Source: Clostridia bacterium (GTDB lineage: Bacteria > Bacillota > Clostridia > Oscillospirales > Acutalibacteraceae). From it: a stretch of DNA of 44,723 nt. Location: contig JAFUQS010000054.1 of assembly GCA_017472225.1 (NCBI GenBank), positions 1-44,723 on the forward strand, read 5' to 3'. The notes below the pieces were generated by a model. The model saw nothing but the letters and a program-made list of their open reading frames with translations, searched no databases and was not told where the DNA came from. How positions within the stretch are numbered: position 1 is the first letter of the stretch; each line of letters opens with the position of its first letter. This document shows, piece after piece, positions 1-44,723 of this stretch. The translations under genes and the position numbers were made by a program.

Positions 1-82
1 ACAGGATAAGTAGCACCTTGACGATTAAAAATCAACCTTCAAGGGTTGATAATATGACTTTGCCCGATAAAAAAGGACGCCC
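1..82. repeat. Direct repeat copy A (about 82 bp)
   Basis: Nearly identical to 117-197: I count two substitutions and one extra A. Its core is the inverted repeat ATCAACC-TTCAAG-GGTTGAT, and it ends in GGACGCCC. The copy runs off or begins at the window edge, so its true left limit is unknown. The two copies are separated by a CAGTAGACAGTAGTCAGG stretch and a GTGCC-TTC-GGCAC hairpin. No reading frame is supported here. Confidence 0.85.
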
Positions 83-85
83 CTT

Positions 86-106
86 TTCAGTAGACAGTAG
101 TCAGGG
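86..106. repeat. CAGTAGT-type short repeat
   Basis: TCAGTAGACAGTAGTCAGGG lies between the two 81-bp direct repeats. It is the same heptamer-based sequence that recurs, in either orientation, at 290-330, 10605-10640, 28561-28632 and 29119-29128. Confidence 0.7.
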
Positions 107-116
107 TGCCTTCGGC

Positions 117-197
117 ACAGGATGAGTAGCACCTTGGCGATTAAAAATCAACCTTCAAGGGTTGATAATATGACTTTGCCCGATAAAAAGGACGCCC
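117..197. repeat. Direct repeat copy B (81 bp)
   Basis: Second copy of the 1-82 unit, with the same internal ATCAACC/GGTTGAT hairpin. It is followed at once by a GGACGCCC-GAT-GGGCGCCC hairpin-like sequence. An intergenic repeat of unknown origin; it could be a MITE-like or REP-like element, but no target-site duplication can be assigned. Confidence 0.85.
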
Positions 198-234
198 GAT
201 GGGCGCCCTTATGACCTATATTCTGTGTTCTTAT

Positions 235-291
235 AAAAACAGACTCCTCCACCGCTGAAGCGGTTCCCCTCCTCTACAGAGGAGGCTTTTC
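235..291. terminator. Twin hairpin downstream of the FGGY kinase
   Basis: On the minus strand, reading away from the kinase gene that ends at 421, there is CCTCCTC-TGTA-GAGGAGG. It is followed by ACCGCT-TC-AGCGGT and, nine bases later, by a run of five T (TCTGTTTTTAT). The second hairpin plus T-run could end the kinase/TetR transcript. The first hairpin is also followed by CTTTT on the plus strand, so bidirectional action or a repeat-borne structure is equally possible. Confidence 0.45.
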
Positions 292-373
292 CTGTCTACT
301 GCCTACTGACCCCTGACTACTGATACGGGCTGCTTTCAGAAAGAGAATTCCTTTTTACGTTGTTTTCTCACTT
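290..373. repeat. Modular intergenic repeat (minus-oriented copy)
   Basis: TCCTGTCTACTGCC and following CTACTGA heptamers to about 325 are followed by a block (about 328-373) reading GGGCTGCTTTC...GAATTCC. The reverse complement of that block recurs at 28643-28690, where it carries the same AACAACGTAAA and GGAATTCTCTTTC segments. Together with copies near 10.6 kb and 29.1 kb it forms a dispersed modular family. Confidence 0.7.
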
Positions 374-420
374 CTTTTATATAGTTAACATTTTTTTACA
401 ACCACAAGGATGTATTTTTA

Positions 421-2007
421 TCAGCCGTTAAGCATCTTGAAAACTTTTTTATTTGCTGCATAAAGCTCTTTGTATGCAGCAAACATCTTGTCATAAACAG
501 GCTTGTTTTCCTTGTTGGGTGTGAAGGTCTTGTCAGCTTCTATGAGCTTGCCTGCATCCTTGATTTCATCAATAACACCCAAACCGACTGCAACAACTAC
601 TGCTGCACCAACTGAGCCTACATTCTGAGGACTTGCAACTGTTTCAACGGTTCTTCCGATGCAGTCTGCAAGAATCTGACTTGTGGAATCATTAAGAGCG
701 CCACCGCCGACAAAACGGATCACATCCGATGTTTTTGTCTTTTTCTCATGGGTTTCAAGCATCCATCTCATATGCATACATACGCCCTCAATAACAGCAC
801 GAATCATTTCACTCTTGCCTGTTTCAATGCTGAGGTTATAGAACATACCTCTTGCATTGGGATCTTCAAAGGGGCAACGGTTACCGTGCAGCCAAGGAGT
901 GAAAATAACTCCGTTTGAGCCTGCAGGTACCTTTTCGATAACAGATGAAAGATACTGATAAAGATTTGTATATTCGGATTCCATATCTTCCGCAACATCA
1001 GTCTTTTTGAGATATATACCGATTTCATCAAGTGCAAGGTGATTTTTAACCCATTCAAGGCACTTACCTGCTGTTTCAAGCTCGGCAAAATAGTTGTAAT
1101 CTCCGGGCTGTGCGCCGACAACGGCTGCAATCATGGCGGATGCATCAACAATACTCTTATCAACAACAGTTGACACCCATCCCGATGTACCCATATAAAC
1201 ATGAGTATCATTCTTTTTAACCGAGCCGGCACCTACACCGATAAGTGAAGCGTCCATACCGCCGCCGAATACCTGTGTGCCTTCTTTAAGACCCAATTCT
1301 TCAGCAGCCTTCTTTGTGATTCCGCCGACTGCATCAGTACATTTAACGATTTTTGCAAGGTGACGCATATCAACATGGAGAATTTTGCAGACCTCCTGGC
1401 TCCAGCACTTTTTATGTATATCGTAAAGAAGCGTACCGAAGGCAGAGTCCTCGGTCATAACAAATTCACCTGTCATTCTTGCAATGAGAGCTTCCTTGAC
1501 ATCGAGCCATTTGTGAACCCTTTCAAAATTTTCGGGCTCGTTGTTTTTAACCCAATTATATTTGAACACAGGGTCCTTTACTGATGCGGCAACGGCACCT
1601 GTTTTTGCAAGTGATACAAGAAGCTTGGGCACATTTGCACCTGCAACCTGAACACCGTGAGCCATAAGCTCCTTACGTTCCTTTCTTGCACGCTGATCCA
1701 TATAGCTCATAGCACGGCGGACATGCATACCGTTTTTATCAACAAGGACAAGACCCTGAGCCTGCGAACAGAAGGAAATGCCGTCAACCTGTTCAGGCTT
1801 GACGTCAGTTTTTGAAAAAAGCTCCTTTGTTGTTTTGCACATTGCAGCCCACCATTCATCCGGGTCCTGCTCTGCACCTCCATCAGGATAAACATAAAGC
1901 TCATAGCCTTCAATTGCATCAGCAATCAGTCTGATTGATTCATCAACTTCAAAAAGACAGGTTTTAACTCCGGTGGTACCGATGTCATAAGCAAGTGCGT
2001 ATTTCAT
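421..2007 (-). CDS. FGGY-family carbohydrate kinase (xylulokinase-like)
   Basis: A 528-residue cytosolic sugar kinase expected to phosphorylate a pentulose or similar polyol sugar with ATP. The N-terminal phosphate-binding motif DIGTTGVK (residues 9-16), the mid-protein GGGMDASLIGVG and the C-terminal ATP-site motif FVGGGALND are all present, and the length is normal for FGGY_N plus FGGY_C. The ATG at 2007 is preceded by AAGGAA at a long spacing. It lies 46 bp downstream of a TetR-type regulator on the same strand, suggesting local control. The substrate cannot be read from sequence; D-xylulose is the default guess. A second, different FGGY kinase at 23475 sits with araA. Confidence 0.85.
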   Translation of the reverse strand: MKYALAYDIGTTGVKTCLFEVDESIRLIADAIEGYELYVYPDGGAEQDPDEWWAAMCKTTKELFSKTDVKPEQVDGISFCSQAQGLVLVDKNGMHVRRAMSYMDQRARKERKELMAHGVQVAGANVPKLLVSLAKTGAVAASVKDPVFKYNWVKNNEPENFERVHKWLDVKEALIARMTGEFVMTEDSAFGTLLYDIHKKCWSQEVCKILHVDMRHLAKIVKCTDAVGGITKKAAEELGLKEGTQVFGGGMDASLIGVGAGSVKKNDTHVYMGTSGWVSTVVDKSIVDASAMIAAVVGAQPGDYNYFAELETAGKCLEWVKNHLALDEIGIYLKKTDVAEDMESEYTNLYQYLSSVIEKVPAGSNGVIFTPWLHGNRCPFEDPNARGMFYNLSIETGKSEMIRAVIEGVCMHMRWMLETHEKKTKTSDVIRFVGGGALNDSTSQILADCIGRTVETVASPQNVGSVGAAVVVAVGLGVIDEIKDAGKLIEADKTFTPNKENKPVYDKMFAAYKELYAANKKVFKMLNG

Positions 2008-2053
2008 AATATTTACATTCCTTTCAGGGATTTTTTTTATTTTTCAACAGATG

Positions 2054-2734
2054 TTATTCTGCTTTATCCATTTTAAGAGCTGCCTTCACAAAACGCAGAA
2101 TGTTCTGAATTGCAAACTCATCCTTTTCAAATATATCATTACCTGCATATATTTTATACCTCTCCCGATAATAATCGCAGGCATAAGAAAACTGAATGTT
2201 CATCAGAAGATTATCAATGAGAAATGCCGCCATGCCCGGGTCAATATCATTCCTTATCTCTCCGGCAGACTGACCCTCAGTTATGGCCTTTTTATATGCT
2301 GCGGCGGTGATAGTTTCCATATCTGCCGCAATTTTACTTGCAAGACCGGGGTTGCTTTCGCTTGTAAATTCATTATAAAGCTTAATCAGTACGCTTGATT
2401 TTCTTGAAAACTCAATTGCAATTCTGATAAGCTTTTCAAGCTTTATCATAACATCATCATCTGAGCCGGCAATGGCATCAATGATTGAATCAAGGGTTGA
2501 TATGCCATAATTTACGCTTGTTAAAAACAAATCTGTTTTTGTGTCAAAATACTTATAGAGTGAGCCGACACTTACCTCTGCTTTTTTTGCAATGGTATTT
2601 ATGTTCGCATTTTCAAAGCCGTGGTTAGCAAATTCATTAACGGCAACATCAAGAATCTTTCTGCGTTTTTCTTCCGGTATATTGTCAAATGTGGGTTTAT
2701 AGTAAATTTCCTTACCCAAAATTGAAAACTCCAT
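2054..2734 (-). CDS. TetR/AcrR-family transcriptional regulator
   Basis: A 226-residue regulator. Residues about 22-70 form the classic TetR helix-turn-helix: it starts EEKRRKILDVAVNEFANHGF and continues through INTIAKKAEVSVGSLYKYF. The remaining helical C-terminal half would bind the ligand and dimerise. The ATG at 2734 gives a short leader without an obvious Shine-Dalgarno sequence, so the start is less certain than the family. A promoter at 2758-2786 carries a 14-bp palindrome inside its spacer, which fits autoregulation. The gene precedes the FGGY kinase and probably controls it. The ligand is unknown. Confidence 0.85.
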   Translation of the reverse strand: MEFSILGKEIYYKPTFDNIPEEKRRKILDVAVNEFANHGFENANINTIAKKAEVSVGSLYKYFDTKTDLFLTSVNYGISTLDSIIDAIAGSDDDVMIKLEKLIRIAIEFSRKSSVLIKLYNEFTSESNPGLASKIAADMETITAAAYKKAITEGQSAGEIRNDIDPGMAAFLIDNLLMNIQFSYACDYYRERYKIYAGNDIFEKDEFAIQNILRFVKAALKMDKAE

Positions 2735-2757
2735 TCATACATAAAACTAACTAATAT

Positions 2758-2786
2758 ATTTTAACAATTTTGTTACAAAAAAGCAA
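2758..2786 (-). promoter_or_regulatory. Promoter of the TetR gene with palindromic operator candidate
   Basis: Minus-strand -35 TTGCTT (2786-2781), 17-bp spacer and -10 TAAAAT (2763-2758). TAACAA-TT-TTGTTA (2762-2775) is a perfect palindrome placed between the two boxes, where a TetR dimer would block polymerase. Position and symmetry are seen; the regulator assignment is inferred. Confidence 0.5.
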
Positions 2787-2844
2787 GTATAAAATATGTG
2801 CTCAAAACTATGCATTTTGCATAAATAAAAATAAGACAAAGTAA

Positions 2845-2880
2845 AAGAGCCGTGAAAAAACATCATTTTTTCACAGCCCC
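2845..2880 (-). terminator. Intrinsic terminator after the MIF gene
   Basis: On the minus strand, GGCTGTGAAAAAA-TGATG-TTTTTTCACGGC forms a long stem followed by TCTTTTACTTT. It sits 8 bp past the MIF-like stop codon and would end the exporter/GH3/MIF operon. Confidence 0.7.
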
Positions 2881-2887
2881 TTGACAA

Positions 2888-3226
2888 TTAAAAATTAAAT
2901 CCGCTATATCCCCAATGACCGATTTCACTGTATTTAACATAAATTCTGTCCTTGGGAATACCCAATTCCGCTTCAACAATTTCTGTTATTTTTTGAGTGA
3001 GAGCATCGTATCCGCTGTCGGAAGCCTTGCCGAAAAGATCGACTTCAATCATGGCACAAGGAGCATCATCGCCCTTGAAATAAAGACGGCAGTTATCCTG
3101 AAATTCCACCATGAGCCAATTTTCACTTTTTCCGATAAGCTCAATTGCTTTGCCGAACTCAGATTTAAGGCTTATTTCCTTTTCTTTTGTAATTTCTGTT
3201 GAAACCTTCGTTGTTATGAGAGGCAC
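2888..3226 (-). CDS. MIF-like tautomerase, GTG start
   Basis: A 112-residue member of the macrophage migration inhibitory factor / phenylpyruvate tautomerase family. It matches the usual length and shows the family landmarks PCAMIEV and RIYVKYSEIGHWGYSGFNF. The family uses the amino-terminal proline, exposed when Met is removed, as catalytic base. An upstream ATG pair would place two or three residues before that proline. The GTG at 3226, nine bases after AGGA, gives Met-Pro-Leu-Ile directly, so I choose GTG. It is the last gene of an operon with GH3 and the ThrE-like exporter, followed by a terminator. The physiological substrate of bacterial MIF homologues is generally unclear. Confidence 0.85.
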   Translation of the reverse strand: MPLITTKVSTEITKEKEISLKSEFGKAIELIGKSENWLMVEFQDNCRLYFKGDDAPCAMIEVDLFGKASDSGYDALTQKITEIVEAELGIPKDRIYVKYSEIGHWGYSGFNF

Positions 3227-3287
3227 TGTCATCATTCCTTTTCTCGTTGAATTTATATATTGGCGCCGCATACCGGCAGGATTTGAT

Positions 3288-5708
3288 TTATTGAACCTTG
3301 TTCATTGCAAAATTCAGAACATTCATTGCACATCTCTGCATTTCACCGAGAGTTATGCCCTCAGGCTTGCCATAGGTTCTGAGAAGTGTACCGTCAGGTC
3401 TCTTCCATTTGCCTGTTCTTCCGCCACCGGGCATAAGCACATCAACCTGTGCTCTCACACGGTATGCCTGGTCGCACATATTCGGAAACTCCTGACTTTT
3501 CGACTTTTTCATCCACCAATCGGTCATAACATTACCCTTATAGCCCCACTCCTCACGGAGAATCCTTGTGCAAAGCTCATAGTTATAATGTCCCCAGACA
3601 CCGTTGATAAGATTATAGGAGGTCATAATATTTTTCGGCTGAGCCTCCTTCACACAGATTTCAAAGCCCTTGAGATAAATCTCTCTGAGAGCTCTTTCTG
3701 AAAGGCGTGAATCGTTTCTTGCTCTGTTATATTCCTGATTGTTACAGGCAAAATGCTTGGGACAAGCAGACCTGCCCGTGCTCTGAATACCTCTTACATA
3801 AGCGGCAGCGATTTTTCCGCAAAGGTGCGGATCTTCGGAAAAATATTCAAAGTTTCTGCCACAAAGGGGGCTTCTGTGAATGTTCATGCCCGGGGCAAGG
3901 ATAATATCACTGCCCTTATCTGCCATTTCCTCACCCTCTTTTTTCATAAGCTCACAGACCATATCCGTATCAAAGCTGCTTGCAAGAAGTGTGCCTATAG
4001 GCATGAGTGAGCAACAGGCTGTAAGTCTGATTCCCGAAGGTCCGTCAGTTGTTGTCACGGCAGGAATACCCTTTTCACGAAGTGAGGGAAGAACACCTGC
4101 AAAGCAGCCCGCATTACCGGGTACACCGAGTTCACTTCCCATTGTATAGTCGCCCCTTGTGATGGCTTCAAGCTCTGTAAGACTCAATTGAGCAACGAAT
4201 TCTTCCATGGTATTTTTGCCGTTTTTAACATCAATAAGCTTAATTCCCTTATCGCCTGTCATCGGGATATCCTTGGGAAGATTCTGCAGAATAATCTGTC
4301 TGAGATTATACTTTCTTGTCTGCACCTTTTCTTTTTCAACAAAGTATTTTCCGTCCTTTTCAATGCAGGTCATCTTTTCAAATGCTGTCTGCGGTGCAGA
4401 GCACTGACTGAGCTGAAGAAAGACCTCAGTCTCTGCCTTTTCTGTGGTGTAAACAGTTTCCGCATCACGGACACTGTCACCGATTGCAATACCATAGCTA
4501 CCCTTTTCAATAACATAAGAGGACATATGACCGCTTTTGCCGCTGTCATCATAAGAGCTGAAGGCACTTTCGGGAACAAAGAGCCTAACCTCCTCGCTTT
4601 CATGAGATGGAAGCTCCTTTGTTTTTGCGAAGGCACAAAGCTCTCTCACGGGATTACCGAGTGTACCGCAGGGCTTTTCCATGTAGGCGCATACAACCTG
4701 CTTGCCCTTGTATTCACCGGTGTTGGTCACCTTGCAGATAAGCTCAACACCCTCTGCAGTTTCCTTTGACGAAACAAGCTCTGTGTTGAAGGTGGTATAT
4801 GAAAGGCCGTAGCCGAAGGGATAAAGTACATCCTGTTTTGCGAAGGTTTCAAAATAACGGTAGCCGACAAAAATATCCTCAACATAATCATTGAAATCCT
4901 TTGCACCGAAAGAGTCCGCACAGGGGTATTTATCGTAAGCTGCAGCAATTGTTGATGTCAGCTTGCCTGAAGGCACCTGTTTGCCGCAAAGAAGGTCACA
5001 AACAGCGTTGCCACTTTCCATGCCACCCTGCCACACAATCATTAAAGCAGAAATTTTGTTTCCGAATTCCTTTGTCCATGAAAGGTCCATTATGCTGCCG
5101 ATATTAAGAAGCACAATTGTTTTTTCAAATTCGGATGTAACCTTTCTGAGCATATCAAGCTCATCGTCGGTGACAAAATAGCTGCCCTTTTCAAGTGCAT
5201 TTTCTCTGTCCTCACCTGATGAGCGACCGATTACAACAACTGCACAATCCGTTCTTTCTGCAGATTTTTTCACTGTTTTTTCATATAAAGGCATTTCAGG
5301 ATAAAATCTCGGCCAATGTCCCCAATATCCGTGATCAACAGGATTTGCTTCACACCATGCCTCATAAACACTTGCCAACGCCTCATTGAGTTCAAGCTCC
5401 TCGCATTTTCTCATACCCTCAAGGAGATTGACGGCATAGGGCTTATTAACGTCACCGCCTGAGCCGTAGCCCGTATAAAACCAATCATTCTGCACTCTGC
5501 CGAAAACCGATACCCTGGTACCCTTTTTCAACGGCAAAGCTCCGTCATTTTCCAAAAGCACGGCACCCTGTGATGCCACATATCGAAGAAGTCCGGGCAT
5601 ACCCTCGGTGATAACCTTGGGCTCATTTTTTCTCACAACCTCAGCCTGAGCAAGAGAGTTGACTGCCTTTGCAATTATCTTATCAATTTTCTGTCTGAAA
5701 TTAGCCAT
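3288..5708 (-). CDS. Glycoside hydrolase family 3, permuted domain order
   Basis: An 806-residue intracellular beta-glycosidase (no signal peptide), likely a beta-glucosidase or similar. The domain order is swapped relative to typical GH3. The GH3 C-terminal sandwich comes first (about 40-290, with GRSSGEDRE carrying the likely acid/base Glu166). A fibronectin-III-like module follows (about 300-420). The TIM-barrel GH3 N domain comes last (about 500-800), with the conserved KHFACNNQE and nucleophile Asp730 in MTDWW. This BA order is known from Ruminococcus and Butyrivibrio enzymes. I prefer the ATG at 5708 because AAGGAG lies six bases upstream; an in-frame ATG at 5729 overlaps the preceding stop. 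Cotranscribed with the exporter genes. Confidence 0.9.
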   Translation of the reverse strand: MANFRQKIDKIIAKAVNSLAQAEVVRKNEPKVITEGMPGLLRYVASQGAVLLENDGALPLKKGTRVSVFGRVQNDWFYTGYGSGGDVNKPYAVNLLEGMRKCEELELNEALASVYEAWCEANPVDHGYWGHWPRFYPEMPLYEKTVKKSAERTDCAVVVIGRSSGEDRENALEKGSYFVTDDELDMLRKVTSEFEKTIVLLNIGSIMDLSWTKEFGNKISALMIVWQGGMESGNAVCDLLCGKQVPSGKLTSTIAAAYDKYPCADSFGAKDFNDYVEDIFVGYRYFETFAKQDVLYPFGYGLSYTTFNTELVSSKETAEGVELICKVTNTGEYKGKQVVCAYMEKPCGTLGNPVRELCAFAKTKELPSHESEEVRLFVPESAFSSYDDSGKSGHMSSYVIEKGSYGIAIGDSVRDAETVYTTEKAETEVFLQLSQCSAPQTAFEKMTCIEKDGKYFVEKEKVQTRKYNLRQIILQNLPKDIPMTGDKGIKLIDVKNGKNTMEEFVAQLSLTELEAITRGDYTMGSELGVPGNAGCFAGVLPSLREKGIPAVTTTDGPSGIRLTACCSLMPIGTLLASSFDTDMVCELMKKEGEEMADKGSDIILAPGMNIHRSPLCGRNFEYFSEDPHLCGKIAAAYVRGIQSTGRSACPKHFACNNQEYNRARNDSRLSERALREIYLKGFEICVKEAQPKNIMTSYNLINGVWGHYNYELCTRILREEWGYKGNVMTDWWMKKSKSQEFPNMCDQAYRVRAQVDVLMPGGGRTGKWKRPDGTLLRTYGKPEGITLGEMQRCAMNVLNFAMNKVQ

Positions 5709-5718
5709 AATTTTCTCC

Positions 5719-6180
5719 TTATTCAACATCTATAATCTGTTTAAACTTGTGCCTGTTAATTTCATGAACCACAACGGAAATGCAGATGATACCGACTGCA
5801 AGTCCGCTTGCAATTCTCAAAAGCTCTGTTAAAGTGCTGTTGAACATTTCCATTTCACTTATTACAAAGTAATATGTTGTGTAGTAAAGCTTACCACCCG
5901 GAACAAGAGGTATGATTGAGCAGGCAAGAATGGGTGTTGCCGGAGCTTTAACAACCCTTGCCATAACCTCAGCATAAACGGTGGCAACAAGAGCGGGAAA
6001 GAAGTTCTGCATAAACTCATGCTCAAAATTCATGCAGCAAAGAACATATACCAGACTTGTCAGCATACCGCCCACGGCATTGAGAAGAATTCTTCTTTTC
6101 GGTGCCTTGAACAAAAGCGAAAAGCCGACCGTACCCAGCATACCCGTTATAACTATAATTAAGCCTTGTTTAAAATCCAT
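5719..6180 (-). CDS. Threonine/serine exporter, small subunit (ThrE_2-type)
   Basis: A 153-residue integral membrane protein with about four hydrophobic helices, matching the C-terminal half (DUF3815/ThrE_2) of the Corynebacterium ThrE exporter. In many Firmicutes the exporter is split into two genes, as here. The ATG at 6180 has GAGGTG six bases upstream, overlapping the stop of the partner gene; a GTG at 6189 is the alternative. The stop lies 10 bp before the GH3 start. It probably forms a complex with the 6191-6967 product to export small amino acids or related solutes. Family is clear; substrate is inferred. Confidence 0.85.
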   Translation of the reverse strand: MDFKQGLIIVITGMLGTVGFSLLFKAPKRRILLNAVGGMLTSLVYVLCCMNFEHEFMQNFFPALVATVYAEVMARVVKAPATPILACSIIPLVPGGKLYYTTYYFVISEMEMFNSTLTELLRIASGLAVGIICISVVVHEINRHKFKQIIDVE

Positions 6181-6190
6181 AGCCGTCACC

Positions 6191-6967
6191 TCACAATATA
6201 CTTCCCGTTAAAAGCATTGAAGCGGCAAAGCCACAGGCAATTGCCATGGCAAGAATTATGGACTCGAGCAGTCTCAGAAGTCCTGACATAACATCGCCGC
6301 AAAGCATTTCACGAACAGAGTTGATAAGCATAAGACCGGGAATTATAAGCATAACATCGCCAATCATAATCATATCTGCATTATGACCGAAGCCGAAATG
6401 CACAAACACCTCGGCAAGAAATCCGATAACAGCCGCAGAAAGAGCCGTGAAGAAAAGTCTGTTCACGCCGTTTGATTTGATGTAAACATTCATAAGATAA
6501 AGTATAAGCGCAATCGGAGCAGCCGCAGCAGCATCAAGCAGACTTCCGCCGAAAAACACGGCAAAGCTCATTGCTGCCACAATATAGCCCAGACAAATGA
6601 AAACATCAAAATGCCGCTTGTCACCGAGAAGCTTCTCAAGGTCTTTTCTTGCCCGGTCAATGTCAGGGGTTTCAGCGCAGATTTTTCTTGAAAGTGCATT
6701 AAGATTTTCCAATCGCCTGAAATTCGGTGCATTGGAATAAATTCTGCGCATCTGGGTGTGAGTTTCGCCTTTTTCGGAAATAACAGTGGCATAAACCATT
6801 GATATAACCGAAAAAACCTCCGTTTTTTTGATGTTATAGGCATAGCAGATTCTCAGCACCGTTTCTTCAACCCTGTTTATTTCTGCGCCGCACTGCACCA
6901 TGCCTTTTCCTAAATCCAAGGCAAGGGACAGCACCTTTTCCAATTCGTTCTGATTTTTTTCTTCCAT
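6191..6967 (-). CDS. Threonine/serine exporter, large subunit (DUF1212)
   Basis: A 258-residue protein with a soluble N-terminal half (about 1-110) and about five membrane helices in the second half, matching the ThrE N-terminal (DUF1212) family. Typical family features include MVQCGAEINRVEETVLR and MLIIPGLMLINSVREML. ATG is preceded by GAGGAAAAAAT. First gene of the operon exporter-large, exporter-small, GH3, MIF, with a good promoter just upstream (7013-7042). The two exporter halves are essentially contiguous. Confidence 0.87.
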   Translation of the reverse strand: MEEKNQNELEKVLSLALDLGKGMVQCGAEINRVEETVLRICYAYNIKKTEVFSVISMVYATVISEKGETHTQMRRIYSNAPNFRRLENLNALSRKICAETPDIDRARKDLEKLLGDKRHFDVFICLGYIVAAMSFAVFFGGSLLDAAAAAPIALILYLMNVYIKSNGVNRLFFTALSAAVIGFLAEVFVHFGFGHNADMIMIGDVMLIIPGLMLINSVREMLCGDVMSGLLRLLESIILAMAIACGFAASMLLTGSIL

Positions 6968-7012
6968 ATTTTTTCCTCAAAATTAAAAGTTTTATGCCGG
7001 ATGTACAGCATA

Positions 7013-7042
7013 ATTATAATACCCACCTGCAATAAAAGTCAA
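7013..7042 (-). promoter_or_regulatory. Promoter of the exporter/GH3/MIF operon
   Basis: Minus-strand TTGACT (7042-7037), 18-bp spacer, TATAAT (7018-7013), then about 45 bp to the exporter start. It begins within 15 bp of the end of the M23 gene, so the M23 transcript may read into this operon. Confidence 0.65.
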
Positions 7043-7055
7043 TAGAAATAGTATT

Positions 7056-8090
7056 TCAGTAAAAGTATTTTTGCAAGGAGTCGGGATAGCTTTTAAGTAT
7101 AATATCATATTTACGTACATAGTGCCCATCCTCATTTTTTGTCACCGTCGCTCTGTTTTTTGAAAGCAGCTTCACAATGTTATACATATCAAGCCATATC
7201 TGATTTGTCCCCTCCTTCTGGCTTTCATCAAAAATCAACTGCAAGCCGAAATGAAGGTGAGGAGCACTCATTCCGTTAACATTTTCCGTATCGGAATATC
7301 CTGTCATTCCCATGTAGCCGATAACCTGACCTGCTTTCACCTTGCTGCCAAGCTCAATTCCTTCGGCATAAGGCTTATCCTTTCTGAGATGTGCATAGTA
7401 GTAGCTTCTTTTTCCGTCAAAGCTTCTGATACCGAGTCTCCACCCACCGTATCTGTTCCAACCGAAGGATTCGACAGTGCCGCCTTCAACAGCTACAACG
7501 GGCGTACCCACATATCCCATAAGGTCATTGCCTAAATGCTTCCGACGGTACCCATAGCTTCTGCCGTTGCCGAAGTCATCATAGTGAGAATAAGAAAAGC
7601 CCTCAGCTATCGGACTATATGCAACAAGACCATAGCCCGAAACAATTTTTTCTCCGCCCTCACCGTCGGGAGCCTGCTTTTCATATTCAGAAAGGAATCC
7701 GCCGAGCATTGCAGAGAAGGTCTCTTTATAATAAGAAAAATATTTATTATCCCCCATCAGGTCCTCGACAGTATAAATATCGCCGAGCTCAGTGAGCATT
7801 TCATCAAGGTCGTCAGACGAATAAGAGGACCAATTGTTTCCGTTCTTACAGGCGAGGTAAGAAAGCGAGTCTATCCAGCTTATGTGATAAAGCTTATCAT
7901 AGGTTTCAATGTCGAGGCTCATGGTATCCTCGAGAGCCTGAAGGCAGACTTTCATTTCTGCCCATTTAATATATTCTTTTTTGCCCGTCTGTGTCGCTTT
8001 AATGCCGAACAGAAAGGCGAGGGCAAAAATTGTCAGGGTTATCATAAAAGTGAAAAAAATCAGCCTTCTTTTTTGCAAACGGATAATCAC
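7056..8090 (-). CDS. Membrane-anchored M23 (LytM-type) metallopeptidase
   Basis: A protein of 344 residues from the GTG at 8090. One N-terminal membrane segment (about 11-30) is followed by a linker and a C-terminal peptidase M23 domain (about 170-300). The zinc-binding pattern is complete: HLGND (His185, Asp189) and PHLHFG (His280), with YAHL (His234). It would cleave peptide cross-links of peptidoglycan outside the membrane, or act in sporulation or division, where many M23 proteins reside. GTG is chosen because GAGGAAG lies about nine bases upstream; an ATG at 8117 would add nine residues but lacks a good ribosome site. It is divergent from the 8215 gene. Confidence 0.82.
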   Translation of the reverse strand: MIIRLQKRRLIFFTFMITLTIFALAFLFGIKATQTGKKEYIKWAEMKVCLQALEDTMSLDIETYDKLYHISWIDSLSYLACKNGNNWSSYSSDDLDEMLTELGDIYTVEDLMGDNKYFSYYKETFSAMLGGFLSEYEKQAPDGEGGEKIVSGYGLVAYSPIAEGFSYSHYDDFGNGRSYGYRRKHLGNDLMGYVGTPVVAVEGGTVESFGWNRYGGWRLGIRSFDGKRSYYYAHLRKDKPYAEGIELGSKVKAGQVIGYMGMTGYSDTENVNGMSAPHLHFGLQLIFDESQKEGTNQIWLDMYNIVKLLSKNRATVTKNEDGHYVRKYDIILKSYPDSLQKYFY

Positions 8091-8158
8091 GGTATCACTT
8101 CCTCGGAAATATATCATAAAATTCTATGAAAGCGACTCCTTTTTTAGCACTGCACAAA

Positions 8159-8187
8159 TTGACAAAAATATCCTGTTTTGCTATGAT
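8159..8187 (+). promoter_or_regulatory. Promoter of the 8215 membrane-protein gene
   Basis: TTGACA (8159-8164), 17-bp spacer, TATGAT (8182-8187). The predicted start of transcription is about 20 bp before the ATG, leaving room only for the AAAGGAG ribosome site. Confidence 0.75.
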
Positions 8188-8214
8188 GATAAAAAAGAGC
8201 AAAGGAGATTTCCG

Positions 8215-8901
8215 ATGGCAACAGTAAAACCTGAGGCATTTTTTAAAAATGAGCGCCGACAGAAAAGGCTGCTCGTTGTCACAGTTATTATGTTCCTTTG
8301 TCTTGCTGCCGAAACAGTTGTTTCGGGTCTTATGGCAGTGTATGAGCAAGGTGGCACTCACCTTGATTTTCATCTGAAGCCATTAAAAATACTCAGCATA
8401 ATCATTTATCTTACAGTGGCATTTCTCCTGTATAAAAGGGTTAACTACAAGCTGCTGCTGATTCCCGATTTTTTCCTTTTCGGCATAAAGGTTTACACAA
8501 TTGTGTCAAGCCTTTATTATCTTTTCGGTGCTGACACTGTCGGTGCCTACACAACACTCAGCGAATGGGAGTATATTACGGAAAGCGGTCTGTTCTGTCT
8601 GTTTTTGCTCACGCTTTTTGCTTCAAAGCTTCTGCCTGTTTCCGAAAGTATGCACCTGAAGCTTCCTTACATCTGCCTTGGCTCCCTCGCATTGTGCTTT
8701 CCTTTTACGGTAATTTTTGAAGCAATCAAGGCGATTGACGAAACGGTGCTTCATGCACTGCCTTTATCTGCATCGTTTTTCAACTTCTTCATCGGAGTTA
8801 TGAGTGAAGCTTTTCTTGATTTGCCATACGCACTTTTGCTTTTTGTGGTTTTCTTTGTTCCGCCAAAAGGCAAAAAAGCGAAATCCGAAGGCTCAGGCTG
8901 A
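8215..8901 (+). CDS. Unknown polytopic membrane protein
   Basis: A 228-residue protein with about six or seven hydrophobic helices, starting near residues 19-37 (LLVVTVIMFLCLAAETVVSG). The tail is short and basic (KGKKAKSEGSG). AAGGAG seven bases before the ATG at 8215 fixes the start; the same frame is open further upstream, but the promoter lies there. I recognise no family or catalytic motif. It is a single-gene transcript with a strong promoter, divergent from the M23 peptidase. A transporter-like or sensor role would be a guess. Confidence 0.75.
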   Translation: MATVKPEAFFKNERRQKRLLVVTVIMFLCLAAETVVSGLMAVYEQGGTHLDFHLKPLKILSIIIYLTVAFLLYKRVNYKLLLIPDFFLFGIKVYTIVSSLYYLFGADTVGAYTTLSEWEYITESGLFCLFLLTLFASKLLPVSESMHLKLPYICLGSLALCFPFTVIFEAIKAIDETVLHALPLSASFFNFFIGVMSEAFLDLPYALLLFVVFFVPPKGKKAKSEGSG

Positions 8902-9088
8902 CAATTATAATTCTGCTGCTGACCGTATTAAATACTCATTGTCAGGTATATGCACTTAAAATTCTTTTTTCATCCCTATAATTTGTGTTTTTATGCACAA
9001 AAAGTTGAGTATTTGAGCTATTACACTTATAAAAATTCATAAAATTTAAAGTTGCACAATTTTTTTGGCTGATTTTTGTTGATTTTTT

Positions 9089-9117
9089 TTGCTTTCAGGT
9101 ATAAAATACACTATCAT
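9089..9117 (+). promoter_or_regulatory. Candidate gdhA promoter
   Basis: TTGCTT (9089-9094), 17-bp spacer, TATCAT (9112-9117), about 53 bp before the gdhA ATG. The surrounding sequence is very AT-rich, so other -10 choices (for example TATAAA at 9100) are possible. Confidence 0.4.
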
Positions 9118-9170
9118 ATAAAAAAATAGGCAAGGTATTTTTACTTTGTGGCATAAAAGGAGCGATAAAA

Positions 9171-10514
9171 ATGAGTTATGTTCAGAATGTAATTGACTCA
9201 ACTGCAAAAAAATATGCACTTCAACCCGAATTTGTTCAGACGGTGACCGAGGTTCTTGAATCCCTTAAGCCCGTTATTGAAAAGCACCCTGAATACGAAA
9301 AGGTTGCACTTCTTGAAAGAATGGTTGAACCCGAAAGAGCAATTACCTTCAGAGTTACATGGATAGATGACAACGGTAAGGTTAATGTCAACACAGGCTA
9401 CAGAGTTCAGTTCAACGGCGCAATCGGACCCTACAAGGGTGGTCTTCGTTTCCACCCCTCAGTATATATGGGTATTATGAAATTCCTCGGCTTTGAGCAG
9501 ACCTTCAAAAACAGTCTCACAGGTCTTCCCATCGGTGGTGCAAAGGGCGGTTCTGACTTTGACCCGAGAGGTAAGAGTGACGGAGAAATTCTCCGCTTCT
9601 GTCAGGCTTTCATGACAGAGCTTTACAGACACATCGGCCCCGATGTTGACGTTCCCGCAGGTGACATCGGTGTTGGTGCAAGAGAAGTCGGCTACCTTTA
9701 CGGTCAGTACAGAAGAATCAAGGGTGTGTTTGAAAACGGCGTTCTCACAGGTAAGGGACTTTCCTTCGGCGGCTCACTCATAAGACCCGAAGCTACCGGA
9801 TACGGCGCTACATATTACACTGCAGAGGTTCTCAAGCACTTTGGCGAAAGCCTTGAAGGCAAAACAGTTGCAGTTTCCGGCTTCGGTAATGTTGCATGGG
9901 GTACTGTCAAGAAGGTTACAGAGCTCGGCGGTAAGGTTGTAACAATCTCCGGTCCCGACGGCTATGTTTATGACAAGGATGGCATAAGCACAGAAGAAAA
10001 AATCAATTTCATGCTCGAAATGAGAGCTTCCGGCCGTGACAAGGTTCAGGATTACGCTGATAAGTTCGGAGCTGAATTCCATGCAAACGAAAAGCCCTGG
10101 GGTGTTAAGGTTGACATTGCAATGCCCTGCGCAACTCAGAATGAAGTCGGCATGGAGGAAGCAAAGAAGCTTGTTGACGGTGGTGTTTCATATTACATCG
10201 AAGTATCAAATATGCCCACAACAAATGAAGCTCTTGCTTACCTTATGGCAAACTGCAAGGCAGTTGCTCCCTCAAAGGCAGTTAACGCCGGAGGTGTTGC
10301 GGTTTCCGCACTTGAAATGAGCCAGAACTCAATGAGATACAGCTGGACTGCCGAAGAGGTTGACGAAAAGCTCAAGAGAATCATGAAGGATATTCACGAC
10401 AACTCAGCCAAGGCTGCTGAGCAGTACGGTCTCGGCTATAACCTTGTTGCAGGTGCAAACATTGCAGGCTTCCAGAAGGTTGCAGATGCAATGATGGCAC
10501 AGGGTATCTTTTAA
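9171..10514 (+). CDS. gdhA: Glutamate dehydrogenase (NADP-type)
   Basis: A 447-residue hexameric-type glutamate dehydrogenase interconverting 2-oxoglutarate plus ammonium and glutamate; in gut Clostridia it usually assimilates ammonium. Family signatures are present: the substrate-binding region with GGLRFHPSV and IGGAKGGSDFDPRG, PAGDIGVGAREVGYLYGQY, and the Rossmann glycine motif SGFGNVAWG. The length is that of the NADP-dependent class. AAAGGAG lies nine bases before the ATG. It stands alone, with a hairpin terminator after it. Coenzyme choice is inferred from family and length. Confidence 0.95.
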   Translation: MSYVQNVIDSTAKKYALQPEFVQTVTEVLESLKPVIEKHPEYEKVALLERMVEPERAITFRVTWIDDNGKVNVNTGYRVQFNGAIGPYKGGLRFHPSVYMGIMKFLGFEQTFKNSLTGLPIGGAKGGSDFDPRGKSDGEILRFCQAFMTELYRHIGPDVDVPAGDIGVGAREVGYLYGQYRRIKGVFENGVLTGKGLSFGGSLIRPEATGYGATYYTAEVLKHFGESLEGKTVAVSGFGNVAWGTVKKVTELGGKVVTISGPDGYVYDKDGISTEEKINFMLEMRASGRDKVQDYADKFGAEFHANEKPWGVKVDIAMPCATQNEVGMEEAKKLVDGGVSYYIEVSNMPTTNEALAYLMANCKAVAPSKAVNAGGVAVSALEMSQNSMRYSWTAEEVDEKLKRIMKDIHDNSAKAAEQYGLGYNLVAGANIAGFQKVADAMMAQGIF

Positions 10515-10550
10515 TTGACACTTATCCGACAAATCAAATAGTTAAACATA

Positions 10551-10591
10551 AAAACCATTGTAAAAAGCTGAATGCTTGATACAATGGTTTT
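10551..10591. terminator. Bidirectional terminator between gdhA and the DUF348 gene
   Basis: AAAACCATTGTA (10551-10562) and TACAATGGTTTT (10580-10591) form a 12-bp perfect stem with T-runs on both sides, fitting convergent gdhA and surface-operon transcripts. A near-copy with GCC instead of ACC is at 29152-29194, so this terminator belongs to the dispersed repeat family. Confidence 0.75.
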
Positions 10592-10604
10592 CTGTTTTAT
10601 CTTT

Positions 10605-10653
10605 TCCTGACTACTGCCTACTGACCCCTGGCTACTGACTCTAGGCTGCTTTC
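10605..10653. repeat. Modular intergenic repeat copy
   Basis: TCCTGACTACTGCCTACTGA and following heptamers, then GGCTGCTTTC, match 290-345. The copy abuts the stop codon of the DUF348-G5 gene at 10655. Its reverse complement continues into AAAAGATAAAA plus the CCATTGTA hairpin, the same order as at 29121-29194. Confidence 0.7.
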
Positions 10654-10654
10654 T

Positions 10655-11605
10655 TTAAAATTCCTCATAAGTAACGCTGCCGTCAGACCAAGTAATTACA
10701 TAGTAACCGTGTCCTGAGCCGTCACAATCCTCAACACGCTCCTTGGATACAACACTCTTTCCGCTTGTTGTTGTAACGGTTTTTGTGCCGTAAACCACAA
10801 TTTTATTAACAGGCTGAGTGATAACCTTTTCTTCAATTACCTTGCTTTCGGTAAGCTCACCGTCAATATAGGTGTTTTCGCTTGTAACCTCTTTTTTGCC
10901 GTTAACACCGTTCTGCTTAACCTTGCTGGTGCCCTTGTTCATTGAAGATGAGTATTCCTTCTTTTCAGTGTAGTAGATAACCTTTTCTTCGGTTTCGGTT
11001 TTCACTTCTACAGCTTTAACTGTGATTTCCATACCCTTTTTGATTTTTGTATCCTTTGAAGGCTCAACAATATCATCCTCATCAACCTTGATTCCGAGCT
11101 CCTTCAGGGCAGCTTCAACAGTTTTCTTTGTTGTCACATATTCTTTTTTCTCGCCCTTGACTGTTACCTTTACGGCAACACCTCTGATAATCTCAATTTC
11201 CATTCCGTCGGTGAGCTCCGAATTTTCATCGCAGCTGAGCTTATCATTTTTGCCAAGCTTTAAGCCTGCCTTCTCAAGTGCATCAGCAGCCGTACCTTTG
11301 GTGAGCTTTACCTCTGTTTCCTTACTGTCAGCCTTCACCTTAATAGTTTTCATGCGAAAAATATTGATTTCCTTGGTTTCGGTACCAAGCTCTGTTTCAA
11401 CTGAAATGTCGATTTCGTCCTCTGCGCCGAGAGTGATTCCGTTCTCCTCAAGAACCTCACCTACTGTATCCTTGCTTTTTGCAGTGAATACTGTTTCAGT
11501 GCCGTCAACAATAATCTTGCCCTCAACCTTTTCACCTGAACAGCCTGCAAAAACAAGCATCATAATCACGCTGAGCGCAGCAAGTACTAAGCTGATTTTT
11601 TTCAT
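10655..11605 (-). CDS. Lipoprotein with DUF348 repeats and a G5 domain
   Basis: A 316-residue exported lipoprotein. The signal peptide ends in lipobox VFAGC (Cys22). Three ubiquitin-like DUF348 repeats (about 28-200, each with a DTVGEVLEENGITLG-like core) are followed by a G5 domain (about 205-275, ending PVNKIVVYGTK). The short tail (DGSGHGYYVITWSDGSVTYEEF region) lacks the 3D/RlpA or lytic transglycosylase domain usually attached to this arrangement in YabE/RpfB proteins, so it is probably a wall-binding scaffold rather than an enzyme. Its ATG overlaps the DHHW gene stop (ATGA), indicating translational coupling. Last gene of the surface operon. Confidence 0.85.
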   Translation of the reverse strand: MKKISLVLAALSVIMMLVFAGCSGEKVEGKIIVDGTETVFTAKSKDTVGEVLEENGITLGAEDEIDISVETELGTETKEINIFRMKTIKVKADSKETEVKLTKGTAADALEKAGLKLGKNDKLSCDENSELTDGMEIEIIRGVAVKVTVKGEKKEYVTTKKTVEAALKELGIKVDEDDIVEPSKDTKIKKGMEITVKAVEVKTETEEKVIYYTEKKEYSSSMNKGTSKVKQNGVNGKKEVTSENTYIDGELTESKVIEEKVITQPVNKIVVYGTKTVTTTSGKSVVSKERVEDCDGSGHGYYVITWSDGSVTYEEF

Positions 11606-13041
11606 TGTAATTCCTCCTGAATCTGTGATAAATCAAGTTTTTGTGTTGCAATAAGCTTATATACGCCGTCATTTTCAGTGAAAATTTCGGCTGTAACTTC
11701 CTTCTGATGATAGCTTTCCTTATTGATTATAAGGCTGAAGCCGTTGTCACTTTCCTGTGAAGAAAGGGAGAAGGCTTCATAAAAGCTTTCCTCTGTACCA
11801 TCTCCGTACAGCCTGACATATACCACCCCGTCATCAGCCACCGAGCCGTCCTCATAAAAGCCCTTCAGCTCGATATACTGAGTATTTGTCTGGCAAAGCT
11901 CTGCAGAAATGGTTACATCTGCCTTGTCGGTTTCATATTCATCGGGTGCCCACACCTGAGGTGAAAGAAATACGGGAGGATAAAAAGCGAAGTCTGAAAG
12001 ATTTCGTTCAACCTTTTCCACCACAACAACATCCGGTGTGTAACTGAGCATATTCAAAGAAAGATTATAGGGTGTAGCCTTTGAAAAAGCACATGAACCG
12101 AAGGCATTTGCAAAAATAGGATAAAGTGAATTACCGAAGGAATCACGGTACATGAGAAGTGAGCCCGCCTCAGCTTCATTCTGTGTCACAATAAGGTAAG
12201 CTTCCGGACTTTCATCGGGTGACACCACGGTGTAATTCTTTTGGTAGTCATAATACCTGTCCTCTTCTCCGTTTTCAGAAAGCGGATACACCATCTTATG
12301 AAGATCGCCAAGATAGTTTTCTTCAAGCTTTATTTCGCAATCTGAATAGTCCTCATATTCCCTATCAAGATTATCCATAATTTCGTTATATACCAGATGC
12401 GCACCCATCGTGTTCCAATGAGAATCCCTTTTAAAATAAAGGACCTCCTCCTGATTTCTGAACAATGTGAAAAGGTCAGTGTAGTTGACTCCGCTTTCCT
12501 TAATCATACTGCCGACTTTTTCAGCGTCACTTTCCTGTGATACTCTGGATTTAAGGTAATATGGCATATTATCGCCGTAAAGTGTATTTTTATTGGGTGC
12601 AACGGTTAAAAGAAACTGTGAGCCGGACAATTCAACATAATCCTTCATCATACATATGTTGTGAACTATGTTGTTCACTGCCCTTTCCGAAAGAAGCTCC
12701 TGTCCCTTATAGTTATTCAAAGTATCCTTATAATAAAGCCACCCGTCTGTGCCGACAATTACACTGTCAACACTCGAAACTGAGAAAACCTTGGATTGTA
12801 TGAAGGAATCAAGACTTACTATAATGCTTCTGAAGGCGAAATGGTCATTAAAATAATCACCGAGCTGTGAAAGATAATTCACATTGAATTGCTTATCCTC
12901 AGTATAAAACGAGGGGAATTCTGCAAGAACTCTGTTTTCACTTGTTGTGTCGTTTTTTGCAATGAACATACCCAGAGAAGGGACGAGACACATCACAAGG
13001 AACAGAGCAATAAATACTATTTTAAATCTTTGTTTTTTCAT
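11602..13041 (-). CDS. DHHW/AlgJ-like SGNH-fold partner of the MBOAT protein
   Basis: A 479-residue protein with an N-terminal membrane anchor (about 7-27) and an extracellular AlgJ/DltD-like fold. The signature FKRDSHWNTMGAH supplies the DxHW motif, and MYRDSFGNSLYP is the likely nucleophile region; GTDGWLYYKD is also typical. By analogy with AlgJ/AlgX it would take acyl groups delivered across the membrane by the neighbouring MBOAT protein and attach them to a surface polymer. The start is 12 bp after the MBOAT stop with a TAGG ribosome site. The residues after about 370 form an extra beta-rich part. The acceptor polymer is unknown. Confidence 0.8.
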   Translation of the reverse strand: MKKQRFKIVFIALFLVMCLVPSLGMFIAKNDTTSENRVLAEFPSFYTEDKQFNVNYLSQLGDYFNDHFAFRSIIVSLDSFIQSKVFSVSSVDSVIVGTDGWLYYKDTLNNYKGQELLSERAVNNIVHNICMMKDYVELSGSQFLLTVAPNKNTLYGDNMPYYLKSRVSQESDAEKVGSMIKESGVNYTDLFTLFRNQEEVLYFKRDSHWNTMGAHLVYNEIMDNLDREYEDYSDCEIKLEENYLGDLHKMVYPLSENGEEDRYYDYQKNYTVVSPDESPEAYLIVTQNEAEAGSLLMYRDSFGNSLYPIFANAFGSCAFSKATPYNLSLNMLSYTPDVVVVEKVERNLSDFAFYPPVFLSPQVWAPDEYETDKADVTISAELCQTNTQYIELKGFYEDGSVADDGVVYVRLYGDGTEESFYEAFSLSSQESDNGFSLIINKESYHQKEVTAEIFTENDGVYKLIATQKLDLSQIQEELQ

Positions 13042-13053
13042 GTTCTGAACCTA

Positions 13054-14445
13054 CTAAAAACGGAAATAAATAAACGGATTATATGCTTCGCTGCTGATTC
13101 TTATTATGCAAAAAGCAAAAAGCAGGATATATACTGCATATTTCACCTTTTCTGTTATTGCAACAGCTTTTGCACTGCGGATTATTCTCTCCCTCGGGAA
13201 AATGCAGAGAATTGCAAAAACAAGGATGAAAATAAACCAAGGAGTAAGCTGTTGTGACAAAATTGAAAGGGAGGCTGCTGATGAGGTAAAGCCGAACATA
13301 TTCCTGAAGAACAGCCATGCCTGAGTGAAGCTTTCCGCCCTGAACAGCACAAAGGTCAGGCAGACAACAAAAAGAGTGTAAATATGTCTCAGTACCTTCG
13401 GCATTTTCTTGATGAACGAAAAGTGATTTTCAACAATCAGGAAAAAGCCGTGTGAAAGTCCCCAAAGCACAAATGTCCAGCTTGCACCATGCCAAAGTCC
13501 CGTTGAAAAGAAGACTATGAATTTGTTGATATCGGTGCGGATTTTCCCCTTTCTGTTTCCGCCGAGCGGAATATAAAGATACTCCTTGAACCAGGTAGAA
13601 AGAGAAATGTGCCATCTTCGCCAGAAGTCTGTCATACTGTCGGCAAGATAGGGATGGTTGAAGTTTTCCTTGAAGTGGAATCCGAAAACCTCACCAAGTC
13701 CGATAGCCATATCGCTGTAGCCTGAAAAGTCATAGTAAATCTGAAGCATATATGTAATGGCACCGAGCCAGGCAACAGCCATACCGAGCCCTGACTCGTC
13801 CAGCGCATAAATACTGTCCGCCACAAAGCCCATGGTATTTGAAATGAGCACCTTTTTGGAAAGACCGGCAATAAATCTGCCAAGTCCCCTCTCGATTCCG
13901 TCAACGCTGACAGCACGCTCATCAATTTCCTTTTCAACATCAATGTACTTAACAATAGGACCGGCAATGAGCTGCGGGAAGAAGGAAACATACAAAAGCA
14001 GCTTGAAAAAGTTTTTCTGCACCTTTGTGCTGTTTCTGTAAACATCAATAGTGTAGCTCAGTGCCTGAAAGGTGAAAAAGGAAATACCGATGGGAAGTCT
14101 TATTCCGGGCAAGGGAATATCGGTACCGAAAATACCGTTTACCGAAGCCACTGCCATATCGCTGTATTTGAAAAATGCAAGAATGCCGAGATTACTCACA
14201 ACACACAGTGCAAGAAAAAGTGTCCTCAGCTTCTTATTATCACAGGAAGCACCAAATGCGAAAACATAATTTATCAGGCTGCACAGTATCATCAGAAGAA
14301 CATAAACGGGCTCACCGTATGCATAAAAGAACAAGCTGACGATTAAAAGAAGTGCATTTCTGAACACCGTATTTTTCACCGTTGTGTGAAGAATAACCGT
14401 GAAGGGTAAAAATATACAAATAAAAATCAGTGAACTGAAAACCAT
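13054..14445 (-). CDS. MBOAT-family O-acyltransferase (AlgI/PatB-like)
   Basis: A 463-residue polytopic membrane protein with about ten helices. The MBOAT signature is clear: DFWRRWHISLSTW (about 273-285) and the invariant histidine in GLWHGASWTF (His319). These proteins move an acyl group, usually acetyl, across the membrane for O-acylation of extracellular polysaccharide, peptidoglycan or teichoic acid. The next gene encodes the expected DHHW/AlgJ-like partner. It begins 28 bp after the transglutaminase gene stop. Family is well supported; the acetylated polymer is inferred to be a cell-surface glycan. Confidence 0.9.
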   Translation of the reverse strand: MVFSSLIFICIFLPFTVILHTTVKNTVFRNALLLIVSLFFYAYGEPVYVLLMILCSLINYVFAFGASCDNKKLRTLFLALCVVSNLGILAFFKYSDMAVASVNGIFGTDIPLPGIRLPIGISFFTFQALSYTIDVYRNSTKVQKNFFKLLLYVSFFPQLIAGPIVKYIDVEKEIDERAVSVDGIERGLGRFIAGLSKKVLISNTMGFVADSIYALDESGLGMAVAWLGAITYMLQIYYDFSGYSDMAIGLGEVFGFHFKENFNHPYLADSMTDFWRRWHISLSTWFKEYLYIPLGGNRKGKIRTDINKFIVFFSTGLWHGASWTFVLWGLSHGFFLIVENHFSFIKKMPKVLRHIYTLFVVCLTFVLFRAESFTQAWLFFRNMFGFTSSAASLSILSQQLTPWFIFILVFAILCIFPRERIIRSAKAVAITEKVKYAVYILLFAFCIIRISSEAYNPFIYFRF

Positions 14446-14473
14446 TTTTTTGAAATCCTTTTTGCTCGATTTT

Positions 14474-15979
14474 TTATGAGAGAACTATCGACCTTGTGCC
14501 GCTTTTATAAAGCTTTCTCGGGTAATTGGAATAAGTTCTCTTATAGTAATTGCCTTTATAATAATCAGCCTGAACGGTATCAAAGATATAATACTTACCA
14601 TCTATTCTGATTTCCGTCCAGCCATGATTTGTTCTTGAGCTGCCGGAAGCGATTTTGCCGTAAACAACTCTTGCATCATAGCCGAGAACCTCTGCACAGT
14701 AGCCCATGGCACTTGCATATTTATAGCAATTACCCCTTTTGTTTCGGAAGGCATACTCCGCATAAGCTTTTGTCCAGTTGTTTTTAAGCCTTGCAGGGTC
14801 CTGATAATCCCTTTGGTAAGAGAAGTTTTTAATAATCCAATTATAACAAGCCTTGAGCTTCTGCTCCTTTGTCATTTTGTTGTTTGTGGCAGCCTTCACA
14901 ACCTTAACGGCTTGCTTGACAGCGGTATCGGTGGCTCTTGTGCCGTCATTGAGAAGATAATAGCTTCCGACAATGGTGTTTTTTGCCATTTTGCCGTTTG
15001 ACATGAAATAATAATATTCACCTTTAAGCTTTTTCCATCCTTTGGCGCTTGTGCATGTTGATTTTTCAAAATAGTACTTGTCATTACCTACGGTAATCCA
15101 GCCGGTTTTCATGAAGCCCTTGCTGTTGAAGTAATAGTATTTACCTTCTACCTTCTTTACACCCTTCAGCATGGCACCGGTCTTCAGATGGAAGCGTCTT
15201 TTGCCCTGTTTGAATTTGACCCAACCGGTCTGCATTATTCCTTCTTTGTCAAAATAATAGGAATTGCCGGAAAAGGTTTTGAAGCCTGTGAGCATGGCGC
15301 CGGTTTTCAGATGAAAACGTCTTCTGCCTTCTTTGAAATCGACCCATCCCGTAGTCATAATACCGTTGTTATCGAAGTAGTAATACTTGCCCGAAACAGA
15401 CCTGAAGCCTGTGAGCATGGCACCGTTTTTTTCGCTGAAGTATCTCTTACCGTCTTTAAGGGTAATCCAACCTGTTTTCATTTTACAGGTCACTTCATCA
15501 AAATAATAAGTTGAGCCGTCGATTTTTTGCAATGAAGAAGCAAGGGAGTTATCCTCAGAAATACAATATTTTCCGCCCTTAAATTCAGTGACGGCTTTCT
15601 GAGGATTATATTTTATAATTTTACCGTCCTCGGAAAACAGGTAAGCCTTTTCTTCAATTTTATAAACACCGGCCCCGGGAATGACCTTTTCACCGGTCTC
15701 GGGGCTGTAATAATATAAATCCCCGTTTTCTTCAACAAAACCTGAAATAATATCAGGCTTTTCCGGTTGCGTGGTAGTTTCTTCAGGCTGTGTAGTAGTT
15801 TCCTCAGGCTGAGTGGTAGTTTCCTCAGGCTGTGTGGTAGTTTCTACAGGCTGAGTAGTTGTTTCCTGCACGGTTGTGGTTTGGGTTTCTTCAACGGAAA
15901 AAGCAGTAACCGACATAAAAGCAGCAAGAGTTATAACGGTTACAAAGCAGAACATTTTTTTAATCATACTGTTACTCAT
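14474..15979 (-). CDS. Secreted cell-wall-binding transglutaminase-like protein
   Basis: 501 residues from the ATG at 15979; an in-frame ATG farther upstream would precede the promoter boxes and add a non-signal leader. Order: signal peptide (1-27); low-complexity TTTQPEE linker (about 33-83); about nine choline-binding-type YYF/GW repeats (about 85-350, for example TGWITLKDGKRYF, GKYYYFDNNG); transglutaminase-like domain (about 370-490). The papain-like triad is Cys418 (RGNCYKYA), His452 (NHGWTEI) and Asp467 (IFDTVQ). It probably binds the wall or a surface glycan and cross-links or hydrolyses proteins or peptides there. First gene of the surface operon with MBOAT, DHHW and DUF348-G5. Confidence 0.88.
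   Translation of the reverse strand: MSNSMIKKMFCFVTVITLAAFMSVTAFSVEETQTTTVQETTTQPVETTTQPEETTTQPEETTTQPEETTTQPEKPDIISGFVEENGDLYYYSPETGEKVIPGAGVYKIEEKAYLFSEDGKIIKYNPQKAVTEFKGGKYCISEDNSLASSLQKIDGSTYYFDEVTCKMKTGWITLKDGKRYFSEKNGAMLTGFRSVSGKYYYFDNNGIMTTGWVDFKEGRRRFHLKTGAMLTGFKTFSGNSYYFDKEGIMQTGWVKFKQGKRRFHLKTGAMLKGVKKVEGKYYYFNSKGFMKTGWITVGNDKYYFEKSTCTSAKGWKKLKGEYYYFMSNGKMAKNTIVGSYYLLNDGTRATDTAVKQAVKVVKAATNNKMTKEQKLKACYNWIIKNFSYQRDYQDPARLKNNWTKAYAEYAFRNKRGNCYKYASAMGYCAEVLGYDARVVYGKIASGSSRTNHGWTEIRIDGKYYIFDTVQADYYKGNYYKRTYSNYPRKLYKSGTRSIVLS
15765..15869 (-). repeat. In-gene 21-bp tandem repeat (5 units)
   Basis: Five consecutive 21-bp units encode the seven-residue TTQPEET-like linker of the transglutaminase protein. 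All units stay in frame and differ at a few positions, so copy number could vary between strains without breaking the gene. Confidence 0.85.
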
Positions 15980-16049
15980 AAAAAGCCCCCATGAACAGAA
16001 ATCATTCAAAAATACACACAGTATTACATTATAATTCATTATCTTATTT

Positions 16050-16078
16050 ATTATATCAAAATGCATATAATATTTCAA
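16050..16078 (-). promoter_or_regulatory. Promoter of the transglutaminase/MBOAT surface operon
   Basis: Minus-strand TTGAAA (16078-16073), 17-bp spacer, perfect TATAAT (16055-16050), giving a leader of about 60 bases to the ATG at 15979. Confidence 0.65.
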
Positions 16079-16245
16079 TACTTATTTATTTATCATATGA
16101 AATTTTAATTTTAAAAAACAGAAAATACAGAAGACACTTTATAACCTCTTTTCCGGGTGGTGAGAACGGCATATAAAAAAGGCTTAACTTTCATATATCA
16201 GTGAAAATCAAGTCCTTTAGTCTTGCATATTTAATTTCTTATCGT

Positions 16246-16344
16246 TTACTCTTTTTTATAATAAATTTTTTCAAACTCTTCTTGCTTTATTTCTTCCCTT
16301 TTTCTTGTTGCTCTCTCAGATATGCACAAAAACAGGAATATCAA
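16246..16344 (-). CDS. Possible 32-residue small membrane peptide
   Basis: A TTG start at 16344 preceded by AGGGA (spacing eight) opens a peptide with a hydrophobic start (IFLFLCIS) and a highly charged tail (ERATRKREEIKQEEFEK). The composition looks protein-like but there is no family match I can name. It could equally be a remnant or chance; no promoter is obvious. Confidence 0.2.
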   Translation of the reverse strand: MIFLFLCISERATRKREEIKQEEFEKIYYKKE

Positions 16345-16421
16345 TAATTATGTCCCTATCATATCTTCCTTCTGTCGTACAAAACAGCTCACCTTTTTTT
16401 ACAATCTTTCATAATTGTGTA

Positions 16422-16450
16422 TTGACAATGACTTAAAAATATTGTAAGAT
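16422..16450 (+). promoter_or_regulatory. Strong plus-strand promoter antisense to the small gene
   Basis: Perfect TTGACA (16422-16427), 17-bp spacer, TAAGAT (16445-16450). Transcription would begin near 16457 and enter GTGTAAAGGGG-AGTGTCAGT-CCTCTTTACAC, an 11-bp hairpin with one G-T pair, and then run antisense to the small peptide gene whose stop is at 16493. No convincing plus-strand gene follows. Confidence 0.6.
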
Positions 16451-16492
16451 TGAAGTGTAAAGGGGAGTGTCAGTCCTCTTTACACCGCTGTT

Positions 16493-16621
16493 TCATTCGC
16501 AGAGCTTACTGATTAGCTCACCGAAGATTATTAACAGCGTACCTACAATCAAATCTATCAAGTCTTGTATTATGTATGGTTTTGTATTCGGGCTTGGTAG
16601 ATTTTTTGTTTTCTCAGCCAT
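16493..16621 (-). CDS. Candidate small hydrophobic peptide (type I toxin-like)
   Basis: 42 residues from the ATG at 16621: a short charged start (MAEKTKNLPSPNTK), then one hydrophobic helix of about 24 residues (IIQDLIDLIVGTLLIIFG) and a brief tail. A near-consensus promoter at 16667-16695 would give a leader of about 40 bases containing GTAAG-TGAAATG-CTTAC; the ribosome site is weak. In-frame starts at 16648 (51 aa) and 16762 (89 aa, preceded by AGGA) are alternatives. An opposing strong promoter fires antisense across the gene, the layout of type I toxin-antitoxin loci such as txpA/ratA. No family match by eye; could be gene debris. Confidence 0.35.
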   Translation of the reverse strand: MAEKTKNLPSPNTKPYIIQDLIDLIVGTLLIIFGELISKLCE

Positions 16622-16666
16622 TGTTTTTTCTTTCTTACTCGTAAGCATTTCACTTACCGGGATTAT

Positions 16667-16695
16667 ATTATATCGAACATCGGGTGACACATCAA
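16667..16695 (-). promoter_or_regulatory. Promoter of the candidate small peptide gene
   Basis: Minus-strand TTGATG (16695-16690), 17-bp spacer, perfect TATAAT (16672-16667). It lies inside the longer open frame, favouring the short reading from 16648 or 16621. Confidence 0.5.
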
Positions 16696-16769
16696 TACTT
16701 TTGAAGCATTTTAAAAGTTTTATCTCATTTTTTAATCTCTGCTTTGTACATCTATCAAGCATACAAAGC

Positions 16770-16856
16770 TTATCCTGAGTTTCTCTGTCGGCAGTATTCA
16801 ATATGCTTGTTGCAGCCTTCTTCAAAGGTTTTACTTGTCATTTTCAGTTTTTGCAT
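16770..16856 (-). pseudogene. Possible N-terminal remnant of an integrase-like gene
   Basis: A 28-codon frame (MTSKTFEEGCNKHIEYCRQR near its middle) resembles the SAM-like N-terminus of tyrosine recombinases as I remember it, then stops at TAA. No catalytic R-H-R-Y part follows in any frame, so if real this is a fragment. Low confidence; a protein search of this short frame would decide. Confidence 0.2.
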
Positions 16857-16885
16857 TACAAAAGCACCTGACTTCTCATATAAAA

Positions 16886-16933
16886 CAGACACATCATTCA
16901 TGAAAATTCAAAAATGATGTGTCTGACTTTTTT
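16886..16933. terminator. Bidirectional terminator after the GGGtGRT gene
   Basis: CAGACACATCATT (16886-16898) and AATGATGTGTCTG (16913-16925) form a 13-bp perfect stem, followed by ACTTTTTT on plus and TTTTATA on minus. It ends the FeS-scaffold operon. Confidence 0.8.
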
Positions 16934-16979
16934 ATCAATGATTAAATTTGCAATTCACAAGCAAATAGCCGAAAAGCCT

Positions 16980-17978
16980 TTATTTGCTTGCTTCTTCAAT
17001 AGCAACTGCACAAGCAACTGTCATACCAACCATGGGGTTGTTACCTGCACCGATAAGTCCCATCATTTCAACGTGAGCAGGAACTGATGAGGAGCCTGCA
17101 AACTGAGCGTCCGAGTGCATACGACCCATTGTGTCAGTCATACCGTAGGAAGCGGGGCCGGCTGCCATATTGTCCGGATGAAGTGTACGGCCTGTACCGC
17201 CGCCTGAAGCAACTGAGAAGTAGTTTACGCCGTTTTCAACACACCACTTTTTGTAGGTACCTGCAACGGGGTGCTGGAAACGAGTGGGGTTGGTTGAGTT
17301 ACCTGTGATGGAAACACCAACATTTTCAAGCTTCATGATTGCAACGCCTTCGGGAACATTGTCTGAACCGTAGCAACGAACCTTTGCTCTGTCACCTGTT
17401 GAATAAGCTGTTTCATTAACAACCTTAACTGTTTCTGAATAGGGATCAAATTCAGTCTGAACATATGTGAAGCCGTTGATTCTTGAAATAATCATAGCAG
17501 CGTCCTTGCCGAGACCGTTAAGGATAACACGGAGAGGCTGAGTTCTTACCTTGTTAGCGTTGAGAGCGATTTTGATTGCGCCTTCAGCAGCTGCGAAGGA
17601 TTCGTGACCTGCAAGGAAGCAGAAGCATTCTGTTTCTTCTGAAAGGAGCATCTTGCCAAGGTTACCGTGGCCGAGACCAACCTGACGGTTATCAGCAACT
17701 GAACCGGGGATACAGAAGCTCTGAAGACCTTCACCGATTGCAGCAGCAGCGTCAGCAGCCTTTGTGCAGCCCTTCTTGATAGCGATTGCACAGCCTACTG
17801 TGTATGCCCACTTTGCATTTTCAAAAGCGATGGGCTGAGTTTCTTCAACAATCTTATAGGGATCTACGCCCTTAGCAGCGCAGATTTCTTTACATTCTTC
17901 AACTGAAGAAATGCCGTATTCTTTAAGAACAGCAAGAATTTTTTCAATTCTTCTTTCGTAGTTTTCAAATAATGCCAT
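16980..17978 (-). CDS. GGGtGRT protein
   Basis: A 332-residue soluble protein carrying the defining FSVASGGGTGRTLHPDN motif (about residues 254-270) of the GGGtGRT family, common in anaerobic Firmicutes and Bacteroidetes. Other conserved stretches include GSVADNRQVGLGHGNLGKML and FLAGHESFAAAEGA. The biochemical role is not established as far as I know. It follows an IscU/NifU-like scaffold gene by 14 bp, with AAGGAGG nine bases before its ATG; this pairing is the usual one for the family and suggests a joint iron-sulfur-linked function. A terminator lies downstream. Confidence 0.9.
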   Translation of the reverse strand: MALFENYERRIEKILAVLKEYGISSVEECKEICAAKGVDPYKIVEETQPIAFENAKWAYTVGCAIAIKKGCTKAADAAAAIGEGLQSFCIPGSVADNRQVGLGHGNLGKMLLSEETECFCFLAGHESFAAAEGAIKIALNANKVRTQPLRVILNGLGKDAAMIISRINGFTYVQTEFDPYSETVKVVNETAYSTGDRAKVRCYGSDNVPEGVAIMKLENVGVSITGNSTNPTRFQHPVAGTYKKWCVENGVNYFSVASGGGTGRTLHPDNMAAGPASYGMTDTMGRMHSDAQFAGSSSVPAHVEMMGLIGAGNNPMVGMTVACAVAIEEASK

Positions 17979-17992
17979 GTCCGTTTACCTCC

Positions 17993-18685
17993 TTATTCCT
18001 TACGGGGATCGATATACTTAGCAGCATCGTTGAATCTGCCGTAAGTACCCATAGCCTTGTTGTAAGCTGTTGTGGGATCGTCGCCCTTCTTGATGAAGTC
18101 TGTCATCTTGCCGAGGGATACGAATTCATAGCCGATAACCTGATCGTCTTCGTCAAGAGCCATTCTTGTAACATAGCCTTCTGCCATTTCAAGATAACGA
18201 ACGCCCTTAACCTTTGTGCCGTACATTGTACCAACCTGTGAACGAAGGCCTTTACCAAGGTCCTCAAGACCTGCACCGATTGAAAGACCGTCTTCTGAGA
18301 AAGCTGACTGGCTTCTGCCGTAAACAATCTGAAGGAAGAGTTCACGCATAGCTGTGTTGATAGCGTCACAAACAAGGTCTGTGTTAAGAGCTTCAAGAAG
18401 TGTTTTGCCGGGAAGGATTTCACTTGCCATAGCAGCTGAGTGAGTCATACCTGAGCAGCCGATTGTTTCAACAAGAGCTTCCTCAATGATACCGTTTTTA
18501 ACATTGAGAGAGAGCTTGCAAGCGCCCTGCTGAGGTGCGCACCAGCCCACACCGTGTGTGAAAGCGGAGATGTCCTTAATTTCGTATGCCTTGGTCCACA
18601 AGCCTTCCTGAGGAATGGGCGCGGGGCCGTGGTTCGGTCCTTTTTTGACCATACACATTTGTTCAACTTCATGTGAATAATTCAT
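17993..18685 (-). CDS. Iron-sulfur cluster scaffold-like protein (IscU/NifU N-domain)
   Basis: A 230-residue cytosolic protein related to the NifU/IscU scaffold fold. Candidate cluster cysteines are in GWCAPQQGAC and ETIGCSGMTHSAAMASEIL. It is longer than bona fide IscU (about 130 residues), with an extra C-terminal part (about 140-230) typical of the variant that travels with GGGtGRT proteins. ATG at 18685 is preceded by AAAGGAG at a long spacing. First gene of a two-gene operon with a good promoter overlapped by a palindrome. Function as an assembly scaffold is inferred from fold only. Confidence 0.85.
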   Translation of the reverse strand: MNYSHEVEQMCMVKKGPNHGPAPIPQEGLWTKAYEIKDISAFTHGVGWCAPQQGACKLSLNVKNGIIEEALVETIGCSGMTHSAAMASEILPGKTLLEALNTDLVCDAINTAMRELFLQIVYGRSQSAFSEDGLSIGAGLEDLGKGLRSQVGTMYGTKVKGVRYLEMAEGYVTRMALDEDDQVIGYEFVSLGKMTDFIKKGDDPTTAYNKAMGTYGRFNDAAKYIDPRKE

Positions 18686-18740
18686 GATGTTCTGTTGCTC
18701 CTTTCGGATTTTATTATTGGTTTAGTTTTTACCACTGATA

Positions 18741-18780
18741 ATAATAACAAAAATTTCAAATACTTTCAATAGAGAAAGTA
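18741..18780 (-). promoter_or_regulatory. Promoter of the FeS-scaffold operon with overlapping palindrome
   Basis: Minus-strand TTGAAA (18769-18764), 17-bp spacer, TATTAT (18746-18741). TACTTTC-AATAGA-GAAAGTA (18761-18780), a perfect 7-bp inverted repeat with a 6-bp centre, covers the -35 box and is a repressor-site candidate. Confidence 0.6.
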
Positions 18781-18825
18781 TATATTTTTTGAATATTTGT
18801 CATGTAATTTTTATATATTTGTATG

Positions 18826-19200
18826 TTAAATAAGCTTTCTCTTAACTTCAACACCAAAAGGTGCAAAAGAAAGCTTTGCGAGCTTGAAATATTGCTTGCC
18901 GAAGGGAATGCCGACAATTGTGATACAGAAAAGCACACCCATAAGAAGGTTTTCCGCCGCCATAGGAATTCCGGTGAAGATTGCCCAGAAAATATTTGCA
19001 ACAGTTCCTATCGCAGATTCATCTGTTCTGACAACCTCTTTTGTGAAGGGAAGGAAGGAAAGCTTTGCAAGCTTGAAGCACTGCTTACCAAGAGGTATGC
19101 CTATTATGGTGATATGCCACAATACCCCAAGGAAAAACCATGCTGTGCAGTTAACGGCTCCGCCAAAAATTACCCACAGTATATTGCCCAGAATTTTCAT
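18826..19200 (-). CDS. YccF-domain inner membrane protein
   Basis: A 124-residue protein built of two copies of the YccF (DUF307) unit. ITIIGIPLGKQCFKLAKLSF (about 30-49) is repeated as ITIVGIPFGKQYFKLAKLSF (about 93-112), each preceded by a hydrophobic helix. The family has no established function. It starts 24 bp after the FnIII-protein stop, with AAAGGAT upstream, so the two are probably cotranscribed. Confidence 0.88.
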   Translation of the reverse strand: MKILGNILWVIFGGAVNCTAWFFLGVLWHITIIGIPLGKQCFKLAKLSFLPFTKEVVRTDESAIGTVANIFWAIFTGIPMAAENLLMGVLFCITIVGIPFGKQYFKLAKLSFAPFGVEVKRKLI

Positions 19201-19224
19201 TTTTTCAACATCCTTTCTTAATTT

Positions 19225-20481
19225 TTAATATGATATTTTATAGCTTTCGTCAATCGAATAGGTAACAGTTGTGTCTGCAACCCTTTTTGCAACCTCAAAA
19301 TTGATATCTGCAAGAACTGCGCCCTGAACTGTCAGACTCCGGAGCTTTCCGTTGTTCACGGTGAAGGAAATCGTTGCCGTGTCATAGTAGGTATCGGCAG
19401 AACGAATTTTCAGCGGAGTTGTGTTGAGTCCGGTGAAATCCACAAGGCTCAATGCACCGTCATAATAAGAACCGCTGACATTATATCCACTGTCTCTTTT
19501 CAGCCGGAAGGTCGCCTTATAGCCCTTTTTTGTTTTTTCACAGGAGAATTCGTCAATATCGTCACGCTCAACCTGAGCCTTTTCCGAATATGGCTCAAAA
19601 AGGCTGTCGGGAGTAACTGCTCCGCTTTTACCACCCGAAAAAACATATTTTCTGTTAAAAACACCCTTAAAAAGATTTGCCGTATTTTTAACCGTGAGCA
19701 GAAGATTGTTTTTGCTGCAGAAAAGAACCTGTGTATCTATTTCCTTTGAATATTCAACTGTCATGCTTTTTTGATTTTTTGCCGTATTTACCAAAAGGTT
19801 ATATGCCTTCGCCACCTGAGAATATGTCTGAGGGATACCGCTTGTATAGGTAAATTCAGTATATTCCGCACTTTCACTGCCCTTTGCAGTTGAACCGTTT
19901 TCACTTCTGTAAGGCAGAACCTTGAATTTGTATCCGGTGTTTTCCTGAAGCTTTTTGACCTTCAGCTTTCTTTTGGCAGTGTCTGTATATTGGACATATT
20001 CACCCTTTTCTTCGTCAAGCATGAAAACCTTATAGCCTGTTGCACCCTCGATTTTATTCCATGTAAGAGTGATATATTTTTTTCCGATGTCCGTTGTTTT
20101 TATAGTAACCTCACCCTTGGGAGCAGTTACGGCAGTAAGCTTTTCACAAGCTTCCCCCGGCACTCTTTTTCCCGCCCGGATTCTGATAGGCATAACCTTA
20201 AAATAATAGGTTTTTCCGCTTTCAAGATTACCCACGGTGATTTCGTTTTCCTTAACGGCACTGTAAAGCTCGTATTTCTCCGTTTGGGCATTAAGCTTAT
20301 AAACGTAGTAGAAACGGGCGTTTTCCACCGTTTCCCATTTCAGGGTTACGGTAGTCTGAGAATAATCCGTAATGCTGATTTCTTCAATTTCAAAATCATG
20401 CTTGTGGACACCGTAAGTGGTGACGGAGAAGCAAAAAGCAAGTACGACTGCAGAAATTATAAAATAAAAAAGCTTTTTCAT
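19225..20481 (-). CDS. Secreted protein with two fibronectin III domains
   Basis: 418 residues from the ATG at 20481, chosen for AGGTGA just upstream and because a signal peptide (MKKLFYFIISAVVLAFCFS) then begins the protein. Two FnIII domains (about 35-125 and 130-215; GKTYYFKVMP, GYKFKVLPYR) are followed by about 200 residues of beta-rich sequence without a family I recognise. No sortase signal or lipobox, so it is probably released or loosely held at the surface. It heads a two-gene operon with YccF. Role unknown; binding or adhesion is a guess from the FnIII modules. Confidence 0.75.
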   Translation of the reverse strand: MKKLFYFIISAVVLAFCFSVTTYGVHKHDFEIEEISITDYSQTTVTLKWETVENARFYYVYKLNAQTEKYELYSAVKENEITVGNLESGKTYYFKVMPIRIRAGKRVPGEACEKLTAVTAPKGEVTIKTTDIGKKYITLTWNKIEGATGYKVFMLDEEKGEYVQYTDTAKRKLKVKKLQENTGYKFKVLPYRSENGSTAKGSESAEYTEFTYTSGIPQTYSQVAKAYNLLVNTAKNQKSMTVEYSKEIDTQVLFCSKNNLLLTVKNTANLFKGVFNRKYVFSGGKSGAVTPDSLFEPYSEKAQVERDDIDEFSCEKTKKGYKATFRLKRDSGYNVSGSYYDGALSLVDFTGLNTTPLKIRSADTYYDTATISFTVNNGKLRSLTVQGAVLADINFEVAKRVADTTVTYSIDESYKISY

Positions 20482-20512
20482 TTTGTCACCTGCTTTCTCT
20501 GAAATCTTTTTT

Positions 20513-20541
20513 ATAATACTACTTCTGATATCTTTTGTCAA
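20513..20541 (-). promoter_or_regulatory. Promoter of the FnIII/YccF operon
   Basis: Minus-strand perfect TTGACA (20541-20536), 17-bp spacer, TATTAT (20518-20513), directly after the feo terminator. Confidence 0.7.
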
Positions 20542-20553
20542 TTCAGGCTAAAA

Positions 20554-20586
20554 AATACTGCCGTATCTTAACAATACGACAGTATT
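20554..20586 (-). terminator. feo operon terminator
   Basis: AATACTGTCGTAT and ATACGGCAGTATT (minus strand; one G-T pair in 13) around a short loop, followed by TTTTTTAGC. It lies 10 bp past the Cys-rich protein stop. Confidence 0.85.
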
Positions 20587-20596
20587 CTTAATAGTT

Positions 20597-20785
20597 TTAT
20601 TTTTCCTCCGGCTTTTCCGGACAGCAGCCACCTTCCGAGGGACAAGAGCTGCAGCCGCAATTACATGAACCGCCGTCGGGACAGCCGATACACTTCTTAC
20701 CGCTTTTTTTTGCTTTATAAACATAAAATGCAGCAAGACCTATTATTACGACCAGAACAGCAACAATGATAATATCTTTCATCAA
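20597..20785 (-). CDS. FeoB-associated Cys-rich membrane protein
   Basis: A 62-residue protein: one N-terminal membrane helix (about 4-23, IIIVAVLVVIIGLAAFYVYK) and a cytosolic tail with seven cysteines (KKCIGC, CNCGCSSC, GCC). This layout defines the small FeoB-associated family found beside feoB in Firmicutes, thought to assist ferrous iron handling. It starts 15 bp after the feoB stop. Last gene of the feo cluster, followed by a terminator. Confidence 0.9.
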   Translation of the reverse strand: MMKDIIIVAVLVVIIGLAAFYVYKAKKSGKKCIGCPDGGSCNCGCSSCPSEGGCCPEKPEEK

Positions 20786-20800
20786 AAAAATCTCCTGAAC

Positions 20801-22882
20801 TTATTTTGCTGCCTTTGCAGCTTCCTTCTTTTTGCCGTTCAGTGCATATTCCGCTTTAAGCTTCTTATCTGAATTGATGCAAAGGTAAACGATAACAGCA
20901 ACAAAAACTGCAACTGCAATGAGACCGGGCAGGAAGCCTGCACCGAGTTTACCTGTGGTAATCAGAGTACCTATCTGATATACAAGATATCCGACAGTGT
21001 ATCCTGTACCGAACTGAAGTGCGATGCCGCCCATGAGCCACTTCTTGCTCTTAATTTCAGAATTCATGGCACCCATAGCAGCGAAGCAGGGAGGTGTAAA
21101 GAGATTGAACATAAGGAATGCAAGGGCTGCAACTGCACTCATTGCAGGAACAGCACCGCCACCGAAGGCAGAAGCGATAAGAGAAACATCTGCACCTTCT
21201 TCAATGATAAGCTCATCAGCGTTGATGAGATTTGAAATACCGAAGCAGACTGCAAGAGTACCAACAACATTTTCTTTGGCGATGAAGCCTGTAACAGCAG
21301 CGGCGGCAAGCTGCCAACACTGATAACCGACTACGGGAATAAGGAGGTATGCAATGGGATTTGCAATTGAAGCGAGGATTGAGGTATTTTCTGCACCCTC
21401 TTCAACAATCCTGAAGCTCCAGTCGAATGACTGCATAATATAAACCACAGCATTGCAAAGAAGAATAATTGTGCCGGCTTTAACTATGTAAGCCCAACCA
21501 CGGCTGCACATTGATCTGAATGCTCTTTTCAATGAAGGAGCTTTATATTCGGGAAGCTCAATAATAAAGAAGGATTTTCTTGCTTTATAGCCTGCAATTT
21601 TGTTAACAAGCAGCGCACCGAAGAAAATGAGAGCAATACCGACAAAATACATAAGTGTGCCGACCCATGAAGCATCTTCGAAGAATGCACCGGCGAACAG
21701 TGCGATAACAGGAAGCTTTGCTCCGCAAGGCATGAAAGGTGTGAGCATTGCAGTTGCTCTGCGTTCACGCTCGTTACGGATTGTACGACAAGCCATAACA
21801 CCGGGGATTGCACAGCCTGTGCCGATAACGAAGGGGATCACGGATTTACCTGAAAGACCGACCTTTTTGAAGATGGGGTCAAGAACAACTGTTGCTCTTG
21901 CCATATATCCGCAGTCCTCAAGAAGAGCGATGAGAAAATACATGACCATAACAAGAGGAAGGAAACCGACAACAGCACTTACACCGCCGATAACGCCCTC
22001 AGTTAAAAGAGAAACGAGGAACTCATTGCCGCCTTCAAGCATGGAAGCAACCCATTCCTTAAACATATCGATAAGAGTTACAAGTCCGGGAATTACGGTG
22101 CCGTTTGAAAACTCATAGCCTTCAGCAATCCAGGGGCCTACCCATGCCTGTGAAATCTGGAATACAAGGAACATTACAACTGCAAAAATGGGAAGACCAA
22201 ACCATTTGTTGGTGAGAATATCGTCAATTTTATCCTGATAGTTTCTGTTCTTTGTGAGAACCTTTCTTGTTTCTACATCGGATACAATTTTGTTTACGAA
22301 TTCAAAACGCTTCTTGTCAGCTTCAACAACAGCCTTTTTATCCGTAAGGTCGATGTCAGCCTGTGTATAAGGTGCTGACTGACCCTTTCCGAGAACCGCA
22401 ACGGCAGCCTTGACAACCTCAGAAAGACCTTCTGCAGAGGTTGAAACCGTGTCAACAACGGGACAGCCCAGCTTTTCAGAAAGTGCCTGTGTGTCGATTT
22501 TGTTATCCTTTTTCTTGTTGATGTCAGCCTTATTAAGTGCAACAACAACCGGAATTCCCAATTCAAGAAGCTGAGTTGTGAAGAACAGGCTACGGCTCAG
22601 ATTTGTCGCATCAACAATATTGATAATTGCATCGGGATTTTCCTTTTTGACATAAGAGCTTGTGATGCTTTCTTCAGAAGTGAAGGGAGACATAGAGTAA
22701 GCACCGGGAAGGTCAACTGCAACAAGACCCTCAAAGGTACCGCAATAGCTCTTTTTTATGGGATATTCTTTCTTTTCAACAGTAACACCCGCCCAGTTAC
22801 CGACCTTTTCATTTCTGCCGGTGAGAGCATTGTACATTGTGGTTTTACCGCTGTTGGGATTGCCGGCTAAAGCAATTCTCAT
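20801..22882 (-). CDS. feoB: Ferrous iron transporter FeoB
   Basis: A 693-residue Fe(II) transporter. The N-terminal G domain has the P-loop GNPNSGKT (7-14), switch regions and a VDLPGAYSM G3 motif, plus NKAD (G4). A helical insertion domain follows, and then the membrane part with the Gate motifs, including IPFVIGTGCAIPGVMACRTI with the conserved cysteine. Length is normal for Firmicutes FeoB. ATG preceded by GAGGAGG. It lies downstream of feoA with about 130 bp between them, containing a TTAG-N6-CTAA palindrome and promoter-like boxes, so it may have its own start of transcription. Confidence 0.97.
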   Translation of the reverse strand: MRIALAGNPNSGKTTMYNALTGRNEKVGNWAGVTVEKKEYPIKKSYCGTFEGLVAVDLPGAYSMSPFTSEESITSSYVKKENPDAIINIVDATNLSRSLFFTTQLLELGIPVVVALNKADINKKKDNKIDTQALSEKLGCPVVDTVSTSAEGLSEVVKAAVAVLGKGQSAPYTQADIDLTDKKAVVEADKKRFEFVNKIVSDVETRKVLTKNRNYQDKIDDILTNKWFGLPIFAVVMFLVFQISQAWVGPWIAEGYEFSNGTVIPGLVTLIDMFKEWVASMLEGGNEFLVSLLTEGVIGGVSAVVGFLPLVMVMYFLIALLEDCGYMARATVVLDPIFKKVGLSGKSVIPFVIGTGCAIPGVMACRTIRNERERRATAMLTPFMPCGAKLPVIALFAGAFFEDASWVGTLMYFVGIALIFFGALLVNKIAGYKARKSFFIIELPEYKAPSLKRAFRSMCSRGWAYIVKAGTIILLCNAVVYIMQSFDWSFRIVEEGAENTSILASIANPIAYLLIPVVGYQCWQLAAAAVTGFIAKENVVGTLAVCFGISNLINADELIIEEGADVSLIASAFGGGAVPAMSAVAALAFLMFNLFTPPCFAAMGAMNSEIKSKKWLMGGIALQFGTGYTVGYLVYQIGTLITTGKLGAGFLPGLIAVAVFVAVIVYLCINSDKKLKAEYALNGKKKEAAKAAK

Positions 22883-22952
22883 AATAGATTCCTCCTCTGG
22901 ATATGATTTATATTATTCTGAGCTTAATAAAAGCTGTCAAATACCAACAATC

Positions 22953-22972
22953 AAGTTAGAATAGACTAACTT
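22953..22972. promoter_or_regulatory. Operator candidate between feoA and feoB
   Basis: AAGTTAG-AATAGA-CTAACTT, a perfect 7-bp inverted repeat with the TTAG-N6-CTAA core (22956-22969). Minus-strand TTGACT (22981-22976), 17-bp spacer and TAACTT (22958-22953) would put it inside a feoB promoter. The same core occurs twice before feoA, pointing to one iron-responsive regulator, most plausibly DtxR/MntR-type. Confidence 0.65.
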
Positions 22973-23009
22973 GTAAGTCAAGAAAAAAGCTTTCTTATCA
23001 AAGAACGCT

Positions 23010-23228
23010 TTAATCAAGAACAACAATTGCATCAGCAAGCTCATTGTCAATGTTATATCTGCCGTCCTTAATGGAAACAACACAACCACCTTTAAGGTGT
23101 GATATAACGGTAATGGGCTCACCTGAATAACATCCCAATGAAAACAGAAAGGAGTCAAGCTCTTCATCATCTGTTTCAATGCCTGCAATTATATATTCTT
23201 TACCTTCCTGAGCTGATTTAAGTGTCAT
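23010..23228 (-). CDS. feoA: FeoA-domain protein
   Basis: A 72-residue SH3-like FeoA protein. It modulates FeoB at the inner face of the membrane. The family features LFSLGCYSGEPITVISH and GRYNIDNELADAIVV are visible. The start at 23228 is fixed by AGGAG seven bases upstream; a longer frame to 23282 runs through one operator and is unlikely to be translated. First gene of the feo cluster, with promoter and two TTAG-N6-CTAA sites before it. Confidence 0.9.
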   Translation of the reverse strand: MTLKSAQEGKEYIIAGIETDDEELDSFLFSLGCYSGEPITVISHLKGGCVVSIKDGRYNIDNELADAIVVLD

Positions 23229-23256
23229 TGCAATCTCCTGCTTTTCATGGGTTTGA

Positions 23257-23270
23257 TTAGGACAGGCTAA
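23257..23270. promoter_or_regulatory. Operator candidate 1 upstream of feoA
   Basis: TTAG-GACAGG-CTAA, in the leader of the feoA transcript, 29 bp before the ATG. Same core and 6-bp spacing as the sites at 23291 and 22956. Confidence 0.6.
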
Positions 23271-23290
23271 CCGGATTTTCAAAAAATAAA

Positions 23291-23304
23291 TTAGTCCTCA
23301 CTAA
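23291..23304. promoter_or_regulatory. Operator candidate 2 at the feoA transcription start
   Basis: TTAG-TCCTCA-CTAA, placed just after the -10 box so that it covers about +3 to +16. This is a classic repressor position. Confidence 0.65.
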
Positions 23305-23313
23305 CCATATAAT

Positions 23314-23342
23314 ATATTATTCCTTTTAGTTGGCTTTGTCAA
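23314..23342 (-). promoter_or_regulatory. feoA promoter
   Basis: Minus-strand perfect TTGACA (23342-23337), 17-bp spacer, TAATAT (23319-23314). Confidence 0.8.
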
Positions 23343-23431
23343 GGGGTTTAGGAAAAAAATTCATGTGTTTTTTTTGAGATATTTTCCGTAAGCCCCGACT
23401 CCTTTATACAGATCATCCGTTACACGAAAAA

Positions 23432-23468
23432 ACAGTCCTGCATCACGGGAATTCCCGGGCAGGACTGT
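23432..23468 (-). terminator. Terminator after the ribulokinase gene
   Basis: ACAGTCCTGC and GCAGGACTGT (10-bp perfect stem) enclose a second small CCCGGGAATTCCCG-type hairpin; the minus strand continues in TTTTTTCG. Confidence 0.85.
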
Positions 23469-23474
23469 GCATTT

Positions 23475-25058
23475 TTATTTCACCTGAACGGCAAGCTTTT
23501 CACATTCAAGACCTGCCATAAATCTGTTCATATATTCCTTAAAGCCCTCAACATCGGCTTCGTCAGGCTGAACGGTGACACATTCTGCATTTCTGAAGGC
23601 GACCTTGCTGAGAAAATCCTCAAGAGAAGCATAGCCGTCTGCAATTGAATAAAGAGCAAGAATAGCCATACCGTAGGGGCCACCCTCCCCTGCCGTTTTC
23701 ATAACAGAAACTGCAGAACCGGTAGCCGCAGCAGTGACGGACTGACCCACACCGGGATAAATGTAATATCCGCCGTGGCCATAAAGCTCATCAATCTGCA
23801 CATTTTCACCCTTAAGAAGGTCCATACCTATTTTAAGAGTAGCCATTGCAGAATATATGTGGGTACGCATGAAGTTTGAAAGAGTCATTCTGCTTTCCGG
23901 TGTGCGGAGGAAAAGCGGTCTTCCCTCATCACAGCCTGATACAGGCTCACCTGAAAAATAGTTATAGGAAACAAGTCCTCCGCAATCCTTTTCGCCTTTT
24001 GCCGCCATTTCATACATAAGGTCAAAAACCTTACCCTTTGAAAAATCTGAGCCTAAAGCTCTTGCAAATTCAGTGAAAAGTCCCGCCCATGCATTGATGT
24101 CACTTGTGCAGTTATTACAGTGAACCATGGCAACAGGCTTACCTGTGGGAGTGGTCACCATATCGATTTCAGGGTAAACCTTTGAAAGCATTTTTTCCAG
24201 AACAATCATGGCAAAAACGGATGTACCCGAGGAAACATTACCCGTTCTTTCTCTGACACTGTTTGTGGCTGTCATACCTGTGCCTGCATCACCCTCACAA
24301 GGAGCAAAGGGCACACCGACGGAAAATTCTCCGCTTTCATCAAGCATAAGTGCGCCTTTTTCTGTGAGATATCCGGCATTGGCACCGGCAGGAAGAACCT
24401 TCGGATAAATTTCACGAAGCTTTTTGCCGAAGCCCTCCTTTGCAGTGAGTTCATCAAACATCTGCACCATTTTTTCATCGTAATCAAGAGTATTACTGTC
24501 AATGGGGAAAATGCCTGAGGCTTCACCGACGCCCACAGCATTCATGCCTGTAAGCATATAGTGAACATAGCCTGCAAGTGTTGTTACATAAGCGATTTCG
24601 GGAACATGGGCTTCCTTTGAAAGAATAGCCTGATATGTATGAGCACAGGTCCAACGAAGGGGAATGTTAAAGTTCAGTGCTTTTGTGAGCACTTCGGCAG
24701 CCTGACCCGTTGTGGTGTTTCTCCATGTTCTGAAGGGAGTAAGCAATTTGCCGTTTTTATCAAAGGCAAGATAGCCGTGCATCATTGCTGAAACACCGAT
24801 GGCACCCGTTGTTGTGAAGTCACAGCCGTATTTTTCTCTGACATCAGCCTTAAGAGCACTGAAGGACGAGCGAAGTGCTGTGTGTACCTCATCGAGAGAG
24901 TAGGTCCAATAGCCATCCTCCAGCTTGTTTTCCCATTCATAGCTGCCTGAAGCGAGAGGTATACATTCTTCATCAATAAGAACGGACTTGACTCTGGTTG
25001 AACCGAATTCAATTCCGAGAGCAGTTTTTCCTTGCTTTATAATAAGTGCTTTATCCAT
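23475..25058 (-). CDS. FGGY-family kinase, probable L-ribulokinase
   Basis: A 527-residue sugar kinase. The phosphate motif is GIEFGSTRVKSVLI (about 14-27); GEGGPYGMAILALY and SSGTSVFAMIV mark the C-terminal ATPase half. It belongs to the Firmicutes/Bacteroidetes FGGY branch that sits next to araA and differs from E. coli AraB, so the L-ribulose 5-phosphate-forming role is inferred mainly from the araA neighbour 12 bp upstream. ATG preceded by GCAGGT. Followed by a strong terminator. No L-ribulose-5-phosphate 4-epimerase (araD) is present in the window. Confidence 0.82.
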   Translation of the reverse strand: MDKALIIKQGKTALGIEFGSTRVKSVLIDEECIPLASGSYEWENKLEDGYWTYSLDEVHTALRSSFSALKADVREKYGCDFTTTGAIGVSAMMHGYLAFDKNGKLLTPFRTWRNTTTGQAAEVLTKALNFNIPLRWTCAHTYQAILSKEAHVPEIAYVTTLAGYVHYMLTGMNAVGVGEASGIFPIDSNTLDYDEKMVQMFDELTAKEGFGKKLREIYPKVLPAGANAGYLTEKGALMLDESGEFSVGVPFAPCEGDAGTGMTATNSVRERTGNVSSGTSVFAMIVLEKMLSKVYPEIDMVTTPTGKPVAMVHCNNCTSDINAWAGLFTEFARALGSDFSKGKVFDLMYEMAAKGEKDCGGLVSYNYFSGEPVSGCDEGRPLFLRTPESRMTLSNFMRTHIYSAMATLKIGMDLLKGENVQIDELYGHGGYYIYPGVGQSVTAAATGSAVSVMKTAGEGGPYGMAILALYSIADGYASLEDFLSKVAFRNAECVTVQPDEADVEGFKEYMNRFMAGLECEKLAVQVK

Positions 25059-25070
25059 TCTGAACCTGCC

Positions 25071-26561
25071 TTATCTTCCGTAATATACTTCGTTGAGTCT
25101 GAGCTCACGCTTGAAGTCAATTATATTGGTATTCTTTCCGATAACAACTGCCTCGATACCCATGGCTTCTGCCCATGCACACATCTGCTGTGTTGTAACA
25201 TCATAGCTGAATGCAGTGTGATGTGCGCCGCCGGCAATTGTCCATGCTTCAACGCCTGTATAGAAATCCGGCTTGGGTACCCAGAAGTTTGTTGCCGTGG
25301 GAAGTGAGGGCATTTCTTTTTCAGTCTTAATGCAGTCAACCTCGTTGATGATAAGACGGAAACGGTGACCGAGGTCAACGAGTGAACAGGCAATACCTGC
25401 GCCTTCCTTTGAAGTGAAGACGAGTCTTGCCGGATCTTCTCTTTCGCCCATTGAAAGAGGCTTACATTTGATTGAAATGGGACCTTCGGCAATTGAGGGA
25501 CAGATTTCAAGCATATGAGCCTGCAAAATGCCTTCCTTGCCGGGAACAAGGTTATATGTATAGTCCTCGAGCATTGAAGTACCCTTTGCATCCTTCATGC
25601 CTTCGGTCATAAGCTTCATGAGTCTTACCATTGCAGCAACCTTCCAGTCACCCTCTGCACCGAAGCCGTAGCCCTTTTCCATAAGTCTCTGAATTGCAAG
25701 ACCGGGAAGCTGCTTGAGTGCGCCAAGGTCACCGAAGTGAGTAACGATTGCCTGATAATTTTTCTCCTTAAGGAAGCGTTCAAAGCCAAGCTCAATCTGA
25801 GCCTGAACCTCAACATGGCGGCGGAATTCTGCCTCGTCTCTGCCCTCAAGAAGAATGTTGTATTTTTCATAGTATTCATCTGTGAGTGCCTTTGTGTCGG
25901 AAACGGAAACTGCATCAACAGCCTCAGCAATTTCGTTTACGGGATAAGCATCGATTTCCCAACCGAATTTAAGCTGAGCTTCAACCTTATCGCCTTCTGT
26001 AACGGCAACATTTCTCATGTTGTCTGCAACACGCATAACACGAATATGACTGCTTTCAACAACACCTACAGCAGTGCGCATCCATGCGGCAATTTTTTCC
26101 TGAACAGCCTTTGTTGACCAATGGCCGACAACGATTTCACGGGCAATATTCATTCTTGAAAGAATGTGAGCATATTCCCTGTCACCGTGGGCTGACTGAT
26201 TTTCATTCATGAAATCCATATCGATTGTGTCGTAAGGGATTTCCATATTATACTGTGTATTAAAATGAAGAAGAGGCTTTCTGTATTCCTGATGACCCAA
26301 AATCCAGCTTTTTGCAGGTGAAAAGGTATGCATCCATGTGATAACACCTGCACAGGTATCATCTGTATTGGCTTCGTTGAAGGTTTTTCTTATAAGCTCA
26401 TTTGTGATAAGGGTGGGCTTCCACACAATTTCAAAGGGAAGAACACTGCTTTTGTTAAGCTCTTCAACAATTTTCTGTGAATGCTCTGCAACATTTCTCA
26501 GGCACTCATCACCGTAAAGATCCTGCGAGCCTGTGCAGAACCAGAATTTATATGCTTTCAT
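25071..26561 (-). CDS. araA: L-arabinose isomerase
   Basis: A 496-residue cytosolic isomerase converting L-arabinose to L-ribulose with a divalent metal. It is full length and clearly of the family: WFCTGSQDLYGDE at the start, WMHTFSPAKSWI, HFNTQYN, the metal-site region GFGAEGDWKVAAMVR, and EMLEICPS-like and HHTAFS regions near the end. AAGGAGG precedes the ATG. First gene of an araA-kinase pair, with a strong promoter divergent from the IolB-like gene. Confidence 0.96.
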   Translation of the reverse strand: MKAYKFWFCTGSQDLYGDECLRNVAEHSQKIVEELNKSSVLPFEIVWKPTLITNELIRKTFNEANTDDTCAGVITWMHTFSPAKSWILGHQEYRKPLLHFNTQYNMEIPYDTIDMDFMNENQSAHGDREYAHILSRMNIAREIVVGHWSTKAVQEKIAAWMRTAVGVVESSHIRVMRVADNMRNVAVTEGDKVEAQLKFGWEIDAYPVNEIAEAVDAVSVSDTKALTDEYYEKYNILLEGRDEAEFRRHVEVQAQIELGFERFLKEKNYQAIVTHFGDLGALKQLPGLAIQRLMEKGYGFGAEGDWKVAAMVRLMKLMTEGMKDAKGTSMLEDYTYNLVPGKEGILQAHMLEICPSIAEGPISIKCKPLSMGEREDPARLVFTSKEGAGIACSLVDLGHRFRLIINEVDCIKTEKEMPSLPTATNFWVPKPDFYTGVEAWTIAGGAHHTAFSYDVTTQQMCAWAEAMGIEAVVIGKNTNIIDFKRELRLNEVYYGR

Positions 26562-26601
26562 TTTGTTTCCTCCTTAAACGGAAAATTTATTAGACAGAAA
26601 A

Positions 26602-26630
26602 ATGATAACATTATTTCTCTATGATGTCAA
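26602..26630 (-). promoter_or_regulatory. araA promoter
   Basis: Minus-strand perfect TTGACA (26630-26625), 17-bp spacer, TATCAT (26607-26602). TGATGT-N11-ACATCA (26622-26644) overlaps the -35 box and is a weak operator candidate between the divergent promoters. Confidence 0.75.
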
Positions 26631-26651
26631 GGAAAGAAACATCAAATACTA

Positions 26652-26680
26652 TTGCAAAAAACAAAATAAAAGAGTACAAT
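26652..26680 (+). promoter_or_regulatory. Promoter of the IolB-like gene
   Basis: TTGCAA (26652-26657), 17-bp spacer, TACAAT (26675-26680), 30 bp before the ATG at 26710. Confidence 0.65.
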
Positions 26681-26709
26681 ACCAAAAGAAACTTTTTAGG
26701 AGTGATAAT

Positions 26710-27477
26710 ATGTTTGAACAGCTTGAATTCGACAATAACGGCATTAAAACTCTTTGTGAAATGGGCGGCAAAAATGCGGAAATGCTCATGACAATCAAGG
26801 TAAAAAAATTCAAAAAGAATGAAGAAATTACTGTTTGTGACAGTGAATGTGAAACTGCTTTTCTTCTTCTCAAGGGTGATGCTGAAATTTCATGGTGTGG
26901 CAGAACAGAGCATATATTCAGAGAAAGCAGCTTTGTGAAAGAGCCCTTCTGCCTTCATGTTCCGAGAAACACAGAAGTCAGAATTTCCGCTGAGGAGGAC
27001 ACCGAAATTCTCATTCAGCAGACCGACAACGAAAAGGATTTTGAGCCTGTTTTCTATACTCCCGATGATGTGCTTTATCAGCACTTCGGCAAGGGTCAGT
27101 ATGACGGAACTGCTTACAGAATCTGCTCAACAATTTTCGACTTTGATAATGCACCCTATTCAAACATGGTACTCGGTGAGGTTTTCAATCAACCGGGCAG
27201 ATGGTCAAGCTATCCGCCTCACCATCACCCCCAGCCTGAGGTTTATTATTATCAGTTTGATAAGCCGCAGGGCTTCGGTGCCTGCTTTATCGGTGACAAT
27301 GTTTTCAAAAGCACACAGGGTTCAGCCTGCTTCATCACTGACGGAAACGACCATCAACAGGTTGTGGCTCCCGGTTATGAAATGTGCTATGTGTGGATGA
27401 TAAGGCATCTGCCCGATGACACCTGGTACAAAACTTCACGCTTTTATGCAAAAGAGCATGAGTGGCTTGCTGAATAA
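26710..27477 (+). CDS. IolB-like 5-deoxy-glucuronate isomerase family protein
   Basis: A 255-residue bicupin. ATG at 26710 has AGGAG seven bases upstream; the frame is open further 5' but that part holds the promoter. The C-terminal cupin carries the metal-binding run PPHHHPQPEVYYYQF and NDHQQVVAPGYEMCYVW, as in IolB of myo-inositol catabolism. No other iol gene is in the window; it is instead divergent from araA, so either the inositol genes lie elsewhere or the protein isomerises another sugar acid. Family is well supported, substrate less so. Confidence 0.83.
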   Translation: MFEQLEFDNNGIKTLCEMGGKNAEMLMTIKVKKFKKNEEITVCDSECETAFLLLKGDAEISWCGRTEHIFRESSFVKEPFCLHVPRNTEVRISAEEDTEILIQQTDNEKDFEPVFYTPDDVLYQHFGKGQYDGTAYRICSTIFDFDNAPYSNMVLGEVFNQPGRWSSYPPHHHPQPEVYYYQFDKPQGFGACFIGDNVFKSTQGSACFITDGNDHQQVVAPGYEMCYVWMIRHLPDDTWYKTSRFYAKEHEWLAE

Positions 27478-27486
27478 ACGACTTTA

Positions 27487-27525
27487 AAGAGGTCAGGATC
27501 TGCCTGTGGCAAATCCTGACCTCTT
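27487..27525. terminator. Bidirectional terminator between convergent genes
   Basis: AAGAGGTCAGGAT (27487-27499) and ATCCTGACCTCTT (27513-27525), a 13-bp perfect stem between the IolB-like gene (+) and the FnIII-PepSY gene (-). T-runs on either side are short. Confidence 0.75.
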
Positions 27526-27533
27526 AATCACCT

Positions 27534-28409
27534 CTAATCCCTGCTTTTTTCAACAGAAATGATTTTTCCCGTAGTTGCATTGATGTCATATTCGTAATCA
27601 TACTGACCATATTCAAATTCAACCTCATAAATACGGATTCCGTTTTCCGTGTCAAGCTTACACTCGAAATCACGAACCTGACTTTTTTTAAGCCCTGCAT
27701 TCTTCAGCGCAATATTACCCGCCTTGGTGTTGCCGATGACCGATGTGCTCGCCTTGCTCACAGAAGCCGTTGTACCTTTTGTTTTCACGGAAATAACATC
27801 CGAAAACTCACCGTAATAATTCTTGGAATCAACCTTGAAGTATGCCCTGACCTTGAATCTATAGGATGTTCCTGCCTTCAGGCCTCTGACTGTTGCCGTA
27901 AGACCCGTTACTGTCGCCTTTCTGACAAACTTTCCTGTTTCGGCATTATACATATAAACCTGATAACCGGTTGCTCTTTTTTCCTTTGCCCATTTGAGCG
28001 TTACGGAGGTTTTTGTTTTTGATGAGAGTCTTACATTCTCCACCTGATCAGGCTTTGTTGCACTTTTGAGAACGGAAGAATATGCTCCGTAGGTCTTTTT
28101 GCCACTGTTCAGTTCATAGGCTCTGACCTTGAATTTATATTGTTTTGCACTTACAAGGTCGTCGGCTTCAAAGCTTGTCTTTTTTGTTGTGCCTATGCTT
28201 TTCCATGCCTTATTCTTATACATATAAACCTGATAGCCGTCGGCACCCGATACCTTTTTCCACTTGAGATTGATTTCATCATCGTCGATGTTATAAGCCT
28301 GAAGTGAGGTTACCTTTCCTATAGACGCTGCCGAAGCCACCGTTACAACCGAAAAGGCTGTGAGAATTACGAGCATAAGGGTCAATAAATTTCTGAAAAC
28401 TTTTTTCAT
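27534..28409 (-). CDS. Secreted FnIII protein with C-terminal PepSY-like domain
   Basis: 291 residues from the ATG at 28409 (AAGGTGG eight bases upstream; GTG and ATG slightly upstream are alternatives). Signal peptide (about 1-28), two FnIII domains (about 32-120 and 125-215) with the paired motif GYQVYMY, then a PepSY-like domain (about 228-291; GNIALKNAGL, YEVEFEYGQYDYEYDINATTGKI). PepSY modules often inhibit or bind proteases. No anchor signal. Single-gene transcript ending at a bidirectional hairpin. Surface or secreted binding role inferred. Confidence 0.78.
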   Translation of the reverse strand: MKKVFRNLLTLMLVILTAFSVVTVASAASIGKVTSLQAYNIDDDEINLKWKKVSGADGYQVYMYKNKAWKSIGTTKKTSFEADDLVSAKQYKFKVRAYELNSGKKTYGAYSSVLKSATKPDQVENVRLSSKTKTSVTLKWAKEKRATGYQVYMYNAETGKFVRKATVTGLTATVRGLKAGTSYRFKVRAYFKVDSKNYYGEFSDVISVKTKGTTASVSKASTSVIGNTKAGNIALKNAGLKKSQVRDFECKLDTENGIRIYEVEFEYGQYDYEYDINATTGKIISVEKSRD

Positions 28410-28534
28410 TCGCATTTCCACCTTTCTGTTTTTTATTTACACCCTTATAATATACGAAAAAGATTAAAGGACAATTAGAAGAATTGAATTATATGTGATA
28501 GCTGAAAAAAATAAATAGTCCTAAAACAAATGAC

Positions 28535-28575
28535 AAAAGCGAAGTTAAATACACCTTGAGTAGACAGTAGTCAGG
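28535..28575. repeat. 41-bp direct repeat, left copy
   Basis: AAAAGCGAAGTTAAATACAC then CTTGAGTAGACAGTAGTCAGG. The copy at 29088-29128 matches at 33 of 41 positions without gaps, so the pair brackets the RNA-like segment. Confidence 0.75.
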
Positions 28576-28632
28576 GGTCAGTAGGCAGTAGTCAGGAGAC
28601 AGGGGTCAGTAGTCAGTAGACAGTAGTCAGGA
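28561..28632. repeat. CAGTAGT-type tandem heptamers
   Basis: About ten imperfect heptamers of the CAGTAGT/CAGTAGA/CAGTAGG/CAGGGGT kind run together. The same motif marks four other intergenic spots in this window. Confidence 0.8.
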
Positions 28633-28679
28633 AAAATAAAAAAGTGAGAATAACAACGTAAAGAGGAATTCTCTTTCAG

Positions 28680-28952
28680 AAAGCAGCCCGTAGCGGGAGC
28701 GACTGTCGGACTACAGGCAGTGGAAAGGCAGACAAATAAATTAGACAATAGCAGACCTTACGGAACAAATTAAACCGAGCGGCTCATTTTATTGAGCGTT
28801 GTTTTAATTAGAGCTGTTCGGCAACCGAGCCGTGGTACAGCACAACGGAGAAATCTGAAAATACCGATAAGAAGAAACCTTGTTTTCTTATCCACGGTGA
28901 GCAGAAAAAACTACCGAGTAAAGGATAGCATAAGCCTGACTCGGTATTTTTA
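28680..28952 (+). ncRNA. Candidate structured non-coding RNA ending in an intrinsic terminator
   Basis: Successive plus-strand hairpins: CCCG-TAG-CGGG (28688-28698); CTGT-N6-ACAG; AATTAAA (28768-28774) with TTTAATT (28803-28809) enclosing GCTCA/TGAGC; GCTGT (28813-28817) with ACAGC (28837-28841); GATAAGAA (28866-28873) with TTCTTATC (28885-28892); and TACCGAGT (28912-28919) with ACTCGGTA (28939-28946) followed by TTTTTAG. A chain of stems with no frame, closed by a terminator-like stem, is what an independent small RNA gene looks like. The 5' end and promoter are not defined. I recognise no known RNA class. Confidence 0.4.
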
Positions 28953-29087
28953 GTTCTTGCGGAGGTTAATCAGCCAGCGTGCTTTTGCTTACTTTTGTCA
29001 CAACCGACAAAAGTAAGAGCCCAAGCGGCTCGAGCGAGCGGAGTCAGAGGAATAGCTGAAGCCTTGCCATTCATCACCACGGCACAT

Positions 29088-29128
29088 AAAAGCGAGGATA
29101 AATACACTTTAAGTGATAAGTAGTCAGG
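29088..29128. repeat. 41-bp direct repeat, right copy
   Basis: AAAAGCGAGGATAAATACAC then TTTAAGTGATAAGTAGTCAGG, partner of 28535-28575. It is followed by AAAAGATAAAA and the CCATTGTA hairpin, the same order seen in reverse near 10.6 kb. Confidence 0.75.
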
Positions 29129-29151
29129 AAAAGATAAAAATGAATAACCAT

Positions 29152-29194
29152 AAAAGCCATTGTATAAGCATACTCAGCTTTTACAATGGCTTTT
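29152..29194. terminator. Terminator of the pilus operon
   Basis: AAAAGCCATTGTA (29152-29164) and TACAATGGCTTTT (29182-29194), a 13-bp perfect stem with T-runs outward on both strands. It lies about 65 bp past the last pilus gene and is a near-copy of the 10551-10591 terminator. Confidence 0.75.
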
Positions 29195-29259
29195 TATATA
29201 TTAAACTGTTTATTTTCCGGACTTCCCCGGGGAATTTCTCTTTTTTACATCACCTTTAA

Positions 29260-29856
29260 TCATATAAGTACACATCTCACCGTAACTCTTGTTGCTCCGC
29301 CATAGGTACAGGTGAAAAGAGTCATATCCCAATCCCCTGCACTCATTTCTTCAACAGCATTGTTGTCAAGAATTTCTGTATACAGAACCTCATAGGTGAA
29401 CACATTGCCGTCAAAATCCTTAAATGTAACTCTGTCACCCTGAGTAAGATTTTTGAGTGAGCCGAAGTGGTTACGGTAATTATGAGCACAAACGATAAAA
29501 TCATTCTTATAAGGTGTACCCTCATAAACACAAGGAGAAATTTTAAAGTTTTCATAGCTCCATTCAGCCATTACGGGAAGGGTTATGCCGAGAGCCGGAA
29601 TTGAAACTGTTCCCACATAATACTTGCCGTCAATTTCTTTTTCAGGCATATCCATTCCGGGATTCACCACATAATCCGGAATACTGCTTACACCCTCGGT
29701 CACCTGAGCCATGTCAAGCTTTTCAAGCACCTGAGATGAAAACCTTTCGGCATTCTTTTCTTCATATGAATTATAAAAGGTCAGGCCCAAAGAAGAAAGC
29801 ACAAAAAGTACGCCTAAAAGCATTATAAATTTTCCTTGTTTTCTGCCTTTATTCAT
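29260..29856 (-). CDS. Second sortase of the pilus operon (class unassigned)
   Basis: A 198-residue membrane-anchored transpeptidase. One N-terminal helix (about 10-27), then the sortase barrel with His125 (VCAHNYRNHFG), Cys183 (TLFTCTYGG) and Arg190. There is no C-terminal membrane helix, so it is not class C; the motif order fits a class B/D-like housekeeping enzyme that anchors finished pili or other LPXTG proteins to the wall. The ATG at 29856 overlaps the end of the basal pilin gene by eight bases, so translation is coupled. Last gene of the operon. Confidence 0.85.
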   Translation of the reverse strand: MNKGRKQGKFIMLLGVLFVLSSLGLTFYNSYEEKNAERFSSQVLEKLDMAQVTEGVSSIPDYVVNPGMDMPEKEIDGKYYVGTVSIPALGITLPVMAEWSYENFKISPCVYEGTPYKNDFIVCAHNYRNHFGSLKNLTQGDRVTFKDFDGNVFTYEVLYTEILDNNAVEEMSAGDWDMTLFTCTYGGATRVTVRCVLI

Positions 29857-30898
29857 CTCTGAGCTCACTCTTTCTGTATTTTGCATAACCGACAATAAAA
29901 AGGAACACACCAATCAATGCAAGATAAGGAACAGGCCAACGAAGTGTACCTGTCACAGGAAGCTCCGGTTCATCGTCGGGCTCTGTTGTTTCCGTTGTTG
30001 TCACCTGAGTTGTGCTTGTCACAGCCTGCGATGTTGTTGTGCTTTGTGAAGCGGTTGTCTGTTCAGGTGAATCTGTGCTGTCCTGTTCCGTTGTTTCGTC
30101 GGGTGCAGTTGTGGTTTCTTCTTCACCGGGGCCTATACCGCTGTTTGTCAGAAGCAGTGTTTTATCATATTGGGAAAGAGATACCACATATCCGCCCAGA
30201 ACATATTTTTCCGTAACTGTCCAATGATAGAAAACGGAAAGCCCGTCCCACTGATAGCGCCAATTATTGCTTTCATTAAGTGTTACGGTGTCATATACTT
30301 CACCGTCACGCAGAAGCTCAACTTCAATTTCAACCGCTTTTTCCGTACCTTCAACCTCAACCCATGACTTGAGAACCTTATAAGAAACGCTGATGGTTTC
30401 AGTGTCATCAGGCACAGCCTCGTATTTTGGCTTGATTATGAGGTTATCCTCCTCACCATAAGGCAGAACAACAATCAACGGCTCACAAAAATAAGTACAT
30501 TCATTCTGTCGGTGCTTATCAGCCATGATGATATATACACCCTTTTCAAAGGCGACACCGTCAAAATTCACAATACCGTTTTTATCTGTTGTATCTGTAT
30601 ACACAGGCACAATATCATCCCTCAGAATATAGGCTGAAATTGTGAGTGCAAGTGATGTCATTTTTTCCGAATCGGAAATATCAAAATTCACACGGTAAGA
30701 GCTGAAGGTATCATTGGGTATGACTTTTGTTCCGCTGACAGTACCCAAACGATAAATATGAAAAACTGCGCCTTCAAGATTTTCTTCACTTGTGCTGTAA
30801 TCTACAGTAATTTTCTGCCCGTCAGCAGCCTGTGTGCCGAATGAAAAAAAGCACAGGCAGACAGTGAATGTGAGAATACACGCCAATATTTTTTTCAT
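29849..30898 (-). CDS. LPVTG-anchored minor/basal pilin-like protein
   Basis: 349 residues: signal peptide (about 1-24), Cna-B/SpaA-like beta domains (about 30-150 and 165-255, the second with SYKVLKSWVEVEG and a closing VTEKYVLGGYVVSLSQ), a Thr/Ser-rich stalk (about 258-308), LPVTG (313-317), a membrane helix and the basic tail KYRKSELRDE. The long Thr/Ser stalk before the sorting signal suits a wall-proximal base subunit. AAAGGAT precedes the ATG. It sits between the class C sortase and the second sortase. Basal role is inferred from stalk and gene order. Confidence 0.83.
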   Translation of the reverse strand: MKKILACILTFTVCLCFFSFGTQAADGQKITVDYSTSEENLEGAVFHIYRLGTVSGTKVIPNDTFSSYRVNFDISDSEKMTSLALTISAYILRDDIVPVYTDTTDKNGIVNFDGVAFEKGVYIIMADKHRQNECTYFCEPLIVVLPYGEEDNLIIKPKYEAVPDDTETISVSYKVLKSWVEVEGTEKAVEIEVELLRDGEVYDTVTLNESNNWRYQWDGLSVFYHWTVTEKYVLGGYVVSLSQYDKTLLLTNSGIGPGEEETTTAPDETTEQDSTDSPEQTTASQSTTTSQAVTSTTQVTTTETTEPDDEPELPVTGTLRWPVPYLALIGVFLFIVGYAKYRKSELRDE

Positions 30899-30972
30899 TT
30901 AATCATCCTTTCTGCCCTCTCGGTCATTTTTTTGACAGCTCTCCCCTGATTGGAGCAATTACGAAAAAGCTT

Positions 30973-31791
30973 TTATTTTTTCTTTCTGTATTTTATCATG
31001 ACATATATGAGCAGCACCAGAAGCATGGGAGCTGCCACAACGGGAGCAATAACAAGAGGGTCAATCTGATTTGCATCGGGAGTTACCACGATCTTGGCTT
31101 CTTCTTCAATGTTCGCAATTCTCTGACCACGGACAAGCAATCTGTGGGAGTTGACGCCATAAGGTGTGCAGGTGACAAGGGTGCAAAGATCCTTGCCCGG
31201 CTCAATTGCCAACGCAGAGATTTCCTCGGGCTCAACGATAAGAATTTCATATACCTGATAAGTGAAGGTTTCACCAACGGTGTTTATCATGAATATATCA
31301 CCTACAGCAACCTTGTCAAGGTTTGTGAAAAGCTTTGCAGAAGGAAGTCCTCTGTGTCCCGAAAGCACACAATGGGTACTTTCGCCGCCGACGGGAAGGC
31401 TTGTCCATTCAATATGACCGACTGCAATCTGCAAAACAGACTCGGAAACGGTGTGATAAATCGGCAAGGATACATCAATTGACGGTATTTCAATATATGC
31501 CATAATTCCCGTACCCGTAATATCGAGCACCGATTCATACAATTTTAATTCTTCGTCCGTGAGATACTGATATCCCATTCTGTCAGTTAAAATTTTATTG
31601 AATTGTCTTGCCTCGTCAATCAGGTCAACCTTTTCCTCTTCTTTCAGATTTGAAACATTTTCCGAATAGGTTGCAATTGCCTTTGACTGATGCTGACTGT
31701 TCCACCAGTCGCTGACGGTAGGATAAAGCAACAAGCCGAGACCGAGTATAAATATTAAAATTAAAAGTATGGTTGTGCCGTGCTTTTTCAT
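30973..31791 (-). CDS. Class C (pilus-assembling) sortase
   Basis: A 272-residue enzyme with two membrane helices (about 6-24 and 247-267), the hallmark of class C. Catalytic residues are His146 (LSGHRGLPSAKLF), Cys208 (TLVTCTPYGVNSHRLLVRG) and Arg217. It would link the major pilin through the LPETG threonine to a lysine of the next subunit. The ATG at 31791 is fixed by AGGAG seven bases upstream. The DP(F/W/Y) lid motif usual before the barrel is not visible in the N-terminal segment (about 60-95). A large hairpin pair separates it from the pilin gene. Confidence 0.92.
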   Translation of the reverse strand: MKKHGTTILLILIFILGLGLLLYPTVSDWWNSQHQSKAIATYSENVSNLKEEEKVDLIDEARQFNKILTDRMGYQYLTDEELKLYESVLDITGTGIMAYIEIPSIDVSLPIYHTVSESVLQIAVGHIEWTSLPVGGESTHCVLSGHRGLPSAKLFTNLDKVAVGDIFMINTVGETFTYQVYEILIVEPEEISALAIEPGKDLCTLVTCTPYGVNSHRLLVRGQRIANIEEEAKIVVTPDANQIDPLVIAPVVAAPMLLVLLIYVMIKYRKKK

Positions 31792-31817
31792 TTGCATCTC
31801 CTGTTTTTTGAATTCAC

Positions 31818-31895
31818 GCTTGTCAAAGGGTCGGAAGAAAATTCCGTATTCATATCCGGCCCTTTGACAAGCCAACGGGACAAAGTCCCGTTAGC
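31818..31895 (-). promoter_or_regulatory. Paired hairpins between pilin and sortase genes
   Basis: GCTTGTCAAAGGG (31818-31830) pairs perfectly with CCCTTTGACAAGC (31860-31872). GCCAACGGGAC (31871-31881) pairs with GTCCCGTTAGC (31885-31895) with one G-T. The two stems share two bases. Neither is followed by a T-run, so they look more like an mRNA 3'-end stabiliser, processing site or partial attenuator than a plain terminator. Confidence 0.65.
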
Positions 31896-31913
31896 TTAAA
31901 AGTTGAACATCAA

Positions 31914-33395
31914 TTATGCTTCTGCTGATGTTCTCTTCTTTGAAATGAGAATTACAACAGCGCCTACAACGAGGAGAGCACCAACGATGTAGAAGATTGT
32001 TGTACCGATACCACCGGTTTCGGGAAGGAGTGAACCTGTGGTGTTTTTGATTGTTGTTTCGAAATAATCATCAACATCAGCACCATCTGTTGCTGTGAAG
32101 GTAACAAGAGTATTATCGCTTGACCATGTGCAATCTGTGCCTGTTGTGGGGTCTGTGCAGGTTACTGTGAATGTGATGTCTTTAGCTTCGTTGTATCCGG
32201 CGGGAGCCTTTGTTTCAACGATTGTGTAGGTTTCGCCATCCTTAAGGCCAACACCATTAGTCCAAGTGAATGCTACCTTACCGTTATCATCTGATGTACC
32301 TGTTGCAATAGTATTGCCGTCTGCATCTTTAACTGCGAATTCTGCACCTGCAAGAGCTTTGTTGTCTTCGTCAGTCTTGTTGATGATAAGGTCTACAAGA
32401 TATGTACGAGTGATGTCTTTTTCTGTTGTGTCTGTGTCTGTAGTATCCTGAGGATTATTTGAATATTCAAGTACAACTGAGTTGGGGTTGCCTTCAACGC
32501 CGATGATAGCGTTTTCGTTAACTTTTGCTGAATATGTGATCTTGATTTCCTCACCTGCTTTGTCTGCAAGGTTGATGAAATTGGTGAAGTTGATTGTAAC
32601 AACCTGACCATTTGTTGAAACTGCAACATCAGTGTATTTTTCACCGCCAACAGTAACAACAACATCGTTGTTAAAGGTAAGACCATCTGAAAGGGTATCG
32701 GTTACGGTATAGGTGTACTTTGTATAACCTGTCATGTCGGGAACCTTTGATGTAAGAACATAAGGAACTGACTCACCAACTGTTGCTGTGTTGTAATCAA
32801 CAAGACCTGCTGTTGTGTCATCCTTATCTGTGTCACCGTCAATCTTCTTTTCGATTGAGGGCTTGTCAGCCTTAAGTGTAACTTCTGCTGATGTTGTTCT
32901 GAGCATAAGAGCTGAAATAGGAGTTGCTGTGCCTTCGTCTTCAATTACATAGTAACCGAAATCAAGGTCTGTGAATGTTGCTTTGTCGTTTGCACCTGTT
33001 GCTGAAGCCGGGCTAATGCCTGCAGCTTTTGCTGCTGCAAGAGCCTCTACTGCAAATGCCTGAAGTTCAGCAGCCTTATCTTTGAGGCCTTCAAGAGCTG
33101 TTGTTACTTCGTCAACTGTAGCAACTTTGTCATCGCCACCAAACTTTGTGTTGTAGAAGCTCTGTAAAGCTTCAGGAATTGAATAAATAACACCTGCTTC
33201 AAGATTGTCTGCATCAACTGCTTCTGCATCAAGGATCTTATAAGCCTTGAATACTTTGCCGTCAACAGATACATTTGTTGCGCTGTTGATTGTGATGTCG
33301 CCTGTCCATGTGGAAGCTGCGAATGCGGGGATTGCCATTGCGAATACGAGTGCGAGAGCAAGTATTACGCTGAAGATTTTGTTTGTCTTTTTCAT
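31914..33395 (-). CDS. Major pilin, SpaH/EbpB-like, LPETG-anchored
   Basis: A 493-residue shaft subunit. Signal peptide (about 1-27, ending AFAAS), N-domain (about 28-175), an isopeptide-D2-type domain (about 185-330; VPYVLTSKVPDM, NPQDTTDTDTT), a Cna-B domain with SpaA-type motif (about 335-440; GAEFAVKDADGN, YTIVETKAPAGYNE) and LPETG (457-461), helix and KKRTSAEA tail. The canonical YPK pilin motif is not seen; LKADKPSIEKK (about 160-170) holds the likely linking lysine. AAAGGAA precedes ATG. The neighbouring class C sortase and tip protein make the role clear. Confidence 0.92.
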   Translation of the reverse strand: MKKTNKIFSVILALALVFAMAIPAFAASTWTGDITINSATNVSVDGKVFKAYKILDAEAVDADNLEAGVIYSIPEALQSFYNTKFGGDDKVATVDEVTTALEGLKDKAAELQAFAVEALAAAKAAGISPASATGANDKATFTDLDFGYYVIEDEGTATPISALMLRTTSAEVTLKADKPSIEKKIDGDTDKDDTTAGLVDYNTATVGESVPYVLTSKVPDMTGYTKYTYTVTDTLSDGLTFNNDVVVTVGGEKYTDVAVSTNGQVVTINFTNFINLADKAGEEIKITYSAKVNENAIIGVEGNPNSVVLEYSNNPQDTTDTDTTEKDITRTYLVDLIINKTDEDNKALAGAEFAVKDADGNTIATGTSDDNGKVAFTWTNGVGLKDGETYTIVETKAPAGYNEAKDITFTVTCTDPTTGTDCTWSSDNTLVTFTATDGADVDDYFETTIKNTTGSLLPETGGIGTTIFYIVGALLVVGAVVILISKKRTSAEA

Positions 33396-33467
33396 GACTT
33401 TTTCCTTTCTTTTTTTCTCCCTTTGGGAGTATTTTAATAATTTATTATATAATGCGGGGTGTCTGTC

Positions 33468-36400
33468 TCACTCCCTTAAGCGCCTACCCTCCTTTCTCTG
33501 CCTTTTTTTATATAAACAGAGTAGAAAGACAGAGCTCAAGATAATGAGCAGTCCTCCGATTATATACAAGTAATGAGTTCCGAAGCCACCGGTTTCGGGA
33601 AGAATGTGGCCTTCAATAAGGTTAACTACCTTGTCGTTGATTCCCGACCAGACTTTTTGTGTACCGTCGGAAAGGTATTCAATTATGGTTATTTCATTGT
33701 AGGCAACATCAACGACATATGTGCTTCCGTTTGAAATATATCCTTCGGGAACTACCGTTTCTTTCATATAGTAGAAATGTCCCGAGGGAATATCCGTGAA
33801 GGATACAGTACCGTTTTCGTTTGAAACCTCGACGAATTTGGTAACGTCAACAACAGAGGTTCCGTCGCCCTGGCAGATGGCACAGGCGGTCATATCGTGA
33901 AACAGGGTAAATTCTGCATCCGGGAGCACAGAGCCCATATTGTTGGTTTTGGTAAAGCTGAACTCGGAAAGATATCCGTTAACGGCAGGCTTCGGGAAAT
34001 AAACGCTTCGTGATTCGGAAATATTCTGAACGCCGTCTGAAGTAACAATTGTTCTGTATTCAAGGAAGGCGTTACCGTTGGTCGGATAAACCGTTCCTTC
34101 AACAAAGCCGCTGTTTTCGTTCTGTAGCCTTACTCTGTATTTTACGCTGTAAAAATAATAAGTAGTGTTCGGGTCATCAGGATCAACGGAGGTTGTATAT
34201 CCGGACTTTTTAAGATCCCAGAAAATGATACCGTCGGTGTGGTTTGCCGTATCCTCGGCACCTTCAGTAAATTCACCGGTGAGAACATCGGGATTTTCCG
34301 ACACATTACCGTCCTTATCATAGAAATAGATAAATTCAACAGTTCTGTTACCGTCATCAAGAACGGGCAAGGGGTCAGTTGCAGTCCAGACAGTTTTGGT
34401 GGTTTGTCCGTTGAGCTCTAAAATTTCCTGAAAAATATTATTGAAAGCAGTCGTTATACCTTCCTGGTCCGTACTGTCATAGTAATAACCGGAACCGGAA
34501 CCGATACTGTTACCGAGCCAGTTTTTATAAGCATTCAGGTCATTTGCACCGCCGATTTCATAGGTAGTACCCGTTCGGTCAACAATTGAGTTGGATGATG
34601 AGCTGTTGTTGATGTGCTGCTGAACAGTCTGACCGGCAATGTCAACACCGACTGAGAAAATCTTTGCATCTTGTGATTTTATGTAGGTTGCCATTTCTCT
34701 TGCTTTTATTGATGCCTTATCACTATAGCTTGTACCGTATTTACAGTAGGTTTTGAGAACAGAGTCATAGAAAACACCGTCTGTTCCGACTGTACCGCTT
34801 TCTGTATACGGCTCATAGCCGCTGTAATCGGTTGAATCAGGAGAATTATCTTTAAGATAAGTCGTCGGGAAGCCGTCAGTCAGAAGAATAACATACTGAT
34901 TGGAGTTGCCCGAAGCTTCAAGCATATCATAAGCTCGTTTCAGACCGCCTTCAACATTGGTATATCTTGTACGTGCCGAGCCGTATCCGCTGGCACTTAT
35001 AATTGAATCGGTTTCCGATGACATTTCACTTATAAGACTGCTTGCCTGATCTGCAGTTGAGCAAGGTTGAAGAGCAAAAATTTCGTGAGCGCTTGTGTTA
35101 AATGCCACAAAGCCTATCTTACTCAGACCCGCCGTGTTTTCGGCAAACTGATTTATGAAGTTTGACGCCGCAGTAACCGCCGCATCATATCTTGACATAG
35201 TGTCGTCGGTAAATATGGAGTTCATGGTGTTCGAGATATCCATTACAATGACAACAGCCATATCCGGCTCTGAAAGGAAGGTCTGAACATTAGTTTTCGT
35301 CTGCACAGTAAGGGTGATATCGAAAACATTTTCAAGCTCGGTACCCTTCAATTTTTTACTTACAACAACATTCTTATCGGCAGATGTTACCGTACCGCCT
35401 GCATCATTAACCTGTGTGTCCGACGGCTTTTCGATGACGATAGGCTCGTCTTCTTCAACATCAACAGGTATGTAATAATCGCTGAAGGTAACCGTACCGA
35501 AGGAGGATGTATTTTTTCCCGATGTGTTCAGATAGTCAAAGTTGACTGTTGCTTCGTCACCGATTTCGCAATCAAAGGTGTTGCTGTCACCGTGAGAAAG
35601 AAGTACAAAGCCTTTCGATGTTGAGGGCTTAAGATCACTTTTGTCATGGAGATCATAGTCATATTTTGCGGTTACAACCAAATCTCCGTATTCGTTTTCA
35701 TCAACAACAACAGCATACCAGTACCAGAAGCCGAAGCCACTGTAATCGCCTACATTTCCGCTATGTATCAGAACGGATTTATAAGCTGTAGCACTATCGT
35801 AATAGTTGACGAATTCAACGGTTCTTGTTTCGGTTACGGCATACGAATTGCCAACTGAATAAAGCCATTCATACTCGAAGAAGTCCGTTTTGTTAGGTAC
35901 CTCTTCACAAAGCTCAGGACCAAGATTTTCATAGTTTACCAAGGCTCTTGTTGCAATGGCATAAACCTCTTTATAATATTCCTCATAGCCTTCATAGTCC
36001 TCTGCCTGGTCAAGCCTGTCAAGCTTGTTTTCAAATTCATCTATATCGGGAAGCTGATTTATCAGGTAAGTAACATACTGAACTGCCTTTTCTTTGAACT
36101 CCTCACTTTCACGGTCAAGCCCCCAGGGCTCTTCCTTTCCCCATTCGGTACAAGCAAGAATATCATCCTTGGTATAGCATTTACTGTTGTGGATATGCTC
36201 TGAAGCATTTCCGTCGGTTACATTTCCATCGGTCACATTGCCCCCTGTGGCAAGCTCCTTAATGAAGCAGAATTCCTCATGCTGATGCTCCGTAAGCTCA
36301 CAGGTCAGCTCATTTTCAACTGAATAACAGGAGTAAGTATGACTGTGCTCCGTCATTCCGCAATAGGTCTGATTATCCATTGTTATGGCAGGAAGAATAA

Positions 36401-36518
36401 GCATGTAGGTTGTCCAGAATACAACAACTATAGCAAGTGCTCTTGCAACTTTCTGCCATCGTTTTTCAAGTTTTGATAAAAGTAGAATTTCGGCAACCTT
36501 CTGCCAGAACGCCTGCAT
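33468..36518 (-). CDS. Pilus tip adhesin with von Willebrand A domain
   Basis: 1016 residues. An N-terminal helix (about 28-46) ends in LPAITMDNQ, typical of this surface-protein group. Then come three EHxHxxxC repeats (57-64, 77-84, 107-114), a mixed region, and a VWA domain (about 420-705) whose metal site reads MDISNTMNS (Asp427; Thr in place of the second Ser) with LLTDGFP. A Cna-B/SpaA domain (about 860-960) with LPDAEFTLFH is followed by LPETG (973-977), helix and basic tail. By analogy with RrgA/PilA it would sit at the pilus tip and bind host or food surfaces. AAGGGGGG precedes ATG. Confidence 0.9.
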   Translation of the reverse strand: MQAFWQKVAEILLLSKLEKRWQKVARALAIVVVFWTTYMLILPAITMDNQTYCGMTEHSHTYSCYSVENELTCELTEHQHEEFCFIKELATGGNVTDGNVTDGNASEHIHNSKCYTKDDILACTEWGKEEPWGLDRESEEFKEKAVQYVTYLINQLPDIDEFENKLDRLDQAEDYEGYEEYYKEVYAIATRALVNYENLGPELCEEVPNKTDFFEYEWLYSVGNSYAVTETRTVEFVNYYDSATAYKSVLIHSGNVGDYSGFGFWYWYAVVVDENEYGDLVVTAKYDYDLHDKSDLKPSTSKGFVLLSHGDSNTFDCEIGDEATVNFDYLNTSGKNTSSFGTVTFSDYYIPVDVEEDEPIVIEKPSDTQVNDAGGTVTSADKNVVVSKKLKGTELENVFDITLTVQTKTNVQTFLSEPDMAVVIVMDISNTMNSIFTDDTMSRYDAAVTAASNFINQFAENTAGLSKIGFVAFNTSAHEIFALQPCSTADQASSLISEMSSETDSIISASGYGSARTRYTNVEGGLKRAYDMLEASGNSNQYVILLTDGFPTTYLKDNSPDSTDYSGYEPYTESGTVGTDGVFYDSVLKTYCKYGTSYSDKASIKAREMATYIKSQDAKIFSVGVDIAGQTVQQHINNSSSSNSIVDRTGTTYEIGGANDLNAYKNWLGNSIGSGSGYYYDSTDQEGITTAFNNIFQEILELNGQTTKTVWTATDPLPVLDDGNRTVEFIYFYDKDGNVSENPDVLTGEFTEGAEDTANHTDGIIFWDLKKSGYTTSVDPDDPNTTYYFYSVKYRVRLQNENSGFVEGTVYPTNGNAFLEYRTIVTSDGVQNISESRSVYFPKPAVNGYLSEFSFTKTNNMGSVLPDAEFTLFHDMTACAICQGDGTSVVDVTKFVEVSNENGTVSFTDIPSGHFYYMKETVVPEGYISNGSTYVVDVAYNEITIIEYLSDGTQKVWSGINDKVVNLIEGHILPETGGFGTHYLYIIGGLLIILSSVFLLCLYKKRQRKEGRRLRE

Positions 36519-36574
36519 ATGCTTATCCCCCCTTTCTTTTAATCTTTAATTACTTAATTTTAATCTTTAATCAC

Positions 36575-37156
36575 TTAACTGAGTGCGCCGAATTTTTCCA
36601 TGGGCCAGACCCTGAAAACAATTTTACCTACTATCTGCTCCTCAGATACACAGCCGATTACACTGTTTCTTGAGTCAACAGACACGCTTCGGTGGTCTCC
36701 CATAACAAAAATTTTGTTTTCCGGCACCTGATACGGCAATTCTATATCGCAATCGCCCAATGCCATTTCAGATACATAAGGCTCGTTAAGAGGCTCACCG
36801 TCAACATAAACTGAGCCGTCTTCCTTAATATTTACCCACTGACCCGAGGTGGCAATAACCCTTTTGATAAGCACATTGTTGTTATAGTAAAAAGCGATTA
36901 TTTCACCGGAAGTGAAATCGGTAGATTTTGTTGAAACCACAATTTCACCATCCTCAAGCGACGGAGTCATTGAACTGCCGTAAATCTGCAGCACGGGCAT
37001 CCACAGCGTTGCAACAAGAACGGCAACGGCAGCAACAGCAATCAGGGTGAATATGGTGCTTTTGAGCGATAGTTTATATTTTTTCTTGTATCTTTCCCTT
37101 TTCAGTTCCTTTTCGATATCCTCCGATTTAGGAAAGACCTTTTCATTTTCTGTCAT
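36575..37156 (-). CDS. lepB: Signal peptidase I (pilus-linked)
   Basis: A 193-residue type I signal peptidase. One membrane helix (about 33-52) is followed by the catalytic Ser62 in GSSMTPSL, Lys98 in LIKRVIATSG, and box E GDHRSVSVDSRNSVIG. It removes signal peptides outside the membrane; many pilus operons carry their own copy that acts on pilins. It overlaps the end of the upstream coiled-coil gene by 14 bases and precedes the tip adhesin gene. The symbol is given for the family; the cell probably has another copy. Confidence 0.93.
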   Translation of the reverse strand: MTENEKVFPKSEDIEKELKRERYKKKYKLSLKSTIFTLIAVAAVAVLVATLWMPVLQIYGSSMTPSLEDGEIVVSTKSTDFTSGEIIAFYYNNNVLIKRVIATSGQWVNIKEDGSVYVDGEPLNEPYVSEMALGDCDIELPYQVPENKIFVMGDHRSVSVDSRNSVIGCVSEEQIVGKIVFRVWPMEKFGALS

Positions 37157-37619
37157 TGATAATACCTCGGAGTCTCATTCTTACATCATTCTGAATATCG
37201 GGCGGAAGAAATGCAAGTGCCATTTCATTCTGGGCATAGAAATGCATCATGCGCCAATATAATTTTCTGTCAGAAATGATTATATTCCTTGCCTTTTCGT
37301 CAAGCGGCGGATTTTCTTTTTTCGGCACTTTGGGGTAAACCTGACCGCCTTCAGGCACTGAAGAAGTTTTTCCCACAGCTTTGACTGTTATGCCTTCCCT
37401 TGTAATCTGCTTGAGCTCATGTATAAGCGTGTTCGCCTGCGACAAGGCAGAATTCATCTGCACAGTCATTTCCGAAAGCTTCTTTTCAACATTTGCCGGA
37501 TTTTCTTCATTTTTCGTTTCTTCAATTTCAGTTCTGAGTCTTTCGTTTTCCTTGCTTTCTTCCAAAAGAATTTCGAGAAGCTCAAGTCTTGAGAGTTTTT
37601 TGAGTTCTTTATCTGTCAT
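37143..37619 (-). CDS. Unknown coiled-coil protein heading the pilus operon
   Basis: A 158-residue soluble protein with no signal peptide. A long helical/coiled-coil start (about 1-75; KKLSRLELLEILLEESKE, KLSEMTVQMNSALSQANTLI), a proline-rich link (about 85-105) and a conserved-looking end (ISDRKLYWRMMHFYAQNEMA). Similar small proteins beginning MTDKELKKLSRLELLEIL precede pilin genes in related genomes as I recall, but no function is known to me. It overlaps lepB by 14 bases and has the operon promoter upstream. It might organise the assembly machinery at the inner face of the membrane; that is speculation. Confidence 0.75.
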   Translation of the reverse strand: MTDKELKKLSRLELLEILLEESKENERLRTEIEETKNEENPANVEKKLSEMTVQMNSALSQANTLIHELKQITREGITVKAVGKTSSVPEGGQVYPKVPKKENPPLDEKARNIIISDRKLYWRMMHFYAQNEMALAFLPPDIQNDVRMRLRGIINDRK

Positions 37620-37691
37620 GTTTTTAACTTTCTTCCTTTTTTTGCAGATAGAATTTCCAATTGAGCATAATTACCCACTATTCCACATTCC

Positions 37692-37720
37692 ATAATATCA
37701 CAAACATTCAAGCTTTTCAA
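37692..37720 (-). promoter_or_regulatory. Pilus operon promoter
   Basis: Minus-strand TTGAAA (37720-37715), 17-bp spacer, TATTAT (37697-37692), about 72 bp before the first ATG. Confidence 0.7.
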
Positions 37721-37781
37721 CACATTTTTCGGCGGAAATTGCGAAATGAGACATTTTCACTTGTTTTGTGTTAATAAAAAC

Positions 37782-37815
37782 AAGAACCCTGACGAACGTA
37801 CTCGCCAAGGTTCTT
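37782..37815 (-). terminator. Terminator after the transporter gene
   Basis: AAGAACC-T-TGGCGA-GTACGT-TCGTCA-G-GGTTCTT (minus strand) followed by GTTTTTATT; ends the LRR/transporter operon and insulates it from the pilus promoter. Confidence 0.8.
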
Positions 37816-37860
37816 AAGAAATATATTTTTGCTTGATTTAAAATATTTGCAGATGTGAAA

Positions 37861-39660
37861 TTATTCCGTTTGTACATTTCCGCCAACAGGCTCTGCCGAT
37901 GCTGCGGTAACGGGTACTCCCTTTTCTTCCATAAGCTCAGCTTCTGCCGTTGCAGCTCTTTCTTCAAGAACTCTGATAATTTCGGCATATTTTTCATCTG
38001 TGTAATCCCAGAAGAAAATATAAGGAAGACAGCAAAGAAGATGTCCCACAAGGTCAAAGGCAACACCGACTATCATACACTTTGTTCTGATGTCATCAAC
38101 GAACAGAACATCCCAGTCTGATGTGAAGCCGTAGCGATAGAAAAGAATGGGGATAATAAGCGAAATGAGGGCTGAAATCGGGCCTGTGAACCAGCCGATA
38201 ACACCTGCATAGGAGTCAAGTCTTTCCCCTGAAAGATACATCTGATAGTCACTGATACGAACACCCATATCCTCTTCGGCAAGCTTGATTGCAGAGCAAA
38301 GCATATCGCCGACACCAAGGCAAATTACCATAACAAGACCGCACATGAAATAGTTATCCTTGAGGAAGTAGCAGGCTGCAATGTAGCCGGCACTCTGTGC
38401 TGCATATATAAGGCGCTTGAACACAACAAGAGTCTTATATTGGAAGCGCTTTCTTATCCACGGAGCAAGGAAGGCGCCCGGGTTACCGACCATACGGATA
38501 ATCTGGTCAACAACGGTGAAAACAATACCAAGCTCACGCCATGTATAAATGAGAACAATTGTTTTAACAGCAAGACCGCCGTTACCGAGTGCATCGATCA
38601 TGCCTGAAATTGCATTTATCCAACGATATTTATTCCTGATAACACCGTATATACCCTCCCAGAAGGGAATGTATTTTTTCTTTTCAATGGGTGGCTGAGG
38701 AATTCTTTCCTTGATATTGCGAAGACCGGAATACATCAGAAGTGTGTTGAAAATAAGAAGAACGGGAAGAACATACTTATAGGTGTTGATGTGGGTCTGA
38801 CCACCAACCAATGCGGTGATAATGGGAATAAGAGCTGCCCAGATTGAGTTGAACAGGTGACCGAACTTTTCAGGATAGCTTCTTATGAGCATTCTTTCAT
38901 GGCCGTTGGGTGAAATGTGGTGTGCAATGTTGTTAGCTCCGCCTGTGAAGCCGAAGCCGCCATAAACACAGAAAAGAAGGTGCAGAATCCAGATTCTTTC
39001 TGCCTGATCAGTTGCATACCAATCATAAATGGGAAGCCAACAAATAAGAATGAACAGAATGATTGCGGGAATTACGCTGGGATAGAAATAAAACTTGAAT
39101 CGACCGTATTTCGGAAGATAGAATTTACGCATCACTATATTACGGATACCAAAATAACCCTTTGTGAGGAAATGGGCACCGAAAATTTTATAAACACTTC
39201 TGACTGTCATGCCGGGAAGCGTCGCAATATAGTTTGAAAGAGCAGCAGGAATGGGTATGATATCTTCAAAATTAAGAATAAGAAGCGCCAGACCGAGTGC
39301 CGTCATTACACCATAAAGAGCGAAGAATTTTCTTTCCGTCTTTTTTGGAATGAAGCCCAGATTGTCAACAACAATCATATCCAGAATACCCCAGAAATAA
39401 TTGATAAGGGTAAAGAAAGCACCGATTGCGGAGAAGGCAAGAATGGGAATGTTATAATAGTTCATGATAAGATAACATCCCGAGCCGAAAGCAACATAGC
39501 TTAAAACGGTTGTGAGTGAATAGTCACCGCCGACGCCGAGAAAAACCGAAAGGTATTCTTTATAAGGAACATATTTACCCTCTGCAGGGATATTCCAATG
39601 GTCCTTGAATTCATGCATTATGTTTGATGCAGTTGTTTTTAGCTTGTTATTTTTTGCCAT
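37861..39660 (-). CDS. GPH/MFS-like sugar transporter
   Basis: A 599-residue polytopic protein with about twelve membrane helices, resembling the glycoside-pentoside-hexuronide:cation symporter branch of the MFS, though longer than the usual 450-500 residues. The N-terminus (about 1-45) is soluble, and an Ala/Glu-rich tail (about 560-599) extends into the cytosol. Conserved-looking loops include GGFGFTGGANNIAHHISPNGHERM. It starts 16 bp after the LRR gene, so the two form an operon. The hydrolase gene upstream suggests import of a released glycan. Exact substrate and family limits are uncertain. Confidence 0.75.
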   Translation of the reverse strand: MAKNNKLKTTASNIMHEFKDHWNIPAEGKYVPYKEYLSVFLGVGGDYSLTTVLSYVAFGSGCYLIMNYYNIPILAFSAIGAFFTLINYFWGILDMIVVDNLGFIPKKTERKFFALYGVMTALGLALLILNFEDIIPIPAALSNYIATLPGMTVRSVYKIFGAHFLTKGYFGIRNIVMRKFYLPKYGRFKFYFYPSVIPAIILFILICWLPIYDWYATDQAERIWILHLLFCVYGGFGFTGGANNIAHHISPNGHERMLIRSYPEKFGHLFNSIWAALIPIITALVGGQTHINTYKYVLPVLLIFNTLLMYSGLRNIKERIPQPPIEKKKYIPFWEGIYGVIRNKYRWINAISGMIDALGNGGLAVKTIVLIYTWRELGIVFTVVDQIIRMVGNPGAFLAPWIRKRFQYKTLVVFKRLIYAAQSAGYIAACYFLKDNYFMCGLVMVICLGVGDMLCSAIKLAEEDMGVRISDYQMYLSGERLDSYAGVIGWFTGPISALISLIIPILFYRYGFTSDWDVLFVDDIRTKCMIVGVAFDLVGHLLCCLPYIFFWDYTDEKYAEIIRVLEERAATAEAELMEEKGVPVTAASAEPVGGNVQTE

Positions 39661-39676
39661 TTCAGTCTATCCCTCC

Positions 39677-40756
39677 TTATGCCCCTGTTTTTTCTTTCAC
39701 GATTTCAGCAGTTCGTGCAGCCGCTTCTTCCCTTGTCTTTCCCCAGAAGGGAGGGTCTGAGGTGAAGCGGTTTTCCTTTTTGGGAAGCCATCTTCCGCCA
39801 AGGTCTATTTCGTCCTCGCTCTGATGTCCCATATAAAATTCAACATTTATTTCATTGTTAAGCTCACACTTATAGAAGCAGTGATGTCCGATTGTTTTAA
39901 CGCTTTCGGGAATATAAACCACACCCATCATCGAGAAACAATAGCTGAAGGCATCGTCACCGATGGTTTCAAGTCCGTCGGGAAGATTTATGAGCTGAAG
40001 TGACTGACATTTGAAGAAAGCCATGTCACCGATTTCCTTCAGAGTTGAAGGAAGGGTGATTTCCCTGATACCCCATGTTTTATAAAAACAGCCGGAAGCA
40101 ATTTTTTCAACACCCTCCGGGATTTCATAGGTTTCGGGATGCACCTCGGGGTCATCGTAATAGCCGACAGGAACCTTGCCGATATCCTGAAGATGAACAA
40201 TGTGATATGTAGGATAAATAATCATTGTTTTCATATCTTTTGTGTAAAGCACGCCGTCAATATCGGTGTAATAAGGGTTAGCTTCATCAACATAAATTGC
40301 CCTGAGAGCGAAGCAGCCGAAAAATGCCTGAGGGTCAACATAGGCAACATCGGGACCGATATAGCAGTATTGCATATTTTCATCACTGACAAATGTAAAT
40401 TTATCAATTGCAACAACAGTGCGTGAGGTATCCTCAATATATGCAGGTGCGGCCTCATCCTGCGTGTATTCAAGATGGTCCATTGCCACAACGGGAGCGT
40501 CCTCACCGTAATCAAAGGCTTCGGGATAAATTCCCTCACTGTTTTTAACCATCGGATGGTAAACCCTGACAATGGGAGTTTCGGGGTTACCGTTGAAGCC
40601 GCTTAAAACAGCTCCGTCAACTCCTGTGCCGCCCACATTGGTCTGTTCCTCATATTCATAGGTGGGGCGTGAAATTGCATTGAAGGAAAGCCACACAGAG
40701 GAACCAACAAACAAAACGAGCACCAGAGTGAAAAGAACCTTTGACATTCTGCTCAT
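39677..40756 (-). CDS. BspA-type leucine-rich repeat surface protein
   Basis: A 359-residue protein with an N-terminal membrane anchor (about 7-27) and LRR_5 repeats (about 110-320) of the BspA/treponemal type: CFALRAIYVDEANPYYTDID, CFYKTWGIREITLPSTLKEI, FFKCQSLQLINLPDGLETI, FSYCFSMMGVVYIPESVKTI. No LPXTG signal; it is held by the N-terminal helix. Such repeats usually bind proteins or glycans. First gene of an operon with the transporter, from a strong promoter. Pairing an LRR protein with a transporter suggests substrate capture at the surface; this is inference. Confidence 0.83.
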   Translation of the reverse strand: MSRMSKVLFTLVLVLFVGSSVWLSFNAISRPTYEYEEQTNVGGTGVDGAVLSGFNGNPETPIVRVYHPMVKNSEGIYPEAFDYGEDAPVVAMDHLEYTQDEAAPAYIEDTSRTVVAIDKFTFVSDENMQYCYIGPDVAYVDPQAFFGCFALRAIYVDEANPYYTDIDGVLYTKDMKTMIIYPTYHIVHLQDIGKVPVGYYDDPEVHPETYEIPEGVEKIASGCFYKTWGIREITLPSTLKEIGDMAFFKCQSLQLINLPDGLETIGDDAFSYCFSMMGVVYIPESVKTIGHHCFYKCELNNEINVEFYMGHQSEDEIDLGGRWLPKKENRFTSDPPFWGKTREEAAARTAEIVKEKTGA

Positions 40757-40797
40757 ATAATCAATCCTTTCCAGAGCAATTATTTATATTCTTTAGA

Positions 40798-40826
40798 ATT
40801 ATACAACAATATTCCACGATAATCAA
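40798..40826 (-). promoter_or_regulatory. Promoter of the LRR/transporter operon
   Basis: Minus-strand TTGATT (40826-40821), 17-bp spacer, perfect TATAAT (40803-40798), about 42 bp before the ATG. Confidence 0.75.
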
Positions 40827-40936
40827 TAGAGCTTTTTATATTTTGGTGCAAAATTTATTTTTAAAAGCATTTTCATTGTGAATTCTGCACAGTTTTTTAA
40901 CCTTTTTTCATCACGCAAAGGCTACTGAAAGCACTG

Positions 40937-40974
40937 AAGGGGCTGCAAAAAACTGATGCTTTTTGCAGCCCCTT
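40937..40974. terminator. Terminator between the GH gene and the LRR operon
   Basis: AAGGGGCTGCAAAAA (40937-40951) and TTTTTGCAGCCCCTT (40960-40974): a 15-bp perfect stem directly after the hydrolase stop. The T-run is on the plus side, so on the minus strand it acts, if at all, through the stem's own U-tract. Confidence 0.7.
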
Positions 40975-40978
40975 ATTT

Positions 40979-43444
40979 TTATGCGTTAACAGGATTCACC
41001 ATAATCCACTGAAGCTGCGGCGCATAGCTCACCTGATTGTTGAACAGAACATTGCCGCTGTTGGAAAGGGTGATTTCATTATCCCCTGCCATGAGGTCAA
41101 GGTTAAAGGTCATTGTTTTATAGGTGTATTTCGAATAAGTGCTTCTTGTGAAGATATCCTGACTTTCACCGTTTGCCGTGACTGTAAGCATTGTTTCAAT
41201 GAGGTCAACATTATATGCATGATATCCGCCCTCACGATTGTTTGCATAGCTGACAGTTACACGGTAAGTACCGTCGGAAGGAACATTGACATTGAATGAA
41301 GCCTTTCCGCCTTCGGAGGATATTCCGTCAAGATAAACCCTGCTGTATTTATCGGTTTTTACCCTTGCACCGTCGGAAAGCTTCATATCACTCGGGGTGA
41401 TTTTCTTTGCAGTGGGCTGAGATGCCGATTCAAAGAATCTGAGCTCACAAGCAGCTTCGTTTTCAATTTCATTAAGACCACGCCTGAGATAAACAAGTTT
41501 GCCGTTTGCAAATTCCGCCTTTGCTCCGTCAACAGTTGCGGCAGTTTCCTTGTCTGTATATACCTTGTAATAGCCGTCATTGGGGGCAACGGCAAGACAG
41601 GCATTTTCTCCGTCGGGAAGAAGAGAAATTTCTGTTTCGTCTTCATGAAGGGAAAGCAATGCACTATCCAGAACGAAGGTGCCTTCAAGGTGACTGAATT
41701 CAATTGTGTGTCTGCCCACGGAAAGCTCAAGCTGCATTGTGTAACAATCCGTATATTCGCTTTTGATGGTGTTGGGCAGAGAAATAACTCTTTCAAAGCC
41801 ATCAACAGTGAACAGTGCCTTGGTGTAATCACGGTCATCACTTGTTGAGCCGTCATTGGAGTTGCCGAAGATAACATCAAAATCATATATACCGCTGTTT
41901 TTCACATCAACGGTGATTTTAACGCCGTCGCCGTCATTTTCAAAGCCGCCGACCATGCCTGCATCATTGCCTGTTGTGGCATAAGCACTGTCATAGGTAT
42001 AAGCAGAGCCGAGAAGCTCCCCTTCTTCAAATTCATATCTTACGGGGATATTTGTGTTTCTCACGGGCTCAAGATCTTCATCTGCTTCGGACAGGGTGAT
42101 GAAGTATACCGCATCGGTATCAGTGCCGGGAATGTTGATGTTAACCGAACCGAAGGAAGACTTTGTGTTGTAATTTCTGAGAACTGTGGGTGAGGACACA
42201 ACTCCCGTGAGGCCTTTATAATATACACATTCAATTTTTACATTAACACTGCTTCCGAGATTTGTTTCATCAAGGTTTTTCACCTTAACGGCACGTTTGT
42301 TGTCACTGCCTGCAACAATGATGTCAATTTCATCCTTGCTGTCATTGATTGAGGCAATGCCCTTATAACCGAGTCTCCAATCGCCGTCATGGAGGTCACT
42401 CGCATCATCGTAAGTAACCTCAGTTTCAAGAAGGTTGCCCTCCATTTCGGCATATTTTCTGAAAAGCCACCAATTTGAGTTGGGTGAGTTATCGTCTGCC
42501 GCCGTGTCATTAAGGTTGTCAGCAAGTCTCCAATAAGCCATCTGACCCCATGTTCCGTTTTTTTCAATCTGAGTGATGTAATGAATCATTTTGGCGGGAT
42601 TTCCGCAATCCTGCATTTCACCGTATTCCGTCACAACTATGGGAAGGTCATTTTCAATTCCCAATTCATTTTCGATTCTGCGGTAATCGTCAACATGAGC
42701 CTGCCAATCATAAATTGACCACCATGCCAGCTCATGATAAATCACAACCTCGGGCACACAATTATTTTCTGTGCAATATTTCATGAAGGATTCGATTTTT
42801 GTGGTTTCATAATCACAGAAGCCGGGGCCGCCGATAACCGCATCGGGGTCAAGGCTCTTGACATAATCATAGGTCATTTTCCATCCTTCAAAAAAATTCT
42901 GTCTGCCGGTTTCATCATAAAGAACATTGCCGTCAACATAATTTCCGAACCACACCGCATTGTCACATTCGTTATAAATGCAATAAACAAGTGTATCCTT
43001 ATATTCCGCATTTCTGAGCTTTTCAACGGTTTCCCTGACAAGGGGGAAATAGCTTTGAGTGATGAATTCTTTCCAATCATATGTACCGTTTTTGCGCTTT
43101 TCCATAATTTCGTCATAGCAATAATACCATGTGCTGTAGGCATCCTGAAGGTAAACAACGGTATAGTCACATTCCTCAAGCTGTGAAGAAATGTGGCTGA
43201 TGTCACCTGTGGGGTGCTGGAGTCCGTCGGGGACCTTTTGTGACACGGAAGATATATCAAGGCTGTCCGTCATGGCTTCTGAGGGTACACCGGCTTCAGC
43301 AAGACCGTAAAGATGACCCGTTGCCCTTGTGGATACGGGAGTCAGCTCCTTTGAAGCATCAACCTCAAGGGCGGGAACCCACACAAGGGGAATTGACTCA
43401 AAAAGCATGATAATTGTGATGATAAGTGAAATTATACCTGACAT
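40979..43444 (-). CDS. Clan GH-A glycoside hydrolase with two carbohydrate-binding-like modules
   Basis: 821 residues, exported by an N-terminal hydrophobic segment (about 3-24). The first half (about 40-345) looks like a TIM-barrel hydrolase of clan GH-A. The likely acid/base is Glu159 in LVYCIYNECDN and the nucleophile Glu273 in IVVTEYGEM, with YWRLADN following; GH39-like or GH5-like is my best placement. Two beta-sandwich modules follow (about 455-600, starting RYEFEEGELLG, CBM35/CBM6-like; and about 680-821). AAAGGAG precedes ATG. The specific GH family and substrate cannot be settled by eye; plant cell-wall or host glycan are both possible. Confidence 0.7.
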   Translation of the reverse strand: MSGIISLIITIIMLFESIPLVWVPALEVDASKELTPVSTRATGHLYGLAEAGVPSEAMTDSLDISSVSQKVPDGLQHPTGDISHISSQLEECDYTVVYLQDAYSTWYYCYDEIMEKRKNGTYDWKEFITQSYFPLVRETVEKLRNAEYKDTLVYCIYNECDNAVWFGNYVDGNVLYDETGRQNFFEGWKMTYDYVKSLDPDAVIGGPGFCDYETTKIESFMKYCTENNCVPEVVIYHELAWWSIYDWQAHVDDYRRIENELGIENDLPIVVTEYGEMQDCGNPAKMIHYITQIEKNGTWGQMAYWRLADNLNDTAADDNSPNSNWWLFRKYAEMEGNLLETEVTYDDASDLHDGDWRLGYKGIASINDSKDEIDIIVAGSDNKRAVKVKNLDETNLGSSVNVKIECVYYKGLTGVVSSPTVLRNYNTKSSFGSVNINIPGTDTDAVYFITLSEADEDLEPVRNTNIPVRYEFEEGELLGSAYTYDSAYATTGNDAGMVGGFENDGDGVKITVDVKNSGIYDFDVIFGNSNDGSTSDDRDYTKALFTVDGFERVISLPNTIKSEYTDCYTMQLELSVGRHTIEFSHLEGTFVLDSALLSLHEDETEISLLPDGENACLAVAPNDGYYKVYTDKETAATVDGAKAEFANGKLVYLRRGLNEIENEAACELRFFESASQPTAKKITPSDMKLSDGARVKTDKYSRVYLDGISSEGGKASFNVNVPSDGTYRVTVSYANNREGGYHAYNVDLIETMLTVTANGESQDIFTRSTYSKYTYKTMTFNLDLMAGDNEITLSNSGNVLFNNQVSYAPQLQWIMVNPVNA

Positions 43445-43474
43445 TGCAGTTCTCCTTTTATTTTCAAAAGTTCA

Positions 43475-43511
43475 GGGTGCCGTGAGCCTCACTCAGGGGC
43501 TCACGGCACCC
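43475..43511 (-). promoter_or_regulatory. Strong hairpin at the 5' end of the GH transcript
   Basis: GGGTGCCGTGAGCC (43475-43488) and GGCTCACGGCACCC (43498-43511) form a 14-bp perfect stem about 7 bases after the predicted transcription start. On the plus strand TTTTACGG follows, so a terminator for plus-strand reads is an alternative. As a leader hairpin it could stabilise the mRNA. Confidence 0.65.
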
Positions 43512-43524
43512 TTTTACGGAATTT

Positions 43525-43554
43525 ATTATATATCATTTCAGAATAATTAGTCAA
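43525..43554 (-). promoter_or_regulatory. Promoter of the GH gene
   Basis: Minus-strand TTGACT (43554-43549), 18-bp spacer, perfect TATAAT (43530-43525). Confidence 0.7.
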
Positions 43555-43579
43555 GAGCTTTATATGTGAGCAAAGAAAA

Positions 43580-43604
43580 AAGCAGTGCTTTTTCTGCACT
43601 GCTT
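43580..43604 (-). terminator. Terminator after the 43620 gene
   Basis: Minus-strand AAGCAGTGC-AGAAAAA-GCACTGCTT followed by TTTTCTTT, 16 bp past the stop codon. Confidence 0.85.
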
Positions 43605-43619
43605 GTGAAGCTTATTTTG

Positions 43620-44117
43620 TCAAATCCAGACAATGTTTGAGGTGCTTTCAGCCTTTTCCGTTGAAAGAAGGCTTTTTTTGGCATAATGAACAGCAGTCAC
43701 TCTGTACTGATAACCGCTTGTAACCGTTACGGATTTTGATAAAGCATGAGTATATGTATCTGCATATAAATCCTCATATACAAGATAATCGCTCCATTCA
43801 TATTGGTCAGACACTCTTCTTTGAACCACCAGTTCCTTAAGTCCGCATTTTGTAACTGATGTAGCGCAAACAGTTTTTGCAGTTATAATAATTTTACTAC
43901 CATCTTTTGCTGCTCCCACTCCATACTCAGTTATCAAAGAGCTGCTTCTCGCAACACTATCTGTGCTGTGTACATTGCTTAAAATCTCATTAAATTGTTC
44001 CTGACTCAAAACCACATCTTCAAGCTCAACCTGAGCCGCCTGAGCTTCAAGCATAACAAAACAGGCTGTTATAACCGATATAATAATCGCAATTGTTTTT
44101 TTCAGAATTCTGTTCAT
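43620..44117 (-). CDS. Small secreted protein, FnIII-like fold (DUF6147-like?)
   Basis: 165 residues with a signal peptide (about 1-27, ending AQAAQ). The second half reads like a single beta-sandwich: LVVQRRVSDQYEWSDYLVY, then SGYQYRVTAVHYAKKS. This resembles the DUF6147 group of small exported Firmicutes proteins, but I am not certain. Two cysteines (about 84 and 90) could form a disulfide. Its ATG overlaps the previous gene's stop (ATGA), so it is translationally coupled to the 44114 gene. Function unknown. Confidence 0.65.
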   Translation of the reverse strand: MNRILKKTIAIIISVITACFVMLEAQAAQVELEDVVLSQEQFNEILSNVHSTDSVARSSSLITEYGVGAAKDGSKIIITAKTVCATSVTKCGLKELVVQRRVSDQYEWSDYLVYEDLYADTYTHALSKSVTVTSGYQYRVTAVHYAKKSLLSTEKAESTSNIVWI

Positions 44118-44653
44118 TTTAAATCTCCTTTTCGTTTAATTGAATTTATAATTTTTTGGGCTATTTCAACGCTACATTCATCTATAACAAAACTATAATC
44201 TATAGAATTTAAATTATATGTAAAATAGGAGCCACTTGGTTCATAAAAATGAAGAATATAAATACCATCTACAGTATAGTCTGTAACACCATGGTATGTT
44301 TTGTTAACCTTTCTTTCTACATCAAAGCTATTTTTTTCATGATTTTCAATCAATGATGTACCAACCGTCATGTCCAACTCTTTAATATACACACCAAACA
44401 CAGCAACCGCAGTTCCGTCTTCCAATATTTGAGTGTATTCAAGAGTTATCTCGTTCCCCTCGTCGAAGAAAATCTGAGGTAATACCGGGTCATATATTCC
44501 GGTTTCATTCAGAATATTCAAAAGCTCTCCGGGGGTGATTATTTCCTTTTCGTTATTGTTTTTGTTCACAACATAAGCACCGATGCAGCCTGCAAGAACA
44601 ACAACCGCCGCAACCACCGCCGCTATTATGATTTTAAGCTTTCGTTTCTCCAA
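44114..44653 (-). CDS. Unknown membrane-anchored protein, TTG start
   Basis: 179 residues. An N-terminal hydrophobic segment (about 8-29; IIIAAVVAAVVVLAGCIGAY) is followed by an extracytoplasmic domain of about 145 residues with alternating beta-type sequence. AGCIG resembles a lipobox, but the Cys sits inside the hydrophobic run, so lipid attachment is doubtful. The start is TTG at 44653 with AAGGAGG nine bases upstream; no ATG is in frame upstream before a stop. It is coupled to the 43620 gene by ATGA overlap. The two form a small exported pair of unknown role; the promoter lies outside or at the window edge. Confidence 0.65.
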   Translation of the reverse strand: MEKRKLKIIIAAVVAAVVVLAGCIGAYVVNKNNNEKEIITPGELLNILNETGIYDPVLPQIFFDEGNEITLEYTQILEDGTAVAVFGVYIKELDMTVGTSLIENHEKNSFDVERKVNKTYHGVTDYTVDGIYILHFYEPSGSYFTYNLNSIDYSFVIDECSVEIAQKIINSIKRKGDLK

Positions 44654-44723
44654 TTTTCTCCACCTCCTTATTTCTGACCCGTTTCATCCTCTGCTTTCTG
44701 AATTTTACTGAGCGTTCAACTCA

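Follow-up and report, generated by a model that had tools for sequence, protein, structure and literature searches.

What kind of sequence occupies the gene-free segment at 28535-29128 of the window (the whole 44,723-nt stretch of DNA analysed here), and is it the gene for a single RNA? A sequence-only reading had described it as a structured RNA candidate lying between 41-bp direct repeats, an arrangement suggestive of an acquired or mobile cassette, and had offered a new small RNA family or the remains of a repeat element as its identity. Much of this description holds. The direct repeat is real (28535-28575 against 29088-29128, gap-free, 80% identical), and the only open reading frames of at least 50 amino acids between its two occurrences encode 53 and 56 amino acids, in keeping with the claim that the interval holds no protein frame. 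The segment is also structured, as had been proposed, with several inverted repeats and with a fold of 28660-29100 that is better than those of 100 dinucleotide shuffles on both strands (z -3.54 for RNA on the plus strand, -2.77 for RNA on the minus strand and -3.34 for DNA on the plus strand). The absence of any recognisable RNA class was likewise borne out: no Rfam family scores at or above its gathering threshold in the window, where seven sub-threshold matches have E values of 0.14-4.5, or in 14 related loci. Known RNA classes were rejected as the identity because neither Rfam nor ARAGORN gave a match, and phage or plasmid cargo was rejected because viral contigs, phages and plasmids gave none.

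The segment is not unique. A BLAST search with 28400-29300 (E <= 0.001) against the assembly of the uncultured gut bacterium to which the window belongs (G000; 2.33 Mb in 111 contigs) returned 64 matches, and the 39 longest besides the window itself (at least 345 bases) are 81-92% identical to the window copy. The covariance model R1, described below, finds at least 73 matches in the same genome, fragments included, a count that takes in copies of a second (B) type, pieces at contig ends and one overlapping opposite-strand pair. In an alignment of 40 copies the core spans about 28660-29120, with 10-nt blocks that are 76-100% conserved, and the flanking sequence is unconserved beyond heptamer arrays and a terminator-like hairpin. 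The unit size is about 330-560 bp. Many contigs start or stop inside copies, as expected, since repeats break assemblies. Among 29 long copies identity averages 90% and reaches 96% in the closest pair; there is thus no sign of recent spread or movement in this genome. The suggestion that the segment is the remains of a repeat element therefore came close to the evidence, the segment being one of many copies. The interpretation favoured here, at a probability of a little under 60%, is that it represents one copy of a large, non-autonomous, REP/REPIN- or MITE-like dispersed element, whose family shows only part of the features that define REP/REPIN sequences and MITEs. The 64 matches in its own genome, together with at least 19 positive genomes among the 33 others of the genus, are the first ground for that interpretation.

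The 41-bp repeats do not bracket an acquired RNA cassette; they consist of the element's own 3' tail and a heptamer array. Aligned copies end in about AAAAGCGAAGNTAAATACACTTTAAGT, followed by units of the heptamer AGTAGTC, and an array also lies 5' of most copies read. Because the aligned tails run into arrays, each 41-nt repeat is read as a tail plus array; the tail in the first belongs to another copy, most of which is lost, and that in the second to the window copy itself. The foreign tail remnant, of the same sequence type as the aligned tails, covers 28535-28558 (plus strand, as are all parts of the copy given below), and is followed at 28559-28630 by a degenerate (AGTAGTC)n array, a separate repeat (family D1) that flanks many copies. 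At the other end, the tail and first heptamer units of the window copy occupy 29084-29128 and hold the second repeat (29088-29128). The array was rejected as a fixed part of the element because the two distributions differ: among the matches listed for the 34 genus genomes, arrays are abundant in four (G000, G014, G004 and G005), single in two (G042 and G018) and lacking in the remaining 28, whereas the element is found in 20. Arrays also occur in 2 of 294 other genomes of the order.

The 5' stub (28640-28686) contains a hairpin AAAGAG..CTCTTT and has 57 matches in its own genome, where a reversed-pattern control gave none. Thirty loci read hold 31 such stubs, of which 24 lead into the core, six into an array instead and one to a contig end. 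A lone stub followed by an array, the core being absent, also lies on the minus strand of the window at 290-380. At six distinct places the array follows a T run, and the terminator hairpin is plain at three of these (L033 and both sides of L039), where the T run of an intrinsic terminator is followed immediately by the array. These starts hint at the origin of the arrays or the manner of their insertion. Group IIC introns insert after terminators, and a mechanism resembling theirs was considered for the arrays, as an unproven analogy.

Following the stub, the 5' domain of the window copy (28687-28854) is of the A type, with motifs TAGCGG..TGTCGG and GCAGAC, and its letters have strongly diverged between species. 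Next comes S3, a long-range helix formed by CTGAAAATACCGA at 28855-28867 and TCGGTATTTTTAG at 28941-28953 (inverted repeat I4), the arms of which lie about 75 nt apart. The 3' module starts at 28976 and contains hairpin H (28988-28999 with 29006-29017; inverted repeat I5), next to which stands a small hairpin AGCC..GGCT (29018-29030) drawn from the structure alignments (the 11-row seed and the 76 rows). Minimum-energy folds further place a possible enclosing helix between GCCGTGG (28829-28835) and CCACGGC (29077-29083).

Pairing in S3 and H is kept across species. A first alignment, A1 (20 of 22 sequences), was left out of model building because MAFFT had placed some S3 arms out of register, and R1 (179 positions) was built instead from 11 sequences chosen in register (A2). 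In this seed 95.2% of cells pair, both-sided changes are found in 9 of 29 pairs, and four of five covariation measures lie above nearly all shuffles, the exception being "further standard pair types" (10 against a mean of 12.2). The larger alignment A3 (76 distinct rows), which leans towards the structure of R1 because it was aligned to that model, pairs in 96.0% of cells, has both-sided changes in 22 of 28 pairs and reaches a covariation score of 0.414, against 0.106 when shuffled and 0.05-0.08 when slid. A model-free search recovered 9-10 of 10 pairs at near-equal spacing in G014, G017, G021, G007 and G002; copies in G004 and G005 keep H and lack S3 in this form. S3 and H stay paired between species while their letters change.

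The call for homologues with compensating changes was thus answered positively, but by S3 and H, which the sequence-only reading had not singled out. The last stem that it did name, TACCGAGT/ACTCGGTA (28912-28919 with 28939-28946), exists, with eight of eight pairs in 38 of 40 own copies, but is not kept in the other species aligned. Most of its right arm falls within that of S3, and the TTTTTAG that follows the stem is itself a piece of the S3 right arm. In G021, which contributes three aligned copies, the left motif is intact in one and altered in two, and the stem cannot form there because the S3 arms differ; the motif is absent from the G017 rows. The terminator scan is uninformative on this stem because it allowed loops of 3-8 nt only and the loop here measures 19 nt. 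A discrete small RNA ending near 28952 is for these reasons not supported, and it is very improbable that the segment is the gene for a small RNA acting in trans or represents a new class of RNA. Although the fold is better than shuffles, Rfam gives no match and homologues covary, the last stem named is not preserved among aligned relatives and competes with a conserved helix, dozens of copies exist, both strands fold well, and the sole plus-strand promoter-like site found by the promoter scan of 28400-29300 is at 29180-29207, past the element. Nor do copies in tandem gene pairs show a strand preference, as detailed below.

In relatives, a search by DNA alone matched 13 of 38 genomes, all within the genus and mostly at 28976-29036 or at the element ends; at the places matched, the order of parts is identical and the letters are very different. 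The exact hairpin pattern occurs in 18 stretches of five MAGs, namely Oscillospiraceae SIG577 and Clostridia RGIG6175, RGIG6218, RGIG7726 and RGIG895, the four RGIG genomes coming from sheep, buffalo and cattle rectum. The R1 model extends this range to at least 19 of the 33 other genus genomes, with 1 to 31 matches each and most of them multi-copy. Beyond the genus it gives weak matches in 5 of 146 genomes of the order and 3 of 39 of the family; those read have H or a like hairpin, with different 5' parts. Different species carry separate subfamilies of the element. No description of the family was found in a literature search mostly limited to non-subscription papers. Judged from sequence, the family points to an undescribed repeat of mobile type, and not to a single small-RNA gene.

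Within its own genome the element hardly varies where it pairs. Across the 40 copies the arms of S3 and H hold 11 variants in 1942 cells, against 1156 in 14954 for the other core columns, and this constraint joined to the pairing between species is a second ground for a REP/REPIN- or MITE-like element. The S3 arms alone hold 4 variants in 1028 cells and the 12 nt before H hold 3 in 456; variants seen in a single copy number 42 of 8639 cells in 28780-28999, against 174 of 8870 over the remainder of 28640-29117. The constraint on the arms may come from selection on each copy, from selection on source lineages or from gene conversion. Low variation in individual copies could mean function in place, and was counted against the mobile-element reading. 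Over 89 rows, duplicates included, 48 of 2134 paired cells are G-U on the plus strand, against 19 cells with A-C; the paucity of G-U suits pairing within a DNA strand or strand-switching repair, and its small excess over A-C suits the plus strand as RNA.

Strand-switching during replication leads to quasi-palindrome correction, which keeps arms complementary. The element might accordingly be an old, dead repeat whose complementarity arises mainly in this way rather than from selection on structure. The preponderance of two-sided, Watson-Crick changes and the small number of one-sided G-U states would fit, as would copies that are on average 90% identical. This explanation is nonetheless unlikely, for the S3 arms are far apart and nearly invariant in this genome, where no pair-by-pair drift is seen, and conservation extends outside the arms, as in the 12 nt before H.

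The position of copies relative to genes bears on both the preferred reading and its chief competitor. In the window's genome, 22 of 29 genes flanking the element on its 5' side are oriented into it, and 26 of 34 flanking it on the 3' side are oriented towards it; where both sides could be called (n = 26, hand count), 15 placements are convergent, 3 are ++, 6 are -- and 2 are divergent. The corresponding figures for 32 placements in relatives are 10, 13, 6 and 3. All orientation counts rest on simple ORF calls, and those for relatives include one G023 locus twice, as L122 and L218, whose 5' calls disagree. Combined, 25 placements are convergent and 5 divergent (p 0.0003), the window background being 3 convergent pairs among 34 adjacent ORF pairs, and tandem pairs have no strand preference (16 against 12, p 0.57). 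Few copies lie at promoters, and their orientation does not track that of transcription. The excess of convergent over divergent placements, with the paucity of G-U pairs, is a third ground for the REP/REPIN- or MITE-like reading.

These data can also be read in terms of RNA acting in cis. The element would then be a 3' UTR component (for end protection, termination or decay control) that spread and was afterwards kept by selection on each copy, a role which, in the available text of PMC3733652, is argued for some REPs. Arms that hardly vary in individual copies, the frequency with which the 5'-side gene points into the element, the greater number of G-U than A-C cells on the plus strand and the many copies that end beside terminator-like hairpins would all agree with it. 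An example of the last is an inverted repeat with 18-nt arms, 94% complementary, at 29152-29194 (I2, assigned to neither strand), which is probably the terminator of the convergent sortase gene; that assignment is our own reading, the repeat being absent from the list produced by the terminator scan. Similar hairpins follow many copies in the same genome. Set against a cis-acting RNA are the lack of strand preference in tandem pairs, the few G-U pairs, the ability of both strands to fold well, and S3 letters that differ wholly between species yet are fixed within one genome. We regard it as doubtful.

Returning to the REP/REPIN- or MITE-like element, its modular construction furnishes a fourth ground, through the B type, head-to-head doublets and long inverted ends. 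B-type copies carry another 5' module joined to the same 3' module as the A type. At six of ten B-type loci they stand head to head with an A-type 5' stub across an array. The other four comprise two that run into the edge of a contig, one where the B motif stands with no A stub, and one lacking both motif and stub. Among 27 neighbouring pairs of matches, 18 are in (-,+) orientation within 600 nt, their 3' modules facing outward; the others are 5 in (+,-) orientation, 1 with both matches on one strand and 3 with a wider separation. Pairs involving L084 (one of each orientation) were removed because this locus lies inside L126. Three doublets in G008 have inverted ends of 145-319 bp that are 83-91% identical. 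Pairing in opposite orientation is common in relatives; most A copies, that of the window included, stand alone, and an inverted-repeat search saw no paired inverted ends at the window copy. This copy is a single A-type half, adjoining the tail of another copy and lying between a sortase gene downstream and an fn3/PepSY gene upstream, both on the minus strand. In G008 (L234-L238), the doublets are embedded among further palindromic repeats, arranged as mosaics and including CTCCCTCAGTCACTTCGTGACAGCTCCC and TAAATTTTAGTTT.

Comparison with described systems places the family between several of them. According to the available text of PMC3733652 and PMC3116915, REP, BIME and REPIN elements go together with RAYT (TnpA_REP) transposases. 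The present element resembles them in being intergenic, multi-copy and hairpin-forming, in units that at some loci stand in opposite orientation, in lying mostly between convergent or same-direction genes, and in stem letters that change together. It differs in its unit size of about 330-560 bp against 20-40 bp, in having several helices, one of them long-range, in the lack of a Y1_Tnp match in its genome, and in the rarity of G-U pairs, which are frequent in REPs (PMC3733652, available text). The REP tag, an unpaired GTAG or CGTC at one end of a 20-40 bp palindrome, is absent; GTAG occurs in the array and in GTAGCGG, in neither case as a tag of this sort. Like MITEs and fold-back elements, it is non-coding and present in many copies, and the G008 doublets have long inverted ends; unlike them, it has no consistent target duplication, the window copy has no paired inverted end, and no parent transposon was identified. 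Bacterial stem-loop sequence families are likewise foldable repeats grouped in families within a genome, although 67 of their 92 models span 31-200 bp (PMC2267715, available text). With ROOL (named after rumen), GOLLD and OLE it shares the character of a large structured non-coding unit; these are RNAs, ROOL and GOLLD being encoded in phages or prophages near tRNAs in the portion of PMC12286853 available, whereas the element has no Rfam or phage match. Finally, it differs from retroelement-derived repeats in that no reverse transcriptase (PF00078) match, and from TnpB/IscB-type elements with guide RNA in that no TnpB-type nuclease match, is present in its genome.

The same searches led to the rejection of a Y1 transposase, a reverse transcriptase or TnpB as the mover, none having a match in the window's genome (91% complete). 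Y1_Tnp (PF01797) was positive in 5 of 14 known genomes used as a control, and is present, going by the matches listed for the element, in 11 of the 20 genomes that carry it and in 10 of the other 14; its presence does not go with the element. RVT_1 (PF00078) is positive in 6 of the 34 genus genomes, and the TnpB-type domain (PF07282) in 4 of 34 at E <= 0.001, two of these over the cut-off. No empty site was seen, and possible target duplications are sparse. Among 25 own copies a possible one is seen at L040 alone (contig C5), where a 23-bp sequence with one mismatch flanks the whole array-plus-element insertion, 652 bp apart; it was seen by eye, the direct-repeat filter having missed it. In G017, where the search covered 7 of the 9 copies fetched (L211 was dropped by the pattern and L217 is truncated), one copy is flanked on its two sides by variants of a hairpin sequence about 55 bp long. 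None convincing was found in 13 doublets; an 81-nt direct repeat at L055 is taken to be another dispersed repeat because the same sequence also follows L056.

Under the preferred reading, the element would depend for its copying or movement on an enzyme acting in trans, which might recognise it as a folded strand through H and S3. Selection on this recognition step would keep the arms complementary, and copies would survive between gene ends, where harm is small. A more specific proposal can be put forward only tentatively: that this is a new bacterial mobile element recognised by shape, in which a lineage-specific complementary S3 pair and a single-strand fold allow copying in trans by a host enzyme, and H, which dispersed repeats in other genera of the order would have in common with it, is the end to which exchanged 5' modules are joined. 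Whatever its mover, the element fills dozens of intergenic gaps in one genome and breaks its assembly, and it offers a clear case of arms that are complementary between species and nearly fixed within one genome. Such behaviour makes it testable whether stems are maintained by shape recognition, by RNA function or by strand-switching.

Other repeats and mobile sequences intersect with these copies. At L046 (contig C10, about 31173-31455) a palindromic insert about 278 nt long splits one copy. Its inverted ends (AGTTGGCGGGAG..CTCCCGCCAACT) are imperfect and 26 nt in length, and its RNA fold has z -10.3; a tRNA-like identity was rejected for the insert, which is probably a separate MITE-like element. 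At L031 (contig C86) the hairpin that follows the copy is interrupted by the putative start of an IS3-type transposase. The hairpin AAAACCATTGTAT..ACAATGGTTTT and a shared stretch downstream of it occur in the window at 29150-29225 and 10525-10615 and recur 3' of many copies; this could be an independent repeat or a terminator that has spread. The region 27534-36518 of the window holds a cluster of sortase genes (Sortase domain) and of large surface proteins with LPETGG-like ends, which is probably a pilus locus.
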